IMG/VR virus record: IMGVR_UViG_3300036861_000222
Span: 1 to 59,125 of that record
Source of the DNA: a virus
DNA: 59,125 nucleotides
Direction: 5' to 3' (one strand)
Under the pieces are notes generated by a model. The model saw nothing but the letters and a program-made list of their open reading frames with translations. It was not told the DNA's origin and made no database searches. Each line of letters begins with the position of its first letter. Position 1 is the stretch's first letter. Made by a program: the position numbers and the translations under genes. Below are positions 1 through 59,125 of the stretch, piece by piece.

Positions 1-127
1 GTTCGTCGCGCATAACGCCCGGTATGACGTTGCGATGCTCCGCAAGCACGGGATTCACTTCCCTACACACCTCGTTGACGACACCATGATGTTGAGCCAC
101 GTCGCCAATCCCGCTGTTTCAGTGGGG
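1..127. repeat. terminal direct repeat, left copy (assembly overlap)
   Basis: Bases 1-127 are identical to 58999-59125. The length equals a common assembler k-mer, and the polymerase reading frame runs through the join without interruption, so this is read as circular-contig overlap and not as a biological terminal repeat. Confidence 0.9.
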
Positions 128-1561
128 CTGAAGCAGCAGTCATCACGACACGTTGACAGCCGAGCCGCAGCCATGCAGAGCCAGCTGGACAGCGTGATGC
201 ACTCAGGAGGTTGGAGCTGGGCCACGATCCCTGTAGCGGCCACTGGACCTGTAGCCGCGTACTGGACATACGCCGCTCTCGACCCTGTCTTGACCGTACG
301 TCTGTGGGACCACCACGCGCCTACAGTCCTCAGCGAGGCTCCCAGAGCTTATGACCTAGAACTGGCTGCGGGTTGGATCGCCGATCGCATGGAGCAGGCG
401 GGCGTCCTGGTTGACCGTGAGTACACCTCCGCCCAGCATCGGGACTTCAGCGCGATGTACGACGAGCTGACCAGCCGTGCCCAGGACGAATACGGCGTTG
501 ATGCCGGTTCGAAAGAGCAGATTCTCAAAGTGCTGCTGGCGGACGGCGTGGAGTTGCATAAGAAGACTGACACAGGTGCCTACTCGCTGGACAAGGAAGT
601 GATTGCCTCCCTAGACCACCCGCTGATCCGCGTCATTGAGCAGCGCCGCAAGGTCGAGAAGCTGCAATCGACGTACCTGCGGAGGTTCCTGGAGTACTCG
701 GAGCGCGACAGCCGCCTGCACCCGAACATCAACACACTCGGATTCAAAGAGCAGGCTGCGGGTGCCTTCGGGGTCAAGACTGCCCGTATGTCCATGACGA
801 ACCCGAACCTACAGCAACTGCCGCGAGGGAAGGACCCGCTCTCACGTGTGATCCGCAACTGCGTGATTGCCGAGGAAGGCAAAACGCTCCTCATGGTGGA
901 CTTTGACCAGGTGGAGCTCCGTATCATGGCTCACCTGTCGGCCGACCCGGGGCTGGCTGCTGCGTTCGCCTCGGAAGGCGATTTCTTCACTATCCTGACC
1001 AGGGGTATCTACCACGATCCGACGATCGACAAGGACGACGCCAGGCGACAGCTGACGAAGTCATACGTCTACGCCACGCTGTACGGCGCTGGCAACGAGA
1101 AGCTGGCAGCCACGACGGGCGTGCCGCTTGCGGAGGTTGAGCAGCTGTCCAGAGACTTCGCTTCGTCATACTCTGGAGTGCCCGACTTCCAGCGTGAGGT
1201 GCAGAACCGCGCACGTGAGCGTGCACGCGACGGAGGAGCCCCGTACACCCGATCACCGTTGACGAACCGCAGGTTCGTGGGTGAGGCAGGCAGGGAATAC
1301 GCATTGGTGAACTACACGATCCAGGGCATGGCAGCGGAGATCTTGAAGATGAAGCTGCTAGAGCTGGACGCTGCGGGGCTGGGCTCGTCTATGCGCCTCC
1401 CAGTGCACGACGAAGTGATCCTAGAAGTTGACACCGCTGACGTTCCCGATGTCGTGGCGACCCTGAACGATGTCATGAATGACAACAAGCTGCTGTCTAT
1501 CCCGCTCACAGCGGGAGTATCCATCGGGAACCGATGGGGAGAGAAGGTCGATTATGTCTAG
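2..1561 (+). CDS. polA: DNA polymerase I (family A), C-terminal part
   Basis: Replicative DNA polymerase of the phage. This piece lacks its start because the contig was cut here; the first 94 codons lie at 58751-59032 and, once the ends are joined, the protein is about 602 aa. Polymerase motif A is seen as VDFDQVELRI, motif B as the K-x-x-x-Y-x-x-x-YG helix (KSYVYATLYG) and motif C as PVHDEVILEV. With the 3'-5' exonuclease motifs in the other piece this is a Klenow-like enzyme without a 5' nuclease domain, usual for actinophages. The stop overlaps the start of the RuvC-like gene by 8 bases, so the two are translationally coupled. Confidence 0.95.
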   Translation, partial: FVAHNARYDVAMLRKHGIHFPTHLVDDTMMLSHVANPAVSVGLKQQSSRHVDSRAAAMQSQLDSVMHSGGWSWATIPVAATGPVAAYWTYAALDPVLTVRLWDHHAPTVLSEAPRAYDLELAAGWIADRMEQAGVLVDREYTSAQHRDFSAMYDELTSRAQDEYGVDAGSKEQILKVLLADGVELHKKTDTGAYSLDKEVIASLDHPLIRVIEQRRKVEKLQSTYLRRFLEYSERDSRLHPNINTLGFKEQAAGAFGVKTARMSMTNPNLQQLPRGKDPLSRVIRNCVIAEEGKTLLMVDFDQVELRIMAHLSADPGLAAAFASEGDFFTILTRGIYHDPTIDKDDARRQLTKSYVYATLYGAGNEKLAATTGVPLAEVEQLSRDFASSYSGVPDFQREVQNRARERARDGGAPYTRSPLTNRRFVGEAGREYALVNYTIQGMAAEILKMKLLELDAAGLGSSMRLPVHDEVILEVDTADVPDVVATLNDVMNDNKLLSIPLTAGVSIGNRWGEKVDYV

Positions 1562-2078
1562 TTTCGTCGTGATCGGTATCGATCCTGGGCTAAAAACCGG
1601 ATTGTTTGCCTATTATCACGCACCACGGCTTGGAACCTCCACGCCCATTGACCCGTGGACGTGGCCCGAGCAGTTTTCCGCTGACATATCCCCCTTCAAA
1701 CTCCGGGACTACATCAGCGAAGGGATTGGCATGGTAGGGGTCGATAGTGTGCATATCGCCATTGAGCGCTACATCATCACGCAGCGCACTGCCAAGCTGT
1801 CCCAGCAATCGGAGGCGTTGGAGGTGACTGGAGCGGTGAAGGCTATCGCCCAGCTGCACGGGATCACTGACGTGCGTCAGTACCTGAAAGCGAACCTCAA
1901 GTTCGCCTCAGATGACATGCTCAAGGGTGTTGGCTGGTACTCCCCCCAGCTCCGCCACGCCAACGATGCGGCCCGACAGGCGTTCGCACTCTTGAAGGAC
2001 GTTGACCAGGCGCTGTGGTCAGACCTGGTGAAGGATGCTATGATGAAATCCGAAGATGAAGGAAGGACGACACCATGA
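1554..2078 (+). CDS. RuvC-like Holliday junction resolvase
   Basis: A 174-aa RNase H-fold resolvase, expected to cut branched recombination or replication intermediates. The N-terminal motif IGIDPGLKTG supplies the first catalytic Asp (D10), AIERY supplies Glu71, and HANDAARQA (H135, D138) is the C-terminal acidic motif of the RuvC family. The ATG at 1554 overlaps the polymerase stop and is preferred to an upstream in-frame codon inside the polymerase, because the RuvC motif normally starts within the first ten residues. The stop overlaps the next start as ATGA. Confidence 0.88.
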   Translation: MSSFVVIGIDPGLKTGLFAYYHAPRLGTSTPIDPWTWPEQFSADISPFKLRDYISEGIGMVGVDSVHIAIERYIITQRTAKLSQQSEALEVTGAVKAIAQLHGITDVRQYLKANLKFASDDMLKGVGWYSPQLRHANDAARQAFALLKDVDQALWSDLVKDAMMKSEDEGRTTP

Positions 2079-4048
2079 CGCAGATTGTAGCCGAGATTGC
2101 CCAGGTAAAGAACGAAGAACGCATCATGCTCCATGGGGTGGAGCGGGACGAGTGGGTGGAAACCCTCTGGAATGACTCCTACCCCATCAAAGAGATCCCT
2201 GGGAAGCGCTGGGAGAAGGACACCAAGCGCTGGACGCTGCCACTGTCATGGGCGTCATGCGTCGTGCTGCGTGCGCAGTTCGGTGAACGCCTCATGGTCG
2301 GGCCGAAGTTGGGGGAGTGGGCGCAGGGGAGCCGATACCGGCGTGAGCGTGCGCTCAGTCTCCGTGAGGCTGTCGAGCCTGTGCAGCCCTACACTCCCGT
2401 CAACGACCACGACGAGAAGCTATACCCGTTTCAGATACCTGGACGTGACTTCCTAGTGACTGCCCGAAATGCTGTACTTGGTGACGAGATGGGGTCTGGC
2501 AAGACTTTCCAGACGATTGCGGCGCTTCGTGTCGTTGGAACCCAGGATGAAGTCATTCACCGCGACACCGAACCAGGCTATGAGGGGATGGGCTGGGTTG
2601 AAAGCGGCGCGTATCCTGCGCTGATCGTCTGCCCCAACACCCTGAAACGAAACTGGGAGCGGGAAATCCGTCAGTGGCTGCCAGAGGCAAAGCCGTTCGT
2701 GATCCACGGGAATGCCACCCAGCGACGCAAGCAGTTGGAAAAAGCGTCGGAAAGCAGCAGGGCGGTGATCATCATGAACACCGAATCCATTCGCCTGCAC
2801 TCGCGCCTGTCGCCGTACGGCTCCACACGCCTGAAGAAGTGCCAGGAGTGCGACCCCAAGGCGGGAACGCCTGACCTCAAAGTTGTTGCGTGCGAGACAC
2901 ACAAAAAGGAACTCAACAACATCCCGTTCAAGGTCTGCGTCCTGGACGAAGCCCATCGGGTGAAGGACCCCAAGGCGCTCCAGACGCGCGCCATCTGGAA
3001 TGTGTTCCACGGTCCCAGCGTCAACTACCGTTGGGCGCTCACCGGAACCCCCGTGGCGAACCACCCAGGAGATATCTGGAGCATCCTGCACACGGTTGAT
3101 CCGAAGAACTTCCCTGCGAAGTCGGCCTTCACCGATCGATACGCGCTCACGGAGCTCAACGCCTTCGGGGGTATGTCCATCATCGGGCTGAACCCGAAGC
3201 GGAAGGAAGAGTTCTTCTCCCTGGTTGATCCCATGTTCCGACGCATGATCAAAGCTGAGGTGCTGACACAGCTCCCTGATAAGACGTTCATGCGTCGTGA
3301 TGTGGAGATGAGCCCCAAGCAGTCAAAGGCGTACGCTGAGATTGAAAAGAACCTGGTCACGGTGCTTGACGATGGTACGGTGCTGGTCGCTGACGGCAAC
3401 CTTGCCGGGGCTACCCGTCTCCTCCAGTTCGCCTCCGCTTACTGCGAGGTTGACAGGGGCGACGAGCCCGATAATCCTGCGTCGTGGACTATGACGCTTA
3501 CCGACCCGTCGCCAAAGGTGGACGAGCTCATGTCCATCATCGAGGACAACCCGGGCAAGCCGCTGGTGATCGCCGCCGAACACCGACAGCTGATCGATCT
3601 CGCAGCCGACCGACTTACGAAGCAGGATATCCCGTTCGCACGGGTCACCGGTGGCGTCTCTGCGGATGAGCGTGACGAAGCGGTGCAGGCATTCCAATCG
3701 GGCAAACTCGACTACATCCTGTTCACGTACAAGGCCGGGGGTGTGGGGCTCAACCTCACGCGTGCTGACACGATGGTACGTCTTCAGCGGTCATGGAGCC
3801 TGGTAGACAACAATCAGGGCGTTGACCGCGTGCACCGTATCGGCTCGGAGGTGCATGAATCCATCACCATCATCGACTTGGTGACGGCTGGCACCATCGA
3901 AGAGACGCAGATTCAGCGCCTCTACGAGAAGGCCGAACGGCTGGAAGAGATCGTGCGCGACCGCGCCAAACTGGAGCGTTTGGGTAAGAGTACTGATGAG
4001 CTTGACGCGGAAGCAACGCGTCTTGAGGCTGGCAACCTGCTGGCATAA
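2075..4048 (+). CDS. SNF2-family DNA helicase/translocase
   Basis: A 657-aa superfamily 2 ATPase that probably remodels forks or recombination intermediates. Residues 20-80 look like a HARP-type N-terminal domain. The Q-motif region (LYPFQIPGRDFL) precedes Walker A GDEMGSGKT at 136-144, the DEAH box is at 291-294, LTGTPVANHP is motif III, and the C-terminal RecA lobe ends with the motif VI stretch GVDRVHRIG. A Cys-rich insert (C256, C259, C273) just before the DEAH box may bind zinc. It overlaps the resolvase by four bases. Confidence 0.9.
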   Translation: MTQIVAEIAQVKNEERIMLHGVERDEWVETLWNDSYPIKEIPGKRWEKDTKRWTLPLSWASCVVLRAQFGERLMVGPKLGEWAQGSRYRRERALSLREAVEPVQPYTPVNDHDEKLYPFQIPGRDFLVTARNAVLGDEMGSGKTFQTIAALRVVGTQDEVIHRDTEPGYEGMGWVESGAYPALIVCPNTLKRNWEREIRQWLPEAKPFVIHGNATQRRKQLEKASESSRAVIIMNTESIRLHSRLSPYGSTRLKKCQECDPKAGTPDLKVVACETHKKELNNIPFKVCVLDEAHRVKDPKALQTRAIWNVFHGPSVNYRWALTGTPVANHPGDIWSILHTVDPKNFPAKSAFTDRYALTELNAFGGMSIIGLNPKRKEEFFSLVDPMFRRMIKAEVLTQLPDKTFMRRDVEMSPKQSKAYAEIEKNLVTVLDDGTVLVADGNLAGATRLLQFASAYCEVDRGDEPDNPASWTMTLTDPSPKVDELMSIIEDNPGKPLVIAAEHRQLIDLAADRLTKQDIPFARVTGGVSADERDEAVQAFQSGKLDYILFTYKAGGVGLNLTRADTMVRLQRSWSLVDNNQGVDRVHRIGSEVHESITIIDLVTAGTIEETQIQRLYEKAERLEEIVRDRAKLERLGKSTDELDAEATRLEAGNLLA

Positions 4049-4062
4049 GGAGTCAGATCGCC

Positions 4063-4173
4063 GTGAGCGGATCAGTATGGCCCTACGGCCTATGTGTGCT
4101 AGGGCTATTCCTGGTCCTGCTCACGGTGGTGTGGCTACGCGGAAGAGACAAAGAGGGAGGAACTGATACCTAG
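4063..4173 (+). CDS. small single-span membrane protein
   Basis: A 36-aa frame starting at GTG 4063, ten bases after the ribosome-binding sequence AAGGAGT that overlaps the helicase stop region. Residues 5-25 form one hydrophobic helix (YGLCVLGLFLVLLTVVWL) followed by a charged tail. Function is not recognised; the next gene starts one base after its stop. Confidence 0.55.
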   Translation: MSGSVWPYGLCVLGLFLVLLTVVWLRGRDKEGGTDT

Positions 4174-4174
4174 T

Positions 4175-4336
4175 ATGCGATATGACAACCCCAAGGCCAC
4201 TCCAGAGTACATCGCCCGGGAGAGGGCCCGAAAGCGGTTGGTAAACCGCCGCGAGTTCGTAGAGAAGTGGTGGCCTCGCATTGAGGCTGAAGTCAGGGAA
4301 GGTGCGTCGCATGAAAACCACAGCGAAACATTTTGA
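4175..4336 (+). CDS. small basic protein of unknown function
   Basis: A 53-aa Arg/Glu-rich, probably helical protein (motif ARERARKRLVNRREFVEKWW). It begins two bases after the preceding stop, inside a tightly packed run, and ends 26 bases into the next gene. No family is recognised. Confidence 0.5.
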   Translation: MRYDNPKATPEYIARERARKRLVNRREFVEKWWPRIEAEVREGASHENHSETF

Positions 4337-4502
4337 GTCGGAGAACGGAAAACTGATAGCCGAAGTAGACACGAACCGGATCACAGTCACTAACCGGAAT
4401 GTACGTTACCCGTTCAACACGATGCACATCCCGCATGATGACGTGAAGCCTCTCATTCAGTTCCTGCTAGAAGTAGAGACGGAGATTGAGCATGGGCTCT
4501 GA
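4311..4502 (+). CDS. hypothetical protein
   Basis: A 63-aa protein. ATG 4311 follows AGGGAAGG and is preferred to an upstream in-frame start inside the previous gene. It is a small mixed alpha/beta protein ending in acidic ETEIEHGL. It overlaps the nuclease gene by 11 bases, which suggests coupling with it. No function can be assigned. Confidence 0.6.
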   Translation: MKTTAKHFESENGKLIAEVDTNRITVTNRNVRYPFNTMHIPHDDVKPLIQFLLEVETEIEHGL

Positions 4503-5475
4503 AATTCGGCGCATCTCCCAATCGGAGATGAAGACCTTCCTCCGTTGTCGCCGTAAGTGGTGGCTGTCGGAGATTCGTCGTCTCGCCCCCAAGGGCAACG
4601 ACCCCACAGGGCCGCTGCGTTCGGGTTCCCGCGTGCACACTGCTCTGGAGGCTGTCTACACACCAGGAGAAGACCCGTTCGATGCACTGGTGAAAGCTCA
4701 AGGATCGGACCTCAACGCATACTTTTCAGCGGCAGCCAAAGATGGACAGGAGTATGACCAGGCAGTAAACGACACCTTCATCAAGGACTGCGAACTGGAG
4801 CGGATCATGTTGGAGGGGTACCTCCAGTGGATCGCTGAGGAAGGCGTGGACGCTGGACTGGAGGTGATCTCTACCGAAGAGGTCATCACGGTCCCAGGGG
4901 ATCTCTTCGCGCCTGCCCTGGTGGAGGAGTACGGCGATTTTCAGGTCGTCGGCAAAATCGACATGCGACTACTTCGTGTGATGGACGGGAAGCGACTGTT
5001 TCTCGACCACAAAACCGCGCAGTCACTCACCATGAACCTGCCGAGCCTCCAACAAGACCCGCAGATGTTGCACTATCACTGGCTTGAGTGGATGACTGGC
5101 ACCGATGAGCAGTGCGATGGAGCGCTGTACAACGTCCTGAAGAAGGTGAAGCGGACGAAGGCTGCCAAGCCTCCGTTCTACGCGCGATACGAGATTCACC
5201 ACAACAAGGATGAACTCCTTTCCTACGAGATCCGTATGCGCGAGATCATCCGAGACATGTTCGAACTGGAGCGCAAACTCCAGAGCGAAGGCAGCGACGA
5301 GTACGCCGCTCAGTTGGCGTATCCGAATCCGACTCGTGACTGCTCATGGGACTGCCAATTTTTCAACGCGTGTACGCTCTTTGACGACGGATCACGGGTG
5401 GAGGACATGCTTCGGGATCAATTCGTAGAGCGGAACCCGCTGGCGCGTTATGACGCGCCTCCCCCATCCGACTAG
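4492..5475 (+). CDS. PD-(D/E)XK nuclease (RecB/Cas4-like exonuclease)
   Basis: A 327-aa nuclease likely to resect DNA ends for the Sak4 recombinase encoded next. The order of motifs is typical: SEMKTFLRCRRKWW near the N-terminus, GSRVHTALE, then the metal-binding core GKIDMR followed by LDHKTA, then the QDPQMLHYHWL helix. The C-terminal C-x3-C-x5-C cluster (CSWDCQFFNAC) matches the Cys-rich end of RecB/Cas4-type enzymes that can hold an iron-sulfur cluster. ATG 4492 has a GGAG eight bases upstream. A promoter-like TATGAT follows at 5480. Confidence 0.85.
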   Translation: MGSEIRRISQSEMKTFLRCRRKWWLSEIRRLAPKGNDPTGPLRSGSRVHTALEAVYTPGEDPFDALVKAQGSDLNAYFSAAAKDGQEYDQAVNDTFIKDCELERIMLEGYLQWIAEEGVDAGLEVISTEEVITVPGDLFAPALVEEYGDFQVVGKIDMRLLRVMDGKRLFLDHKTAQSLTMNLPSLQQDPQMLHYHWLEWMTGTDEQCDGALYNVLKKVKRTKAAKPPFYARYEIHHNKDELLSYEIRMREIIRDMFELERKLQSEGSDEYAAQLAYPNPTRDCSWDCQFFNACTLFDDGSRVEDMLRDQFVERNPLARYDAPPPSD

Positions 5476-5479
5476 GGGG

Positions 5480-5490
5480 TATGATAGAAT
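5480..5490 (+). promoter_or_regulatory. possible -10 element before the recombinase gene
   Basis: TATGATAGAAT contains two overlapping -10-like hexamers (TATGAT, TAGAAT) in the only gap of this operon, 34 bases before the Sak4-like start. No convincing -35 was seen. Confidence 0.4.
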
Positions 5491-5523
5491 TCAGGTATCA
5501 AAGACGAACGGAGAAAGGATCAA

Positions 5524-6306
5524 ATGACAGAACGAAATCCAAGGCACAATGCGTCGTTTCTGCTCTATGGACGCACGAAGGTAGGGAAGTCCTCCCTTGC
5601 GGCAACATCCCCCGGACCGCTCCTCGCGCTTGACGCGGAGGGTTCTTGGAACGCCTTCGATGGCAGGCGGAACCCGAACAACGAGGGACAGCCGTACCGC
5701 GTCACGTGGTGGGATGACCTCGCGTCACCTCCACCTGCGATGGACGAGCATGACATCTGTGTCGTAGATGTGCAGCGTTGGGAGACGGTTGACCAGGTCA
5801 TCAACTGGGTTATCCGTCCTGACCACCCGTTCCAATCCATCGTGATGGACTCGGTTACCGAGGTCCAGAACCGTTGTAAGAAAGCACTTGTCGGTATCGA
5901 AGGCTTGCAGTATCAGGACTGGGGCAAACTCCTGGCGCACATGTCCGACCGCGTGAAGCGGTTTCGGGACATCGTGAAGGATCGGGACAATCCCGCTCGT
6001 GTCATGGTGTTCACCTCCGAAGGCAAGGCGCAGCAAGATGGGACGTACACCCCGCAGATGGAGGGGTCACTCCGCAACGGCATCGGGTATTGGATGAACA
6101 CCACCGCGTGCCTGCGTATCGCCCAGGTGGCGAACCAAGACGGGATCATCACCGACGACTCACCTACGGTGCGACGCTTGCTGGTGAAACCGCACCCTCT
6201 GTACATCACCGGTTCGCATTTCGAAGACCGGTTCGAAAGCAATACCATCGATAACCCCAACATCACCACGATGATGGGCAAGATCTTCCACGGCTTCCAG
6301 CCGTAA
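5524..6306 (+). CDS. Sak4-like RecA-fold recombinase/annealing ATPase
   Basis: A 260-aa RecA-fold NTPase of the phage Sak4 type, which promotes single-strand annealing. Walker A is GRTKVGKSS at 16-24, and Walker B is IVMDS at 106-110 with a following T/E. Sak4 genes normally sit beside an exonuclease and an SSB-like partner, exactly as here. Start ATG has the leader GAGAAAGGATCAA upstream. Alternative call: generic AAA NTP-binding protein. Confidence 0.8.
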   Translation: MTERNPRHNASFLLYGRTKVGKSSLAATSPGPLLALDAEGSWNAFDGRRNPNNEGQPYRVTWWDDLASPPPAMDEHDICVVDVQRWETVDQVINWVIRPDHPFQSIVMDSVTEVQNRCKKALVGIEGLQYQDWGKLLAHMSDRVKRFRDIVKDRDNPARVMVFTSEGKAQQDGTYTPQMEGSLRNGIGYWMNTTACLRIAQVANQDGIITDDSPTVRRLLVKPHPLYITGSHFEDRFESNTIDNPNITTMMGKIFHGFQP

Positions 6307-6320
6307 CGAAAGGACAGACA

Positions 6321-6854
6321 ATGGCAGACGTGAGCTGGGATGACATCCTGGGAACCGCTGATGAAGCCTTCAACATCCTGCCTGAGGGGCAATACCAGGC
6401 GGTTATCCGTGGGGCCGAATCGAAGGTTTCAAAAAAGAACAACGAGATGGTTGCGTGCACGATCAAAGTGAGCGAGGGTCCCTACGCTGGTAAGGGGATC
6501 GACACCGTATACGTGTCGCGCCCTGGACCCGGTACCGAGCCGGACAGGATGGAAGGTGCGGTGTCCATGTTCATGCGACACCTTAAGGGACTCGGGATCA
6601 GCTTCGACACTCTGAAGGCGCACAAGCCTTCGATGGCGCAGATTGCCCGTGTCGTGGAGGGTAAGCAGATCACCATCGTGGTCAAGCACGAAGAGTTCCC
6701 GAAAGGCAGTGGTGTGATGCAGGCCAAGCACCAGGGCCCGCTGCGCGCACCTGCGAGCGGCGCGGTTGAGGTGACGAGCTTCCCGCCCGTCGCTGCTACC
6801 GCTTCCGCTGGCTCCACGCCTGCGGGTGGGTTCTCCTCGGACCCCGGTTTCTAG
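6321..6854 (+). CDS. single-strand DNA-binding protein (DUF669-like, Sak4 partner)
   Basis: A 177-aa protein with an N-terminal beta-rich domain (residues 1-120) and a disordered Ala/Pro/Ser tail ending SSDPGF, reminiscent of the acidic-aromatic tip of bacterial SSB that recruits partners. DUF669-type proteins serve as SSBs beside Sak4 in many phages, so the context supports the call. The start has AAAGGACAG upstream. A strong hairpin terminator follows directly. Confidence 0.7.
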   Translation: MADVSWDDILGTADEAFNILPEGQYQAVIRGAESKVSKKNNEMVACTIKVSEGPYAGKGIDTVYVSRPGPGTEPDRMEGAVSMFMRHLKGLGISFDTLKAHKPSMAQIARVVEGKQITIVVKHEEFPKGSGVMQAKHQGPLRAPASGAVEVTSFPPVAATASAGSTPAGGFSSDPGF

Positions 6855-6862
6855 ACGATCAT

Positions 6863-6886
6863 GGGGACCCTTCGGGGTCCCCTTTT
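6863..6886 (+). terminator. rho-independent terminator
   Basis: GGGGACC pairs with GGTCCCC around a CTTCG loop and is followed by TTTT. It closes the recombination operon eight bases after the SSB stop region. Confidence 0.85.
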
Positions 6887-6904
6887 ACCATGAAAGGACT
6901 ATTC

Positions 6905-7351
6905 ATGCCATTTTGGGTAGCGAAGAACCGACAGAAAGACAAAGACAACGCCTTCGCACGCCGCGCCAAGCGACAGCGTGAGGAGCCGGAACAGGAGCCG
7001 CTGTCGACGCCCGAGGAGACTGACCTCTCTTTGGAGGCAGCCGTTCAGCAGGCCGCATCGGTACTCTCCGAAACCCCCGTGTTGGATGCTGCGGAGGTTC
7101 CCGAAGCAGTATCGGCAACTGAGAACAAGCGTGGACGCAAGCCTTCATCTGCGGTTGCCGCTCGTGAAGCTCGGGTGCTGGAAATCGTGCAGGATTCCGG
7201 CGACGCGGGTGTTTCAAAACCGGACATTGCCCAGGCCATGGAAGAGAAAGAGCAGCAGGTGTACACCTCGCTGCGTAAGCTCGCCCAGGCTGGCAAGGTT
7301 GAGAGCAAGTATGTCTCTGAGGTCAACGGATACCGCTGGTTTACCCTCTGA
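6905..7351 (+). CDS. winged-helix DNA-binding protein with charged N-terminal tail
   Basis: A 148-aa protein. Residues 1-85 are charged and probably disordered (Lys/Arg then Glu/Pro rich, with a GRKP AT-hook-like element); residues 88-148 form a winged helix (VLEIVQDSGDAGVSKPDIAQ, then QQVYTSLRKL as recognition helix). It may be a nucleoid-associated or transcription factor. ATG 6905 has AAAGGA seven bases upstream and is preferred to the ATG at 6890, which overlaps the terminator tail. It sits between the replication block and the tRNA operon. Confidence 0.6.
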   Translation: MPFWVAKNRQKDKDNAFARRAKRQREEPEQEPLSTPEETDLSLEAAVQQAASVLSETPVLDAAEVPEAVSATENKRGRKPSSAVAAREARVLEIVQDSGDAGVSKPDIAQAMEEKEQQVYTSLRKLAQAGKVESKYVSEVNGYRWFTL

Positions 7352-7369
7352 CCTGCACGAACGTAGACA

Positions 7370-7398
7370 CTACCCCGGGGGTTGACTGCCCCGGGGCA
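7370..7398 (+). terminator. hairpin between winged-helix gene and tRNA operon
   Basis: CCCCGGGG occurs on both sides of an eight-base spacer that itself contains the -35 of the tRNA promoter. There is no U-run, so termination is uncertain. Confidence 0.4.
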
Positions 7399-7410
7399 TT
7401 ATGTTAGAGT
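7382..7410 (+). promoter_or_regulatory. promoter of the tRNA operon
   Basis: TTGACT at 7382-7387, a 17-base spacer and TAGAGT at 7405-7410. It is the only good sigma-70-type promoter before the 3 kb tRNA array and resembles the repeated promoters of the 43-52 kb arm. Confidence 0.75.
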
Positions 7411-7453
7411 ACTCCTATCAGCAAGAACGAAGACACACGACGGAAGGATGCCA

Positions 7454-7519
7454 ATGTCTGACAACACATGGGATGACCTCGATTGGGACAATGGGCAGGA
7501 CATTCCTGTCGGGAAGTAG
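7454..7519 (+). CDS. 21-aa acidic peptide upstream of tRNA array
   Basis: ATG 7454 follows GGAAGGA and encodes an Asp/Trp-rich peptide (MSDNTWDDLDWDNGQDIPVG, then K). It is the only frame with a ribosome-binding site between the promoter and the first tRNA; it may be a leader peptide. Function unknown. Confidence 0.45.
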   Translation: MSDNTWDDLDWDNGQDIPVGK

Positions 7520-7551
7520 TACCATCAAGTCCGGGCTTCGGTCCGGCACAA

Positions 7552-7622
7552 GCCTTCGTAGCCTAGTGGCAAGGCAACCGTCTCCAAAGCGATTGACAGA
7601 GGTTCGATTCCTCTCGGGGGTG
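7552..7622 (+). tRNA. tRNA-Trp (CCA)
   Basis: Acceptor GCCTTCG pairs with CGGGGGT, D stem GCCT/AGGC, anticodon loop CTCCAAA, T arm AGAGG/CCTCT. One mismatch (28-42) in the anticodon stem. No encoded CCA end. Confidence 0.85.
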
Positions 7623-7733
7623 CTGAGTGTGTGAGTCCGTACACTTAGAAGGCCAAGCGCTTAACCAGCGTAACGGACTAACCAGCCTAGGTCGCTCCTA
7701 GGACTGGCAAAGGCTCCTGGTGGTTCAGGGGTA
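7623..7733 (+). other. structured inter-tRNA spacer
   Basis: No gene. Holds a 44-base element closed by GTCCGT/ACGGAC (7635-7678) with an inner CGCT/AGCG hairpin, then a second hairpin at 7682-7707 (CCAG-CCTAGG pairing with CCTAGG-A-CTGG). Neither carries a T loop or a U-run, so they are neither intact tRNAs nor terminators. Confidence 0.6.
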
Positions 7734-7806
7734 AACGCGGTAGCTCAATGGTAGAGCAGGGCCCCTAACCCGGGCCCGGATCTGGGTTCGAGTCCCAGTC
7801 GCGTTA
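7734..7806 (+). tRNA. tRNA-Val-like (AAC?), unusual anticodon arm
   Basis: Acceptor AACGCGG/TCGCGTT, D stem GCTC/GAGC and T arm CTGGG/CCCAG are normal. The anticodon arm is one base too long: GGGCCC and GGGCCC form six pairs around loop CTAACCC, giving anticodon AAC (Val). Identity is uncertain because of the extra base. Confidence 0.6.
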
Positions 7807-7920
7807 CGGAAGCGATACCGGCTCCGAGGACGCCCACAGGTAGTCCTCTGACTGGACCTTGAGAGCGTCACTCTCTCAGGGTGTGCGTGACAGGTGTGAT
7901 GGCCTGGGTACGCACTGCGA
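7807..7920 (+). other. structured inter-tRNA spacer
   Basis: No gene. Three hairpins in a row: GAGGAC/GTCCTC (7826-7848), GAGAG/CTCTC (7861-7875) and GTGCGT/ACGCAC (7883-7915) with a nested CAGG/CCTG. No U-runs. Confidence 0.6.
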
Positions 7921-7992
7921 CGCGGGATAGCTTAAAGGTAGAGCACCTGGCTCATAACCAGGATGATGCGGGTTCGACTCCCGCTCCCGCTA
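7921..7992 (+). tRNA. tRNA-Met (CAT), position 1-72 unpaired
   Basis: Anticodon loop CTCATAA in stem CCTGG/CCAGG; D stem GCTT/GAGC; T arm GCGGG/CCCGC. Acceptor CGCGGGA/TCCCGCT leaves C1 opposite U72, a mismatch at the place where initiator tRNAs are unpaired, but the three G-C pairs of initiators are absent from the anticodon stem, so elongator use (or tRNA-Ile2) remains possible. Confidence 0.8.
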
Positions 7993-7995
7993 CGA

Positions 7996-8047
7996 GAACG
8001 GTTCGGAAGGTTCATCGGGGGATGGTCACCTGAATACCGAGCCGTTC
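7996..8047 (+). other. inter-tRNA hairpin
   Basis: GAACGG pairs with CCGTTC and continues inward with TCGG/CCGA across 52 bases. No tRNA loops recognised. Confidence 0.5.
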
Positions 8048-8050
8048 GCT

Positions 8051-8133
8051 GGAAAGTCTGAGACTTGGTGTCTCGCCCCGGTTGCTACCTGGGGACATCC
8101 TTCGGGATGACGGTTCGATCCCGTGACTTTCCG
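8051..8133 (+). tRNA. tRNA-Ser (GCT)
   Basis: Acceptor GGAAAGT/ACTTTCC, D stem GAGA/TCTC, anticodon loop TTGCTAC, class II variable arm CATCC/GGATG, T loop TTCGATC, discriminator G. Confidence 0.85.
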
Positions 8134-8136
8134 CAT

Positions 8137-8219
8137 GGAGGGTAGCGCGCGTTGGTGCGCAAGCGGTCTTGAAAACCGTGCCAGGGTGAAACCTGAGGGT
8201 TCAACTCCTTTACCCTCCG
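8137..8219 (+). tRNA. tRNA-Ser (TGA)
   Basis: Acceptor GGAGGGT/ACCCTCC, anticodon loop CTTGAAA, variable arm AGG/CCT, T arm GAGGG/CCTTT with wobble pairs, discriminator G. Confidence 0.85.
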
Positions 8220-8231
8220 CCAACTACATAG

Positions 8232-8334
8232 GCGTTATTCGAGATTCCGCACACCTCCGAATAACGCGCGTGGCTCCCCCAGGACGCCACGTGTACCGGG
8301 TGGGTCTTTCATCTCCACACTTCCCACCCGGTAC
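8232..8334 (+). other. three consecutive strong inter-tRNA hairpins
   Basis: 8232-8267 has a perfect 10-bp stem (GCGTTATTCG/CGAATAACGC); 8269-8291 has CGTGGC/GCCACG; 8293-8334 has a perfect 12-bp stem (GTACCGGGTGGG/CCCACCCGGTAC) with an 18-base loop. They fill the gap between tRNA-Ser and tRNA-Tyr. No U-runs. Confidence 0.75.
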
Positions 8335-8338
8335 GAAC

Positions 8339-8418
8339 GGGAGTCCGATGCAGGTGCATCACCCAGCCTGTAAAGCTGGTGTCCATGGACAAGGTTGGTT
8401 CGATACCAACGGCTCCCA
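8339..8418 (+). tRNA. tRNA-Tyr (GTA)
   Basis: Acceptor GGGAGTC/GGCTCCC, anticodon loop CTGTAAA in stem CCAGC/GCTGG, class II variable arm GTCC/GGAC, T arm GTTGG/CCAAC, discriminator A. Confidence 0.9.
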
Positions 8419-8419
8419 C

Positions 8420-8493
8420 GCCGCGTTAGAGTAACGGTTATCTCACCAGGTTCTCAACCTCGGAGACTACGGGTTCGAATCCCGTACGCGGTA
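8420..8493 (+). tRNA. tRNA-Glu (CTC)
   Basis: Acceptor GCCGCGT/ACGCGGT, anticodon loop TTCTCAA, T arm ACGGG/CCCGT. One mismatch in the anticodon stem. It starts two bases after tRNA-Tyr ends. Confidence 0.85.
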
Positions 8494-8502
8494 CGTGAAT
8501 AA

Positions 8503-8575
8503 TCGGTTGTGGTGCAACTGGAAGCACGCTAGGCTTTGGTCCTAGAGGTTCCTGGTTCGAACCCAGGCAGCCGAG
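8503..8575 (+). tRNA. tRNA-Gln (TTG)
   Basis: Acceptor TCGGTTG/CAGCCGA, D stem GTGC/GCAC, anticodon loop CTTTGGT in CTAGG/CCTAG, T arm CCTGG/CCAGG. Confidence 0.9.
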
Positions 8576-8580
8576 CTTGA

Positions 8581-8652
8581 TCCCTGGTAGTTCAGTGGAA
8601 GAACGCCGAGCTGTTAACTCGGATGTCGTTGGTTCGAATCCAGCCCGGGGAG
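8581..8652 (+). tRNA. tRNA-Asn (GTT)
   Basis: Acceptor TCCCTGG/CCGGGGA, D stem GTTC/GAAC, anticodon loop CTGTTAA in CCGAG/CTCGG, discriminator G. Confidence 0.9.
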
Positions 8653-8671
8653 CGTCACAAGTGAACATTGA

Positions 8672-8745
8672 TGCTTGCTAGCACAATTGGTAGTTGCGTC
8701 CGGCTCTGAACCGGAAGGTTCCTGGTTCGAATCCAGGGTGAGCAG
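8672..8745 (+). tRNA. tRNA-Gln (CTG)
   Basis: Acceptor TGCTTGC/GTGAGCA, anticodon loop CTCTGAA in TCCGG/CCGGA, T arm CCTGG/CCAGG. Confidence 0.88.
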
Positions 8746-8748
8746 CGT

Positions 8749-8819
8749 TGGGGCTATGTGAACGTAAGACTGTCGCAGAGAACGGGCATAGACGTATCTC
8801 ATAAAACGCAGGCACCCCA
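8749..8819 (+). other. structured inter-tRNA spacer
   Basis: TGGGG (8749) pairs with CCCCA (8815) and encloses CTATG/CATAG (8754-8791). No tRNA signature. Confidence 0.45.
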
Positions 8820-8826
8820 TTGATAA

Positions 8827-8899
8827 GGTCCGTTAGAGTAGTGGTTATCTCACCTGGCTTTCATCCAGGAGAAGACCGGTTCGATCCCGGTACGGACTA
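8827..8899 (+). tRNA. tRNA-Glu (TTC)
   Basis: Acceptor GGTCCGT/ACGGACT, anticodon loop CTTTCAT in CCTGG/CCAGG, T arm ACCGG/CCGGT, discriminator A. Confidence 0.9.
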
Positions 8900-8915
8900 C
8901 GCAAGACAACTTCAT

Positions 8916-8988
8916 GCTTCATTGGCGCAGGGGTTAGCGCAACGGCTTGTCACGCCGTAGGTCGCGGGTTCAAGTCCCGTATGGAGCG
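8916..8988 (+). tRNA. tRNA-Asp (GTC)
   Basis: Acceptor GCTTCAT/ATGGAGC, anticodon loop TTGTCAC in ACGGC/GCCGT, discriminator G. Confidence 0.9.
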
Positions 8989-8991
8989 CAA

Positions 8992-9026
8992 GGCTTCCAA
9001 GTCTTCTAGTCGGTCGCTTGGAAGCC
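8992..9026 (+). other. inter-tRNA hairpin, perfect 10-bp stem
   Basis: GGCTTCCAAG pairs with CTTGGAAGCC around a 15-base loop; three bases separate it from each neighbouring tRNA. No U-run. Confidence 0.75.
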
Positions 9027-9029
9027 AGA

Positions 9030-9101
9030 CGGGATATGGCCCAGTGGTAAGGCGCTTGCTTTGGGAGCAAGACAGCGGAGGTTCGATTCCTCCTATCCCG
9101 A
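9030..9101 (+). tRNA. tRNA-Pro (TGG)
   Basis: Acceptor CGGGATA/TATCCCG, anticodon loop TTTGGGA in CTTGC/GCAAG, T arm GGAGG/CCTCC. Confidence 0.9.
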
Positions 9102-9103
9102 CT

Positions 9104-9175
9104 GAGTGTGAAGCACGAAGGCAGTGCGCCCGGTTGTGGTCCGGGATTCTGCGGGTTCGAGTCCCGTCACACTCC
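9104..9175 (+). tRNA. tRNA-His (GTG)
   Basis: Acceptor GAGTGTG/CACACTC, D stem GCAC/GTGC, anticodon loop TTGTGGT in CCCGG/CCGGG. Discriminator C, as expected for tRNA-His, but the base before position 1 is T, so the usual encoded G-1 is absent. Confidence 0.87.
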
Positions 9176-9187
9176 CCAACTTCATAA

Positions 9188-9260
9188 GCTCCGGTAGCCC
9201 AACGGTAGAGGCATCAGGTTTAGGTTCTGATCAGTGGGGGTTCGAATCCCTCTCGGAGTA
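9188..9260 (+). tRNA. tRNA-Leu (TAG), class I shape
   Basis: Exactly 73 nt: acceptor GCTCCGG/TCGGAGT, anticodon loop TTTAGGT, five-base variable region TCAGT. A leucine anticodon (reads CUA), but without the long variable arm normal for tRNA-Leu. Confidence 0.82.
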
Positions 9261-9261
9261 C

Positions 9262-9334
9262 ACTCGCCTAGCCCAACGGTAGAGGCGGCGCTCTCAAAAG
9301 GCGTTCAGTCCTGGTTCGAATCCAGGGGCGAGTA
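9262..9334 (+). tRNA. tRNA-Leu (CAA), class I shape
   Basis: 73 nt, one base after the previous tRNA: acceptor ACTCGCC/GGCGAGT, a D arm identical to its neighbour, anticodon loop CTCAAAA, variable region TCAGT. Again lacks the long variable arm. Confidence 0.82.
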
Positions 9335-9372
9335 CGTTGTTACCGCAACATATATCCTAAGAAACCACAAAC

Positions 9373-9396
9373 GTGACATAATGCCAGTTATGTCAC
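9373..9396 (+). other. inter-tRNA hairpin, perfect 9-bp stem
   Basis: GTGACATAA pairs with TTATGTCAC around TGCCAG. Confidence 0.7.
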
Positions 9397-9402
9397 CCAT
9401 AT

Positions 9403-9475
9403 GCCCTGATAGCTCAACGGATAGAGCGACAGCCTACGAAGCTGGTAGTTGGAGGTTCGAATCCTTCTCAGGGCA
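9403..9475 (+). tRNA. tRNA-Arg (ACG)
   Basis: Acceptor GCCCTGA/TCAGGGC, D stem GCTC/GAGC, anticodon loop CTACGAA, discriminator A. Outer anticodon-stem pair is mismatched. Confidence 0.88.
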
Positions 9476-9491
9476 CGAAGGCATCTTTCAA

Positions 9492-9552
9492 GTTCGGGTA
9501 CGGAACAGTCAAACAAGGCTGTACGTTAGGGATGGGCAGACGAAGCCCGAAC
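9492..9552 (+). other. structured inter-tRNA spacer
   Basis: GTTCGGG pairs with CCCGAAC across 61 bases, with an inner ACAG/CTGT stem. Confidence 0.5.
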
Positions 9553-9556
9553 ACAT

Positions 9557-9627
9557 GCGGTAGTAGCTTAGTGGCAAAGCGTCTGTCTTCCAAACAGATA
9601 ACGGGAGTTCGATTCTCCCCTACCGTT
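9557..9627 (+). tRNA. tRNA-Gly (TCC)
   Basis: Acceptor GCGGTAG/CTACCGT, D stem GCTT/AAGC, anticodon loop CTTCCAA in TCTGT/ACAGA, discriminator T. Confidence 0.9.
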
Positions 9628-9630
9628 CGG

Positions 9631-9692
9631 GGAGTGATGGGTTAGGACTCCGCATCAAAACTTCACCTCGGTTCCCGCGCAAGCCGGAACCG
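9631..9692 (+). other. two inter-tRNA hairpins
   Basis: GGAGT/ACTCC at 9631-9651 and a perfect 7-bp stem CGGTTCC/GGAACCG at 9669-9692. Confidence 0.55.
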
Positions 9693-9696
9693 CCAT

Positions 9697-9770
9697 GCCC
9701 TTATAGCTCAGTAGGTTAGAGCAGTCGCCTTGTAAGCGAACGGTCCGGGGTTCGAATCCTCGTTGGGGCT
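9697..9770 (+). tRNA. tRNA-Thr (TGT)
   Basis: Acceptor GCCCTTA/TTGGGGC with a U-U mismatch at 6-67, anticodon loop CTTGTAA, T arm CGGGG/CCTCG, discriminator T. Confidence 0.85.
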
Positions 9771-9808
9771 CAGCAACATGGCAAAGTGGGTTGTCGTGTT
9801 GAGTGGCG

Positions 9809-9836
9809 TCTCAAGCCTGGGACTTCAGGCTTGAGA
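9809..9836 (+). other. inter-tRNA hairpin, perfect 10-bp stem
   Basis: TCTCAAGCCT pairs with AGGCTTGAGA around an 8-base loop, just before tRNA-Phe. Confidence 0.75.
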
Positions 9837-9842
9837 TGTTAC

Positions 9843-9914
9843 GTCTTGCTAGCTCAGTTGGCAGAGCACAGGATTGAAACCCCTGGTGGCGTGGTTCGAT
9901 CCCACGGCAGGACA
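9843..9914 (+). tRNA. tRNA-Phe (GAA)
   Basis: Acceptor GTCTTGC/GCAGGAC, D stem GCTC/GAGC, anticodon loop TTGAAAC, T loop TTCGATC, discriminator A. Confidence 0.88.
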
Positions 9915-9929
9915 CGTTACAACTACATT

Positions 9930-10002
9930 GGGTCATTAGCTCAGTAGGTAGAGCTCTGTTCTCTTAAATCAGATGTCGTAGGTTCGATCCCTACATGACC
10001 CA
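9930..10002 (+). tRNA. tRNA-Lys (CTT)
   Basis: Acceptor GGGTCAT/ATGACCC, anticodon loop CTCTTAA, one U-U mismatch in the anticodon stem. Confidence 0.87.
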
Positions 10003-10006
10003 CTTT

Positions 10007-10081
10007 GCGCCGTTAGCTCAGTTTGGTCAGAGCTGTGTACTTTTAATACACAGGGCGAAGGTTCGAATCCTTCACGGCGTA
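10007..10081 (+). tRNA. tRNA-Lys (TTT)
   Basis: Acceptor GCGCCGT/ACGGCGT, anticodon loop CTTTTAA in GTGTA/TACAC, discriminator A. Confidence 0.9.
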
Positions 10082-10082
10082 C

Positions 10083-10155
10083 ACCCTGTTAGCTCAGTGG
10101 ATAGAGCGGGAGGTTTCTACCCTCCGCGCCCCGGGTTCGAATCCTGGACAGGGTA
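10083..10155 (+). tRNA. tRNA-Arg (TCT)
   Basis: Acceptor ACCCTGT/ACAGGGT, anticodon loop TTTCTAC in GGAGG/CCTCC. Reads AGA, rare in GC-rich hosts. Confidence 0.9.
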
Positions 10156-10156
10156 C

Positions 10157-10229
10157 AACGCGGTAGCTCAGTGGTTAGAGCGGCATCCTGATACGATGCG
10201 GGTCCAGGGTTCAAATCCCTGCCGCGTTA
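10157..10229 (+). tRNA. tRNA-Ile (GAT)
   Basis: Acceptor AACGCGG/CCGCGTT, anticodon loop CTGATAC in GCATC/GATGC, T arm CAGGG/CCCTG. Confidence 0.9.
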
Positions 10230-10230
10230 C

Positions 10231-10303
10231 GCACCATTAGCTCAGCGGAACGAGCGGCTGTCTTACAAACAGCGGGTCGGGGGTTCAACTCCCTCATGGT
10301 GTA
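10231..10303 (+). tRNA. tRNA-Val (TAC)
   Basis: Acceptor GCACCAT/ATGGTGT, anticodon loop CTTACAA in GCTGT/ACAGC, discriminator A. Confidence 0.9.
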
Positions 10304-10308
10304 CGGAT

Positions 10309-10379
10309 GGATTGATCACCATCAAATCCTAGATAACCGCTGCGTCCTGGCCTAGGCACCCTTCGAGGTGTAAGGATGC
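10309..10379 (+). other. two inter-tRNA hairpins
   Basis: GGATTGAT/ATCAAATCC (10309-10329, one bulge) and GCGTCCT/AGGATGC (10342-10379) with a nested CACC/GGTG. Confidence 0.55.
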
Positions 10380-10383
10380 GTTA

Positions 10384-10456
10384 GGGCTGTTAGCTCCAAT
10401 GGTAGAGCATCTGTTTTGCATACAGAGGGTTGTCGGTTCGAATCCGTCACGGTCCA
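10384..10456 (+). tRNA. tRNA-Ala (TGC)
   Basis: Acceptor GGGCTGT/ACGGTCC, anticodon loop TTTGCAT in TCTGT/ACAGA, one mismatch in the T stem, discriminator A. Confidence 0.87.
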
Positions 10457-10464
10457 CGGTGAGA

Positions 10465-10493
10465 GTTCCGGGTGTTCTAGACTCCCCCGGAAC
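10465..10493 (+). other. inter-tRNA hairpin, perfect 8-bp stem
   Basis: GTTCCGGG pairs with CCCGGAAC around a 13-base loop. Confidence 0.65.
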
Positions 10494-10572
10494 CACCCGC
10501 TATAGCCATTCTCCAAACCTCCAGTACGGCCGTACGTTCACGAGGAGCGGATGACCCTGCCTTTAGCGTCAA

Positions 10573-10646
10573 GGCGTGATGTCCGAGTGGTCAGGTAACG
10601 GCCTGCAAAGCCGTTCACGTGGGTTCGAATCCCGCTCACGCTTCCA
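10573..10646 (+). tRNA. tRNA-Cys (GCA)
   Basis: Acceptor GGCGTGA/TCACGCT, anticodon loop CTGCAAA in ACGGC/GCCGT, discriminator T and an encoded CCA end; the other array members examined lack CCA. Confidence 0.88.
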
Positions 10647-10682
10647 ACCTCATATGAGCGCGCATGAGCGCGCACCGCTCAG

Positions 10683-10716
10683 TGAGCGCGCATCCTCCGG
10701 GTTGCGCGCTCATTTT
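10683..10716 (+). terminator. terminator of the tRNA operon, built from the GCGCGC motif
   Basis: TGAGCGCGCA pairs perfectly with TGCGCGCTCA around a 10-base loop and is followed by TTTT. Both arms are copies of the motif that fills the next genes. Confidence 0.75.
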
Positions 10717-10731
10717 GGTGTCTGATAGAAT
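10702..10731 (+). promoter_or_regulatory. promoter of the transfer-like operon
   Basis: TTGCGC at 10702-10707, 18-base spacer, TAGAAT at 10726-10731. The -35 lies inside the right arm of the tRNA-operon terminator. Confidence 0.65.
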
Positions 10732-10764
10732 TCGTCAACGACACGACGAACGAAGGACGAAACG

Positions 10765-12021
10765 ATGAATGACTTTGCATCAACACCCGAGGGAGCGCTC
10801 ATCATCGCGTGCGCGTTCGGAGCGCTCATGATCGCACTCATCCTGTGGCGCACCGCAGGAGGCGCGCGTGCGCGCGCATCTGAGAAAGCGCGCGCATGGG
10901 CTGAACTGAAGCGTCCCGAGTGGGAGGAGCGCGCATCGCGCAAACGAGAAGCGCGCGCATCTGGAGCGCGCGCAGACGCGCGCTTGCGCATTGCGCTCCT
11001 GAGCGCGGTTGCGCTCGTTGCGATCGCAGCCACCAACCTGAGCGCTCACGCTACGATCAACGCGATTCGGCGCGCAGGGCTGGACAGCGTTGACGCTGCT
11101 ATCTCCGTGGTGATCGTCTTTGAAGCGTTCCTGATGATCCTCGGAGCACTGTCCTGGTGGCACATGAACCGAGGCACGGGCCCCAACTGGTATGAGGTGG
11201 GCGTCTGGTCTATGGCCGCGCTCATGGGAATTGTTGCCTGGTGGGGTGGACACAACCCCATCTTCGCGTTGTGGCCCCTCTTGGCGGCTATCGCCTGGCA
11301 CGTGGTTATCACCTTCGGACGAGAGCACAAGCAGTCAGCGCTCATCACCTGGTGGCGCATGAAGCGTGGCAAGGCCACCTCGCAGGACGCAAACGTGGTG
11401 CTCACTGAGCGTCTGATCACGGCCATTGTTGATCACGGTTACGCGGCCAACGAAGGAGCGCGCGCACTGCGCGCATTCCATGAGCGCGCATTCAACCGCG
11501 CATGGGCGCGAGCGGATGCGCTCGGCATCCTCACCCCCGAAGTGCGCGCGCGCATCCAGACGCGCATTGCCGCTCGCTACGCCGGAGCGCGCGCGCTCGC
11601 CCCTGAGAAGGTTGAGCACATGAACCCGTGGAATGAGCGCGCAATGAGCGCTCCCTCTCGGAGTGCGCGCACGGTGCGCCCGGTGAGCGCTCCTCCCGCT
11701 CCCGCTGTCGAGGTGAGCGCGCATGGAGAAGTGAGCGCGCATGACGAGCGCGCATCTGAGGATGAGCGCGCAACGGAGGTTGCCGAGACGATCACCGTTC
11801 CTACGTACACTGAGAGCGCCTATTCCAAGGGTGAGCTGGTGGAAGCTATTGAGAAGTTCTTTGCCAGCAAGAACATGGTGGCGAAGGAATGGGCCAAGAC
11901 GTTCGTTGAAACCAACGGTGTCCTTCCCAACGGTGATGACCTTGCGCGGTTCACCCGGAAGACGGCAGCCAACTGCCGGAAGTGGATGGCTCCGGTCCGT
12001 AAGGAACTGGGTCTCAGCTAA
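10765..12021 (+). CDS. multi-span membrane protein (plasmid Spd/DUF2637-like)
   Basis: A 418-aa membrane protein. Hydrophobic segments lie near residues 10-28, 74-93, 108-128 and 142-172; the long C-terminal part is cytoplasmic-like, with Ala/Arg-rich repeats and a final basic helix pair (about 350-418) that resembles a small DNA-binding fold. Arrangement and size resemble the spread/DUF2637-type membrane proteins next to TraB/TraSA translocases on actinobacterial mobile elements, and the FtsK-like gene two positions downstream supports this. The Ala-Arg bias comes from embedded GCGCGC motifs. The start follows a GAAGGA leader. Family assignment is inference. Confidence 0.6.
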   Translation: MNDFASTPEGALIIACAFGALMIALILWRTAGGARARASEKARAWAELKRPEWEERASRKREARASGARADARLRIALLSAVALVAIAATNLSAHATINAIRRAGLDSVDAAISVVIVFEAFLMILGALSWWHMNRGTGPNWYEVGVWSMAALMGIVAWWGGHNPIFALWPLLAAIAWHVVITFGREHKQSALITWWRMKRGKATSQDANVVLTERLITAIVDHGYAANEGARALRAFHERAFNRAWARADALGILTPEVRARIQTRIAARYAGARALAPEKVEHMNPWNERAMSAPSRSARTVRPVSAPPAPAVEVSAHGEVSAHDERASEDERATEVAETITVPTYTESAYSKGELVEAIEKFFASKNMVAKEWAKTFVETNGVLPNGDDLARFTRKTAANCRKWMAPVRKELGLS

Positions 12022-12280
12022 GCTCAGGAGGCTGGCACACCCCCGGATGGGGGTGTGCCAGTCCTGTTCCCAGGTCTCCAGATCTGGCACACCTACAAAC
12101 CACGGTTGACCTGCGGAAATACTGATTTGGCACGGCTGACACGCTGTGCCAGCGTCTGCGAGGGCGTAGCATTTCCGCAGGTCACAGCCATCCACCAACT
12201 GACAATCTGGCATGGCGTGCCGTGCCGGAATGGTGTATGATTAAATACCTAGTCAGAGATGAAACGATAGGAAGATACAC
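12022..12280. promoter_or_regulatory. intergenic region with nested inverted repeats
   Basis: No gene. A perfect 13-bp hairpin (12032-12044 with 12049-12061, loop GGAT) ends the upstream gene. Then TGACCTGCGGAAAT at 12107-12120 is inverted perfectly at 12171-12184; between them TGGCAC (12128) faces GTGCCA (12146). CTGGCA-type words recur at 12032, 12083 and 12207. TATGAT at 12236 is a likely -10 for the next gene. Candidate operator or origin. Confidence 0.6.
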
Positions 12281-12718
12281 ATGATTGAGACTGCCATCGA
12301 CCAGACAGCCGGAGGGCTCGCGGTTGCGTTCTTCCTCTGGGCCTGGTGGACAAACCGGAGGAGCGACAGCAGGGCTGCGGGTATTTCAGCTGTCATCCTT
12401 GCCATCGTGGGATCGATGCTGTTCTATGCTGCTCCGTGGTCGCTGTGGTTCGCGAACCTTGTCGCCTCCATTCTCCAGATGTTCGGAGATTTCCCGGTAC
12501 ACCCGGTTATGACCATTGCCTGTCTGGCACTGTTGGGGGGTGTGGTCTTCGACCTCATCAATGACCCGACGTACAACGTCGGCGCTGTATGGGCGCTTAT
12601 CTTCGCTCCGATCATGGCGCGCGGCGCGGCTGGCCTTGCAGGTTCGTTCTTGGAGCAGCTGTTCGGCGGCGCTTCGATGGCGTTCCTCGACGCTGTGAAG
12701 CACCTCTTCGGAGCCTGA
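12281..12718 (+). CDS. small multi-span membrane protein
   Basis: A 145-aa protein with about four hydrophobic helices (near residues 10-24, 35-50, 55-68, 78-95 and 100-120) and Trp-rich boundaries. It lies directly between the large membrane protein and the FtsK/TraB-like ATPase and ends one base before the ATPase start, so it is probably part of the same membrane complex, like small Spd proteins of Streptomyces plasmids. ATG has AGGAAGA upstream. No firm family. Confidence 0.65.
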   Translation: MIETAIDQTAGGLAVAFFLWAWWTNRRSDSRAAGISAVILAIVGSMLFYAAPWSLWFANLVASILQMFGDFPVHPVMTIACLALLGGVVFDLINDPTYNVGAVWALIFAPIMARGAAGLAGSFLEQLFGGASMAFLDAVKHLFGA

Positions 12719-12719
12719 C

Positions 12720-14567
12720 ATGAGCGCTCATGAGGAGATCGAAAACGATGAGCGCGCACTGTCGCGCTATGCGCGCGCGTCTTGGGATCTCGCTTCCCAA
12801 GGCGCGCGCCGCCATGTTGAACGTGCGCGCGAGTGGGTGCGCGCTGAAGGCCTAGAGGATCACATGCGCGCTCAAGAGGTCAAGCAGATGAGCGCGCGCA
12901 ATGAGCGCGCATCGAAGCAGCGAGCGCGCATGTCCAAGCGAGCGCGCGCGAGCGCGCATCCGCCAGCACCTGTGCGCGCCATGAGCGATCTTGAGCTGAA
13001 GTCGCGCGCATTCGGTACGCGCGCACTGCGCTCACTCGGAGCACTCAGCGTGCCGTGTGCGGTAGCGGCCTATCCGGTCTGGAGCCTCGCGCAGGGTGAC
13101 CCCGTGCCGCTTCTGCTGTGGCCTTCCGCCTACGGGTACCTGGTGTGGGACGGATGGATGTTCCTGAACAGGGAAGAGAAACGAGCTGAGGGCGATGAAC
13201 GAACTGAGCCGCTTCCTGTCGAGAACGGGAAAGTACCCGTCTTCCGTCCGCAGCGTCTGACAGAACTGCCTCCCACTGCGGAGGAAGTGCAGATCATCCA
13301 CCGAATCGACACATGGGCGGAGCGCGCGGAGGAGCGGAAGCTGCAGGACGTGGTTCCGCAGCACCCTGTGATCGATGAATCAGGGCTCCTCATCCCCATG
13401 GATCTGACGGGGCAGTGGACACGGGAAAAGCTCGGAGGCCAGGTCAGCCAGATTCGCGCGCTCCTGGCGGTACCGGATGGTATTCAGACGCAGGTGAAGC
13501 CGGGAGGTACCGCCGACCGCGCGGTGTTGCGGGTGCGGACACGTATCCGTGACCTCGATCTGGCTTGGAACCCTGAGCGCAAGGGGTTGGGGCTTGACGC
13601 TGATACGGCCGAGATCATCACTATTGACATCACTGACCGCATCCTCGTTGCGGGAATGTCGGGTGCTGGTAAGTCGGTAGTGCTGCGGACGCTCATGGCG
13701 GAAGTCCTCGGCCTCATCCACACGGTTGTGGTCATCATCGATCTGAAAGTCGAGGGCGCGTTGTGGGCGCATTGCGCTCGTGTCGAGTCGAAGAAAGGAG
13801 GTATTGAAGGCCTGGTATCCGAGCTGATCGCTGAGATGGAGGAACGGGAAGACATCATGCGTGAGCGCGGGATGGACCTGTGGGAACCTACCGCTGAGCG
13901 ACCGCGCATCGTGGTAGTGGTTGATGAGGGAGCCGAGCTGATCGGGGGTGTTCCTGACTGTATCGACAGGATTCGAACCCTCGCGGTGCGGGCCCGAAGC
14001 TCCCAGATGCCTGTCTGGTGGGCTACGCAGAAGCCGACAGTCACTGGAGCAGGGCGTGGACTCGACACCATGATCTCCGCGCAGCTGACCACGATCATCT
14101 GTTTGGCGGTTACCTCCCCTCAGGAGTCGCGCACCGTACTTGGGGAGGACGCTACCGCTAACGGTTGGGATGCTGACGAGCTGTTGAAAGGTGGCTGGGC
14201 ACTCGTCCGTACACAGGGGGAGCGGAAGGTTCCGAACCCGGCCAGGGTCTGGTTCATGACGAAAGAGGATGTGAAGGCGATCCCTCCGCGTGAGGCGTGG
14301 AGGCGAAAGAAGGCAGGCGTTGAGGCAGTGCCACACATCCTGGCGGTAGCACTGAAGTTGTCCGAAGGGCTGCAGGGTGTTTCCACAGCGCAACTGGTGT
14401 CAGTCCTGGGGTTCACGGATACTGAGGTACACACGCGACTCCGCGCGCTGGGCGCCTCACCCGAACCGAACGCCTTCGCCATGGGCAATGGAGACAAAGC
14501 GCGTGGTTATCGACGCTCTGTGCTTGAATCTGCACTAATGACTGTGAGGGGTCAGTATGAGGCTTAA
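12720..14567 (+). CDS. FtsK/TraB-like DNA translocase
   Basis: A 615-aa hexameric-type DNA pump. Residues 1-100 are Arg/Ala-rich and packed with GCGCGC motifs; two membrane helices follow near 105-150; the motor has Walker A GMSGAGKS at 312-319 and Walker B VVVVDE ending at 403, then WWATQKPTVTG as sensor. The C-terminal 80 residues look like a winged helix, the part that reads DNA in FtsK-gamma and in plasmid TraB. Such proteins move double-stranded DNA between mycelial cells in actinobacterial plasmids or segregate chromosomes. Encoding one in a lytic-type phage is unusual. It overlaps the next gene by 11 bases. Confidence 0.85.
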   Translation: MSAHEEIENDERALSRYARASWDLASQGARRHVERAREWVRAEGLEDHMRAQEVKQMSARNERASKQRARMSKRARASAHPPAPVRAMSDLELKSRAFGTRALRSLGALSVPCAVAAYPVWSLAQGDPVPLLLWPSAYGYLVWDGWMFLNREEKRAEGDERTEPLPVENGKVPVFRPQRLTELPPTAEEVQIIHRIDTWAERAEERKLQDVVPQHPVIDESGLLIPMDLTGQWTREKLGGQVSQIRALLAVPDGIQTQVKPGGTADRAVLRVRTRIRDLDLAWNPERKGLGLDADTAEIITIDITDRILVAGMSGAGKSVVLRTLMAEVLGLIHTVVVIIDLKVEGALWAHCARVESKKGGIEGLVSELIAEMEEREDIMRERGMDLWEPTAERPRIVVVVDEGAELIGGVPDCIDRIRTLAVRARSSQMPVWWATQKPTVTGAGRGLDTMISAQLTTIICLAVTSPQESRTVLGEDATANGWDADELLKGGWALVRTQGERKVPNPARVWFMTKEDVKAIPPREAWRRKKAGVEAVPHILAVALKLSEGLQGVSTAQLVSVLGFTDTEVHTRLRALGASPEPNAFAMGNGDKARGYRRSVLESALMTVRGQYEA

Positions 14568-14793
14568 GTGGGTCAGAGATGACACGAGTATGTACACGTA
14601 CCGTGCTGAGTCGATTCGGTATCGATTCATCATGATCGTACCTCCGCGCGCGCGGACGACACTCTGGGTACAGCACACCACCGACGACTGGGGCAGCAAC
14701 CCGATCGATCAACGGTTGTGCCGCTCACGGCGTTACGCTGAGCATGTGGCGCAGCGGTTCGAGAACCAAGACAACCCGCGTCGCCTGAGATGA
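14557..14793 (+). CDS. hypothetical protein
   Basis: A 78-aa basic protein coupled to the translocase (11-base overlap). Trp/Arg-rich, beta-leaning N-terminus; no motif recognised. Probably belongs to the transfer-like operon. Confidence 0.55.
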   Translation: MRLKWVRDDTSMYTYRAESIRYRFIMIVPPRARTTLWVQHTTDDWGSNPIDQRLCRSRRYAEHVAQRFENQDNPRRLR

Positions 14794-14797
14794 CACC

Positions 14798-15511
14798 GTG
14801 AACTGGTATCGACTCCGCGTGGAGATCGCAGCATGGGCAATGCGTTCGTGCATTTCGGTGCTGACCTTCCTGGTAATCGTGCGTGTGCTGTTCATCTCAA
14901 GAGAAGGCATGCGATCCTACGCGATCTCACTACGCTTCCTTGCTGAAAACGAGTGGGTGTTGTACGCCGGGCTCCCGTTGGGAATCGCGATCCTATGGCT
15001 GTGCTACTGGCGGGTGTTCCGTGTTTACCGAGGAAGACGTCGTTATAAAGAAAACCCAGTTCGCCTAGGAGGTCATGTGCGCAGAACTGAACAACCCGCA
15101 GCCCCTCGCACTAGTGAGGGGCTGCGTCCCCATTGGGAGGAAAAGGCGGCGTGTCGAGACTACAACAACAAGTATCAAGACCCTTGGGACGCTGACCCCA
15201 GCGTGGGTCATGTCAACTCGGAGGCGCACAGTTTCTGTGGCAGATGCCCGGTGAAGCGTGAGTGCCTACTAGCAGGCCTGCGAAGCGACGCACTCAACAA
15301 CGGCGTTGCTTTTGGTATCTGGGGAGATACCGCACCCAAGCATCGCCGAGCCATGATCCGAGTTCGCTACCGTCAAGCGTGCCCTGTTTGTAAGGGGAAG
15401 CTCGTGATCACAGCCAACGGTGAGGAGTGGCAGGCATGTGCCTCATGTGGGATCACCTGGCGCTGTAAGAAGCGTGTCGTCTTCACGCACGGTACACAGC
15501 AACCCAGCTGA
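14798..15511 (+). CDS. membrane-anchored WhiB-family protein with zinc ribbon
   Basis: A 237-aa three-part protein. Residues 18-34 and 52-72 are membrane helices. Residues 112-185 are a WhiB domain: Cys119, then Cys147, Cys150 and Cys156 as the iron-sulfur ligands, followed by GIWG at 173-176. Residues 195-217 are a zinc ribbon (two CxxC pairs). An internal in-frame GTG at 15077 (codon 94) is preceded by an excellent AGGAGG, so a soluble 144-aa WhiB may be made as well. WhiB proteins are confined to actinobacteria and their phages and act with the sigma factor. The end overlaps the convergent tail gene by 29 bases. Confidence 0.8.
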   Translation: MNWYRLRVEIAAWAMRSCISVLTFLVIVRVLFISREGMRSYAISLRFLAENEWVLYAGLPLGIAILWLCYWRVFRVYRGRRRYKENPVRLGGHVRRTEQPAAPRTSEGLRPHWEEKAACRDYNNKYQDPWDADPSVGHVNSEAHSFCGRCPVKRECLLAGLRSDALNNGVAFGIWGDTAPKHRRAMIRVRYRQACPVCKGKLVITANGEEWQACASCGITWRCKKRVVFTHGTQQPS

Positions 15512-15965
15512 CAGGGATGTCCACCCATGTGGCCGTGGTTGCCTGTGATTGGTACACGAACATCGTGAATCCTGTTGTAGTGATCGTGATCGCCCGAGAC
15601 TCCCAGCGTGCTGTAACTCCTGCGCCTGAGTCGATGTTTGTTGTGATCGTGGGCAGCGTCGGGAACGTGAATCCAAAGTTCACAACTGCGGTGGATTGGC
15701 TCAGCGTCGTGAACGAGATGAGCACCGTGCCGCGTCTCGTCCAGTTCGTCAAGTTGGTGATGTCGGTCTGGTTTGATGCGATATTTGCCTGGTTAGCTGC
15801 GATCAAAGACCCTTGAGTCGAGACTGTGGTTTGCAGTGACGAAAGCGCAGCGTCAACCTGAACAGCCAGGACTGGCATCGTGGCGGTAGGCCCTCCGGTC
15901 AACGTCGTCCCAGGAAGCGACGTGGGCGACTCGTAGTCGAAGCCGTAAGTACTGGTATTAGGCAT
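15483..15965 (-). CDS. putative receptor-binding protein with H-type lectin-like end
   Basis: A 160-aa protein. The first 40 residues (TYGFDYESP then PGTTLTG) repeat the N-terminus of the next upstream gene and probably anchor to the tail. Residues 45-75 are a coiled-coil-like Asn/Thr segment. The last 80 residues (motifs FTFPTLPTI, TTTGFTMFV, WVAVYRA) have the beta-sandwich pattern of H-type lectin domains, which bind sugars. It is the last gene of the late leftward operon. Confidence 0.6.
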   Translation of the reverse strand: MPNTSTYGFDYESPTSLPGTTLTGGPTATMPVLAVQVDAALSSLQTTVSTQGSLIAANQANIASNQTDITNLTNWTRRGTVLISFTTLSQSTAVVNFGFTFPTLPTITTNIDSGAGVTARWESRAITITTTGFTMFVYQSQATTATWVDIPVSWVAVYRA

Positions 15966-15973
15966 GAATCCCC

Positions 15974-16525
15974 CTAGCTGAACGTAGAGACGAAGTATGT
16001 GTTGTCGATGCGCAAGATATCGTCAGTGCTGACCGTTGAGGTGGAATGCATGTCCGCGATCAGGATAGTTCCCGAGGTGTTGGCAACGACCGTACCGGAG
16101 GTGACGGAGCACTGCACAGCACAGTATGTCGTCTGTGAAGGACGAGCCTCGACAGTGTTGATAGTGCACAATATGGTGTCTGTGACGTTACCAGCACTGT
16201 TGGCAGCAAACGCGCCACCTGTACGTGTAAGCACAATGTGAACCGAAACAACCGGACCCCATTGGCGATACAGACTCGTAGTCACCGAGTATCCCGAAGC
16301 CGCCGCTACAGTGAGTGCAATCCACCCGGTATCGGTTGGAGAGGTTGTCTGCAACGAGGCAATATCTCCCTCCGCAGCGGCAAGGCGGCTGTCAACTCCT
16401 GCGATGACGGTTTCCACCTGCTCGGCCAGGATAGGGGACGATCCGTCCGAGTCACCTGTGAGTGTGATACCAGGTTTGGTGAGTGGAGTTTCGTACTCGA
16501 ATCCGTACGTTGGTGTCATGGGCAT
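15974..16525 (-). CDS. minor tail/receptor-binding protein, paralogous N-terminus
   Basis: A 183-aa protein sharing the N-terminal anchor module of the previous entry (TYGFEYETP, PGITLTG, PILAEQV) but with a different Thr/Val-rich beta C-terminus. Together they look like alternative adhesins at the tail tip. Confidence 0.6.
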   Translation of the reverse strand: MPMTPTYGFEYETPLTKPGITLTGDSDGSSPILAEQVETVIAGVDSRLAAAEGDIASLQTTSPTDTGWIALTVAAASGYSVTTSLYRQWGPVVSVHIVLTRTGGAFAANSAGNVTDTILCTINTVEARPSQTTYCAVQCSVTSGTVVANTSGTILIADMHSTSTVSTDDILRIDNTYFVSTFS

Positions 16526-17637
16526 TAGAGGACTCCCACATGAATGATGGTCGATTGACGGGTGGAGATGGTGATCGGAGATGACACGTCGAACGGGATT
16601 GTCACCCGGTCAACAATATGCACTTCCCTCGTCCCGTCGTTGTATACCACCCTTAGCACATCATAAGGACGTACAGCAGGGTTAGGCACCGCTGAAAGTC
16701 CGACATCGTAGGGTGCTCCGAGAGACTGCCTCAGGAGGTTGACCGCTGCATTCTCAGCCTGTGATTGTGTCGTGATGAAGCTGGAAGCGTAGAAACGAGG
16801 GACGCGCCCAAACGAACCTCCGAAGAATGTAGGGCTAGACTCCTGAGCGTTGACAGCTACAGCATGTACAGGCGTGAGCTGGTCCGCGCCTTCGCCCGAA
16901 ACGACAAGCGCGTTGTAAACACCATCACGTGACAGCGACCGGTCGGCCTGTACCATGACGCCACCTGGACCAGCGTTGACAGTCCAGATGATGTCAGTTT
17001 CGCTAGGGATGTCTTTGAAGACCAGTTGTCCCAGTTCATCCCAATAGAAGATCTTCCCCAGCCCGTCCGCCAGAGTCTTCAGAATTTCCAGTCGGGATTC
17101 CTCAGCGATGAGCGCACGCCCTAGCTGTGACTCGTCGGAATCGTCATCCCAGATGATAACCGCATCTGGGTACACCTCTAGGACAACCTCATTCACAATG
17201 TCCCCGACGAGTGTTCCCGTCAACCACTGGCGCGGCTGGACAAATCTGGAATCGATGATCGTTGCCATCCGATCATCTAGGTCAAGACCCAACGGACCTT
17301 TAGCAGAATCGGACTGCGTAGTCTTGCTGATCCGGTAATATCCCATGGGAGCCCAGAGCGTACCCCCCGCGCCAGTCTCCACGCCGCGCGCTAGGAACAC
17401 CTCCGAACCGTACGGGGCGAACCTGAGATCACGTGCGTTTGGCCATGCTTCCGCTACGGATACGCCGCCTGTCGATCGCACATCAGCGCTAGCGTCATAC
17501 TCCACATCACCAGAGACAACACGCATGGCAAGACCTGAGGGGTCATTCCCTGTCTGGAATCCATCCACAAGTACCGCCCGGAACCGGGCCGTATGCGATC
17601 CGGCTACCAGACCGGCGAAATCAGCAGCGGTAACCAT
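16525..17637 (-). CDS. minor tail protein (DUF5047-like tail hub)
   Basis: A 370-aa protein starting at the ATG that overlaps the previous stop (TAATG); a slightly longer frame exists upstream. Contains DVEYDASADVRSTGG and LDLDDRMATIIDSRF, the pattern of siphophage tail-hub proteins of the DUF5047 type that follow the tape measure gene. Probably forms the distal tail hub. Confidence 0.65.
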   Translation of the reverse strand: MVTAADFAGLVAGSHTARFRAVLVDGFQTGNDPSGLAMRVVSGDVEYDASADVRSTGGVSVAEAWPNARDLRFAPYGSEVFLARGVETGAGGTLWAPMGYYRISKTTQSDSAKGPLGLDLDDRMATIIDSRFVQPRQWLTGTLVGDIVNEVVLEVYPDAVIIWDDDSDESQLGRALIAEESRLEILKTLADGLGKIFYWDELGQLVFKDIPSETDIIWTVNAGPGGVMVQADRSLSRDGVYNALVVSGEGADQLTPVHAVAVNAQESSPTFFGGSFGRVPRFYASSFITTQSQAENAAVNLLRQSLGAPYDVGLSAVPNPAVRPYDVLRVVYNDGTREVHIVDRVTIPFDVSSPITISTRQSTIIHVGVL

Positions 17638-18587
17638 TACGACTGGAGCCCGTAGCAACGGTCAACATTTACACGGGATGGCGTGCCTGAGGTGTTCCGT
17701 GCGAAGAGTTGCACGGAGCGAACGGAACCCGGCGTGGTGGTAGTACCCCATCCAGGGACGTTGAAAGTGGCTGATCCTGCACCAGAGCTTCCTCCCGCAG
17801 TGACACCATCTAGACGAAGTTCCCAGTCCACGGTTCCGGCAGTGACGCTCTGTTGTACACCAATGGAAATACGTGGGTGCCATATGGTACTGAAGCCGTG
17901 GAATACCTCCTGATAAGCGGCGTTGGTGAATGTGGGCCAGAACGGCCCCCCCACAACAACACTTGTCCCACTAGAAGGCACCATATGGATGTTCAGGTAC
18001 GGACGGGCGAGACCTGTCTGCGTAGCCGCATCCGTAGAGAAAACCTCCGTGCCGCTCTGATCATTGATGCCGAAGAACTGGCTTCCTGGTGTCCCGTAGA
18101 CACGCCACGCTGGCGTCCCGTCTCGGTAATAGGCGTATAGGACCTCACCATTGATAATGGACAATGCACGGTGTTCATCCGCACCACCATAGAAAAGACT
18201 CCACAGCGGATCGCCGTCTGACTCCTTTCCGAAGAATGCAAGAGTGCTACCGTCTTCGGTTACAAACCTGAAAAGTTTTGCCGTAACTTCTAGGTCGGCG
18301 ACGAACTCGCCCGGGTTGGAGAGCTTCCCAAGGATCCACCACGTACCAACACCTTTGGCGTTCTCCGGGGCCCATCCAAGCATCCCCACGACATCACCAG
18401 TACGGATAACAAGCGCGTTGATACCCTCGATAATGGGCACGTCTGTAAGGGTGATGCCGCGCCACTCAAGGGTGTTGTGCAGCGTCTCGTTGTCCCAGCT
18501 CAGCACCTTAGCTTGACTGAACTGGACACCACGGGAAGGCGCAGGAGTGAGCAGCGCTGCGAGATTATTGTTAGTCCTGTCGGTCAC
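17637..18587 (-). CDS. minor tail protein
   Basis: A 316-aa beta-rich protein. The N-terminal 100 residues have an OB-fold-like pattern (WRGITLTDVP, ALVIRTGDVV) and the C-terminus is Gly/Thr-rich, as in tail-tip fibres. Position between tail-hub genes supports a tip or fibre role; no exact family. Confidence 0.6.
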   Translation of the reverse strand: MTDRTNNNLAALLTPAPSRGVQFSQAKVLSWDNETLHNTLEWRGITLTDVPIIEGINALVIRTGDVVGMLGWAPENAKGVGTWWILGKLSNPGEFVADLEVTAKLFRFVTEDGSTLAFFGKESDGDPLWSLFYGGADEHRALSIINGEVLYAYYRDGTPAWRVYGTPGSQFFGINDQSGTEVFSTDAATQTGLARPYLNIHMVPSSGTSVVVGGPFWPTFTNAAYQEVFHGFSTIWHPRISIGVQQSVTAGTVDWELRLDGVTAGGSSGAGSATFNVPGWGTTTTPGSVRSVQLFARNTSGTPSRVNVDRCYGLQS

Positions 18588-20701
18588 AGCACTGTCCCCC
18601 CGAACGAGTTAGCGTCTCCCTGTTCAAGCCAGAGTTCCTGCCATGTCGGCCAGGTTGCCCATACCGTTTCCCAGGTACCGTCCGCGCCGATCATGTCCCA
18701 GAGCATCTGCCAAGTAATGGTGGTGGGGATGACGCCTGCCAGGTCCACGGCAGCAACACGCACGAACCCGATACTCCATCTTCGAATGTTGGTGCCTGGG
18801 AGTGAGTGTCGTTCCTCGTGTCCATCCCACATCACATACCCGTACGGAATGCCTGAGTAGTCAGTGGGGCAATCTTCCTCTACATCCCCCGGGGGTTGTA
18901 GGTACAGGATCCCTCCGTATGTCAGGAGCGATCGCACGCCACGCATGGTGTCCTCGTCTTCAGTGACGAATGTCAGCGTGAACGAGGCGGAGGAGCCGAC
19001 ATCTGCGATAGCCAAGATCTCATGGCGACCTTTGATGTCAAAGAACCCTGCACGGGAGTCGCGATTCAGTGCGTCCCAATCAACACAGTCCAGCTCCCGG
19101 TTGAGGAGTGGGTACGCGATGGATTTGAGGAACGTCTCCGATTGGGTGGGCGTGACCTCAGCAGATGCTCCGACCGTGGGCGGAATCGTGTTGGCTTCCA
19201 TGGGCCCGAACCACTGTTCGAAGGCGTTCCCGCTTCCTTTGTAGGAGCGCATATAGACACCTGTGCCAGCAACGAGGGAGGTGTCGGTCGCGAATAGCGT
19301 CCAGTTGCTGGGCTCGCTGTCGCCTTCCTCCCAGGCTTTTGCGGAGAGACTGGTCCCTTGCACCCGGAACCGCACATGCCACGGGATGCCTGGAGTCCAT
19401 GTGCCCAGTGATGTCGTTGTAGTCAATAGAGTGTACACATTTGCGACAAACTTGCCGATACGCAGCTCTACTATGAATCCGTCACCTTCAGCGCGGAACC
19501 GGAGATTAGACTCATAGGCGTTGTTGGCGTCGGCTGCGCGCAGACCTACACCCCACTCTGTAGATACATCCATGGAGTCGCGCGCGCCAGGGAAGATAGC
19601 GGACCAGACGATTTCACCATCAGTAAGTCCTGTAACCGAGCTGGTGACCTGTTCAGCTACCGTACCCGCAGGCTGTGTACTCCGAACAACTCCGACACCG
19701 TTGTTCACCCACAGAGCGAATCCTGTGCTACTGCTACCGAGTGCCCACACTTGGCCCGTGTCAGCCACACCCCAGCTACCACCTGGGACGGGTGCGGTGG
19801 TGATGATGGAGGCACCTGCTTGCACAGTCCAGGTACGCCCCGCAGAGTCTACGAAGACTGTTGTTCCTGCTGCCTGCGCCGTGAAATCAGGGTTGGCAAC
19901 GATCGTGCCTCCGATACCATTCAACACCCTGGCCGCGAAGATATGGCCGATGAAACGACTGTTCCCGTTATTGCGTGCTCCGACTTCCAACGCACCATTG
20001 TTGGCGAATATAGAAGTCGTTCCTGCCTGCGTCAGCGGTGTACCGAGCTGAACCCAGGGACCGGACGCAATAGGGCCTTGAGACGTGTAGAAGGTTGTAG
20101 TCCTTCCCGACGCTCCGTTGTCTACGTCGAATGTGACACGGAGGGAAACACGTTCGCCGTTGATGATGTCTACAGGAACCGAAGACGTAGACGAGAAGCT
20201 GTTTGTACCGTTGGTGGACCAGGTAAACCGAAGGCGCCCCCCATTGGTGACATCCAAACGGTATCCACGGTTATTAGTGCTTTCGATGTACTTCGCCAAC
20301 ACGGTTTGATCCGCAGCGGGAGGCCACTGTGTCGGGGCCAAGTCGATACGTAGTTCGATATCCCCTGTGATGTCCAGAGCGGCGTTATCAGGGGTAGACG
20401 CATAGCTGTTGACAGCACCTGTCGTGTTCAGCGTGGTGCCGGAGGGATAGGCCCTGTTGAACGAATCGTAGAACACGGGCTCCAGTACTCGGTACTGATT
20501 CTCTATGTTGGGTGTGTACTCGTAGTCATCTACGACAGTTACACCCTGCGTACCCATCCCACTTCCGCCGCGTACATCAACCCATGTAACGCCGCCATTA
20601 ATGGAACGCTGGAGCTGATACCGAACATTGGTGACAGGACTCCCCAAAGTCAGGCGGACACGCCCTAGTGTTGGGAGGTACTGCGCTGTCAGCGTAGCCA
20701 T
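18584..20701 (-). CDS. large minor tail protein (distal tail/LamG-like)
   Basis: A 705-aa protein with an N-terminal fibronectin-like segment (VRLTLGSPVTNVRYQLQRS) and two concanavalin/LamG-like segments near 100-250 and 300-490, often sugar-binding in tail proteins. It starts one base from the tape measure stop, the usual place of the distal tail protein. It overlaps the next gene by four bases. Confidence 0.7.
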   Translation of the reverse strand: MATLTAQYLPTLGRVRLTLGSPVTNVRYQLQRSINGGVTWVDVRGGSGMGTQGVTVVDDYEYTPNIENQYRVLEPVFYDSFNRAYPSGTTLNTTGAVNSYASTPDNAALDITGDIELRIDLAPTQWPPAADQTVLAKYIESTNNRGYRLDVTNGGRLRFTWSTNGTNSFSSTSSVPVDIINGERVSLRVTFDVDNGASGRTTTFYTSQGPIASGPWVQLGTPLTQAGTTSIFANNGALEVGARNNGNSRFIGHIFAARVLNGIGGTIVANPDFTAQAAGTTVFVDSAGRTWTVQAGASIITTAPVPGGSWGVADTGQVWALGSSSTGFALWVNNGVGVVRSTQPAGTVAEQVTSSVTGLTDGEIVWSAIFPGARDSMDVSTEWGVGLRAADANNAYESNLRFRAEGDGFIVELRIGKFVANVYTLLTTTTSLGTWTPGIPWHVRFRVQGTSLSAKAWEEGDSEPSNWTLFATDTSLVAGTGVYMRSYKGSGNAFEQWFGPMEANTIPPTVGASAEVTPTQSETFLKSIAYPLLNRELDCVDWDALNRDSRAGFFDIKGRHEILAIADVGSSASFTLTFVTEDEDTMRGVRSLLTYGGILYLQPPGDVEEDCPTDYSGIPYGYVMWDGHEERHSLPGTNIRRWSIGFVRVAAVDLAGVIPTTITWQMLWDMIGADGTWETVWATWPTWQELWLEQGDANSFGGTVL

Positions 20702-23163
20702 TAATGGTTCCTCCGCGTTCCTGAGCGTGCACGACGCAGCATCTGCTGGTTCATGGCGTTCTGCTGCTCCACAACAATATCAGTAAGCTCTCTTTCACCG
20801 ATACGAACAACAAAGTAGTTATCGCCGCTTGACCCTGTGGCAGCGATGGAGTCTGAGCCGTCGCCTCGGGATTGGTTCTGGACTCCGGCTCGGCTCATAG
20901 CGGAGGCAAGCAGCGTGTCAACACGAGGGTCGCCAAGCGGAAGAAGCGCCTCATTGAAGCGGCCTTCACCGATCATCGCGAGGGTGGGTCCTGTGGCGAG
21001 CGCACCACTTGCGAGATAGGGGATGTTGGGGGTGTTGATGGTTCCACCACCTACGGTTCCGATACCGGGAATGTCCACAGACGGAATCGAGAACGACAGG
21101 TTGTTCCAACCGCTGATCACCGAGTTGATAGCGGAGCGGAATCCAGATGCCAACGGCGCGAATAGGTTGCTGAGAGAGCTACTGATCTTCCCGGGAATAC
21201 CCTTGATAAACCCGACAAAACTATTGAAACCATCACGAATGTTGTTCAGCGCTGTCACGTTGGCGTTTTTGACTGCGTTTATCCCATTTTTTAGTGGTGT
21301 GAACACATTGTTGTTAATCGCGTTCCAACCTGTCCTGAAGGCGTCCACTAGGAACTGCATCACTGCCGACATCTCTTCGAATCGGTTCGTCAATTGCTCT
21401 TTGATGAACTCGAAAATGATAGACAGCCCCTGGCCTGCTTCCTGGAATTTGTCTACCACGAACTGCACCGCTGCTGTCAGCGCAACCGAGAGTACTTCCA
21501 CCAGGAACTCAAGGATGGGGATGACCACAGGATTGATGATGGTATCGACAAGCCATAGCAGGATGTCACCGAGTACCTGAATGATCGGAGTCAGGACAAC
21601 CCCAATCACCTCGGCAACAACGCCTAGGATTTCCAGCAGCGGACTTAGGGCCTCAATCAGCGGTGCAAGTGCCTCCAGTAGCGATGAAATGACGGGGGCG
21701 ATAGCGCCCAAGGCGGTAGCAACCAGCTCAAGTACGACACCTAGCTCGCCACCGAGCAAATCAGCCCATACCTGGATTAGGGGCATAAGTGCTGTAATTG
21801 CATCAACTAGGACAGTTCCTAGCAATGTGATAATTTCAGACAATGGTGCGATAAGGGGTTGAATCGCAGCAGCAACTACTGTGAGTACAGGAGCAAGTGC
21901 AGTGAGTACTGAACCCACCAACTGAGACAAAGGACCCAGCAACGGCGCGACGACGTCAAGGATATTGCCGATGCCTGAGATGATCGGAGGGAGCGCAGGA
22001 GCGATGTTGCCGAGCACGGTAGCGAATGCGCTGCCTACGGTGTTGAGCGCTTCGAATAGGGTGACCAGTACAGTCTGCCCTTGTACTGACGCGAGGAAGT
22101 CGTCAAAGGTTTGGAGTACTTGGCCAAAGACTCCGAGGATATTGCCACCACTTGCAGCTGCCGCACTACCGATAGCCCCGAGGATGCCGACGAGTGGCGA
22201 CAGGATGTCGCCGATAGCCGAGAACACTGCAAGCGCATCAGTTACCCACTGCACTGCCTGGCCGCTGGCGGCTGCTTGATCAAGGAAAGTTGCAAATTGT
22301 GTGATCAGACCTGCGAGCCCAGCACCCGCGTCCGCTCCGAAGGCTTCATTGATCGCTGTACCGACATTGAGCAGCGAGCTGAACAGCAGCGCCAAAGGTT
22401 CCTGAACCGAGCTGATAATCTGCGCCATGATAGCGAAGCTCTGCGTTACGAAGTCAACACCCTCAGCGGAGGTAGCGACAACTGCGAGCCCTTGAATCAC
22501 GCCGTTGATGGCGGACGCCACCGCAGTCATACCCGTGGTCACAGGACCCAGTAGCGTGTCCGCAAGCTGGTTCAAAACTGAATCAAAGTTTTGGAAGAAT
22601 GCATCCTGTACGGAGTTCCGCAGCTCCTCTAGCTGCGGCATGAGATCTCGGATGGCCTGAGCAGCAGCCTGCACGTTAGGTGCAAGTCCCTCAATGGCCT
22701 CGTTGAATTCCTCTTCATCACCAGCGGCAGCAGCGAACGCGTCCCCGACGCCTAGCGTAGCGACACTGAGGGTTGACATTCCTGCCGCAAGCACTCCGAC
22801 GCCGGAGGGGAGTGCTGCGATGATGCCGACTGCTGGAGCCAGCGCAGCCGCAAGCTGGACAGCAGCCCCTGCAGCGGCTGTGAGCCCTGCTCCGAAGACA
22901 GCAAACCCTGCCACAGGGAGACGGATACCGGCGATAGACGAAAGAGTGGCGCTGAGTCCTGAGCCGAATCCATCGCCAAAGTCCTGACCAGCCTTGGCGC
23001 CGATGCGGCCTGTGCCGCGTGATGCCGCGTTCTCAGCTCTACGAACGCCATCGACTAGCTCGTCTTCGACAGCCTTACCTGCTTGACGGGCGGTACGTTG
23101 AATCTGCCGAGTATCCAGCTGAGCTGTGATCTCGACATACGCCCTGTCAAGTGGACCGGCCAT
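20701..23163 (-). CDS. tape measure protein
   Basis: An 820-aa protein that sets tail length. The N-terminus (VEITAQLDTRQIQRTARQAG) and the very long Ala/Leu/Ile/Val-rich hydrophobic helical middle (about 60-560) are typical, followed by a Gly-rich C-terminus. At about 1.5 A per residue it predicts a tail near 120 nm. It lies directly after the frameshifted chaperone genes. Confidence 0.92.
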   Translation of the reverse strand: MAGPLDRAYVEITAQLDTRQIQRTARQAGKAVEDELVDGVRRAENAASRGTGRIGAKAGQDFGDGFGSGLSATLSSIAGIRLPVAGFAVFGAGLTAAAGAAVQLAAALAPAVGIIAALPSGVGVLAAGMSTLSVATLGVGDAFAAAAGDEEEFNEAIEGLAPNVQAAAQAIRDLMPQLEELRNSVQDAFFQNFDSVLNQLADTLLGPVTTGMTAVASAINGVIQGLAVVATSAEGVDFVTQSFAIMAQIISSVQEPLALLFSSLLNVGTAINEAFGADAGAGLAGLITQFATFLDQAAASGQAVQWVTDALAVFSAIGDILSPLVGILGAIGSAAAASGGNILGVFGQVLQTFDDFLASVQGQTVLVTLFEALNTVGSAFATVLGNIAPALPPIISGIGNILDVVAPLLGPLSQLVGSVLTALAPVLTVVAAAIQPLIAPLSEIITLLGTVLVDAITALMPLIQVWADLLGGELGVVLELVATALGAIAPVISSLLEALAPLIEALSPLLEILGVVAEVIGVVLTPIIQVLGDILLWLVDTIINPVVIPILEFLVEVLSVALTAAVQFVVDKFQEAGQGLSIIFEFIKEQLTNRFEEMSAVMQFLVDAFRTGWNAINNNVFTPLKNGINAVKNANVTALNNIRDGFNSFVGFIKGIPGKISSSLSNLFAPLASGFRSAINSVISGWNNLSFSIPSVDIPGIGTVGGGTINTPNIPYLASGALATGPTLAMIGEGRFNEALLPLGDPRVDTLLASAMSRAGVQNQSRGDGSDSIAATGSSGDNYFVVRIGERELTDIVVEQQNAMNQQMLRRARSGTRRNH

Positions 23164-23205
23164 GAATGCACCTTAAGTGAGGAACCAACTCCGTCAGTCT
23201 ACCGC

Positions 23206-23589
23206 TTATTTTCGTCGCGCCTTACCGCTCACTCCGGCGGCTGTCAAGGTCTTGATGGCAGCCTTTGAGTTAAAGGTGTTAGCAGTATCAGTACCCCAGC
23301 CCGCAGGCTTTGGAGGCATACGCCGTTCCCGGCCGTTCACAGGCTGCGGGTTCTTCCGTGCTTCTCGGATTGCAGGAGCAGCCTTAGCAAGGTGCCATTC
23401 GGTAGTTCGCTGCGCGATCACGTCATCGAACTTCTGACGTTCCTCCTGCGAGGCGTTGCGTATACCGAAGTAATACACCAGGTTGAGCCAGCGATCCCAC
23501 GGGAGTTGCCAGTGGTCAACGTTGCGGGAGGCGCACCATCCATCGAAGAACGGCCATACCTCCGAGCTACGTACCCACTCCATCAGCAC
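23206..23589 (-). CDS. tail assembly chaperone, frameshift extension
   Basis: Second half of the lambda gpG-T-like pair, reached by a -1 slip from the upstream gene. The fused protein reads through the slip into RDYPAVIVLMEWVRSS and on to a basic C-terminus, about 245 aa in total. The extension is expected to bind the tape measure protein while tail subunits assemble. Confidence 0.82.
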   Translation of the reverse strand: MLMEWVRSSEVWPFFDGWCASRNVDHWQLPWDRWLNLVYYFGIRNASQEERQKFDDVIAQRTTEWHLAKAAPAIREARKNPQPVNGRERRMPPKPAGWGTDTANTFNSKAAIKTLTAAGVSGKARRK

Positions 23590-23942
23590 TATGACTGCTG
23601 GGTAGTCCCTTTTCCCAGTGCCTCACCAAAGATCCACTCAATGACTGCGTTGAATGTCTGCATATCGATGGGCACAGGGACTGGCTTCCCCTCAGAGTCC
23701 TTCCCCCAGAACCGGTTTTCGAACCGCTTAAACGAGTCCTCTTCGAAGATCTCGCCGAGCTTTTCAAGCAGGATTTTCCCGACGTTCGTGTCAGGGTTGT
23801 TCGCTGCCGCTTGGATCTCTCCCGCAAGTGCGGACACGCTTACCATCTGACCAGCGGCGATACCGGCACGGAGGAAGAACACCTCTCCGTCGATGTCGAA
23901 GTCGATACGGGTTTGGTTGGTGGTGAAGCTCTTCATTGACAT
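23589..23942 (-). CDS. tail assembly chaperone (short form)
   Basis: A 117-aa protein (gpG-like), first of the chaperone pair located just before the tape measure gene. Motifs TRIDFDIDGEVFFLRAG and the acidic helix IFEEDSFKRFENRFWG are typical. It ends just past the GGGAAAA slip site, so most translation stops here and a fraction continues into the extension. Confidence 0.85.
   Translation of the reverse strand: MSMKSFTTNQTRIDFDIDGEVFFLRAGIAAGQMVSVSALAGEIQAAANNPDTNVGKILLEKLGEIFEEDSFKRFENRFWGKDSEGKPVPVPIDMQTFNAVIEWIFGEALGKGTTQQS
23610..23616 (-). promoter_or_regulatory. programmed -1 frameshift site GGGAAAA
   Basis: On the minus strand the heptamer G GGA AAA lies in the correct phase eight codons before the stop of the short chaperone and moves ribosomes exactly into the frame of the extension. 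Confidence 0.85.
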
Positions 23943-23957
23943 AGCCCATTGCTCCTA

Positions 23958-24290
23958 TCAGAACTGCCGCATGGCGATTCGTAGCCCGTCCTGCAATGCG
24001 GGATTTGCTTCCATGTATCGGGTACCGAGGAAGACGTAAGGTGCGTATTCTACGTCTGTCCCAATCCGTTCCACGATAGCACCTGATCGGACAAACTCTC
24101 GAATCTGGATAGAGTTGACCAGGTTGCCTGTGTCGATACGACGGGGGTTGGCGCGGAGCCGCTGCTTCGCAGCCGCCTGCGTCGCGAGTGCCCGCGCGCG
24201 GAGATTCCGCACGACGCCTGACGATGGAGAGGTCACCAGTACCCGTGCGTTACCCAGATTGAATGAGTGACGTGTACGTGCTGTAGCCAT
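23958..24290 (-). CDS. HK97 gp10-like tail completion protein
   Basis: A 110-aa protein with ARALATQAAAKQRLRANP, then RIDTGNLVNSI and YAPYVFLGTRYM, the signature order of HK97 gp10-type head-tail joining/tail completion proteins. Its place between connector and chaperone genes fits. Confidence 0.75.
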   Translation of the reverse strand: MATARTRHSFNLGNARVLVTSPSSGVVRNLRARALATQAAAKQRLRANPRRIDTGNLVNSIQIREFVRSGAIVERIGTDVEYAPYVFLGTRYMEANPALQDGLRIAMRQF

Positions 24291-24298
24291 GCTCCTGC

Positions 24299-24862
24299 CT
24301 AACTGATGTCACACGGATATCCACCGTTCATGACCCCGATTGAGACCGTGATCTCGGAGCCTTGGCACATGCCCCCAGGGCCCACTTCCGTCTGTGGCCC
24401 GATCAAGTACCGTTCGAACTCTTTCGTTCCGTCAGGCTGCCGAGTGGTTCCCGCGCACATGCAGCACATAAGCCCTGCACGCACCGCCCAAGCGTCTTCC
24501 ACGGTCACCCTTGCAGCAGCTGCGAGGGCTTCACAGGTCGGAGGATTGTCTCCGTCTCCCGTAGGAGAACACCGAGTCATAGAAATGGTGTAGTTGAAAA
24601 CGAACATGGGAGGGCCGCACTTCAAAATGCCTTGGTTCGTCTCGCCGCTCCACGGTTCTGGGAAGGCTGCAGTCTCGTACTGGGAGGTGAGGGAGATAGC
24701 CAGCTGCCCACACTCGCAGTCATCCCAGGCGATCTCCCCTGAGGTGATGCACACCCGTGCGGGAAGTCCTGAGGTGGTTCCTGCCAGGTACGGCGTAATA
24801 CAATCGCGCAGATGCTCGGCGAGTTCGAAGGCTGCGAACGGGTTCGCGTTCGTGAAGGCCAT
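24299..24862 (-). CDS. head-tail connector / tail terminator-like protein
   Basis: A 187-aa Cys-rich protein (about 14 Cys) in the usual tail-terminator slot between the adaptor and the gp10-like gene. Central beta region YETAAFPEPWSG. The high Cys content, shared with the neighbouring structural proteins, suggests disulfide-stabilised virions. Assigned by position and size. Confidence 0.55.
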   Translation of the reverse strand: MAFTNANPFAAFELAEHLRDCITPYLAGTTSGLPARVCITSGEIAWDDCECGQLAISLTSQYETAAFPEPWSGETNQGILKCGPPMFVFNYTISMTRCSPTGDGDNPPTCEALAAAARVTVEDAWAVRAGLMCCMCAGTTRQPDGTKEFERYLIGPQTEVGPGGMCQGSEITVSIGVMNGGYPCDIS

Positions 24863-25713
24863 CAGGAGGTCCCAACCCTACGCTGTTTGGGCCCATCGAT
24901 ATCGTAGATGTTCGCAAGTCCTGTGTTGAGTGGATTGTACGTTTTCACGAACATATCCGCCCAGTACAGTCCGAGCATCCCCTGAGCGAACGCCTTGTCG
25001 GAATCGAAGAACACCTTCTTCACACCTTGACGTGTCACCTCCTGCACGGTGCCGGAGGGAAGCACACAGCCTGAGGAGTTGACACAGCGCTTCGCGATCT
25101 CCACCGCGAGCTGTCCGGCTGCGAGCTTGCCAAGCTCAGGCACAGGCTGTCCATAGTTCGCGGTTACCGACCACGTACCGACTTCGGTATCTTCCAGGTT
25201 CAGGTCATTGCAGCGAGGCCACTCGTTTCCGTCAGTGCGCACCAGAAGATTGAAGTTATCCACCCGGTATGCCGAAGCCGGAAGCACCACCCCATCCACC
25301 TTAACCTCAACGATGGCGTTGACAGGGTAAGGGAGTCGGACCTCTGAGACATGCGAACATGAGCAGTCAGTGGAGCACGAACCGCAGGCAATGTTAATCC
25401 AGTTCCCTGCCACCAGCGCAGGCTGCGGCCAGGGCCATACGCCGCCGCTCAAGTTGTTCCAACCTTGCAGAGGAATCCACGGCCACGACGGAAAACAGTC
25501 TTTCCTGCACGGCCGAAGCGTCACTGCACACAGTCCGAACTGCTGCTTAGTCCTCATCCACAGCGCCTCAGTAGCGGCCATAGCGGCTACTTCCTGAAGC
25601 TCCGTAGTGGTCCCTTCCGGGAACTGTGCACACGACAATTCCCAAGCCTCACAAGGACCCGTCGCAGCGCTTCCCGCCGCTACTGGGGACGGAACCGGAT
25701 TAATGACTGGCAT
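24862..25713 (-). CDS. head-tail adaptor protein
   Basis: A 283-aa protein with Cys clusters (CGSCSTDCSC) and C-terminal QGVKKVFFDSDKAFAQGMLG. Size and location match the head-tail adaptor of actinophages with Cys-rich heads. Overlaps the next gene by one base. Confidence 0.55.
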   Translation of the reverse strand: MPVINPVPSPVAAGSAATGPCEAWELSCAQFPEGTTTELQEVAAMAATEALWMRTKQQFGLCAVTLRPCRKDCFPSWPWIPLQGWNNLSGGVWPWPQPALVAGNWINIACGSCSTDCSCSHVSEVRLPYPVNAIVEVKVDGVVLPASAYRVDNFNLLVRTDGNEWPRCNDLNLEDTEVGTWSVTANYGQPVPELGKLAAGQLAVEIAKRCVNSSGCVLPSGTVQEVTRQGVKKVFFDSDKAFAQGMLGLYWADMFVKTYNPLNTGLANIYDIDGPKQRRVGTS

Positions 25714-25724
25714 GGAACACCACC

Positions 25725-26912
25725 TTAGGGAGTCGCAAACTTACCTGCGGTAACGAACCGCGCCTGTGTCGTGTCGGCAAGATTCGTGGCAGTACGAATA
25801 ACTGCGATATAGCCGATGAGAGCAGACAGCGTAGCGAGCCCTGGATTGGGGGTGAATACCCCCGAGCCGATAGCGTCCAGTGCGTTCGCCAGGGATGAGT
25901 ACACGGTTTGCCCGTACTGCACGCTGATCTGGTCGATGGTGTTATCAGCTGGGGTGACGTAGACTCGCTGGATTGTAGCCGACCCCGCTCCGCCTCCAAC
26001 CGGAGTAACAACACCGCCGACGTCATAGTTCGCAGGATCGATCGTGTTCACAATCGGAGTGATAGTTGTTGTTGTCTGCAAGATACGGCGGAACTGCGCA
26101 GGGGCTTGGGCAGGCGTGACACCTTCATGAGGGTTTCCAGGATCGATGTCATGGGCGATCGAACGCAGGAACACCAGGCCTGAGGATTTGTCGAATTGGA
26201 GTGTGCTGCCCACAGGAGTGATCCGGTTTCCGATAAGGGAGAACGGGCCGAGTGCTTCCATTAGGTCAGCCACCTGATTCGCCTGCTGCTGCAGCATGGT
26301 ATGAATCGACTTAGTACCAACCACAGCACCCGCGACAGGATTGAACGCTGAGCGGCCGAGGATAACGAACTGACGTCGTTGTTGTGGGGTGGGCGTGGCT
26401 GCCTGCTGCGTCAGTGATCCGTCTGCATCCATGAGCCACCACGTGAGGACGCGCGACTGCGCGGGCCCGTCAAGGACGACAGTTCGAGCAGGCTCGTTGA
26501 TTTCTGTGATGAGCGGATTCGGAGGGTCCGTGACATCGTCTACGATGAATGCCCGCACCGCAGCAAAGTCAACTGCTGTTGGATCACTTACGTTCGCAGT
26601 GATATCGCCGCCGAAGGCGACGCCGGTAGAGAGTGTCACCTCCGCAAGCTCAGTGGGTGGTGGCGTTCCACCAACGCTGATCTGGAATGTCTCCGAATCC
26701 GCGTGCATCCAATAGTCGCCTTCTTCAGCATAGAAGGCAATCGTCCCTCCCACGCTTGTGGTGACAGGGTTCGCTAGGGGAATGGTTCCCCCTGCGTCAA
26801 CGTACAGTGGTGCGAGGATATTGGAGTCTAGGGGAAATACACGTATCTGCACACCAGCCGCGAGGGTGCCACTGGGGTACCAAAAAGTGTCTGTGTATTG
26901 CGCCAGTACCAT
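25725..26912 (-). CDS. virion structural protein, possible head fibre or decoration
   Basis: A 395-aa beta-rich protein. The N-terminus (YPSGTLAAGVQIRVFPLDS) is of the kind that begins collagen-free phage fibre proteins. It sits between the glycosylation cassette and the connector genes, not with the tail fibres, so a head-surface or neck fibre is possible. Inference only. Confidence 0.5.
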   Translation of the reverse strand: MVLAQYTDTFWYPSGTLAAGVQIRVFPLDSNILAPLYVDAGGTIPLANPVTTSVGGTIAFYAEEGDYWMHADSETFQISVGGTPPPTELAEVTLSTGVAFGGDITANVSDPTAVDFAAVRAFIVDDVTDPPNPLITEINEPARTVVLDGPAQSRVLTWWLMDADGSLTQQAATPTPQQRRQFVILGRSAFNPVAGAVVGTKSIHTMLQQQANQVADLMEALGPFSLIGNRITPVGSTLQFDKSSGLVFLRSIAHDIDPGNPHEGVTPAQAPAQFRRILQTTTTITPIVNTIDPANYDVGGVVTPVGGGAGSATIQRVYVTPADNTIDQISVQYGQTVYSSLANALDAIGSGVFTPNPGLATLSALIGYIAVIRTATNLADTTQARFVTAGKFATP

Positions 26913-26938
26913 GCGTGTCCCCTTAGATCTCCCTCAGT

Positions 26939-27781
26939 CTACCGCTGATTATCGACTGTTGGACGACGCGGAGGTTCGTCGTAGCTCATGCCTACCCGCT
27001 TGGGCACACGTAGTGCAGTCGCCTGGCGGTTCGTGGCAACGAACGGCATACGGTTATATGTGGCAGGTGATCCCAATTCCAGGCTTGCGTCCGCCTGTGG
27101 CCTTGCAGGGAACCGTCGCGAGGCGACACGCGTAGACTCCCCCATGTTGATGAAGCCCTTATTCCAGGCACGACCCAGCGCTGAGGCATCTTCTCCGATG
27201 AACTCGTGCGCCTTCCTTCCCTGTCCATGCCCGACCAGACTCTCACCATCGCGGTGATCCACCAGGGACGGCCATGGGCACCAGGTGTTAAGCCGGAACA
27301 GGTCGATGGCGCAGCGACCTACCCTCCGGTCATACTGTGGGTATTGCTGCTTGTCGCACCACTTGATCAGCTCGTTGATGATCTCCGTAGGGAGGATGAT
27401 CGCAACACCCCAGTTGAGTGAGGGCATTTTGATCCAAGACGCATCTAGGTCGCGAGCCTGCATTACCGCGCGCTCTACCTTACCCGCAGCGGGGCGCCGC
27501 GTGCCAATATAAGGCGACACGACACCTGTCTCCGGGAGGAAGTCAAGCGCGGATTCGAGTCCGGCGATCAGGTCGCGACACACCAACGCATCGTCCTGAA
27601 CAACCATGCCCCACTCCGCGCCCTGGTCAATCGCCTGCCACGCGCGACGGCCAGTGTCCCAGCGGTTGTTTTTACGATCCCAGATAACGTCTGATTTCTC
27701 CAGTCCCAGCTGCTCCAGGAGGTGGGGGATGAACGGTGCGCGTTTCTGGTGTGCCATGATCTTCACGGAGAGCTGTGTCAT
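26939..27781 (-). CDS. glycosyltransferase-like protein
   Basis: A 280-aa protein. KIMAHQKRAPFIPHLLEQLG starts a GT-A-like fold, and VVQDDA near residue 60 is a DXD-type metal site as in GT25-like enzymes. LNWGVAIILPTEIINEL resembles the acceptor-side helix. It is last in a four-gene sugar-modification cassette and overlaps the methyltransferase by four bases. The C-terminal 80 residues are basic and disordered. Confidence 0.65.
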   Translation of the reverse strand: MTQLSVKIMAHQKRAPFIPHLLEQLGLEKSDVIWDRKNNRWDTGRRAWQAIDQGAEWGMVVQDDALVCRDLIAGLESALDFLPETGVVSPYIGTRRPAAGKVERAVMQARDLDASWIKMPSLNWGVAIILPTEIINELIKWCDKQQYPQYDRRVGRCAIDLFRLNTWCPWPSLVDHRDGESLVGHGQGRKAHEFIGEDASALGRAWNKGFINMGESTRVASRRFPARPQADASLELGSPATYNRMPFVATNRQATALRVPKRVGMSYDEPPRRPTVDNQR

Positions 27782-28362
27782 GCTTGCGCCTTCTCATAGA
27801 CAAAGAAGGACGCGAGCCCTTCTCGGAGTGGTTGTTCGGTACGTTTCAGTTCCCAGCCGCCGAACATCCGCGCGATGTCGGGCGTGAACTCACGTCGGAA
27901 GACGTGACGGGCTGTGAGTCCACCAGCGTAGTTAGTGGAGTAGATCATCACGAAGCGTTCGGCGCTTTCGAAGAGCTGCTCTAGATACGTGAAGTAGTCG
28001 TTATCGTCGGGAAGATGGAAGAGCACATCCAGGCTTAGGGAAAGCTCATTCGGAACCTCAACAATTTCAGGGATGTTCAGCACAAACTCGTGTTGAGGGA
28101 ACTTAGCACGCATACGCTCAACAATGGTGAGTGATACATCTACACCAAGATAGTCAGCTCCATGTAGGTCAACAAGATCCAAAACCTGTCCGTCTCCACA
28201 ACCCCAATCGATCACGCTTTCAACGCTGTGGTCACGAATGAAGCCAGAGACGTACTTCGCCTTGTAAGAGCCTTCGTCGCCTTCAGAACCTGCGCCGGAG
28301 GTTCGCCCCTCGCGGTAGCGCCGATCCCAGTACCCGGCGGGAGTGTATTGGAGTTGCTTCAC
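27778..28362 (-). CDS. SAM-dependent methyltransferase
   Basis: A 194-aa class I methyltransferase. Motif I is VIDWGCGDGQVLD near residues 50-62, followed by DYLGVDVS as motif II. Being inside a glycosyltransferase cassette, it probably methylates a sugar or the glycan acceptor on the virion or host surface. Both ends overlap neighbouring genes by four bases. Confidence 0.82.
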   Translation of the reverse strand: MKQLQYTPAGYWDRRYREGRTSGAGSEGDEGSYKAKYVSGFIRDHSVESVIDWGCGDGQVLDLVDLHGADYLGVDVSLTIVERMRAKFPQHEFVLNIPEIVEVPNELSLSLDVLFHLPDDNDYFTYLEQLFESAERFVMIYSTNYAGGLTARHVFRREFTPDIARMFGGWELKRTEQPLREGLASFFVYEKAQA

Positions 28363-28994
28363 TTCGTCACCCCCGGAACCCGTTGCCCGATGACATAGCC
28401 AGGACTGCCCACTGCTAGCCGATCAGTAACCTTCCGCAGCCCCGTCAACTCCTCCGACTGGACCAGCGCGCTGACAGCTGCGAGTACCCCCGGGTTGTGC
28501 TCCTGATCGTAGTCATCAAAGATGATCACGGCGTCATCTGCGAGGTGCGGACGCCACGCCCGGAAGTCAGCTAGCACCGCTTCGAAGTGGTGGTCACCAT
28601 CAATGTAGAGCAGGCCGACTGGCTTACCACATAGCCCCTCATGCCACATCTCCGCTGCCAGGGTGGTCAGGGAGCGTACCGGAGTCACCTGGTCCCGTAC
28701 GTCTGCTTTCTCCAGTTGCCGCAGGAACTCTTGATAGGTGGCGGAAGGTAGCCGTTCCAACACACGGTTTCGCCATGAAGAGACTTCCTCGGACCAGGCG
28801 TCTACCGCGAAGACAGGCGCTCCGAGTCCTGTCTTCGCTCCTCGCGCCAGGTACGCCGTGGACTTCCCGCGATACGAGCCAAGCTCCACTACCGCACGTT
28901 CAGCGGCAACCTGCGATGCTGCCTTATGCAGCACCTCCCCAACCTCCGCAGAAATCAATCCGTCAAGCTCGGATAGCTCATCAAGTCCTAGCAT
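28359..28994 (-). CDS. class I methyltransferase (Methyltransf_24-like)
   Basis: A 211-aa protein. VVELGSYRGKSTAYLARG is the SAM-binding loop and GLLYIDGDHHFEAVLADF the second conserved motif, as in sugar O-methyltransferases and cephalosporin-hydroxylase-like proteins. The ATG at 28994 has GGAGG six bases upstream; a longer frame reaching 29240 would lie inside the neighbouring gene and is rejected. Confidence 0.8.
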   Translation of the reverse strand: MLGLDELSELDGLISAEVGEVLHKAASQVAAERAVVELGSYRGKSTAYLARGAKTGLGAPVFAVDAWSEEVSSWRNRVLERLPSATYQEFLRQLEKADVRDQVTPVRSLTTLAAEMWHEGLCGKPVGLLYIDGDHHFEAVLADFRAWRPHLADDAVIIFDDYDQEHNPGVLAAVSALVQSEELTGLRKVTDRLAVGSPGYVIGQRVPGVTK

Positions 28995-29640
28995 TTCGCG
29001 CCTCCATAACGGATTGGGTGTGGTGCCATTGGTGTACTGCGATGACATCATTATCAAATGATACGGGAATCGTCCCCGTTTTGACATGTGAATAGCTGAA
29101 TGGGAACCATAGCCGTGAAGGATCCGTATGTCCTCCGTACTTCCGCCAAATAGGAGTGAGGTAGCGTGGACCTGAGAGGTGGTTCGGACGCTTACCGCGT
29201 AGACGGGTGACGTTCGCTGGGAGCCCACGAACCAACTCACGGAATATCGAGTGACGAGGCACAGCTCCCAGATAGGTGTTTCCTACCCAGTTGTGATCTT
29301 CCATTGCGGCAAAGGTGTCGAGTCCTCGGAGTGCGTTGTCAATGCGGTGCAGGGGGTTGGTATCCACGTCAGCGTAAAAGCCACCGTAGTTATACAGCAG
29401 CTCATAGCGAAGGATGTCTGATTGGAACTGTTCAACCGCGTCACCGGGCACCAGCTTAGACGCCTGATCGAATAGTGCCTGATTGTGCAACATAGGAAGA
29501 TTCGATTCGTCCCACAACGTGACCTCCCAGTCTGGGTGCATGTACTCCCAGGTGGTTAGGTTTTTTCGTAGGTGATTCGGCATTGGTTTCCCAAGCCAGA
29601 TGAAGTGCATCTTTCTTGGAATCTTCAGATCTTCTGTCAT
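28981..29640 (-). CDS. OCH1-type glycosyltransferase (DXD sugar transferase)
   Basis: A 219-aa enzyme. KMHFIWLGKPMP opens the family, and QSDILRYELLYNYGGFYADV followed by D and T contains the DXD motif that binds the nucleotide-sugar metal. C-terminal HQWHHTQS is typical. It heads the cassette, 80 bases after the major tail protein gene. Confidence 0.87.
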   Translation of the reverse strand: MTEDLKIPRKMHFIWLGKPMPNHLRKNLTTWEYMHPDWEVTLWDESNLPMLHNQALFDQASKLVPGDAVEQFQSDILRYELLYNYGGFYADVDTNPLHRIDNALRGLDTFAAMEDHNWVGNTYLGAVPRHSIFRELVRGLPANVTRLRGKRPNHLSGPRYLTPIWRKYGGHTDPSRLWFPFSYSHVKTGTIPVSFDNDVIAVHQWHHTQSVMEARNART

Positions 29641-29657
29641 GGTTCCTCCGAGTTACA

Positions 29658-29689
29658 GGGAGCGTGGTTGCATGACTAACCACGCTCCC
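29658..29689 (-). terminator. 12-bp perfect hairpin between major tail gene and sugar cassette
   Basis: GGGAGCGTGGTT pairs with AACCACGCTCCC around an 8-base loop. No U-run on the minus strand, so it may attenuate or protect mRNA ends and not fully terminate. Confidence 0.6.
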
Positions 29690-29721
29690 CAGAGATGGGC
29701 TACATCTACGCCTGTAGCGTA

Positions 29722-30384
29722 TCAGCTTCCGATCTCTACAGCACCACAACCGGCAGCGGGAGGCTGAACGGTAGTGATGTTGAATGCGAAGTGTTTACCC
29801 GGCTCCCACGTGGCCGTGGGGGAGTCTGCCAGCCACGGGTTTCCGATATCCCACAGGGGAGAAGCTGGCTTCGTCTGCGAGGCGAACCCGAAAGTAAACA
29901 CATCGTTCGTGAAGGTGAGTTCCTGCACACGAGCATTGAACTCATGCGGGAACGCCCAGTAAATCCACCGCTGAAGACCGGCAGCATCGCAGGCGTCCTC
30001 TCCTGCAACTGGCTGCCAGATCTCCTTAGAGAATCGGGCGTTCAGCAGACCATCACCGAAAGTGACGCCGGAGAACTCCGAACCGTCAACGATGGGGTCC
30101 TCACCGAACACCAACGCGATCAGGTCTACGTCCAGGGTGCACAGGTTGGTGACCTCATCCACCCAGTTAAGGAAGCTCGGCTCCTGCTCATTCACACAAG
30201 GCTGACCGTTCGCCTTGCGTTGGAGCAGACGCGTACCATCCTCGTAGTTGGGCGTCGCGGTAATTTCGGTCCATGAATCAGTGGTGACCTGGGCTGAACC
30301 GTCACCCGTCACGGGAACACCGCAGTTATTCAGCAGCGTGAAGCGCGCTACTTCCCCACGAATGGGGTTTGCACATACGGACAA
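29722..30384 (-). CDS. major tail protein (putative)
   Basis: A 220-aa protein with N-terminal VARFTLLNNCGVPVTGDGSA and C-terminal beta strands ending WEPGKHFAFNITTVQPPAAG. Size, high-expression leader (AAAAGAGGTG) and following strong hairpin fit the tail tube subunit. Its place ahead of the connectors is unusual, so this could also be a head decoration protein. Confidence 0.55.
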   Translation of the reverse strand: MSVCANPIRGEVARFTLLNNCGVPVTGDGSAQVTTDSWTEITATPNYEDGTRLLQRKANGQPCVNEQEPSFLNWVDEVTNLCTLDVDLIALVFGEDPIVDGSEFSGVTFGDGLLNARFSKEIWQPVAGEDACDAAGLQRWIYWAFPHEFNARVQELTFTNDVFTFGFASQTKPASPLWDIGNPWLADSPTATWEPGKHFAFNITTVQPPAAGCGAVEIGS

Positions 30385-30419
30385 GGTTTACACCTCTTTT
30401 CTTATCTAGATGACGGTTG

Positions 30420-31316
30420 TCACGGAGTACCGTCCCCGGTGACGCTGGCTGCGAGATCCACCGGAGCGGCAAGCAGGCAGCAGTCATAGCCGACGACGTA
30501 CGTACGCTCAGCGATCATGGACACCGTGTTTACATTCCGGTCCAACGACTGAACTGGAGTAAATGAGTGTGGCGTCGCCTCACGCTGGAAGAACACAGAT
30601 CCCGTCGCGTAAATCCAGGAAACGTTGGCTACAGATGCGCCAGCCGGAGACGTTCCCGGATATCCCCCACCGATCACCACTCGTGATCCGGCAGGCGTGA
30701 ACGCCTGTCCGTCGCGTGTGATCAGCAGCATCTGCGACGCCATGATCTCGGCGACTTCCAACGTCACGTGTAGCGTGGCAATACCTGGATAGCAGTCACG
30801 CATTGCCGTTTCCAGTGCACCGACCACCAGCACGATGTTGGCGGGTGTAGCTGAGATAATATCCGTCTCAAGCTGCAAGACGTCTTCACCATCTACAACA
30901 GCCGCTGTTGATGCGAGGTGTGGATATTGACGGATAGCGCCGCCTGTCTCCACGATTCCCGTTGCGAAGATGCGTTCTACTTCCCGAGCTTCTGCACGAA
31001 TCAGCGCTTGTTGATTTCGTGGTGACAATGCTTCCCATGAGCCTGTTGGTGAGCAGTCGATACGTGTGAACACGGTGAACGGAACTGCGCCATAGACAGC
31101 CCAGTCCCATGTTTCCGCCTTGGCGACTGGAGTTCCCTCCAACGTCACACATGCATCGAACGTACCGTCAGCATCGGGACACAACGGCTCCCAGGTGATC
31201 CCGCGACGCCAGTGTGTGTCTACCAAGTCAAGCTGTGTTGCTGTACTCAGTAGTCCATACTCTGGAGCGGTGAACGGGATTATGTCACCGTTGATCAAGA
31301 ATCTTCCGCGACTCAT
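30420..31316 (-). CDS. structural protein downstream of capsid
   Basis: A 298-aa protein. WRRGITWEPLCPDADGTFDA and FTRIDCSPTGSWEAL begin a fold seen in actinophage head genes, with a later region (EAREVERIFATGIVETGG) resembling capsid-like proteins. It follows the major capsid gene immediately; it could be a second capsid-fold or connector protein. Confidence 0.5.
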   Translation of the reverse strand: MSRGRFLINGDIIPFTAPEYGLLSTATQLDLVDTHWRRGITWEPLCPDADGTFDACVTLEGTPVAKAETWDWAVYGAVPFTVFTRIDCSPTGSWEALSPRNQQALIRAEAREVERIFATGIVETGGAIRQYPHLASTAAVVDGEDVLQLETDIISATPANIVLVVGALETAMRDCYPGIATLHVTLEVAEIMASQMLLITRDGQAFTPAGSRVVIGGGYPGTSPAGASVANVSWIYATGSVFFQREATPHSFTPVQSLDRNVNTVSMIAERTYVVGYDCCLLAAPVDLAASVTGDGTP

Positions 31317-31351
31317 CCGCGCTCACCTCCCTTCTCTCGTCTCGAAATCGA

Positions 31352-33136
31352 TCAGCACGTGATGTTACGTGCGCCGATGATGCCCGCAGAGCAGATGTCC
31401 ACGGTCACGACACGGGACTCGTGTCCAGGCTTCAGCAGCGCGTAGCAATCTTCGGCCCACGCTGCCGTGTGGTCGTTCGTGCTGTTGAGAACGGAGTCAC
31501 GAACGACGCCCAGGTCCAGGGACATGGAGTTGCCACGAACGAACGTGCCAGGCGCGTAGATCATGTAATCGAGCGTGGTCGGCCAGTTGGTGAGCGGCGT
31601 TGCCGCGCCAGGGTCGCCAGCTGCACGTACCTGCCAGTCGCCTACGAACTGGACGCGGACACCGCGAATGTTGAACCAGTCGGCAATCATGCCGTCTGTC
31701 ACGGAGAATACATCGACGCCGTCGCGGTTCGCGAGATCGGCGCGGATAACCGCGTTTGCCCAGCGAGGAAGCACGACTTCCAGCACCGCATCAAAGCACA
31801 TGCTGTACTTCTCGCGGTAGTCAACCGCGCTCAGTTCGATGGAGCTGAGCAGCGCTGAGGTTGTCGCACCTAGGAGTGCCTGGTGGTTGACAGGGATTGA
31901 CGCGGAGATGGCGTCGCCCGATCCTCCACCGTTCAGCATGAGGTCGATGATGCGTGCGTTCGTCGCGCGGGCCCGGATCGCCATGACCAGCCGGAGCCAG
32001 TTGGCGATCAGTTCGGGGTATGCGTAGTCCACCAGGTTACCGGCAGTCACGCAGAAACCATCGCAGTCGGCGCGTCGGTCTACGAAAGTAGGACATTCTA
32101 CGCGTACGCATGGTTTGAAGACAGACGCGGAGTCAACCGCATCAATGTCGTCCTGCTCTGTCCAGGTCCAGACGATGCCCGGATCCGAAGCGAGGTCGCC
32201 GAAGCTGGGGGAGGTGGGGTACTGGACGCCGCCTCGGTTGAGTCCGACCGTGGGCAGGTCGATCATGCCGTCTTCGCAGACGACGTTGAAGAAGTCGTAA
32301 GAGATCTCCGAAGGCGCGCACCATCCGCCAGCGGCAACGAGAACATCCTCATCAGCAGCCGCTTCTAGAACCGCGTTCATCTGCTCCGGCGTGGAGTTCT
32401 CATTCAGCGTGAATGTGAATTCACGCTGCAATGACGCAACAGGGTACTGGTTCGGGTTACCTGTGGTAGACACAGGAAGCGTGCGAGCGCGCTTGTGGAA
32501 CGCCTCTGCAAGCTGACCAATGTTCTCAAGGCGTCCGCCCTGCGTGAAGCCAGGAACGTCAGCCGAAGCCACGATCACCGCTTCGGAGCGTGCCTCGTGC
32601 ACCTGAGCGTCAGGTGCATACTGGGCGATGGTGCCCAGACGGAGACGCTGGTTCAGGTCCGTTTCCGGCTTCAGGTAGTCAGCCGCGAACGCCTTCATCG
32701 TCTCACCTACAGCAGCGGATACTGCTGCTGTGATGACGGACTGCGAGGCTGCTGCGGAGAGCGCGGGAACCAACTCCTTTGTGGCGCTGGTTTCGTCCTG
32801 ATCCGTGGCTTCCGCTTCCTCGGCCGCTTCTTCGCCTGAGGCCGCAGGTTGGATAGCATCGCGGAGAGCAGCGGCACGCTGGGCCAGGTCGTCCGCCTCA
32901 GCAGTGACCAGAGCAGAGCGCTCCTTAACCGCGAGGATCTGACCTTTCAGTGTTTCCAGCTGAGGGAAGTTCTCGGCAGTGACCCCATCACCGTTGTTGT
33001 AGAGCGCATCGAACTGCTTCACCAGCTCGTCATGCAGACGGGACAGCTCAGCGGAGTCGCTGATAGCTGCAAGCGCAGCGGTCAGCTCTTCGCCACCATC
33101 CGGCAGGTGCGTTCCCGCCTCGTTGTCCTTCGGCAT
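31352..33136 (-). CDS. major capsid protein with N-terminal scaffold domain
   Basis: A 594-aa HK97-fold capsid protein. Residues 15-160 are a helical, acidic delta/scaffold-like domain (ELSRLHDELVKQFDALY and the AEEAEATDQDE stretch), expected to be cleaved by the upstream protease. The coat part follows from about residue 190, with RARTLPVSTTGNPNQYPVAS and DRRADCDGFC; it has several Cys. A -10 TACAAT lies upstream at 33177-33172. Confidence 0.82.
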   Translation of the reverse strand: MPKDNEAGTHLPDGGEELTAALAAISDSAELSRLHDELVKQFDALYNNGDGVTAENFPQLETLKGQILAVKERSALVTAEADDLAQRAAALRDAIQPAASGEEAAEEAEATDQDETSATKELVPALSAAASQSVITAAVSAAVGETMKAFAADYLKPETDLNQRLRLGTIAQYAPDAQVHEARSEAVIVASADVPGFTQGGRLENIGQLAEAFHKRARTLPVSTTGNPNQYPVASLQREFTFTLNENSTPEQMNAVLEAAADEDVLVAAGGWCAPSEISYDFFNVVCEDGMIDLPTVGLNRGGVQYPTSPSFGDLASDPGIVWTWTEQDDIDAVDSASVFKPCVRVECPTFVDRRADCDGFCVTAGNLVDYAYPELIANWLRLVMAIRARATNARIIDLMLNGGGSGDAISASIPVNHQALLGATTSALLSSIELSAVDYREKYSMCFDAVLEVVLPRWANAVIRADLANRDGVDVFSVTDGMIADWFNIRGVRVQFVGDWQVRAAGDPGAATPLTNWPTTLDYMIYAPGTFVRGNSMSLDLGVVRDSVLNSTNDHTAAWAEDCYALLKPGHESRVVTVDICSAGIIGARNITC

Positions 33137-33171
33137 CTCGGTTCCTCTTGTGTAATGGGGTGAATACTCGG

Positions 33172-33210
33172 ATTGTACACACGATTTACAGGTGAAAACC
33201 TGGTTTCACC
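33172..33210 (-). promoter_or_regulatory. capsid-gene promoter and preceding hairpin
   Basis: On the minus strand GGTGAAA-CC/GG-TTTTCACC (33210-33191) forms a hairpin, followed by the -10 hexamer TACAAT (33177-33172) about 36 bases before the capsid start. The -35 is weak. Confidence 0.45.
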
Positions 33211-33222
33211 TTGTAATCGAAA

Positions 33223-33405
33223 CTATGTGTTCGACTTTGCACCTGACTGGGTGTTCTTCGTATTCCAGTCAGTCTTTTTCGCCTGCGACGAACCAGCGGA
33301 GGTGAGCACACGCACGGCGCGTTCACGCGCCATCCGTGCCTGCTCCTCCGTGGAGAACACTCGTGTCTGCCCGTTGACCTTCTTTTTCCCGCAGTTGCAA
33401 CCCAT
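33223..33405 (-). CDS. small Cys/Lys-rich protein of the head operon
   Basis: A 60-aa protein starting MGCNCGKKK with a helical middle (EEQARMARERAVRVL). A tiny protein with this CxC-lysine start is common just upstream of capsid genes in actinophages. AAAGGGG lies upstream of the ATG. Function unknown. Confidence 0.7.
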   Translation of the reverse strand: MGCNCGKKKVNGQTRVFSTEEQARMARERAVRVLTSAGSSQAKKTDWNTKNTQSGAKSNT

Positions 33406-33417
33406 CTCAAGCCCCTT

Positions 33418-35730
33418 TCAGGTGAGGAGTTCTGAAGCGAACGCCCGGATTCGTGTCTCAGGATCACGGCCGATTTGCGCGGCGATCCGGTCGGCGGCTG
33501 CGCGCATGCCTATCGGTTCGTCTACGCCAGCTGTAGTGCCAAAGCGCAATGCTGTGGTAGTCGAAGCCAGTTCGCCGCCTTGCAGCGTGAAGGAGTGGTG
33601 TGCCGTGGGGAATCCGGGGACCGGAACGAGGAGCGCAGCGGCGAGCTCGCGCTTCCCCGGCTTTTCACGGTGCGGGCCCCAATCGCCGGACAGCTGACAC
33701 GCCATCATCCGAGCAACCTGCTCAGCGTTGACACCTGGCACCAATGCTCCCGCGATCCACACACCCCTGCGGTTTTCGCCTACACATGCGGTAGCGACTA
33801 CCGAACATGCATTGTCGTAGTGCTCGCGTCGTGCCTGACCTTTCGGGCCCACGGGTGCGTGTCCGCAGTCCATCGTGATCGGCCCTGTAGCCAGTCGGGT
33901 ATAGCCGCCATGTCCATCGTCAACGAGTGTTGCGCGGTTCATCCAGATCCCGTAATCCACGTTGCCGACCGGTACCGTAACGCGCTTGTCGCGGTAGCTG
34001 CGGTGCGCCACGTGGCGTGGTGCGAGATACCCGAAGAATCGCCCCTCGTCGGTAACTGTGATGGCGCCAATAGCAGGGTCTTCGCCTGGCTCGGCGAACC
34101 ATTCGACAGGTGGAAGCTCTGGAATAGTGATCGTATACGCCGCCGCAGTAAGCGCGAAATCTTCCTCAGGCTCTTCGATGTCATCTGGCAACTCTTCATC
34201 AAGGTAGAGACGAGCCTCAGCGAAGGCAGGGATGTCAACCAGGTCAACGCCGCGAATCCGAGCCCCGTCAGTGATGATGGTGCGCTCAGGCTCCGCGCAC
34301 ACAGGATCAAACTCGGCTGCTTCGTTTTCGATATCGCAGCCTTCGGCGAACTGGTATTCAACCGTGAGTCCAGCCCCGTCAGGATCCTGGTCAATGAGGA
34401 TGGAGACACCAGCGAGGATACCTGGATTGGCACGGGTGCCCATGAGCCGAGCAGCCTCAGGACCCCAAGGCGCTTGCAGGTCGATAACCCCAGTAGCGAA
34501 GAGCTGGTTACCATCACGTTCAATGGTGTCGATACGGCCGACCCGCGCAACCTTGTCAGAACCTGATCCCCCATGGCTGCGCTCATACTGGTATCCCAAC
34601 GGGATTTCAAGCGTCGCCGGAGTCGCGCCTTCGATCTGCCATGACAGGTTGTCAGTGTTGAACTGTCGCCCGTCTCCGGTGACACGATTCCCGACAACGA
34701 TAGGTCCCGACACACGCACATAACGGGGGTTGTGGCTCAGCCCCTCCTCGGAGGCGTACAGCGCTGCGAGCTGTGCTTTTGCAGACTCCTCGGTATCGTG
34801 GCATCCTTCCACTTCGCCATCTGCTTCCTTCACCACTGCGAATTGCCCTGAGGCGCAGTCAGGGTGATCAGGAACGATATTCCACGGCATGGCAGGTTCC
34901 TCCGCATATCCGGCTGCGTTGATGGTGACGATTGTCCCGTTATCGTTCAAGTCGAGATCTTCAGGATTGAACACGGCAAATGTCGTGCATCGGCAGTTGA
35001 TGATCTCGCCTGGCGGCCCACTCGGATCGCCTGGGAAGGCCAGCGAGGATTCTCCAACAATGAACGGCGCACTGAACTGCACGATCTGTCCGTCAGCGTC
35101 CACATGCGTGTGCCGTGTGCGTGGATCGTTCGTCGCCTGCCATTGCTTGCGCATAACACCCGGTTTGATCCTGTAGGCAGTTTCGAATCGCAGCAGGGTT
35201 GCCATCGCAGCTACGTTGCGGGCCCCGTGACTCTCGGTACGGGCAATAACGTTGGCTCGGGGCTTCGTCACCACGATCGCGTCGCGCACCCGTTGTGCGA
35301 GTTGTGGCTGCGATTCGCCGAGTGCGATGCCTTCGGCAAGCTGTGTGCGGACGTTGAACCAGAGTTCGTTCCCGATACCGACAAGCCGGTTCTGCGCCTG
35401 TTGCAGATACTGCTCAGTGTCGAGTGCCTGGTCTTGCAGCAACGTGAGGGGGTTGCCCACAGCCAGCGCGAGTCGTGCCAGCGTCTCAGCTCCGGCTTCG
35501 ATCATGGACGTATCCAGCCGAGGAATCAACTCCTCAGCGACATATGCCGCCCACGCGGTGATGATGAGATCGAGTGCGGACTGATCAGCCTGCGCTAGTG
35601 CTTCCTCTATATCCTCAGATTCCATGACACGGAGGATGGACAGCTCTAGTCCCTGGTCTACGAGCCGTTCGAACTCCTCAGCTGTGAGGTCGAGTTCTTC
35701 CAGGGTCTGTAGGGGTACAGCTACCATCAC
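33418..35730 (-). CDS. MuF-like head protein fused to capsid maturation protease
   Basis: A 770-aa fusion. Residues 1-280 are a Mu gpF-like minor head protein: NVIARTESHGARNVAAM, then KQWQATNDPRTRHTHVDADG and GEIINCRCT. Residues 335-520 form the protease (VSGPIVVGNRVTGDGRQF, YERSHGGS, GILAGVSILID, GVDLVDIPAFAEARLYL). The rest (570-770) is an additional beta domain. The MuF-protease fusion is typical of actinophages. Confidence 0.85.
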   Translation of the reverse strand: MMVAVPLQTLEELDLTAEEFERLVDQGLELSILRVMESEDIEEALAQADQSALDLIITAWAAYVAEELIPRLDTSMIEAGAETLARLALAVGNPLTLLQDQALDTEQYLQQAQNRLVGIGNELWFNVRTQLAEGIALGESQPQLAQRVRDAIVVTKPRANVIARTESHGARNVAAMATLLRFETAYRIKPGVMRKQWQATNDPRTRHTHVDADGQIVQFSAPFIVGESSLAFPGDPSGPPGEIINCRCTTFAVFNPEDLDLNDNGTIVTINAAGYAEEPAMPWNIVPDHPDCASGQFAVVKEADGEVEGCHDTEESAKAQLAALYASEEGLSHNPRYVRVSGPIVVGNRVTGDGRQFNTDNLSWQIEGATPATLEIPLGYQYERSHGGSGSDKVARVGRIDTIERDGNQLFATGVIDLQAPWGPEAARLMGTRANPGILAGVSILIDQDPDGAGLTVEYQFAEGCDIENEAAEFDPVCAEPERTIITDGARIRGVDLVDIPAFAEARLYLDEELPDDIEEPEEDFALTAAAYTITIPELPPVEWFAEPGEDPAIGAITVTDEGRFFGYLAPRHVAHRSYRDKRVTVPVGNVDYGIWMNRATLVDDGHGGYTRLATGPITMDCGHAPVGPKGQARREHYDNACSVVATACVGENRRGVWIAGALVPGVNAEQVARMMACQLSGDWGPHREKPGKRELAAALLVPVPGFPTAHHSFTLQGGELASTTTALRFGTTAGVDEPIGMRAAADRIAAQIGRDPETRIRAFASELLT

Positions 35731-37142
35731 GCCTCCCCCGGTTCCGTGGCCGTGGTGTCAACAGGGGATTCGGAGTCGACTCCAGTCTCTGTGGTTTCAG
35801 TCCCGTCCGGGTTCTCATCTCCTGTGTCAGTGGAGGCAGCGGCTCCGGTCGCACGGCTGCGACGCTCAAGCAGATCCGTCATGTTGTCGAGATCCGTGCC
35901 ACTCGGCCTGTCGGACTCTGAGAAGCCCTTCTCACGTCGGTACGCTACGCCGTTAATCTCCATACGGTCATAGGCTTCGTCAGCGGCCTTAGACTTGTCA
36001 GGTCGCTGCACGATCTCGGACGGGTCATACCAGATGACAATCCGGCCGCCATTGGGTCCGATCAGGGCATCTCCGCCAGCGCGGAGTACGGGGACGAGAT
36101 AGCCCTTCGTCAGGGCATGGCAGATCATTTCCGCGTCAGGCGCAATATGCAGCTTGATGCCGGATTCTTCCACCTGAGCGGCACCCCAGTGGTTCATACC
36201 AGCAACTCCGAGGAGTTGGTCAGAGGGCATGTCCAAGGCTGTCGCCATGCGGCGGATGGCACTCTCACGCTGCGTGATCAGCTTGTCGTCAATGGGGTTG
36301 GAGAGATCCAGCGCCATCATCACATCTGACAACTTCACGTCGGTAGCATCGCCGAGGTCAACGCCAATAGGCAGCTTCAACGCCGCTTCGGCGGACATAG
36401 GGTCTTTGATGCCACGTGATCCGACTTCCACCAGGACCTGCGCGAACGGGTCTTGTCCGTCCGCGCCGTTGGGGTTGGGGAGTTGGGGGAAACTGAGCTT
36501 GCCACGGTCGTAGAGGAGTACGCCGTTCGATGCTAGGCGGGATACCGTCTCAGCGACGATGCGCTTGTTGATGAGATCAAGCTCGCCCATGGCCCCTAGC
36601 GCGTGCGATGCTACGGAGCTGGCGCGGTAGGAGTACCGCTCGTCCGGGCGCCAGAACCGCACCACCATCGTGTCAGGTCCGAGTGGGTACCAATCCCGCT
36701 GGCCTTCACCGAATTTGAGCTGATAGACGCCTTCCCTGACACGGAGTTCGTCAGCGGAGTAGACAGCCCACAACTCCTCACCTTCTTCGCTGGTCTGTCC
36801 GACCAACCAGCCTTCACCGGGGACATTGAAGTGGATGCCCATGAGTTTCATGAGCTGGGCTTGTCCGCCGATACCACCAGCGAGCCGCGCTACGGCGTCA
36901 GCAGCTGGACCCTCCGCGATCACCAGTGGCTCGTCGCCTCCCGGAATGTACTCCGCTGCTAGCAGCCGCACACGTGAGAGGGCGTTCGCCTTCCAGTTGA
37001 CAGCGGCGCTGAACTCTTCCAATCCGTAGTAATAAGCCCAGAGCTGGTCCTGAACGGAGTTGTACCGTGGGGTGTACTGCTTAGAAGGGGACAGCACGGA
37101 AGCAGACGCTACAAGCGTTGTACCGAATGCCGGAAGTGCCAT
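35727..37142 (-). CDS. portal protein
   Basis: A 471-aa portal subunit: WKANALSRVRLLAAEY near residue 50, DELRVREGVYQLKFGEG, VVRFWRPDERYSYRASSVAS, and the stem-clip segment RESAIRRMATALDMPSDQLL. The last 80 residues are acidic and Thr/Glu-rich. It overlaps the MuF gene by four bases. Confidence 0.9.
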   Translation of the reverse strand: MALPAFGTTLVASASVLSPSKQYTPRYNSVQDQLWAYYYGLEEFSAAVNWKANALSRVRLLAAEYIPGGDEPLVIAEGPAADAVARLAGGIGGQAQLMKLMGIHFNVPGEGWLVGQTSEEGEELWAVYSADELRVREGVYQLKFGEGQRDWYPLGPDTMVVRFWRPDERYSYRASSVASHALGAMGELDLINKRIVAETVSRLASNGVLLYDRGKLSFPQLPNPNGADGQDPFAQVLVEVGSRGIKDPMSAEAALKLPIGVDLGDATDVKLSDVMMALDLSNPIDDKLITQRESAIRRMATALDMPSDQLLGVAGMNHWGAAQVEESGIKLHIAPDAEMICHALTKGYLVPVLRAGGDALIGPNGGRIVIWYDPSEIVQRPDKSKAADEAYDRMEINGVAYRREKGFSESDRPSGTDLDNMTDLLERRSRATGAAASTDTGDENPDGTETTETGVDSESPVDTTATEPGEA

Positions 37143-37150
37143 GTTTGTCC

Positions 37151-37507
37151 CTAGTCAGTGGTCAGGCTCCCTAGCACCACAATCACGCCGGACATAGCGA
37201 GCCACGTAAGCAACGGGTGGTTAATCCCGTACACCTGTGATAGTAGCACCGTAGTCACACCCGACACCCAGAATCCAAGGCACTTTACGCATGACAGCAG
37301 ATATGCCAGCTTTGAATTCCATTCCTCGGACTCGTTGTACAGCGACCACTCAGCGCTGTACGGCTCAGCGTGCTTATTGATCCAGCGCCGTTCGAAGAAT
37401 CCACGTATCGGTTGCATGAGCGGATCTGCGATTTTCGCTGACGCGAATACCCAGGAAACGAAGAATGAGGCGAATGTTCCAAAGAAGAACAGCCACGTAT
37501 CAGACAT
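37151..37507 (-). CDS. DUF1360-like membrane protein
   Basis: A 118-aa protein with hydrophobic segments near 3-20 and two at the C-terminus, and the motif CVKCLGFWVSG, a CxxC-x3-W pattern like DUF1360 proteins found in phage lysis or head regions. Start at 37507 gives better spacing to AAGGG than the ATG at 37510. Confidence 0.6.
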   Translation of the reverse strand: MSDTWLFFFGTFASFFVSWVFASAKIADPLMQPIRGFFERRWINKHAEPYSAEWSLYNESEEWNSKLAYLLSCVKCLGFWVSGVTTVLLSQVYGINHPLLTWLAMSGVIVVLGSLTTD

Positions 37508-37697
37508 CATCACCCTTCGATCGTGGTTTACGAGGCCACGCCTTCACGGAAGCAAGCGCCAGCGCAGCCGCTGGGATGCCCGTGGCGAGTACGCCAGTCC
37601 AGAGACTGACCTCCTCCGTGCCCATCTTTGACTTGTAAGCGACGATACCCAACACCGCCAGTCCGAAGGCGTAGTAGGTTGCTCGTGTCTTACTCAT
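37500..37697 (-). CDS. small holin-like membrane protein
   Basis: A 65-aa protein with two membrane helices (near 9-22 and 32-50) and a basic C-terminus (KAWPRKPRSKGDD), the layout of a small holin. It lies in the lysis cluster beside the endolysin and overlaps its neighbours at both ends. Confidence 0.6.
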   Translation of the reverse strand: MSKTRATYYAFGLAVLGIVAYKSKMGTEEVSLWTGVLATGIPAAALALASVKAWPRKPRSKGDDV

Positions 37698-37990
37698 GAT
37701 CCGACTCCCTCTCCCGTGGTGACATGCGTTTTCACGTCGTCCACTTCCGATCGCATAGCGGCGAGCTCAATACTCATAGTCCCTATTGCCATATCGATAC
37801 GGTCAAGCCGTTCAACGAGACCCGGACGCTCCTCGGTATCACCTGCATAACGAGGTGGTCGGCCTGCGAGTGCGTCGATTGCTGCGATGGTTTTTCTCAT
37901 CGGACCCCAGACTTTCCCCACGATACCGCTCAGGAGCAAAGCGCCGAGGACGCCTGCCGCAGTCCACACCTCCGTACTGTTGAGCATCAT
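37694..37990 (-). CDS. single-span membrane protein with coiled coil (DUF2746-like)
   Basis: A 98-aa protein: one N-terminal helix (AAGVLGALLLSGIVGKVW) and a C-terminal coiled coil (LVERLDRIDMAIGTMSIELA). This arrangement is frequent next to actinophage endolysins and may act as a holin partner or anti-holin. Confidence 0.6.
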   Translation of the reverse strand: MMLNSTEVWTAAGVLGALLLSGIVGKVWGPMRKTIAAIDALAGRPPRYAGDTEERPGLVERLDRIDMAIGTMSIELAAMRSEVDDVKTHVTTGEGVGS

Positions 37991-37992
37991 GA

Positions 37993-38676
37993 TCAGATTC
38001 CTAGCAGCTTATTCCAGCTCTTCGGGCCGCAGATGCCATCGACTGAGAGCTTGAATTTTTCCTGGAAAGCACGGAACGCCTTCTCTGTCTGCTGCCCGAA
38101 GATACCGTCTGTGCTCACCTTCCAACCCGAGATTCCCAGGATCGCCTGTAGGATGCGCACCGCACGTCCTTTGCTTCCGCGCTTCAGTGTCGGCATCTTC
38201 GCTCCTAGCGTTGTATTGTCGGCTGGCTTGCTGGGCGTTGTCGGCTGAGAGGGTTTGGGCGTCGTGCTGTCCATCTGAGAGAGTTTCCAGGACGACGTGT
38301 TGTCGTATCCTGAGGTGCTGCGTCCGTCAGGTCCGTTGCCTACAGAGACATGGGCGTGTTCTTCGTGCCCACTCTTCCCGTGGTACGTCTCCGGCTCGAA
38401 TCCGTTCTTACGCTCGTAGATCTTGTGATTGAAGATCACGTAACGAAGATTCGGATGAGGGTGCTTCGTGATGAAGTCTACAAACCTCCGCAGGTTCAGG
38501 CCTGCGTTTCCCTTGATGTCCTTACCGCACACCACGTGTTTACTGTTGGGGTTGTGATCGGACCAGCTGTTCTGGTGAGCCGCATCTCCGATCTCCCAGG
38601 TGGTCGTACCTGGATACAACGACTGGAGTTCCTTCTCCAGTGTCTGTAGGCTCTTCGCTTCACGCCAGTTACTCAT
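37993..38676 (-). CDS. endolysin: peptidase domain plus peptidoglycan-binding domain
   Basis: A 227-aa lysis enzyme. Residues 1-125 resemble a D,D-carboxypeptidase-like (M15/VanY-type) fold with SDHNPNSKH and GHEEHAHVSVG as putative zinc ligands. A Thr/Pro linker leads to a PG_binding_1 domain (LKRGSKGRAVRILQ, STDGIFGQQTEKAFRAFQ). Start at 38676 leaves out nine weakly supported residues. A -10 hexamer TATGTT ends seven bases before the ATG, so the mRNA may be leaderless. Confidence 0.78.
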   Translation of the reverse strand: MSNWREAKSLQTLEKELQSLYPGTTTWEIGDAAHQNSWSDHNPNSKHVVCGKDIKGNAGLNLRRFVDFITKHPHPNLRYVIFNHKIYERKNGFEPETYHGKSGHEEHAHVSVGNGPDGRSTSGYDNTSSWKLSQMDSTTPKPSQPTTPSKPADNTTLGAKMPTLKRGSKGRAVRILQAILGISGWKVSTDGIFGQQTEKAFRAFQEKFKLSVDGICGPKSWNKLLGI

Positions 38677-38723
38677 AGCGATAACATAGCACGCGCTAGT
38701 CACACATAAGTGCTAAAACACGA

Positions 38724-38752
38724 ATGATCCTAGTCCGAAGACCAGGATCGTT
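38724..38752 (-). terminator. hairpin upstream of endolysin
   Basis: GATCCTAGTC pairs with GACCAGGAT(C) around CGAA with one mismatch, between the 99-aa gene and the endolysin. It probably separates the two transcripts. Confidence 0.5.
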
Positions 38753-38762
38753 CAAATTCGTA

Positions 38763-39062
38763 CTATCGTCGGCGGGTTGTAGCACGAATGGCCCTATTCG
38801 CCTTTCGGCTCGCGCATCCTTTCGCCACGGCCAGTGCCCTCGGAGTCGCGGCAAGCGTGCCTGATACAAGGCGGGTAAGGTCAGGACGGTACGCCACGTA
38901 GATGTTGACAGACCAGTACAGCCTACCGTCAAGCTCATAGATCTGGGCGTAAGTCCGGTTCAGGTCAGCGCGGTCGCTGAACTTCCGCAGGTACCGAACT
39001 TTGGTCTCGCCCGTCCAGGCGTTCAGTTCCTCAACACGCTGCCACTCAAAGTCTTCCATCAT
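38763..39062 (-). CDS. hypothetical protein
   Basis: A 99-aa protein: acidic beta-rich N-terminal half (YAQIYELDGRLYWSVNIYVA) and a strongly basic C-terminus ending ATTRRR. AGAGGA precedes two consecutive ATGs; the first is used. Divergent from the rightward island at 39.2 kb. Not recognised. Confidence 0.6.
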   Translation of the reverse strand: MMEDFEWQRVEELNAWTGETKVRYLRKFSDRADLNRTYAQIYELDGRLYWSVNIYVAYRPDLTRLVSGTLAATPRALAVAKGCASRKANRAIRATTRRR

Positions 39063-39160
39063 GCATCCTCTCGTCTGTGTCTCCAGACTACCTGTCTGCG
39101 TCGTTCATGTCCTTGTGGGGTACCTACAACGTTTCTCCGTGAACATTGTATGGTTCCGGG

Positions 39161-39189
39161 TAGACACGCTTCAGGGTATGCCATAGTAT
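39161..39189 (+). promoter_or_regulatory. promoter of the rightward HNH island
   Basis: TAGACA at 39161-39166, 17-base spacer, TAGTAT at 39184-39189. Confidence 0.55.
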
Positions 39190-39226
39190 TGGGGAACGAC
39201 GCAGGACACGATCAAAGGATACGAAG

Positions 39227-39469
39227 ATGAACGCTTTGGAACTGCTTAACATCGCCATCACCCGACGCAACCTCGCAGTTGCCTCCCTTGCGAAGGGGAT
39301 CACCATCGTGCAGGAAGGTGCTCTCAAGGGTCAGCCCGTGACCCTCGTTGCCCAGGCGTTCGAGTCGAAGGCTCGCACGCTTGCTGCTGCGGCGGGAACC
39401 GCCATCGTCCCCAGCCCCACCCGCCCGGGTGCCATCGCTGCCACTGCGATCGTCTCGCGGTTCATCTAA
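39227..39469 (+). CDS. hypothetical Ala-rich protein
   Basis: An 80-aa protein, helical with an Ala-rich C-terminal half (ARTLAAAAGTAIV). AAAGGA lies upstream. It and the next gene form a two-gene rightward unit inside the leftward late operon. No function recognised. Confidence 0.55.
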   Translation: MNALELLNIAITRRNLAVASLAKGITIVQEGALKGQPVTLVAQAFESKARTLAAAAGTAIVPSPTRPGAIAATAIVSRFI

Positions 39470-39678
39470 TGATGGCCGTGGAGATCCCACCTGTCGGGGG
39501 TGATCACAAGCTGTTCACTCCCATCATCAAAGAACGTGACGGGTTCCGCTGCGTGAACAACTGTGGGCGTACGCCTCCCGCGAAAATGCTGAAAGTGGTT
39601 CGAAGAGACCCCTTCAAAGCTGACAGCTACGACAACTTGGAAACTGTCTGTCAGTGGTGCGGGAAGTACCGCGACTGA
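39469..39678 (+). CDS. HNH-like zinc protein near terminase
   Basis: A 69-aa protein with two Cys pairs (RCVNNC and CQWC) and DNLETVC as in HNH nucleases, whose genes often sit next to terminase and help packaging cleavage. The central catalytic His-His is not seen: the expected position reads VVRRDP. It may be inactive or only DNA-binding. It overlaps its neighbour by one base. Confidence 0.55.
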   Translation: MMAVEIPPVGGDHKLFTPIIKERDGFRCVNNCGRTPPAKMLKVVRRDPFKADSYDNLETVCQWCGKYRD

Positions 39679-39708
39679 TAAGCTGTCAGACAGCCGTGAG
39701 GCTGTGTC

Positions 39709-39742
39709 AATGCCCGGTCCCTAGGGTGAGGGACCGGGCATT
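39709..39742. terminator. bidirectional terminator between HNH-like gene and terL
   Basis: A perfect 14-bp stem (AATGCCCGGTCCCT with AGGGACCGGGCATT) between two converging transcripts; it runs into the terL stop codon. Confidence 0.8.
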
Positions 39743-41310
39743 CATCGTGTCAGCCGCCCACCAAGCGAAGTCGGAACTGTGAACGGCAACCCCTCAATCG
39801 TAGGTCCCCCGAAGTGGCTGTATCCACTGGATACCTGCGAGAGGTCGATACCCGCATAGGCTGCGCGTGGGTCCGCTGCCTCAGCGCTTCCAGTCCCGTC
39901 ATAGAACGCCAACAGGAGCGCGTCAGCGATGTCAGGGCTTCGTCCCAGTCGTTCCCGAATGTCGTCTTTCTTCTCGATTTTGACCTTACCCGAGGAGTCC
40001 ACAACCGCATAGCGAGGCATGGTCAACTCCGCGATGGCGTCGTCGTCAAGCCCTGCGAGACTCCACGCCTTATTCCGGCTCAACTCTCGGCCGTTCCACC
40101 ACGCCTCAGCACGCACGTTCAGGAATCGTTTTGGCTGTGTTGACTTGTTTGCAAAGTTTACGTACTGAACGATACATTTTGAACGACGTTCTTTCAGCAC
40201 CTCGCGCAGACGACCAGCCACACCCCAGCCGATGCCCACCACGTCGATACGGACTTTGGAGAGATTCCATTCTTCGATGTGGTTGACCAGATTGCCGACT
40301 GTCTTCATGGGATCCCGGTCGGAGAAGGAAGCAACACGTCCGACCGCGATACCCACCCGCTCCACGATCACCGTGCGGTCCGACCCGCCGCCGACGTCGA
40401 TACCACCGATGCGCACTGCATCGGGATCATCTTCATAGTCGGCATCCTTGTACCGGCATTTGGCCGCGTCCTCCTCAGAGATGACGCGCCACGGATCAAT
40501 ATCACCCTTGGGGATCTCCCCTAGGACTTTCGACTGATACAACGCGGAGTCCTCGCCCCAGGCTATACGTCGGTCGTGCGCCCATTCTTCCGAGATCAGG
40601 CCGTCCGCAACTTCCTCAGGGACTCCCTCACCGGTGGCAGCGGGGGTGTGTTTGTACCCGATATGGATCTCGTTCCACAGCTCGGATTTGCAGGCGTCAA
40701 CGTAGGGGCCGCTCGTCACGTCAGGGTTACCGATCGCCAGGATACGAGCTTTGTTGTTGGAAGCAATCGACTCGGTAGCGTGCCAGAGCACGTCCGGTAC
40801 GCCCTGCGCCTCATCCAAGATGACGAGTACGAACCTGGCGTGAATACCTTGGAACGCGCCTTCGGAGTGCTCGGAGGGTTTACGGCCGATACCTACCAGC
40901 TCTTCACCCCCGTCACCGGTTGGCATATGCCACTCAGTCTGGTTACAGCGACCGGGGAGATTGGAGGCGCGGTGAATCTTGCCGATAGTCCTCCACAGGA
41001 TCGCGCGCACCTGCGGAGCGGTGGGCGCAGTCGAGATCACGAACGCCTCACCAGGCGGATGGGAATCGAGCCACCAGCAGGCAGTTGTGGACGCGATGTG
41101 CGACTTCCCCGAGGAGTGACAAGCCCTGACCACCGTTCGGCGGTTGTCACGTACTGACTCCATGACCTCACGCTGTTTTGACCAGATATGCATATTGGCA
41201 CGGTCCGACGCCCAACGCGCAGGATCGGCGGTATAATCCACCTTCTCACGGTTCAGCTCATCGAAAGCGTCGGTGATAGCTGATCCAAGATCTAGCTTGT
41301 AGGCGTCCAT
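39742..41310 (-). CDS. terL: terminase large subunit
   Basis: A 522-aa packaging motor. The ATPase has a deviant Walker A (ACHSSGKSH near residue 65) and Walker B LVILDEAQGV near 170. The nuclease half has GGIDVGGGSDRTV, DVVGIGWGVAG and a final acidic RLGRSPDIADALLLAF. Length and motif order match phage TerL. Confidence 0.93.
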   Translation of the reverse strand: MDAYKLDLGSAITDAFDELNREKVDYTADPARWASDRANMHIWSKQREVMESVRDNRRTVVRACHSSGKSHIASTTACWWLDSHPPGEAFVISTAPTAPQVRAILWRTIGKIHRASNLPGRCNQTEWHMPTGDGGEELVGIGRKPSEHSEGAFQGIHARFVLVILDEAQGVPDVLWHATESIASNNKARILAIGNPDVTSGPYVDACKSELWNEIHIGYKHTPAATGEGVPEEVADGLISEEWAHDRRIAWGEDSALYQSKVLGEIPKGDIDPWRVISEEDAAKCRYKDADYEDDPDAVRIGGIDVGGGSDRTVIVERVGIAVGRVASFSDRDPMKTVGNLVNHIEEWNLSKVRIDVVGIGWGVAGRLREVLKERRSKCIVQYVNFANKSTQPKRFLNVRAEAWWNGRELSRNKAWSLAGLDDDAIAELTMPRYAVVDSSGKVKIEKKDDIRERLGRSPDIADALLLAFYDGTGSAEAADPRAAYAGIDLSQVSSGYSHFGGPTIEGLPFTVPTSLGGRLTR

Positions 41311-41358
41311 ACTGTGATTATCGCACAGAAAAAGCGACCTCCGAAGAGGTCGCTTTCC

Positions 41359-41664
41359 CTACCCTACGATGATGCCGCGTGAGGCGTTGTACGCCTGCAC
41401 TGTCGGCCGAGCCTGTCGGTTGGCGAACCAACGCTGCAGCTCTCCGTATACGAAGACGTGTTTCGCCTTGACGCCGTACGCTTCCCGGAACGTCTCGTCG
41501 GTTTGCACACGCAGACGGACCAGATCGGGGTCAGCGTGGTTGTCACCAGGTGTCGCCATGTCCTTCAGGTACGTCAGCGCATACCCGAACTCGTCCGCTA
41601 CCTCATCGAGTGTGACGAATGCGTCCTTTTTGAATCGTTTTGGCACTGTCTGTGTTCCTCTCAT
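41359..41664 (-). CDS. small HTH-like protein upstream of terL
   Basis: A 101-aa protein with a possible helix-turn-helix (FVTLDEVADEFGYALTYLKD) and a basic C-terminus. As the gene just upstream of terL in the same transcript it could be a terminase accessory or small-subunit protein, but the better small-subunit candidate is at 52516-53040. A GTG start at 41646 with GAGGA upstream is an alternative. Confidence 0.5.
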   Translation of the reverse strand: MRGTQTVPKRFKKDAFVTLDEVADEFGYALTYLKDMATPGDNHADPDLVRLRVQTDETFREAYGVKAKHVFVYGELQRWFANRQARPTVQAYNASRGIIVG

Positions 41665-41767
41665 CCTCTCCACTGATCCGTGTCTCAGTGACGTAGTAGA
41701 ACCCAATCGCCGCTCCGATCACCACCACAAGCGGTATCAAAGCTATGAGCAGGGCTTCCCAGCGCAT
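41603..41767 (-). CDS. small single-span membrane protein
   Basis: A 54-aa frame with AGGAG five bases before its ATG; residues 5-26 are a membrane helix (ALLIALIPLVVVIGAAIGFYY), followed by a charged tail. It overlaps the next gene by about 60 bases, which is long but consistent with dense packing. Not recognised. Confidence 0.5.
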   Translation of the reverse strand: MRWEALLIALIPLVVVIGAAIGFYYVTETRISGEDERNTDSAKTIQKGRIRHTR

Positions 41768-41778
41768 GAATGCTCCTA

Positions 41779-42273
41779 TCAGCGGTTATCCGAGCTCGGA
41801 GTCGCACCAGTCTGCCCCTGGTAGTGACTGCCCAGTCCTTCGTACCCATAGGGACGCTCAGCAGGAGAAGTCAGCTCAGTGAACACGATTTGGCAGATGC
41901 GTTCCCCAACAGGGAGAAACAACGTTTTCGACCCTACGTTGTACAGCTCCAACGTGATCTGCCCGTTGAATCCCGGGTCGATGAACCCTGCAGTCGTGTG
42001 GACTATCAACCCTCTGCGTGCCCATGACGAACGCCCGTTGATCTGTGCCACCAGGTGTGGAGGCACATTGACGAACTCCACGGTCGTTCCCAGTGCGAAC
42101 TCCCGTGGGGCCAGCTCATATCCGCCATCAACAATGATGCGCTGATCTTCGGACACGAAATCCGCGCCCAGGGTGAGGTCAATGCTGGCAGGCTGCATGT
42201 GCTCCTTACGGAACGGTGCGATCAGTCGATACAACGACTGCGCCACCTTCAGGTCAGCGTCACTCAGAATCAC
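41779..42273 (-). CDS. dcd: dCTP deaminase
   Basis: A 164-aa nucleotide enzyme converting dCTP to dUTP (or onward to dUMP if bifunctional), supplying thymidine precursors. Signature GRSSWARRGLIVHTTAGFID, then PGFNGQITLELYN, is the Dcd active site with the catalytic Glu. The GTG at 42273 is chosen because AAGGAG lies seven bases upstream; the longer open frame lacks support. Confidence 0.9.
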   Translation of the reverse strand: MILSDADLKVAQSLYRLIAPFRKEHMQPASIDLTLGADFVSEDQRIIVDGGYELAPREFALGTTVEFVNVPPHLVAQINGRSSWARRGLIVHTTAGFIDPGFNGQITLELYNVGSKTLFLPVGERICQIVFTELTSPAERPYGYEGLGSHYQGQTGATPSSDNR

Positions 42274-42418
42274 TGCCGTACTCCTTACCGTGGTACTGCT
42301 TTCCGAACGGGTTGCCTCGAAGCGTCTGCCGAACGGCTTCAGTCTTGGGATCCTCTTTCTTGATCGGCTTCTCGCGCTTCGGCTGCGAGCCGATGATTCG
42401 TTGATCACGGATCGTCAT
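42260..42418 (-). CDS. small hydrophilic protein
   Basis: A 52-aa Lys/Arg/Glu-rich protein with an AGGAGG four bases before its ATG. It ends 14 bases inside the dCTP deaminase gene. Not recognised; no membrane segment or Cys. Confidence 0.5.
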   Translation of the reverse strand: MTIRDQRIIGSQPKREKPIKKEDPKTEAVRQTLRGNPFGKQYHGKEYGSDSE

Positions 42419-42452
42419 GCATCCTCCTGTCGTTGTGCTGATATTTCCCCTA

Positions 42453-42477
42453 GGTACCTCCTGAATCAGGAGGTACC
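42453..42477 (-). terminator. perfect 12-bp inverted repeat
   Basis: GGTACCTCCTGA and TCAGGAGGTACC flank a single A, between two leftward genes. The left arm mimics a ribosome-binding site complement; no U-run. Could be an attenuator. Confidence 0.5.
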
Positions 42478-42488
42478 ACAGGCAGTTA

Positions 42489-42803
42489 TCAGCGCTCCGA
42501 ACGTTCTTCCGCTTTCTGGTGCCAGCTCTTCAGTGAGTCGGCAAGACGTTTCCCTACTTCGGCAGCGGCCTGGGCCAGCCGATCGGCGGCATCCTCAACC
42601 GCCTGCTGCCTGAGCACCTTGGCCTCATTGAGCCGGAAATCCAGTTCCTCACGGGCAGCCGCGCGGCCTCGCATCTTGGCACGCTCCACCTCTGTCAGGT
42701 TGAGGCTGTGCTCAGATTTGTGGATGATCTCCGCCGATTCTTCGATGAATGTCCTGATTACCTGTGCGTCAGTCGGTGCGGGGACTGCCTTGTCTTTGGT
42801 CAT
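42489..42803 (-). CDS. coiled-coil protein
   Basis: A 104-aa helical protein (AREELDFRLNEAKVLRQQAV and on, with heptad spacing). AAGGAA precedes ATG 42803. It overlaps the previous gene by one base (TGATG). Function unknown. Confidence 0.6.
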   Translation of the reverse strand: MTKDKAVPAPTDAQVIRTFIEESAEIIHKSEHSLNLTEVERAKMRGRAAAREELDFRLNEAKVLRQQAVEDAADRLAQAAAEVGKRLADSLKSWHQKAEERSER

Positions 42804-42937
42804 CAACGTTCCTTCTTTTTGTCTTCTTCTAGCTTGGCGTCGTCTTTGCGCACGGTTTTCACTACGTCGCGTCGCGCCTTCCTGTCTTCCCCTGACTGTG
42901 CAGGACGTTCAGGCCTGCGATCATGCCACAGCGGCAT
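42803..42937 (-). CDS. small charged protein, first gene of the leftward operon
   Basis: A 44-aa Lys/Arg/Asp-rich protein. GGAGGA lies seven bases before ATG 42937. It is the first gene after the leftward promoter at 43006-42978. Not recognised. Confidence 0.5.
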   Translation of the reverse strand: MPLWHDRRPERPAQSGEDRKARRDVVKTVRKDDAKLEEDKKKER

Positions 42938-42977
42938 TGTGTTTCCTCCGTCTTGTGTCGTTGGCTTGCTACAGCCA

Positions 42978-43006
42978 ACAGTACACGTGCCGTGTATGGC
43001 CGTCAA
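42978..43006 (-). promoter_or_regulatory. leftward promoter of the late operon
   Basis: On the minus strand TTGACG (43006-43001), 17-base spacer, TACTGT (42983-42978). Confidence 0.7.
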
Positions 43007-43025
43007 TCCGGGTTCTGATTTAATG

Positions 43026-43038
43026 TTTTCGCAGGTCA
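43026..43038 (-). promoter_or_regulatory. candidate operator TGACCTGCGAAAA between divergent promoters
   Basis: The same word occurs at 50109 and, with one change, as the inverted pair at 12107 and 12171. Here it lies exactly between the left and right promoters of the two large transcription units. Confidence 0.55.
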
Positions 43039-43047
43039 ACACCTGAG

Positions 43048-43076
43048 TTGACACGGATTACAGACGCTGCTAAGCT
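43048..43076 (+). promoter_or_regulatory. rightward promoter of the small-gene arm
   Basis: Consensus TTGACA at 43048-43053, 17-base spacer, TAAGCT at 43071-43076. Confidence 0.75.
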
Positions 43077-43084
43077 GGTAGGAC

Positions 43085-43215
43085 AGTGAGCAAATAGCTC
43101 TTACACGACGTAAGAGCGCCGCCCGGTCTGACTGGCATTGGACCGGGCGTACTTGCCCTTGCTGCAAGCGCCTCATAAGACAAAGCGAGGACGCGAAACG
43201 AAGACGAAAGGACAC
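43085..43215 (+). ncRNA. structured 5' leader
   Basis: About 130 bases between promoter and first start codon fold into GCTCTTAC/GTAAGAGC (around 43095-43116) and CCCGGTC/GACCGGG (43119-43146). It could be an untranslated regulatory leader or small RNA; no known riboswitch is recognised. Confidence 0.4.
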
Positions 43216-43311
43216 ATGATGAAAGGTACTTACTTCCATCTTGTAGTGGCTGGTATCCTCGCAGCTGGGTTGATGGTCATCGGAGCAGTCCTCGGACTGG
43301 CGATGCACTAG
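43216..43311 (+). CDS. tiny membrane protein
   Basis: A 31-aa frame after GAAAGGACAC; nearly all of it is one hydrophobic helix (LVVAGILAAGLMVIGAVLGLA). Likely a small inner-membrane peptide. Confidence 0.5.
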   Translation: MMKGTYFHLVVAGILAAGLMVIGAVLGLAMH

Positions 43312-43322
43312 TGTCTGCCCGT

Positions 43323-43366
43323 GGTACTCCACCTCCGTTGGAGTGCCTAGGGGAGGAACTACCTCC
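43323..43366 (+). promoter_or_regulatory. hairpin plus repeated element, copy 1
   Basis: GGTACTCCA/TGGAGTGCC (43323-43347) is followed by TAGGGGAGG-N2-CTACCT. The same arrangement recurs at 47814-47853. Probably a terminator joined to a promoter or leader element. Confidence 0.5.
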
Positions 43367-43390
43367 AGACAAACGACGCAAAGGACAGCA

Positions 43391-43474
43391 ATGAAGGACA
43401 ATTCTGAGGCTTGGAATCCTGATCCCATCTGCCACATTTGCAGCAAGCCACTCAGTCAGTGCACGCATCTCTAG
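43391..43474 (+). CDS. 27-aa Cys/His peptide
   Basis: ATG follows AAAGGACAGCA. Contains CHIC and QCTH, a possible zinc knuckle. Confidence 0.4.
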   Translation: MKDNSEAWNPDPICHICSKPLSQCTHL

Positions 43475-43482
43475 GAGACTCA

Positions 43483-43593
43483 ATGCGATACGAAGACGAC
43501 GATTATGATTCCTCGGATGATGAGGAGATCTGTGAATCCTGCTACGAGCGGGTGGAAGACTGCGAAGAACTGCGACGAAGGAACGAAAAATGA
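43483..43593 (+). CDS. 36-aa acidic CxxC protein
   Basis: Strongly acidic N-terminus (YEDDDYDSSDDEE), then CESC and a basic tail. Coupled to the next gene by ATGA. Not recognised. Confidence 0.45.
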   Translation: MRYEDDDYDSSDDEEICESCYERVEDCEELRRRNEK

Positions 43594-43778
43594 GACAGCG
43601 CGAGGCTGAACTCTACGTAGGCCACAACGTGGTCATTACCACCCTAGACGGAGCCGAGATTGCGGCGCTGCTTCAGGGAGTCAGCGGTAAGGAGACACGT
43701 CTGCTCAAAGACGGAATGCGTGTGCAGGGTCCGCATCTTGACGACATCTACGGCATGGAACTGCGAGACAAGCCGTGA
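43590..43778 (+). CDS. hypothetical protein
   Basis: A 62-aa protein with an Sm- or SH3-like beta pattern (LYVGHNVVITTLDGAEI, ETRLLKDGMRVQGPHLDDI). Such short proteins are common in this kind of arm. Overlaps both neighbours by four bases. Confidence 0.55.
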   Translation: MRQREAELYVGHNVVITTLDGAEIAALLQGVSGKETRLLKDGMRVQGPHLDDIYGMELRDKP

Positions 43779-43999
43779 AAAAGAAGACGCAGGACATGAA
43801 GACCCACAAGGCCTCCAAGATCAAGCGGCACCAGCCCGGCAAGGGCAACAAGTGGGGTCAAGCTACCGGAGGGTGGTCACCGTACGGACCTCCCACAGGG
43901 CAGAAAGACATCTGCCCCACCTGCGGGGGCGCACGGAGCTACGAGGCTTTTGACCGCGCTACGGGTCAGTGGTTCACGTACAACTGCACTCGTTGTTAG
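43775..43999 (+). CDS. zinc-ribbon protein
   Basis: A 74-aa protein, GTG start overlapping the previous stop. Basic N-terminus, then CPTCGG and terminal CTRC forming a zinc ribbon. Possible RNA or DNA binding. Confidence 0.55.
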   Translation: MKKKTQDMKTHKASKIKRHQPGKGNKWGQATGGWSPYGPPTGQKDICPTCGGARSYEAFDRATGQWFTYNCTRC

Positions 44000-44008
44000 C
44001 CCTCAGAG

Positions 44009-44044
44009 TCCCCGATCCGTGCGGTCGGGGATTTCTGCTATGAT
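44009..44044 (+). terminator. terminator followed by -10 element
   Basis: TCCCCGA/TCGGGGA hairpin (44009-44031) with a following TTTC, then TATGAT at 44039-44044 for the next gene. Confidence 0.6.
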
Positions 44045-44074
44045 CAGGATGATACAGGACGAGAGGACATTTCG

Positions 44075-44266
44075 ATGGTACATCCGTACATCACTGACAG
44101 ACGCGGCCGGACGGTACACGTGGGCAGTCCGTCATACAACGGCATGAAGCCCCTGTGCAAGCCGGAGACTCGGGTCAGCTTCCACACCACGCTGATGGGC
44201 GGCGGACAGCATCTCTGTGCATCGTGCTCCAGCAGGGAGCTGCGTTTCCTCGGGAAGGGTTTGTGA
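44075..44266 (+). CDS. hypothetical protein with CxxC
   Basis: A 63-aa basic protein: MVHPYITDRRGRTVHVG, a later LCKPE and C-terminal LCASC, suggesting a structural zinc site. ACGAGAGGACA leader. Overlaps the next start (TGATG). Confidence 0.5.
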   Translation: MVHPYITDRRGRTVHVGSPSYNGMKPLCKPETRVSFHTTLMGGGQHLCASCSSRELRFLGKGL

Positions 44267-44487
44267 TGTCCCAGCTCGTCCGCCTCAATCCCGACACTCC
44301 GTGTCCGCACTCAGGTGTGCACCACCCGCACCGCTGGCACTGCACTGATCCCGCCTGTAACTGGGGCGCTCCCTGCGGGTACACACCACTCATCTGCTGC
44401 GCGTGCAGCCAGGAGTGGCCCTGCGAGGAGCGGCAGCACCGCGACAACGAACGGAACACAGCGTCTACTGGGAAAACAAAGATCTGA
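44266..44487 (+). CDS. Cys/His-rich zinc-binding protein
   Basis: A 73-aa protein with about ten Cys and many His (CPHSGVHHPHRWHC, CNWGAPCG, CCACSQEWPC), probably binding two zinc ions. Start is coupled to the previous gene. Unknown function. Confidence 0.55.
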   Translation: MSQLVRLNPDTPCPHSGVHHPHRWHCTDPACNWGAPCGYTPLICCACSQEWPCEERQHRDNERNTASTGKTKI

Positions 44488-44500
44488 AAAAATACCTGGC

Positions 44501-44536
44501 ACCCCCTTGCAGACACCTGGAAGGGGGTGTTAGAGT
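44501..44536 (+). promoter_or_regulatory. repeated arm promoter P1
   Basis: TTGCAG at 44507-44512, 18-base spacer, TAGAGT at 44531-44536. An inverted repeat ACCCCCTT (44501) / AAGGGGGT (44521) is nested over the -35 and spacer; an A-rich tract lies upstream. Confidence 0.65.
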
Positions 44537-44579
44537 TGTCCTTACAAGACAACAGGGTACAAAGACAGAGGATGCAACG

Positions 44580-45011
44580 ATGAACGAGCTCTACACCATG
44601 CTTCGCACCTCCATCATTGACACGGTGGAAGACCCACAGGAGCGTAAGGAAGCGTTGGACATGCTTCGGAAGAACACCCGAATCAGCGCAACTATCGCGG
44701 TGGTTCCCAAGTTCAACGAATGGACGCATCCCGGAACTGGAGAGGTTCGCAAATACCTCGCGAACGCGAACGAGGTGTTCGGATTCAACAAGGTCACCGG
44801 GGAATACGCGCTGTTGGAAGACTCCATCAGCTACGGAACCGCTACCGCTCTGAAGCGCTGGATCAAGGAATCGAAGCCTTACGTCAACGAAGAGGGTCAG
44901 CTGACCTGGGGTCGGAACGTCAACCTCCCAAGCGAACTCCGCTTCATCGGCGGGTCGCTCCTGGTGAAAATCGAGACTCACGCTCAGGAGCTGATCACCC
45001 GGAACCGCTAG
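44580..45011 (+). CDS. hypothetical protein, highly expressed candidate
   Basis: A 143-aa soluble protein with its own strong promoter and terminator. N-terminal helix (TMLRTSIIDTVEDPQERKEA), beta-rich middle (KVTGEYALLEDSISYGTATA). No family recognised. Confidence 0.65.
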   Translation: MNELYTMLRTSIIDTVEDPQERKEALDMLRKNTRISATIAVVPKFNEWTHPGTGEVRKYLANANEVFGFNKVTGEYALLEDSISYGTATALKRWIKESKPYVNEEGQLTWGRNVNLPSELRFIGGSLLVKIETHAQELITRNR

Positions 45012-45014
45012 CAG

Positions 45015-45044
45015 AATCCCCCAGCCGAGAGGCTGGGGGATTTT
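45015..45044 (+). terminator. rho-independent terminator
   Basis: AATCCCCCAGCC pairs with GGCTGGGGGATT around GAGA; TTTT follows. Confidence 0.9.
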
Positions 45045-45105
45045 CGCGTCTATGCGTTTGTGGTACGATAAAGGAGTCAACAGACAAACGATGAAAGGAC
45101 ACATC

Positions 45106-45174
45106 ATGAAGTGTGGTTCATGCTCCCACCTCTGCCCGACCTGTAACCCGCGTCCAACTGGAGGTGGGAAGTAA
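45106..45174 (+). CDS. 22-aa double-CxxC peptide
   Basis: ATG after GAAAGGACACATC; sequence has CGSC and CPTC, a minimal zinc-binding peptide. Stop overlaps the next start (TAATG). Confidence 0.4.
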   Translation: MKCGSCSHLCPTCNPRPTGGGK

Positions 45175-45473
45175 TGCTCTCCTCCGAGGAACTGGCCGCG
45201 ATCACCAGGCGTGAAGCTGCGGCTTTTGGTCCCGACGCGGACACTACCGACGCGGTGAATTCTGCGATGGACGTTCCGGCTCTGCTCACCGAAGTGCGGC
45301 AGCTCCGCTTGGATCTCGCCGAGGCTCGCGGCGTCGCCATGGACCAGGGAGCTGTTATCGATGCGGTGCGAGCCCTGGCCGTATCGATGCTGGAAGAGTA
45401 CGGCCACGCAGAGCGCGTCTCCGGCAGTCGCATCCTGGATGCGATTCGGGACGCGAGAACAGGAGCGGTATGA
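45174..45473 (+). CDS. helical hypothetical protein
   Basis: A 99-aa protein rich in Ala/Glu/Arg helices (LLTEVRQLRLDLAEARGVAM), probably a coiled coil. Overlaps the next gene by four bases. Confidence 0.55.
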   Translation: MLSSEELAAITRREAAAFGPDADTTDAVNSAMDVPALLTEVRQLRLDLAEARGVAMDQGAVIDAVRALAVSMLEEYGHAERVSGSRILDAIRDARTGAV

Positions 45474-45937
45474 TCGGGAGCCTGCCTACTGCGACGCACC
45501 TCTACATCACTACGCCAGGTATCAACCCCATGTTTCATGACGTCTTGTACCGTGGTGAGGGGTTTATCAGCACCGAGGATGAGCCTGAGTTCCTGTATCA
45601 CGAGCCAGTACAGATCGCCGGAGTCGCTGAGAATGGGCTCAGGGCTTATCCCGCGCCTGAGCTGGTGTCGCTGACGTTGGATTTGACGATGCTGGTTGAC
45701 AACGATCCAGCCGCGTTCTTCGCTTTGCGCAGCCTGGATGAGGTGTACGGCATCGAACTGTACGCAGGAACGAGCCAGGGGGTGCTCTGTGCAGTCCGCT
45801 ACCATCACTGCCAGATCCCGGAAGTTCACCCCAGCGGCGAACGGATGACGGTTCGAGCGTCCAGGTGGCCCGGTACCAGAGACATCTGTCAGACATGGAT
45901 CACCCCATGTCTACCTGAAACAGAGGAAACACGATGA
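45470..45937 (+). CDS. hypothetical protein
   Basis: A 155-aa protein, mixed alpha/beta, no motif recognised. Coupled at both ends by four-base overlaps. Confidence 0.55.
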   Translation: MIGSLPTATHLYITTPGINPMFHDVLYRGEGFISTEDEPEFLYHEPVQIAGVAENGLRAYPAPELVSLTLDLTMLVDNDPAAFFALRSLDEVYGIELYAGTSQGVLCAVRYHHCQIPEVHPSGERMTVRASRWPGTRDICQTWITPCLPETEETR

Positions 45938-46113
45938 ATGACAACGAAAACAAGGAATGGACCGGAAAGTATCAGGCGCTCGCCGATGCGCTGAACCGCA
46001 TCGGGGCGCGAGTGGACTCGGAGGGGGACATCTCCCTGATCGATGAGCCTCGCACGTCGAACCTATATTTGGTGTTCAATCCCGCAGCGGACTGCTGGGA
46101 GGTTCGCAGATGA
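45934..46113 (+). CDS. hypothetical protein
   Basis: A 59-aa acidic protein (EWTGKYQALADALNRIGARV). Overlaps both neighbours by four bases; not recognised. Confidence 0.5.
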   Translation: MNDNENKEWTGKYQALADALNRIGARVDSEGDISLIDEPRTSNLYLVFNPAADCWEVRR

Positions 46114-46331
46114 GCATAGATCTGGAACGCATCGAACACGACTACCAGAACGAATACGATGCACCACAGTACCTGTTGGACGACGTTCGCAACCTGATAG
46201 CTGAGGTACGGAGGCTGCGTCAAACAGCGTATGGCATCCGCCCGGAGTGCCCAGACATCTTCTGTCCTGGCTGGAAGGATTCCGGCATCTGTACTAAAGG
46301 CGCACAGTTCCGACACCATGAGGGGGCATAA
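46110..46331 (+). CDS. hypothetical protein
   Basis: A 73-aa protein with a helical N-terminus (LLDDVRNLIAEVRRLRQ) and a short CPDIFCPGW Cys motif. Not recognised. Confidence 0.5.
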   Translation: MSIDLERIEHDYQNEYDAPQYLLDDVRNLIAEVRRLRQTAYGIRPECPDIFCPGWKDSGICTKGAQFRHHEGA

Positions 46332-46332
46332 G

Positions 46333-46479
46333 ATGAGCGTCATCTTCGCCAGCGCTGCTGTTGTGGCGATCGCCATCGGTCAGCTCACGCTCTGGGCTTG
46401 GATGTGGGCACTTGCCACCCGTGTCGAATGCTTGGAGCGACACTGTACCTGTCGAAGTACTGATAAGGAGTCATCATGA
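46333..46479 (+). CDS. single-span membrane protein
   Basis: A 48-aa protein: hydrophobic helix at residues 3-24, then a Cys pattern CLERHCTC. Overlaps the next gene by four bases. Confidence 0.5.
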   Translation: MSVIFASAAVVAIAIGQLTLWAWMWALATRVECLERHCTCRSTDKESS

Positions 46480-46682
46480 GCTTTCCGGGCTGGTCAGTCG
46501 AGTCCACGCATCCCTGTGAGGTATCCGAGGAAGTGGCCGAATCTTCGTTGTGCGCCATCTGCGCCAACGCAATCGAGTACTCAATGGCGTTCGCCTCGTC
46601 ATGGGGTTCAACCACACACCAGCACTCCATCACAGATGGTGATGATGTGTCTCATGTGGTGGTAGTTCGCCAAAACGGGTGA
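46476..46682 (+). CDS. hypothetical protein with CxxC
   Basis: A 68-aa protein, acidic, with CAIC at residues 26-29. No family recognised. Confidence 0.5.
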   Translation: MSFPGWSVESTHPCEVSEEVAESSLCAICANAIEYSMAFASSWGSTTHQHSITDGDDVSHVVVVRQNG

Positions 46683-46712
46683 TAACACGACGAAAACACC
46701 TGATCTGCGGCG

Positions 46713-46718
46713 TATGAT
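46713..46718 (+). promoter_or_regulatory. -10 element for a probable leaderless transcript
   Basis: TATGAT ends six bases before the ATG at 46725, which would place the transcription start at the start codon. Confidence 0.45.
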
Positions 46719-46724
46719 CAGTGC

Positions 46725-47108
46725 ATGTCGTCATTCAACGGGGGCTCAGAATCCTCCGCTCCGATCGGGCAACTGATGGGCGCGGAGGATTCCTCGCGTC
46801 CAGGGGTCGGTACCGCGCAGTCCCTCATCATGGCGTCGATCGGTATCGGAGGATTCATCGTCGGGGCGCTGGCCGTGTCGCTGTGGCGCCCAGGGGGTGA
46901 GCCTGCGGTGATGGCGCCTGCGGTGTCCGTATACACCTGCGCCCAGCAGTACACCATTGTCGCTGAGGCGTTGAACGGACTGGTATCCGAAGGCATCGAC
47001 GCGGGGCAGGCCTCAACTCCTGACGTGTCTTGGATCAACTCCATCCATGAACGCCAGGAGGTCTACGCGGGTCAGTTGGAAACACTGAACGACGGCTGCA
47101 GCGAATGA
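46725..47108 (+). CDS. membrane protein with extracytoplasmic tail
   Basis: A 127-aa protein with one membrane helix (residues 34-53, IMASIGIGGFIVGALAVSLW) and a C-terminal domain with two Cys (C71, C124) that could form a disulfide outside. No ribosome-binding site; probably leaderless. Overlaps the next gene by four bases. Confidence 0.55.
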   Translation: MSSFNGGSESSAPIGQLMGAEDSSRPGVGTAQSLIMASIGIGGFIVGALAVSLWRPGGEPAVMAPAVSVYTCAQQYTIVAEALNGLVSEGIDAGQASTPDVSWINSIHERQEVYAGQLETLNDGCSE

Positions 47109-47347
47109 CGCAGGCACGTGGCACCCTCAGCACGGCACATGTGAGCCTGTGGCGGGTGGGCGATAGTCCGCAGGATCGCTGTAGCGCGGTCGCCGGGAGG
47201 ATGGGTGAACTCGGATACGCCCGCTGGGCGCAGGAACTGCGGCTGGCAGGACATGGCGGGGACGCTGTACAAGTACCGTTGACGCTGCTGGGAGAGATGC
47301 TGCATGTCCTCGCTGACCAGGGGATTCGCTGCGGTGACAAGATCTGA
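47105..47347 (+). CDS. hypothetical protein
   Basis: An 80-aa helical protein (CSAVAGRMGELGYARWAQEL). Coupled to the upstream membrane protein. Not recognised. Confidence 0.5.
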   Translation: MTQARGTLSTAHVSLWRVGDSPQDRCSAVAGRMGELGYARWAQELRLAGHGGDAVQVPLTLLGEMLHVLADQGIRCGDKI

Positions 47348-47360
47348 AGAAATTATCTGA

Positions 47361-47396
47361 ACCCCCTTGCGGACCTCCGTGAGGGGGTGTTATCGT
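47361..47396 (+). promoter_or_regulatory. repeated arm promoter P2
   Basis: TTGCGG at 47367-47372, 18-base spacer, TATCGT at 47391-47396, with the same CCCCCT/AGGGGG nested inverted repeat and A-rich upstream tract as P1. Confidence 0.65.
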
Positions 47397-47431
47397 TGAG
47401 GAACCAAAGACAAACGATGAGAGGACAGACA

Positions 47432-47596
47432 ATGGGCAACCTCTTCACCACAAAGGCGGAACTCATCGCGCAGGCGCGTGAACTCCGTCAGGGCAGTTCC
47501 AACCTTTCTGGCGTGAAACTCGAAAAGGCTCAGGCAGAGCACAAGCGGATCATGCAACGTATCTCGCAGATCAATGAATACCTTCGCAACAACTAA
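47432..47596 (+). CDS. small helical protein
   Basis: A 54-aa protein predicted fully helical (KAELIAQARELRQGSSNL, KAQAEHKRIMQRISQINE). ATG 47432 has GAGAGGA upstream. Not recognised. Confidence 0.55.
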   Translation: MGNLFTTKAELIAQARELRQGSSNLSGVKLEKAQAEHKRIMQRISQINEYLRNN

Positions 47597-47612
47597 CGAT
47601 GGAGGACAAACA

Positions 47613-47795
47613 ATGGGACGTAAAGAACGTTGTGCGTGGTATGGGTGCAAGAAAACCACGCGTCTGCCCAACAGCAGCTGGAAAAGTGGGCTATTCCTGC
47701 TTGACGAGACCTTCCACGATGAGCGTCACCCCACCAACAATGCCCGGAGCGCGTTTCTGTTCTTCTGCCCTGAGCATGGCGACAAGCGTACGTGA
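47613..47795 (+). CDS. zinc-finger-like protein
   Basis: A 60-aa protein with CAWYGC near the N-terminus and FFCPEH at the C-terminus, a four-ligand zinc site. GGAGGA precedes the ATG. Confidence 0.55.
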   Translation: MGRKERCAWYGCKKTTRLPNSSWKSGLFLLDETFHDERHPTNNARSAFLFFCPEHGDKRT

Positions 47796-47813
47796 CCAGT
47801 AGCGGTTGCCTGT

Positions 47814-47853
47814 GAGGCTCACTGGAGTGAGCCTCTAGGGGAGGTGCTACCTT
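47814..47853 (+). promoter_or_regulatory. hairpin plus repeated element, copy 2
   Basis: Perfect 9-bp hairpin GAGGCTCAC/GTGAGCCTC followed by TAGGGGAGG-N2-CTACCT, identical in layout to 43323-43366. Confidence 0.5.
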
Positions 47854-47885
47854 CAATGCATACATGAAGACGAGAGGATAGAACG

Positions 47886-48143
47886 ATGGCAGTCAAGCTC
47901 CACAGTCTCCCTGCTCCAATCCGCAAGGTTCTCGCAGCCGCTGAGCATGAGGCACGCCTTGCCTATGCGGACGCCCTGAACCACGAGACCACCGACTATG
48001 ATGAGGTGTTCTCGCGCGCGCACTTCGTGTACACGGATATGTGCGAGCAGCTCATGGTGTGCTACACGTACGGTTGCTATGAGCGGACCGACCTCGGTCA
48101 GTACTGCGGCGAACACAAGACGCGTGGGGTGCTGGGGCTGTGA
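47886..48143 (+). CDS. hypothetical Cys/His-containing protein
   Basis: An 85-aa protein with a helical N-terminus and C-terminal C-x5-C-x3-C plus YCGEH, possibly zinc-binding. GAGAGGATAGAACG leader. Confidence 0.55.
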   Translation: MAVKLHSLPAPIRKVLAAAEHEARLAYADALNHETTDYDEVFSRAHFVYTDMCEQLMVCYTYGCYERTDLGQYCGEHKTRGVLGL

Positions 48144-48167
48144 ACGGCGTCAGAGCAGGTAGCTGAC

Positions 48168-48193
48168 AACCCCCGCCCGCTAGGGCGGGGGTT
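48168..48193 (+). terminator. rho-independent-type hairpin
   Basis: AACCCCCGCCC pairs with GGGCGGGGGTT around GCTA. TATGCT at 48198 after it is a likely -10 for the next gene. Confidence 0.75.
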
Positions 48194-48233
48194 CTGGTAT
48201 GCTAGAGCAAGACCAAAGACGAGAGGATCAAAG

Positions 48234-48410
48234 ATGGCACAAACCCGCTGGCACCAAACCACATCGCACGGCAATCGTTGCCGGAAGTGCAACGAGGCAG
48301 CCGCGCAGGCCAAAACGGACGCGATCGTTCGCGGCGTGGATATCGCTACGTTCACCATCACACAGGGATTGCACTCAGCTACTGTCGAACGCTCGGCACA
48401 GAGAGGATAG
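48234..48410 (+). CDS. hypothetical protein
   Basis: A 58-aa protein in its own frame after GAGAGGATCAAAG, with CRKC near residue 16-19. Not recognised. Confidence 0.5.
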   Translation: MAQTRWHQTTSHGNRCRKCNEAAAQAKTDAIVRGVDIATFTITQGLHSATVERSAQRG

Positions 48411-48414
48411 AACG

Positions 48415-48528
48415 ATGGAGATCTGCGGATACTGCGACAACCACGAGGACGAGTGCACCTGTGCTTACTGCGACGCGTGCGACCGGGAGATGATCTACTG
48501 TGAGTGCGACATCGAAGAGGATGAATGA
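48415..48528 (+). CDS. 37-aa acidic Cys-rich protein
   Basis: Nine Cys in 37 residues (CGYC, CTCAYC, DAC, CEC) among Glu/Asp; a compact zinc-binding fold is likely. GAGAGGA leader; overlaps the next gene by four bases. Confidence 0.5.
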   Translation: MEICGYCDNHEDECTCAYCDACDREMIYCECDIEEDE

Positions 48529-48764
48529 TGGAGCTGGAATGGCGTGAAACTGTCAACGCTGGCGGCGATCCAGTATGGATCGCCTACACCGACAACAAGC
48601 TATACAAACTGGTCATCACTGAAACCAATCCACCCGGATCTCAGGGGCCGTGGTACTGGGGTGAGATCATCTTCAGACCCGACGCCAAGGTAATTACAGA
48701 GACCGCGTACCAATCTCCGAAAACCGGCATGCGCGGCCTGGTTCGCAGGCTCGCGAAGTACTAG
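48525..48764 (+). CDS. hypothetical protein, paralogue of 50493-50732
   Basis: A 79-aa beta-rich protein with a Trp-containing core (WIAYTDNKLYKLVITE, YWGEIIF) and basic C-terminal LVRRLAKY. The gene at 50493 shares this pattern. Confidence 0.55.
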   Translation: MMELEWRETVNAGGDPVWIAYTDNKLYKLVITETNPPGSQGPWYWGEIIFRPDAKVITETAYQSPKTGMRGLVRRLAKY

Positions 48765-48779
48765 GCGAGAGGACACACG

Positions 48780-49124
48780 ATGGAACCATTCGACATTGCC
48801 GATCTATTCCCACAGCGTGAGGAGCCGATTCCGCGTGCAACCGCTGAGGATGAGCTGTACGTCATCAAGAGCAACCCGGGGCACATCAAGTGGGGCGAAC
48901 CTGACAACAGTTGGCACGGCTATCCCGCCTCGTACCACATTGGGTACCGAACCAAGTGGGGCTCAGTCGCGCTGTGCGGCGTCGGGAACGATGTGATCCC
49001 AACCGGGTGTCGCTGCGCTCCGTGGCACCCGAAGCCGGAACACACAGCGGTTGACTGCCCGGAGTGCTTCACCATTGCGCGGAGCCTCCATGACGAGGGG
49101 AAGTACCCCGATGAGCTGGGCTGA
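48780..49124 (+). CDS. hypothetical Cys-containing protein
   Basis: A 114-aa protein. The C-terminal region has CRCAPWH and CPEC, likely a zinc site. GAGAGGACACACG leader. Confidence 0.55.
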   Translation: MEPFDIADLFPQREEPIPRATAEDELYVIKSNPGHIKWGEPDNSWHGYPASYHIGYRTKWGSVALCGVGNDVIPTGCRCAPWHPKPEHTAVDCPECFTIARSLHDEGKYPDELG

Positions 49125-49317
49125 TGAGGTGGAAGCCACTCAGGCAGCTATGCAGGGTGACGTGATGCGCCAGACCGGAACAGACTGGCTGTACACCATC
49201 TCCGAGGCTGACCAGTACCGCGCGGATCGCAGGGTGACGAAAGCTCGGAGGAAGATCAACAAGGCGGAACGCAAGTACCTGCGGAGGATGCGAGGACATG
49301 AAGATGGACAAGCCTGA
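49111..49317 (+). CDS. hypothetical basic protein
   Basis: A 68-aa protein with a Lys/Arg-rich helix (KARRKINKAERKYLRRM). It overlaps the previous gene by 14 bases. Confidence 0.5.
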   Translation: MSWADEVEATQAAMQGDVMRQTGTDWLYTISEADQYRADRRVTKARRKINKAERKYLRRMRGHEDGQA

Positions 49318-49498
49318 CAGCTACGGACCCGAGATCATCATGAGCATTCAAGACAGAAACACGACAGTGTTTACGTGCACTGCCGCTGACTGCGACTGGG
49401 TACGAACCGCGTTGGGCTTCCCTGCCAGTGCCGAACGTGAAGCACTCGAACACCTTCGCGTGTCGCACTCACAGACATGGGACGGAGGTGTGAAGTAG
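49298..49498 (+). CDS. C2H2-type zinc-finger protein
   Basis: A 66-aa protein with a single finger: CTAADC followed, 22 residues on, by HLRVSH. Possible nucleic-acid binder. Coupled at both ends. Confidence 0.55.
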   Translation: MKMDKPDSYGPEIIMSIQDRNTTVFTCTAADCDWVRTALGFPASAEREALEHLRVSHSQTWDGGVK

Positions 49499-49677
49499 TG
49501 GAACAGACGCACTTCCGGCTCACACTTCTCGATGAGAACGGCGACAAGATCCCCTGCCCTGTGTTCTCCATGCTGGGGAACTGGATGGACGCCGAGATCA
49601 CCAACGTGGAACGCTGGTATCACGTCTCCATCCCTTCCGAACCGATCGACTTGGGGGACTGGGATGGGCAAGCCTGA
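49498..49677 (+). CDS. hypothetical protein
   Basis: A 59-aa beta-rich protein, GTG start overlapping the previous stop (TAGTG). Not recognised. Confidence 0.5.
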   Translation: MEQTHFRLTLLDENGDKIPCPVFSMLGNWMDAEITNVERWYHVSIPSEPIDLGDWDGQA

Positions 49678-49888
49678 GAGCGTCAACAAGGCACTCTCCT
49701 GGATCATCTACGGAGCCGTAGCAGCCTCCCTGGCCGCTCCTATGCTGGGCATTGAGAGCAGGTTCGCGTTCGGGCTGGGCCTAGGGCTCCTCGTGTTCGC
49801 GTTCCTTGCGCTTGCACTGGGAGGTGCCTACTTCGCGAAGAGTGGAGCTGACTCCGATGATGATGACGAAGCAGCGGACCACAGCTGA
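49664..49888 (+). CDS. small two-span membrane protein
   Basis: A 74-aa protein with helices near 11-28 and 35-58 and a strongly acidic tail (SDDDDEAADHS). Overlaps the previous gene by 14 bases. Confidence 0.55.
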   Translation: MGKPESVNKALSWIIYGAVAASLAAPMLGIESRFAFGLGLGLLVFAFLALALGGAYFAKSGADSDDDDEAADHS

Positions 49889-49901
49889 GGCAGGGGGCAA
49901 T

Positions 49902-50111
49902 ATGCAGAACCGCACCTCCAAACCCGAACGCAGAGCAGCGCGGAAGCAGTACCCGAAGGAGTGCCAGCGCCTTGGAACAGGGCAGTCCGCGCGCATCATG
50001 CGCAGCATTACCCCTGACATGCTCCGGCTGTGCTCCGCCATGAATGTTCCCGTATTCGTCCTGGCAGGAGCAGACCCTGGTGCCAACCACTGGTCAGCCT
50101 ACATGGGCTGA
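49902..50111 (+). CDS. hypothetical basic protein
   Basis: A 69-aa protein with an Arg-rich N-terminus (ERRAARKQYPKECQRLGTG). The start is chosen to follow GGGGG; earlier ATGs inside the previous gene are possible. Confidence 0.45.
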   Translation: MQNRTSKPERRAARKQYPKECQRLGTGQSARIMRSITPDMLRLCSAMNVPVFVLAGADPGANHWSAYMG

Positions 50112-50121
50112 CCTGCGAAAA
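50109..50121 (+). promoter_or_regulatory. candidate operator TGACCTGCGAAAA
   Basis: Same word as at 43026-43038 (reverse), 30 bases upstream of promoter P3. Confidence 0.45.
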
Positions 50122-50144
50122 CACAACTTCAAAGAAATTACCGA

Positions 50145-50180
50145 ACCCCCTTGTCAACCGCGATGAGGGGGTGGTAATGT
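50145..50180 (+). promoter_or_regulatory. repeated arm promoter P3
   Basis: TTGTCA at 50151-50156, 18-base spacer, TAATGT at 50175-50180, nested ACCCCCT/AGGGGGT inverted repeat. Confidence 0.65.
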
Positions 50181-50241
50181 TGTCTTCAGCAAGGAAGAAC
50201 GGCAACGATCAAAGACCAAAGACGCAAGACAGGAGCACATC

Positions 50242-50439
50242 ATGAACCGTTACATGGTCACCCGACAGCGCAAGAACTGCGGACCCACTCAGGAAATCTT
50301 CGTCAAGACCATCGCCGAAGCGCGCCGCGCCTTCGACATCGCAGTTGAGGCTGGCGACCAGTTCGCAGAGATCTTCGACATGAACATGGACGCGCAGGTG
50401 CTGCTGCACCTCACCCCCGCCACCCACACCCGCTACTAG
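50242..50439 (+). CDS. hypothetical protein
   Basis: A 65-aa protein (MVTRQRKNCGPTQEIFVKTI), alpha/beta. AGACAGGAGCACATC leader. Followed by a GC-rich hairpin. Not recognised. Confidence 0.55.
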   Translation: MNRYMVTRQRKNCGPTQEIFVKTIAEARRAFDIAVEAGDQFAEIFDMNMDAQVLLHLTPATHTRY

Positions 50440-50448
50440 ACGCCATCC

Positions 50449-50470
50449 GGGCGGGGCTGGAGCCCCGCCC
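50449..50470 (+). terminator. GC-rich hairpin without U-run
   Basis: GGGCGGGGCT pairs with AGCCCCGCCC; partial attenuator before the next gene. Confidence 0.55.
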
Positions 50471-50492
50471 ACCAACGATGAGAGGATCTAAG

Positions 50493-50732
50493 ATGCACCT
50501 GACCTGGACAGAGAACACCGACGCCCACGGGCAGACCTACTGGGCCTGCGAAGTCCGCGCTTACCGATTCGTGATCACCGAGATCAGGAGCATGTTCGCC
50601 GGTACCACGTACTACGGCCGGTTGATCCATAATCTTGAATCCGGTCCGTTCGTGCTGGAATCGGCCGAGTACAAGTCCGAGCGCAGCGCCAAGTCTGGGC
50701 TCAAGCGTCGAGCCGTAAAGTACGGCATCTGA
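50493..50732 (+). CDS. hypothetical protein, paralogue of 48525-48764
   Basis: A 79-aa protein whose YRFVITE, YYGRLI and C-terminal GLKRRAVKYG line up with the earlier gene. GAGAGGATCTAAG leader. Confidence 0.55.
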   Translation: MHLTWTENTDAHGQTYWACEVRAYRFVITEIRSMFAGTTYYGRLIHNLESGPFVLESAEYKSERSAKSGLKRRAVKYGI

Positions 50733-50745
50733 GAGGATCGAAGAC

Positions 50746-50928
50746 ATGACGAAAGAGTTCGCACTCGGGCAAACCGTGGAAGTCATCACGCTGACGGGCC
50801 ACGTCAAGCGCGACTGCGAGATCGTGAAGGTTCACCCCGGGAACCGATACACCGCCAAGCACAAGCATTCCGATTGGACCATGCTCAACACGGGCACCGA
50901 GCGCATCTTCGCGCAGGACGAGGAGTAG
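50746..50928 (+). CDS. hypothetical SH3-like small protein
   Basis: A 60-aa beta protein (FALGQTVEVITLTGHVKRDC, EIVKVHPGNRYTAKH), pattern of a small barrel. Not recognised. Confidence 0.5.
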   Translation: MTKEFALGQTVEVITLTGHVKRDCEIVKVHPGNRYTAKHKHSDWTMLNTGTERIFAQDEE

Positions 50929-50961
50929 CCGAAAAGAATCTGAGAAAGTTGCCCCACCAGC

Positions 50962-50991
50962 TTGCGCCCCTGTGCAGGCGGGTGTTAGGCT
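50962..50991 (+). promoter_or_regulatory. repeated arm promoter P4
   Basis: TTGCGC at 50962-50967, 18-base spacer, TAGGCT at 50986-50991; A-rich upstream tract. Confidence 0.65.
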
Positions 50992-51032
50992 TTGGGTACA
51001 ACGATGAACGACAACGATAAAGGATGGATGCC

Positions 51033-51167
51033 ATGATTGAGCACACCTTCAAGTCCGAACGTGAGGCACACGCAGCCCGGCGCGAGATGATCGCAGAGGG
51101 GAAGGAAGTTAGCCTCATCGGATACGACACTGAGCGTGAGGTGTATGCGTTCGATAGCTACGCGTAA
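51033..51167 (+). CDS. 44-aa hypothetical protein
   Basis: Small alpha/beta protein (TFKSEREAHAARREMIAEGK); AAAGGA upstream. Flanked by its own promoter and terminator. Confidence 0.5.
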   Translation: MIEHTFKSEREAHAARREMIAEGKEVSLIGYDTEREVYAFDSYA

Positions 51168-51173
51168 CTGAGC

Positions 51174-51195
51174 GCCCCGCTCCGGCGGGGCTTTT
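51174..51195 (+). terminator. rho-independent terminator
   Basis: GCCCCGC/GCGGGGC around TCCG, then TTTT. Confidence 0.9.
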
Positions 51196-51272
51196 CTCGG
51201 CTGGGATATGTAAGCGTTTGCTGTGACACTGATGCTTCTCTGAGAAAAATATTAAAAAACTTGGGGTATGGG

Positions 51273-51301
51273 TTGCGGCGCTCCTGATGGGGTGTTAGGC
51301 T
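51273..51301 (+). promoter_or_regulatory. repeated arm promoter P5
   Basis: TTGCGG at 51273-51278, 17-base spacer, TAGGCT at 51296-51301; upstream run of A and AT-rich sequence resembles an UP element. Confidence 0.65.
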
Positions 51302-51337
51302 TCAGGGACAAGGACGACAAGACAAAGGATGAAGACG

Positions 51338-51604
51338 ATGAAGAAGCTCACCCAGGCCCAGGAAAAAGCACTCCAGACCATCACCGAGAACCCTGGCAAG
51401 GTCGCCAACAACTGGAACCTGGCCTCTGATGACCTCCTGTACATCCGCTCCACCACGGCGGTGGCGCTCGCAAAGGCCGGACTGATCGAAGGCGTCAAGA
51501 CGGACCAGATCAAGACCTACACCTACCCCACCGGACACAACGTGAGCGTTGACATAATCACCTGGGAGCTGACTGGCAAGGGACGCGAATACCTGGGGAT
51601 CTGA
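51338..51604 (+). CDS. winged-helix-like small protein
   Basis: An 88-aa protein. LTQAQEKALQTITENPGKVA, then LYIRSTTAVALAKAGLIEGV and a beta wing suggest a winged helix. The second ATG is used because AAAGG is nine bases upstream. Own promoter and terminator. Confidence 0.6.
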   Translation: MKKLTQAQEKALQTITENPGKVANNWNLASDDLLYIRSTTAVALAKAGLIEGVKTDQIKTYTYPTGHNVSVDIITWELTGKGREYLGI

Positions 51605-51609
51605 GAGGG

Positions 51610-51629
51610 GCCGCCGAGAGGCGGCTTTT
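51610..51629 (+). terminator. rho-independent terminator
   Basis: GCCGCC/GGCGGC around GAGA, then TTTT. Confidence 0.85.
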
Positions 51630-51804
51630 CTCGCGGCAAGTAGGTAAGCGTTTGCCGATCGAAGTTGGGAGCGGGGGCGACGGTTGTTTGGTCCCCCGGC
51701 CGCCCTCCGCCGAAATTCGGACAAAACCCCCGAGGCAGGGGGTGCCTGGTCCGCCTGCATTCATTGTGTGCTAGACTGGACAACAACGACGAAAGGACGC
51801 AACG

Positions 51805-51975
51805 ATGGCAAAGATCTCCAAGCAATCCGCTCAGAACGCCAAAGACAAGGCACGTCAGGAGAAACAGGAGATCATGCGCAAGGCGGGGAAGAACTTCACT
51901 GCCAAGCAGAAAGAGCAGATGGCGGCCCTGAACGACGTGATCCGCGCGGCTGACAAGATCATCGACAAGGAATAG
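51805..51975 (+). CDS. small basic helical protein
   Basis: A 56-aa Lys-rich helical protein (NAKDKARQEKQEIMRKAGKN). GAAAGGACGCAACG leader; a -10-like TAGACT lies at 51772. Confidence 0.5.
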   Translation: MAKISKQSAQNAKDKARQEKQEIMRKAGKNFTAKQKEQMAALNDVIRAADKIIDKE

Positions 51976-51980
51976 GACAC

Positions 51981-52169
51981 ATGGGCAAAAAGGAATCCGA
52001 GTTCGACAAGGTACGTAAGGGCATCATCAACCAGCGAGGCCCCTCGCAGGCCGAACGTGAGGAAGCAAGACGACGTAAGGAGCAAGCGGAAGAGCAGGTC
52101 AAGCGTCAGAAGGAACACGCTGAACGTGTGCGTCGGGCCGAGGAGCGGCGACGCCGCAATCAGGCTTGA
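51981..52169 (+). CDS. highly charged coiled-coil protein
   Basis: A 62-aa protein, almost entirely Arg/Lys/Glu/Gln from residue 20 on (EEARRRKEQAEEQVKRQKEH), ending RRRRNQA. Function unknown. Confidence 0.5.
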   Translation: MGKKESEFDKVRKGIINQRGPSQAEREEARRRKEQAEEQVKRQKEHAERVRRAEERRRRNQA

Positions 52170-52187
52170 TCAATAGCCAGTACACGA

Positions 52188-52214
52188 GGACCCCGCAGCA
52201 ATGCGGGGTCCTTT
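52188..52214 (+). terminator. terminator at the end of the small-gene arm
   Basis: GGACCCCGC/GCGGGGTCC around AGCAAT, then TTT. Confidence 0.85.
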
Positions 52215-52515
52215 GGCGTTTCCTGGCCCTGAGAGCAACGCTGACAGCCTCCCATAGCGAACCCCTACACGGGTAAGGGTATCGGCCTGTAAGGGCGTCA
52301 CAGAGCCACTAGGGCCCTCAAACAACGTCTTGCGTCTTGGATCTGTACCCGCGCTGGCAATCTCGTTATCGTATCGTGACCATATCGCCCGTGGGATATC
52401 CCTGACCTGCGCACATACAAGTCAGCGACGTACAACCTCGGGAACGGGAATAGCTCACGAGAATTGGGGTTCCCACAAGCTACCAACCAGTAGCCAGAAC
52501 TTGAGTCCCCCAGGC
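52215..52515. other. intergenic region between converging transcripts
   Basis: About 300 bases with no gene. Only weak inverted repeats (ATATC/GATAT near 52380, TTGAG/CTCAA near 52502-52521) were seen; the latter may terminate the leftward transcript. Confidence 0.5.
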
Positions 52516-53040
52516 TCAACCTTCAATCATGGGATGACGGGGCACGCCATGGCCGACGCTTGCGTGCCGCTCGTTCAACTCCCGGCCGACCTCCGCCAGC
52601 GCGATCCGCAGCTCCTCGGTTGCGTCCAGCCATTGCTCAGGGCTCAATTGCGCGGCCTGTAGCGCCCTCTGGAGCACGTTCGCGATCATCTGCGCCTCAG
52701 CCTGCACACTCTCGATGTAGCGCTCTGAGAGGCCCGCTGAGACGGCCGCACGGGCTACCTGCGCGCCGTGTGCCCGCTCCTCCCGGCTGAGCTTGATCCA
52801 CTCCCGCAGCTCACGGCCCTGCGCCATCCTCATCCGCTCGTACTTGTCCGCGTCATCCCATTCGGCCGCCCTGTTGCCCAACTCGCGGTCATGCTGCGTC
52901 TCCACCTCGACTCGCTGGTCGACCCACTGCGACCGGTACGCGCTCCTGCGCACCTCCGCCAGCAGGAAGTCCCAAGGCGAAACATTCGCCTCCCCCGAGA
53001 ACGGGATCTCAGCCTTCCGCTCGTCCTTCGTCATCCCCAT
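52516..53040 (-). CDS. terminase small subunit-like protein
   Basis: A 174-aa helical protein. SPWDFLLAEVRRSAYRSQWV, then REWIKLSREERAHGAQVARA, AAVSAGLSERYIESVQ and MIANVLQRALQ give the pattern of actinophage small terminases (leading W-x-F, R-x-x-W helix, AGL-ER turn, then a long helix). It lies 11 kb from terL, beside the iteron region, which is unusual. An alternative is a replication or antirepressor protein. Confidence 0.5.
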   Translation of the reverse strand: MGMTKDERKAEIPFSGEANVSPWDFLLAEVRRSAYRSQWVDQRVEVETQHDRELGNRAAEWDDADKYERMRMAQGRELREWIKLSREERAHGAQVARAAVSAGLSERYIESVQAEAQMIANVLQRALQAAQLSPEQWLDATEELRIALAEVGRELNERHASVGHGVPRHPMIEG

Positions 53041-53450
53041 CGGCCATCACTTTCTGTTACCTGTCCGGGATCCCCACCTGTCTGGGGTGTCCGGGATCTT
53101 TTGCATTGCAGCTCTAGCATTTCATATTCTAACAGTACAAGCGTTATATTTAGCTTCTCATAGCAATTATCTAAAAAGTATCCCAGACATCCCGGACAGC
53201 TAGAAAAGAAGACCAGGTCACAGCCATAATCGATCCCAGACACCATCCCAGACACCATCCCGTGCACCACCCCCTCAGATCCCGGACAGTGATAACGAAT
53301 CGATAAACCCCTGTAATCGCCTCACTACGCTCTGCTACCTGTCCGGGATACCTGTCCGGGATGTATCCCGGACAGGCCGGACAGGGAAAAGCCCCGATTT
53401 TCGTCACTCTCAGTAACAAAAACCGGGGCCTGTCCGGGATGCACGGGGTC
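53041..53450. other. iteron-rich, AT-rich region: candidate replication origin
   Basis: No gene in 410 bases. The word CTGTCCGGGAT or its close variants occurs about ten times in both orientations, including a near-perfect palindrome at 53351-53376 (CCTGTCCGGGAT-GT-ATCCCGGACAGG) and two tandem ATCCCAGACACC copies near 53205. An AT-rich stretch (about 53095-53180) lies between the groups. Position downstream of the D5 helicase gene fits a theta origin. Confidence 0.6.
53387..53429 (-). terminator. terminator of the D5 primase gene
   Basis: On the minus strand GCCCCGGTTTTT pairs with AAAATCGGGGC, followed by TTTTC. Confidence 0.75.
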
Positions 53451-55163
53451 CTACGCGACCCGGACACCCTTCACGATCGGGGTCCGACCCTGTGACGGGG
53501 GAAGCTTTGCGTCCGTATTGACCTGTCCGGCGAACGCCGCTTTGAGGTCTCGGAAGAACACGTTCTTCCCTTTTACACCGAATCCCGCATCGGTCGTCCA
53601 CATGACGTACATGTCGTACAACGCGGTTTTCAGCGTGTAGGCGTCAGCCTCGAACTCCAGACAGTCCTGCGCGAACGCGATCACGGGCGACCCTGCCCGC
53701 TCCGCGTCACGCATGGCGCCCTGCACGGCCGTTCCCGTCGTGAACCTCCCGCCCTGACCCCAGAGGCGGTCAGCGCCCTCCATGGCCCATCTGAGCACTC
53801 CCGGCAGCTCAGATCCGAGCTTCGCCTTCAGCCCCAGATCCTCTCTGCCGAAGAACGACGCCTCAGTTGTCAGCGGTATCAGGCGCGAGGCAAGCGCCCC
53901 GGTGGTGTCGCGCAGGTCTGGAAGGTCGTTGGAGAGGATCACGATCCGGGCGTCCAGCTTGGCGACGATGGGCGACTGGTGCTTGCGGTCAATCGTGATC
54001 GGGTCCTCGCCCGAGATCATGAGCAACCGCTCCACAATGGCCGGATCAGACTTGGCGATGCGGGCGTCGCCGATGATGGCCAGCCGCTTGCCGAGCATGC
54101 CCGCCAGGCCGAAGTTGGTTGCCAGCGACGCCATGGTCGGGTGGTCGACCTGGCGGGATCCGCCGAGCAGCTGCTCCATCACCCAGGACACCGTTCCCTT
54201 GCCTGAGCGCTTGGGACCGATGAGGGTAAGCATCTTCTGAAGCGAGGTGTCCCCCGTCAACACATAGCCGAACCATTCCTGCAACAACGCCTGCGAGTCC
54301 CCGTCGCCGGGCCACAGCTCTTCGAGGAACTGCATCCATCGGCCACATCGCGCCCCCGGCTCCCACGCCACGGCCACGGCGGTGTCGGTGAAGAACTCAG
54401 GCGTATGCGGCAGGAGTGTGCGCTCACGCTCTCGCTCCAGACCAGCGCCCACGCCCACGTCCGCGCTCGCCGCCCTGGGCGACCACAGCAGCCCGTTAGC
54501 CACACAGGTCACCTCAGCCCCAGGCGTTCCCTTCTCGCGCTCATCCCAGTCCACGAGCCACGTCCCAGCGGACATGCTCTCGCTGGGCCGCGACTGCGCG
54601 GCCATCGCCTCCACGACTTCGGTCACACTCGTCCGGCTCGGAGCCCAATCCCGGACATCTACGGTGTCCTTTGTGGTCACTGTGTACTTGGCGTCCGAGA
54701 GCACGCTCCGCACCGAGTCGGCAACGGCGTACCGGTTGTCAGCACCCGTCAGGCGCTGGTATGCACCTCCGGTCCTGGCGCCCCTCCATAGATACCAGTC
54801 ATCCCGCCAGTGTTTGAGATGGACGCCTTCGCGTGCGTACAGGTACAGCAGGAACCGCGCTACCGCGTCGGGCTGCCTCGGCCCGGGAACCGGGCCCTCT
54901 GATACGGGCAGCGCGGAGGGGAGCAGGCGGAAGTGATCGTCAACGGCGATCACCTGCGTTGCCACGTCTTCGGCAGCTGTTTCGGTGCCCGACGCGCCAT
55001 CCGAGCCATTCGCGGCGTCTGCACCGCCTACCTTCGGCGCAGGCGGCGTCAGGCCTCCCAGGATCATGCTCCGCATGTCCAGGTCTACATGCCCGTTCGT
55101 GCCGTTCATTGTCTTTGCGTCGTTGCTGTCGTGATCGTGCTGGGGATCGGTTGCAGCGTCCAT
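53451..55163 (-). CDS. D5-like primase/helicase (SF3)
   Basis: A 570-aa replicative helicase of the P4/D5 family. The N-terminal 120 residues are low-complexity; a D5 N-terminal domain follows (WRDDWYLWRGARTGGAYQRL); Walker A is IGPKRSGKGT near 317, Walker B lies around AIIGDARI, and SF3 motif C is VILSNDLPDLRD. The C-terminal HTH-like end is short. Such proteins open plasmid and phage origins, consistent with the iterons that follow. Confidence 0.87.
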   Translation of the reverse strand: MDAATDPQHDHDSNDAKTMNGTNGHVDLDMRSMILGGLTPPAPKVGGADAANGSDGASGTETAAEDVATQVIAVDDHFRLLPSALPVSEGPVPGPRQPDAVARFLLYLYAREGVHLKHWRDDWYLWRGARTGGAYQRLTGADNRYAVADSVRSVLSDAKYTVTTKDTVDVRDWAPSRTSVTEVVEAMAAQSRPSESMSAGTWLVDWDEREKGTPGAEVTCVANGLLWSPRAASADVGVGAGLERERERTLLPHTPEFFTDTAVAVAWEPGARCGRWMQFLEELWPGDGDSQALLQEWFGYVLTGDTSLQKMLTLIGPKRSGKGTVSWVMEQLLGGSRQVDHPTMASLATNFGLAGMLGKRLAIIGDARIAKSDPAIVERLLMISGEDPITIDRKHQSPIVAKLDARIVILSNDLPDLRDTTGALASRLIPLTTEASFFGREDLGLKAKLGSELPGVLRWAMEGADRLWGQGGRFTTGTAVQGAMRDAERAGSPVIAFAQDCLEFEADAYTLKTALYDMYVMWTTDAGFGVKGKNVFFRDLKAAFAGQVNTDAKLPPSQGRTPIVKGVRVA

Positions 55164-55198
55164 GTTATGGTTCTCCTATCTTCAGTCGAATGATGATC

Positions 55199-55224
55199 GG
55201 GGCGCTTCCTTCGGGAAGCGCCCC
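55199..55224 (-). terminator. hairpin between Prim-Pol and D5 genes
   Basis: GGGGCGCTTCC pairs with GGAAGCGCCCC, 11 bp, without a U-run; possible partial terminator or processing site. A second weaker hairpin (ACCCGGC/GCCGGGT) lies near 55268-55292. Confidence 0.5.
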
Positions 55225-55302
55225 GCTGGCGTCAGGAGCCGATATCGCCCGGCGTATGCGGTTGTGTGACCCGGCTCGCTGTCGATGCCGGGTTCCCATA
55301 CC

Positions 55303-56175
55303 CTACGTCTGCCCCATGGCGGCCTGTCCGGCATTCCAGCCTGATTCGAACGTGCGACGCTCCCGCGCCTCGTCCCCGCCTCCGATGCGCGCCATAACAG
55401 CCCAGACCTGCGCCCAGGCGTCGTCTTTCGTCATCTGTCCTGATATGCCGAGCTGGTAGGACACCTTGTTGAGCATGTCGTTCCGGCCGCCTTCGGGTGC
55501 GCGGCCCAGCTGTGCGAGGGCCCTGCGATCACGCCAGGCCGACCACTCGGGGTCATACCGGTCACCAGGCTCCGTCAGCGGCACGGGGCGTTTCCTGGTG
55601 AGTTCTACCAGCCATGCGGGAGCCTCCGTGATGCCCACGCGGCGGATGCCCTCCGGGCCGCGCGGGATCACCTGGTAACCGTCCCAGCCAGGGGCGCGGA
55701 CCAGGCCGCGTTCAGCCCTGACATCCAGTCCGGGCCCGAGGCGGTTGTTCGCACCTGTCGAGTTTCGCACGCCCTCAGTCCAGCGAAAGTAGAGGTGCGC
55801 ACCCCCCGAAGGGGTAGCGACGCCCATCGTTCGGGTGAAATCCTCGGGATCGTATTCGTGCCGGGAGCACAAGCGCCGCAACGTGTCGAAGCCGTTGACA
55901 CCGTGCTTGACGTCGATATCGAGCACCCAGATACCCGAACCGGGCCCGCAGGCGATACCGACCCCGTAGCCGGAGTACTCGCCCCCGGTCCACCAGTCTT
56001 CAACCTGTGTTCGGTCGGTGGTGGCCAGCTCGGGCCATGCTTTGAGCGCGGGCGTTCCGGCTTGTGGCACCAGGGGGAACACCCGCAGCCCCAGACACGT
56101 ACACACGTACGCAGCTGCTCCGGGTGTTCTGGCCTGCCCACCCGCAGCGGTAGCGCTGAACTTGACAGTAGCCAT
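55303..56175 (-). CDS. bifunctional primase/polymerase (Prim-Pol domain)
   Basis: A 290-aa primase that makes primers for the D5 helicase. WVLDIDVKHGVNGF carries the DxD metal site, followed by TPSGGAHLYFRW with the catalytic His, and LDVRAERGLVRAP. AAYVCTCLGLRVFPLVP is the usual Prim-Pol entry. ORF order with D5 is the plasmid/phage standard. Confidence 0.88.
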   Translation of the reverse strand: MATVKFSATAAGGQARTPGAAAYVCTCLGLRVFPLVPQAGTPALKAWPELATTDRTQVEDWWTGGEYSGYGVGIACGPGSGIWVLDIDVKHGVNGFDTLRRLCSRHEYDPEDFTRTMGVATPSGGAHLYFRWTEGVRNSTGANNRLGPGLDVRAERGLVRAPGWDGYQVIPRGPEGIRRVGITEAPAWLVELTRKRPVPLTEPGDRYDPEWSAWRDRRALAQLGRAPEGGRNDMLNKVSYQLGISGQMTKDDAWAQVWAVMARIGGGDEARERRTFESGWNAGQAAMGQT

Positions 56176-56379
56176 GTGTCATCCTCTCATCGTGTGTCGT
56201 ACCCACATCCTAGCGCATGTGGTAGTGTTGTGACAGCGCGGCTCAACCGCACTTGTCACAGCCAAATCTATCTATGATTCGGTTCGCTGCCAGCTGGTAT
56301 CGACGGGGCCGCGCTCCACACACAGTAAGTAAGCATGCATGTACTAGACGAACGATCAATGATGAGAGGAATACACAGC

Positions 56380-56967
56380 ATGGACCATAACGAAGCACTA
56401 GAGGTCATCAAAGAGTCGCTGAAGCCCTTCGACATCCTCTCTGAGGCGTTTGCGGATTTTGCACTGGACGAGTGCGAGGAGTTTGACCGCATTCAGGACC
56501 GGACTGAGATCAACGTGATGGCCTCAGGCCAGGTGTCGCGGGTGGTCGTGCTCGGCTTCGCCTCCTCGTTCAAGGATCAGAGTCACACGGGCCATCGCCC
56601 GGGAACCGCTCCGCTCAAGGGACGGCCGTGCCCCGCCTGCCGCTGGGCTGATGTCGCAGTACTGAAGACGATCACCGACGATCCCCAGCGCGAGCCGGTC
56701 TCCTACGTCCTAGTCCTCATGGGTAAGTCGGAGGTCCCAGACGAAGAGCACCGCATCAAGACTGTGTGGTCGGATGATCCTGAGGAGATCTTGCGCGGCA
56801 TGGTAGTGAACAACCACAACACGGGTGCCAAACGGAAGATCCCGTTCACGAACGCCACGGCGTTCAGGGAGGCTGCACGGGTCGATACAGGCATTGCGGC
56901 CGTCTGCGAGCAGTACGACGAAGTACTGCCGCGTCCTTCCGAGCCTGGTTCATATCTGGGACTCTGA
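56380..56967 (+). CDS. hypothetical protein
   Basis: A 195-aa protein. N-terminal helix (ALEVIKESLKPFDILSEAFA), a CPAC zinc motif near residue 86, and beta strands. ATG 56380 has GAGAGGA upstream; longer in-frame extension is rejected. Divergent from the Prim-Pol gene. Confidence 0.6.
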   Translation: MDHNEALEVIKESLKPFDILSEAFADFALDECEEFDRIQDRTEINVMASGQVSRVVVLGFASSFKDQSHTGHRPGTAPLKGRPCPACRWADVAVLKTITDDPQREPVSYVLVLMGKSEVPDEEHRIKTVWSDDPEEILRGMVVNNHNTGAKRKIPFTNATAFREAARVDTGIAAVCEQYDEVLPRPSEPGSYLGL

Positions 56968-57029
56968 GTACAGCGACCCCGCATTGCATGAAAGGGGACG
57001 CTGTGATAGGTTCAGGAGGTCCCAACGCA

Positions 57030-57108
57030 CAAGACCCTCGCGCGGGTCTTGGGATCAGGCGTTTCAGACAACGCCGGGGTCGGGTGAACAGGGGTGAACA
57101 CCCGACCC
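57030..57108 (+). terminator. two GC-rich hairpins
   Basis: CAAGACCC/GGGTCTTG around TCGCGC (about 57030-57051), then GGGTCGGGTG/CACCCGACCC (57077-57108). They end the upstream transcript. Confidence 0.6.
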
Positions 57109-57143
57109 TCATACGCCACTGAAGATCAAAGATGAGAGGACAC

Positions 57144-57506
57144 ATGATGTACGGAGAATCCGACAACCAGCACTACCACAACACCGCCCAGGGACTCATT
57201 CACCTGTCCGAGTTCCTGAACAACCGGTTCATGCAGGCGCCGCTGAACGTCGCCAGCCGCGTGGAGGTGAACTACTCCATCCTTCAGAGCGATCCCGAGG
57301 ACGCGCGCCAGGAGTTCGCGGAGTGGAGCAAGTACCTCCGGGAGTGCGACGGGTCGTATTGGGGCGCTAAGTTCGTGGAAACCCGCCGCGTCTACGCGGA
57401 CAACCCTACAACCCACCACGTGGCTGAACTCCAGTTCGCGGACAACCATGTGGCCTACCGCGTGGTGTGGATCGAGCGAAAGGCGCAGGCCGATGAACAG
57501 TACTGA
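57144..57506 (+). CDS. hypothetical protein
   Basis: A 120-aa protein, alpha/beta, with many Tyr and His at the N-terminus (MMYGESDNQHYHNTAQGLIH). AGAGGACAC leader with two adjacent ATGs. Not recognised. Confidence 0.55.
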   Translation: MMYGESDNQHYHNTAQGLIHLSEFLNNRFMQAPLNVASRVEVNYSILQSDPEDARQEFAEWSKYLRECDGSYWGAKFVETRRVYADNPTTHHVAELQFADNHVAYRVVWIERKAQADEQY

Positions 57507-57687
57507 ACGCACGATCATGATCATCAAGATTGAAGTACTGAAAGAGGCTGTAGAAGCCTTGGCAGAACTCGAATCCGAACGTGCCAAGGTGTCTAGTGTC
57601 TCCTCGCAGCGAAGCCGATTCGGTATCAAGGACTCGATTCAGCAGCTAAACGAGATCATCGACGCGTGCCAATCACGGATGGAATGA
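57493..57687 (+). CDS. coiled-coil protein
   Basis: A 64-aa protein (IKIEVLKEAVEALAELESER, then SIQQLNEIIDACQ), overlapping the previous gene by 14 bases. Unknown function. Confidence 0.5.
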   Translation: MNSTERTIMIIKIEVLKEAVEALAELESERAKVSSVSSQRSRFGIKDSIQQLNEIIDACQSRME

Positions 57688-57788
57688 CTGCCTCTCCAAA
57701 AACGAGTACGAAAACCTCAGGATTGGTGACGAGTTCACCAAAGGGAATTTAGGGGATATTTATCCCGAGATTGCTGATAGAGGACGCA
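57688..57788 (+). pseudogene. possible coding remnant without a start codon
   Basis: One forward frame reads ...LSKNEYENLRIGDEFTKGNL and GDIYPEIADRGRTQ before a stop, a protein-like composition, but no start codon or ribosome-binding site is in frame. Either a decayed gene end or chance. Confidence 0.3.
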
Positions 57789-57797
57789 CACAATAAA

Positions 57798-58058
57798 CTG
57801 GATAAAATTACCGGGAAAACTCCTCAACAACCTTCGAAGCATTTTATCGGGAAAATTATCGTAAAATTCGTTCGAAGACTTGTAAGGGGTTTTTCCGGGA
57901 AAATTCCGCATAAATTGCTTACAAGATCTTTACACACTTTTTCGCGAAAAATTATCCGAAAATCGGTGATGACATCCATACAGGGATTTACCGGAAAAAT
58001 TATGCGTAAAATGCTGACAAGTTGTTCAAGGGATTTTCTCGACATTTTATGGAGAAAT
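57798..58058 (+). repeat. 48-bp tandem repeats in a low-GC island
   Basis: Four copies with a strict 48-base period (equivalent bases at 57846, 57894, 57942 and 57990), a decayed fifth near 58038 and a partial one before 57811. Core is TTT-N3-GGGAAAATTATCC followed by GTAAAAT; composition is strikingly AT-rich for this genome. One frame stays open across the array and would encode 16-aa repeats of the form xFxGKIxRKx, opening at TTG 57771 and running into the next gene. Could be an origin-like DNA element or a coding repeat. Confidence 0.75.
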
Positions 58059-58298
58059 ATGCAAGAGATTGAGGAACCAACCCAGGCCGAGAAGTCCGCT
58101 CACGCGATGCTTATGCTCGTGTTCGCCTGGGTGCTCATGGTGCCTGTGGGTGGCCTCGCGGCCATGCTCGGCATTGACAAGGGGCTCCACTCCTGGCTCC
58201 CTGTGGTACCGACATTGGACTACTGGGAGGCGTTCTGGGTGATGACGCTGGTGTACATAGCCAGGTTCGTCGTCTTTACCCGCTGGGAGAGTAGATGA
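58059..58298 (+). CDS. small two-span membrane protein
   Basis: A 79-aa protein. GGAG five bases before ATG 58059 supports this start. Helices at about 12-35 and 52-70, with an amphipathic N-terminus (EIEEPTQAEKSAH). The frame is open upstream through the 48-bp repeats, so a 175-aa form starting at TTG 57771 cannot be excluded. Overlaps the next gene (ATGA). Confidence 0.6.
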   Translation: MQEIEEPTQAEKSAHAMLMLVFAWVLMVPVGGLAAMLGIDKGLHSWLPVVPTLDYWEAFWVMTLVYIARFVVFTRWESR

Positions 58299-58474
58299 AC
58301 TCAGTGGGTGCAGTGCTGTTCAACCTGATCATGTCCACGGGGCTTGGAGCCGCAGGATACGGTGTAACGACGCTCCTAGGAGGTTCCTCGCACTTGGCGC
58401 TAGTGGTCGCTGTGACGCTGTTCCTTGCCTACTGGGGTGTTTTCGTGATCATCGCTTCAGATGATATGTTCTAA
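58295..58474 (+). CDS. small two-span membrane protein
   Basis: A 59-aa protein with helices around 5-28 and 33-54. Coupled to the preceding membrane protein by a four-base overlap; probably acts with it. Confidence 0.55.
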   Translation: MNSVGAVLFNLIMSTGLGAAGYGVTTLLGGSSHLALVVAVTLFLAYWGVFVIIASDDMF

Positions 58475-58492
58475 GGACACAGAGGAGATAGA

Positions 58493-58681
58493 GTGACACC
58501 ATCGAACCATGACTTGATGACCCCTAGCGAAGTGGCGAAAGTCCTCCGCGTTGATCCAAAAACAGTGACGCGCTGGGCCGCTGCGAACAAGGTGGGTTCA
58601 GTGAAGACTCCAGGTGGACATATACGCCTGTTTCGAGCGGAGATCATGGAGTTGATGGAGTCTTCGACGCAGGAGCGGTAA
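58493..58681 (+). CDS. BldC-like MerR-type HTH regulator
   Basis: A 62-aa protein consisting of one winged HTH: LMTPSEVAKVLRVDPKTVTR, W, then VKTPGGHIRLFRAEI. This matches the pattern of BldC, the streptomycete developmental regulator, and of phage excisionase-like HTH proteins. GTG start with GAGGAG upstream. It may repress or activate the polymerase operon that begins directly after the following terminator. Confidence 0.78.
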   Translation: MTPSNHDLMTPSEVAKVLRVDPKTVTRWAAANKVGSVKTPGGHIRLFRAEIMELMESSTQER

Positions 58682-58687
58682 CAGGAG

Positions 58688-58714
58688 CCCGGTACCCGTT
58701 CGGTGCCGGGTTTT
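58688..58714 (+). terminator. rho-independent terminator
   Basis: CCCGGTACC pairs with GGTGCCGGG, then TTTT. A -10-like TATCAT follows at 58718, in front of the polymerase. Confidence 0.85.
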
Positions 58715-58750
58715 CTGTATCATAGGACTAACGAAGAAAGGACAGATGAC

Positions 58751-59125
58751 ATGCTCAAAGACGTATCCCTGCACTTGGTGGAAGACTACCAAGACGTTAC
58801 CGCCTTCATGGAGTGGCTGGGTTCCACCACTGCGAACCGCATCGGATTCGACACTGAAGGCGAAGGACTCAACACCTTCACTGACAAGGTGCGGCTCATC
58901 CAGTTCGGGGACCGTGACCACGGCTGGGCGATTCCTGTTGACCGCTGGTGCGGCCTCGCAATGGAGGCAGTTGACCGTATCTCGGAGCGAGGCGGCCGGT
59001 TCGTCGCGCATAACGCCCGGTATGACGTTGCGATGCTCCGCAAGCACGGGATTCACTTCCCTACACACCTCGTTGACGACACCATGATGTTGAGCCACGT
59101 CGCCAATCCCGCTGTTTCAGTGGGG
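58751..59125 (+). CDS. polA: DNA polymerase I (family A), N-terminal part
   Basis: Start of the polymerase, AAAGGACAG leader before ATG 58751. The 3'-5' exonuclease domain is here: motif I GFDTEGEGL and motif II FVAHNARYDVAML, then DDTMMLSH. It runs off the contig end and continues in the same frame at position 2 once the circle is closed. Confidence 0.93.
   Translation, partial: MLKDVSLHLVEDYQDVTAFMEWLGSTTANRIGFDTEGEGLNTFTDKVRLIQFGDRDHGWAIPVDRWCGLAMEAVDRISERGGRFVAHNARYDVAMLRKHGIHFPTHLVDDTMMLSHVANPAVSVG
58999..59125. repeat. terminal direct repeat, right copy (assembly overlap)
   Basis: Identical to 1-127. Removing one copy gives a 58,998-bp circular molecule or a circularly permuted map. 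Confidence 0.9.

Follow-up and report, generated by a model that had tools for sequence, protein, structure and literature searches.

Why does a phage operon for an FtsK/TraB-like DNA translocase repeat one short motif through its own coding DNA, and what reads these sites? The operon lies in the window, by which we mean the whole 59,125-bp viral contig that was analyzed, and consists of three genes, g1, g2 and g3, all on the plus strand. A sequence-only reading of the locus had taken the motif, GAGCGCGCA, for a polar site recognized by the translocase itself. The observation behind that reading is real, and it is wider than first reported.

Distribution of the motif and selection on nucleotides

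The window contains 14 forward and two reverse copies of GAGCGCGCA, all within 10656-12958 and none in the rest of the contig, which agrees with the at least fourteen against two in 2.3 kb noted from the sequence alone. Dinucleotide shuffles of the window gave an expectation of 1.26 copies and a maximum of 6. Upstream of g1, the 56 bp of non-coding DNA contain three copies in forward and one in reverse orientation; g1 itself has seven, all forward, and the opening 240 nt of g3 have four forward and one reverse. The motif had been described as spanning 10656-14567 and as continuing through intergenic DNA and two genes. This holds for the DNA upstream of g1, for g1 and for the start of g3, but g2 and the g1-g2 gap are empty, and the absence of copies past 12958 leaves about 1.6 kb of that range without the motif. 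As also claimed, all three reading frames are used, with copies in frames 0 and 2 of g1 and in frames 0, 1 and 2 of g3.

The broader site is an 8-bp dyad, GMGCGCKC (M = A/C, K = G/T), with 41 copies in 10656-13040 compared to 8 in the other 56.7 kb. Its half-sites come in two versions, GAGC/GCTC and GCGC. The mixed form GAGC-GCGC predominates in the window and gives the site its polar look, whereas GCGC-GCGC is found in many relatives. The hexamer GCGCGC occurs 28 times in g1 and 18 times in the first 330 nt of g3, where the part ahead of the membrane segment (12720-13040) is saturated.

Profile scans gathered about 35 related IMG/VR contigs with the same g1-g2-g3 operon, a family of viruses from soil, and the hotspot is shared among them. 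The density of GCGCGC per kb is 30 in g1 and reaches 65 over the initial 330 nt of g3, but is 2.7 over the remainder of g3. It is 0.6 for g2, 0.5 for the g1-g2 gap and 0.65 elsewhere, so that g1 and the g3 start exceed the level elsewhere by a factor of 50-100. The core dyad is palindromic in most relatives and the full site in many, including the divergent relative L122. This relative has the same layout with the motif changed to GAGCGCTC, which is present in 14 copies in the operon and absent from the rest of its 13.2-kb locus.

The encoded proteins contribute to the strand bias. Codon shuffles, in which synonymous codons are permuted within each gene so that protein and codon usage are preserved, already expect 1.6 forward to 0.2 reverse copies of GAGCGCGCA in the window, and much of the bias there is therefore due to the protein sequence. 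Still, the forward excess survived a full count, as the relatives have 137 forward and 39 reverse copies against 16 and 21 expected, although these relatives are not independent.

The same shuffles argue for selection on the nucleotides themselves. In five phages, g1 and g3 each contain more GCGCGC than any of 2000 synonymous shuffles, and all three frames contribute copies; for the window, the counts are 28 in g1 (11.3 expected) and 21 in g3 (8.3 expected). Arginine codons in conserved columns are 95-96% one codon inside motifs and 58-74% outside, a difference that is partly by construction because the columns were picked for the motif. Nearest-neighbor distances between sites within genes gave no clear 10-11 bp period. 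Given the shuffles, the use of all three frames and the synonymous conservation, selection for the dyad at the nucleotide level in g1 and the g3 start very probably operates across these phage contigs, at the level of either DNA or RNA. Selection on nucleotides had been proposed from the letters of the window, and it withstood the comparisons: the motif is not denser elsewhere in the genome than in the operon, and conservation in relatives is not limited to protein positions.

The operon and its non-coding elements

The first gene, g1 (10765-12021), encodes a 418-aa membrane protein in which a helical N-terminal half is followed by a disordered linker at aa 277-348 and by a compact domain at the C-terminus (aa 355-415, encoded at 11827-12009). 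AlphaFold models the latter as four helices with pLDDT 80-88, which we read as a likely helix-turn-helix (HTH) and propose as the reader of the array. A fold search with the g1 model returned no significant match, and g1 has no match in Pfam or among annotated phages. Its homology to the DUF2637 family (PF10935) was considered and dropped, as the profile similarity is not significant (hhalign probability 0.7%) and Pfam gave no match. The C-terminal domain occurs in several sequence types (L012 and L010 versus L009 and L011) that are out of step with the rest of the operon, which suggests that it has been recombined or swapped. With the exception of L122, its sequence varies among phages without a clear change of motif.

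The second gene, g2 (12281-12718), encodes a 145-aa hydrophobic membrane protein. The third, g3 (12720-14567), encodes a 615-aa FtsK/TraB-like DNA translocase (phrog_17958, E 2.5e-56). Its FtsK_SpoIIIE ATPase domain is recognized by PF01580 (E 1.3e-8; 35 bits against a cut-off of 24), and FtsK and TcpA are the closest folds of the g3 model in Foldseek, with the FtsK motor 6t8o at E 8e-14. The predicted C-terminal winged helix (aa 538-614, 14331-14561) has the AlphaFold order H-E-H-H-E-E-H with pLDDT around 80. An FtsK/TraB motor ending in a winged helix, as first described, is thus borne out, and both motor and winged helix are conserved in all relatives. The view of the operon as a transfer- or segregation-type system that marks itself within its own genes is likewise supported.

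The surroundings of the operon are in line with a phage of actinobacteria. A WhiB-domain gene follows directly 3' of the operon (14798-15511), with a similar gene after g3 in L012, and 26 tRNA genes covering most amino acids lie in the 3.1 kb immediately upstream (7552-10646); an actinobacterial host is therefore likely. For the terminase, all matches are distant, and many are to Streptomyces phages. No relatives emerged when bacterial genome contigs were scanned with profiles of g1 and g3, and no ParA or ParB was seen among the proteins scanned, which cover part of the genome.

Between tRNA-Cys and g1, the non-coding DNA contains a tandem pair TGAGCGCGCA-TGAGCGCGCA with an exact 10-bp period (10655-10674, plus strand), and this module is kept upstream of g1 in about 10 relatives. 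It is followed by a hairpin resembling an intrinsic terminator, the arms of which are the motif (TGAGCGCGCA ... TGCGCGCTCA TTTT; 10683-10716, plus strand), and the reverse GAGCGCGCA copy upstream of g1 is its right arm. The hairpin closes the tRNA array. In L122, the equivalent lies at about 5895-5920, and the stem arms have switched together with the motif to GAGCGCTC.

The g1-g2 gap has a different array. Seven copies of [CT]GGCAC(ACC)/GTGCC[AG], i.e., of the unit [CT]GGCACACC/GGTGTGCC[AG], occupy 12033-12227 in both orientations, and within them lies a 14-bp inverted repeat, TGACCTGCGGAAAT ... ATTTCCGCAGGTCA (12107-12184), which is kept in many relatives. The CGGCACACC array fills the gap in both orientations also in the relatives examined, where CGGCACAC occurs 118 times in 7.35 kb of g1-g2 gaps compared to 7 times in 369 kb elsewhere. 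Downstream of it, the probable -10 box of a g2-g3 transcript is TATGAT (12236-12241, plus strand; extended form TGTATGAT, and TGTATAAT in most relatives). The CGGCACACC array is a likelier candidate than the coding array for the motor's own, clt-like site, where g3 would load; alternatively, it may be an operator of the g2-g3 promoter.

A parallel in plasmid DUF2637 genes

Genes of the DUF2637 family on Streptomyces plasmids show a comparable saturation. The encoded proteins have four transmembrane segments, a charged linker and a C-terminal HTH, and each gene is filled with one of three motifs: CGTGAGC (pSN22, pJV1, L133-L137, L154 and L094), CGTGAAC (L139, L140, L141, L144, L145, L147, L152 and L153) or CGCGAAC (pWTY27 and pSM17B). 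In L094, a distant FtsK relative, the DUF2637-type gene (7397-8449) lies beside FtsK and has 13 forward copies of CGTGAGC where 3.0 are expected. The DUF2637 gene is where the copies cluster, with usually few elsewhere on the plasmid; neighboring traB, rep and GntR genes are generally not saturated, and in L135, where the whole region is duplicated, the second motif cluster is the second DUF2637 gene. Phage and plasmid genes alike exceed synonymous shuffles with motifs in their own coding DNA, in more than one frame. No earlier report of an array in Streptomyces DUF2637 genes was found in the literature searched.

The plasmid motifs switch in two frames at once. In one frame, Arg-Glu is written as CGT GAG, CGT GAA or CGC GAA according to the motif class, and in the other, the linker repeats are Val-Ser (GTG AGC), Val-Asn (GTG AAC) and Ala-Asn (GCG AAC), respectively. 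In control genes, CGTGAG encodes 6 of 81 Arg-Glu pairs. As a few other genes also show weaker repeats of their own, such as the TraB-type gene of L139 and the primase/polymerase gene of L140, saturation alone is not a specific test, whereas the two-frame switch is.

The motif class can also be predicted from the protein. The recognition helix S-x-[G/A]-W-V-[A/S] predicts it in 18 of 18 genes, three of which were held out of the rule, and none of the three motifs was found in the five DUF2637-type genes without this helix. Arrays matching the encoded helix are present in L094 and in loci of L132-L147 and L152-L154. Because the 18 cases follow plasmid lineages and share ancestry, they are not independent, and the match between helix and motif is a strong association rather than proof. 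The gene for phiC31 gp25 (L150, 5450-6166) and its relatives (L151, 4914-5714) encode distantly DUF2637-like proteins whose C-terminus resembles an HTH, and these genes are not motif-saturated.

In the plasmids, these sequence patterns indicate that the array is probably read by the HTH of the DUF2637 protein itself. The coding motifs differ from the published TraB/clt sites, which are TGACACC and CCCGCCC in pWTY27 and CCGCACASS in pJV1 (PMC3583192), and the coding array is therefore argued to belong to the membrane HTH protein. Like g1, the spread-type DUF2637 genes (pSN22, pJV1, pWTY27 and others) combine a membrane segment, a linker and a C-terminal HTH in motif-saturated coding DNA, and they lie in a tra/spd region with an FtsK-like TraB; unlike g1, they carry CGTGAGC, CGTGAAC or CGCGAAC, and the proteins have no significant sequence similarity to it. 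The plasmid evidence thus carries over to g1 by architecture only, and g1 can be said to work like DUF2637 proteins rather than to be a member of the family. By this analogy, the chance that the C-terminal HTH of g1 reads the array in its own gene is about even.

Candidate readers of the array

The repeats are best explained as a cis-acting array of binding sites that lies within coding DNA, adjoins an FtsK/TraB-like motor and is probably bound by the encoded membrane protein g1; from the sequence evidence, we give this a probability of about 0.5. Points against it are that the array extends over the beginning of g3, unlike in plasmid traB genes, that the g1 C-terminal domain varies among phages with no clear change of motif outside L122, and that the actinophages YDN12 and Xkcd426, which have a similar gene pair, are not saturated. 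The predicted reader would be the C-terminal HTH of the protein that the array encodes. With g1 anchored in the membrane and bound to many sites, the phage DNA would be tethered and clustered there and presented to the motor g3. The forced Ala-Arg, Glu-Arg-Ala and Ser-Ala-His residues would be tolerated by linkers and cytoplasmic segments, which might explain why the array is placed in them. Plasmid spread genes are thought to move or hold DNA across septa or between compartments, and the array may likewise serve to move or tether phage DNA, which would be moved or held in these places.

There is a precedent on pIJ101, where SpdA2 binds a palindrome inside its own gene and recoding of the site affected stability (PMC4170104). 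As proposed here, a DNA-binding protein encoded by the element, and belonging to the spread/stability genes, has a short palindrome in its own coding sequence. However, pIJ101 has 2-3 copies of a 12-bp palindrome, whereas the arrays described here saturate the gene with 9-40 copies, and SpdA2 is a small, putative zinc-finger-type protein rather than a membrane protein with a linker, with no adjoining FtsK operon of the g1-g3 kind (PMC4170104). The plasmid spread membrane protein SpdB2 is cited there as binding DNA, non-specifically in that assay, as oligomerizing and as contacting TraB (cited in PMC4170104).

The original proposal, in which the winged helix of g3 reads the array as a KOPS/TRS-like site for loading or orientation, is weakened by these results, and we consider it unlikely. 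It is favored by the good FtsK motor and conserved winged helix of g3, by the extension of the array into g3 and by the forward excess in relatives, but most relatives have a palindromic core, and in L122 the palindrome is complete. In addition, the plasmid arrays lie outside traB, in the DUF2637 gene, where they covary with its own HTH, and the phages have the separate clt-like array in the g1-g2 gap. The array is also missing in FtsK-bearing actinophages without g1 homologues. No motif saturation was found in the FtsK genes of YDN12, Xkcd426, JustBecause and Mischief19. The layout in the Streptomyces phage YDN12 is that of g1-g3 with the motif missing; its gene 70 (L069, 8024-9064), which adjoins the FtsK gene, encodes a hydrophobic membrane protein that ends in a MerR-like HTH. 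Streptomyces TraB with clt/TRS shares with the phage an FtsK-like motor, a transmembrane part, a winged helix and cis repeats, but known clt are short arrays of other sequences near or at the end of the tra gene, whereas the phage coding array runs through two genes and has a palindromic core. FtsK/KOPS and SpoIIIE/SRS likewise share the motor type and C-terminal winged helix with g3. KOPS and SRS are polar and spread over the whole chromosome, whereas the phage sites have a dyad core and are confined to one 2.4-kb operon, with no set of polar sites across the replicon and skewed to its terminus.

Other explanations leave out both membrane protein and motor. The array might be an autoregulatory or nucleoid-type region for a separate phage or host protein, such as a repressor, a ParB-like protein or a nucleoid protein, and the tandem 10-bp pair beside the g1 promoter in about 10 phages would fit this, as would a phage regulator gene at 6890-7351. 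We regard it as improbable, since about 24 relatives have the coding array with no motif near the g1 promoter and the plasmid motif matches the DUF2637 helix itself. Marginally less probable still is a role in the mRNA, where self-complementary GCGCGC or GAGCGCTC would steer folding, stability or translation or be the target of an RNA-binding protein. Every copy lies in probably transcribed sequence, the upstream copies make the terminator-like hairpin and a forward excess fits an RNA signal; against this, some copies are reversed, and CGTGAGC and the other plasmid motifs lack self-complementarity and fall into classes that follow a recognition helix of the DNA-binding type. A mutational or compositional artefact is very unlikely and, from the sequence comparisons, largely refuted by the shuffles and the motif switching. 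The encoded stretches are indeed rich in Ala and Arg and conserved, and GCGCGCGC runs occur in relatives, so that slippage of GC dinucleotides, codon-pair bias or a need for Ala-Arg-rich protein could be suspected. However, own-codon shuffles were exceeded in five phages, the motifs of the window and L122 are not dinucleotide repeats, in the plasmids two frames change together when the motif class switches, and same-genome controls are mostly flat; slippage and codon-pair bias were rejected on the basis of the shuffles, the frames and the switching.

Returning to an array bound by the protein it encodes, we tentatively propose, at slightly less than even odds, that self-marking genes form a general class on actinobacterial plasmids and phages. 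In these genes, the DNA for the disordered linker would itself consist of predicted binding sites of the encoded protein, which binds DNA and is anchored in the membrane. Such a gene would be messenger, linker and centromere-like anchor at once, and site and recognition helix would coevolve, with both reading frames following. If true, coding DNA is here shaped at the same time by selection for a protein and for dense binding sites, with the reader of the sites encoded by the sites, and recognition helix and motif would form a one-to-one code. The poorly understood Streptomyces spread genes would gain a specific, testable DNA target, and phage FtsK operons would be linked to plasmid spread in mycelial bacteria.
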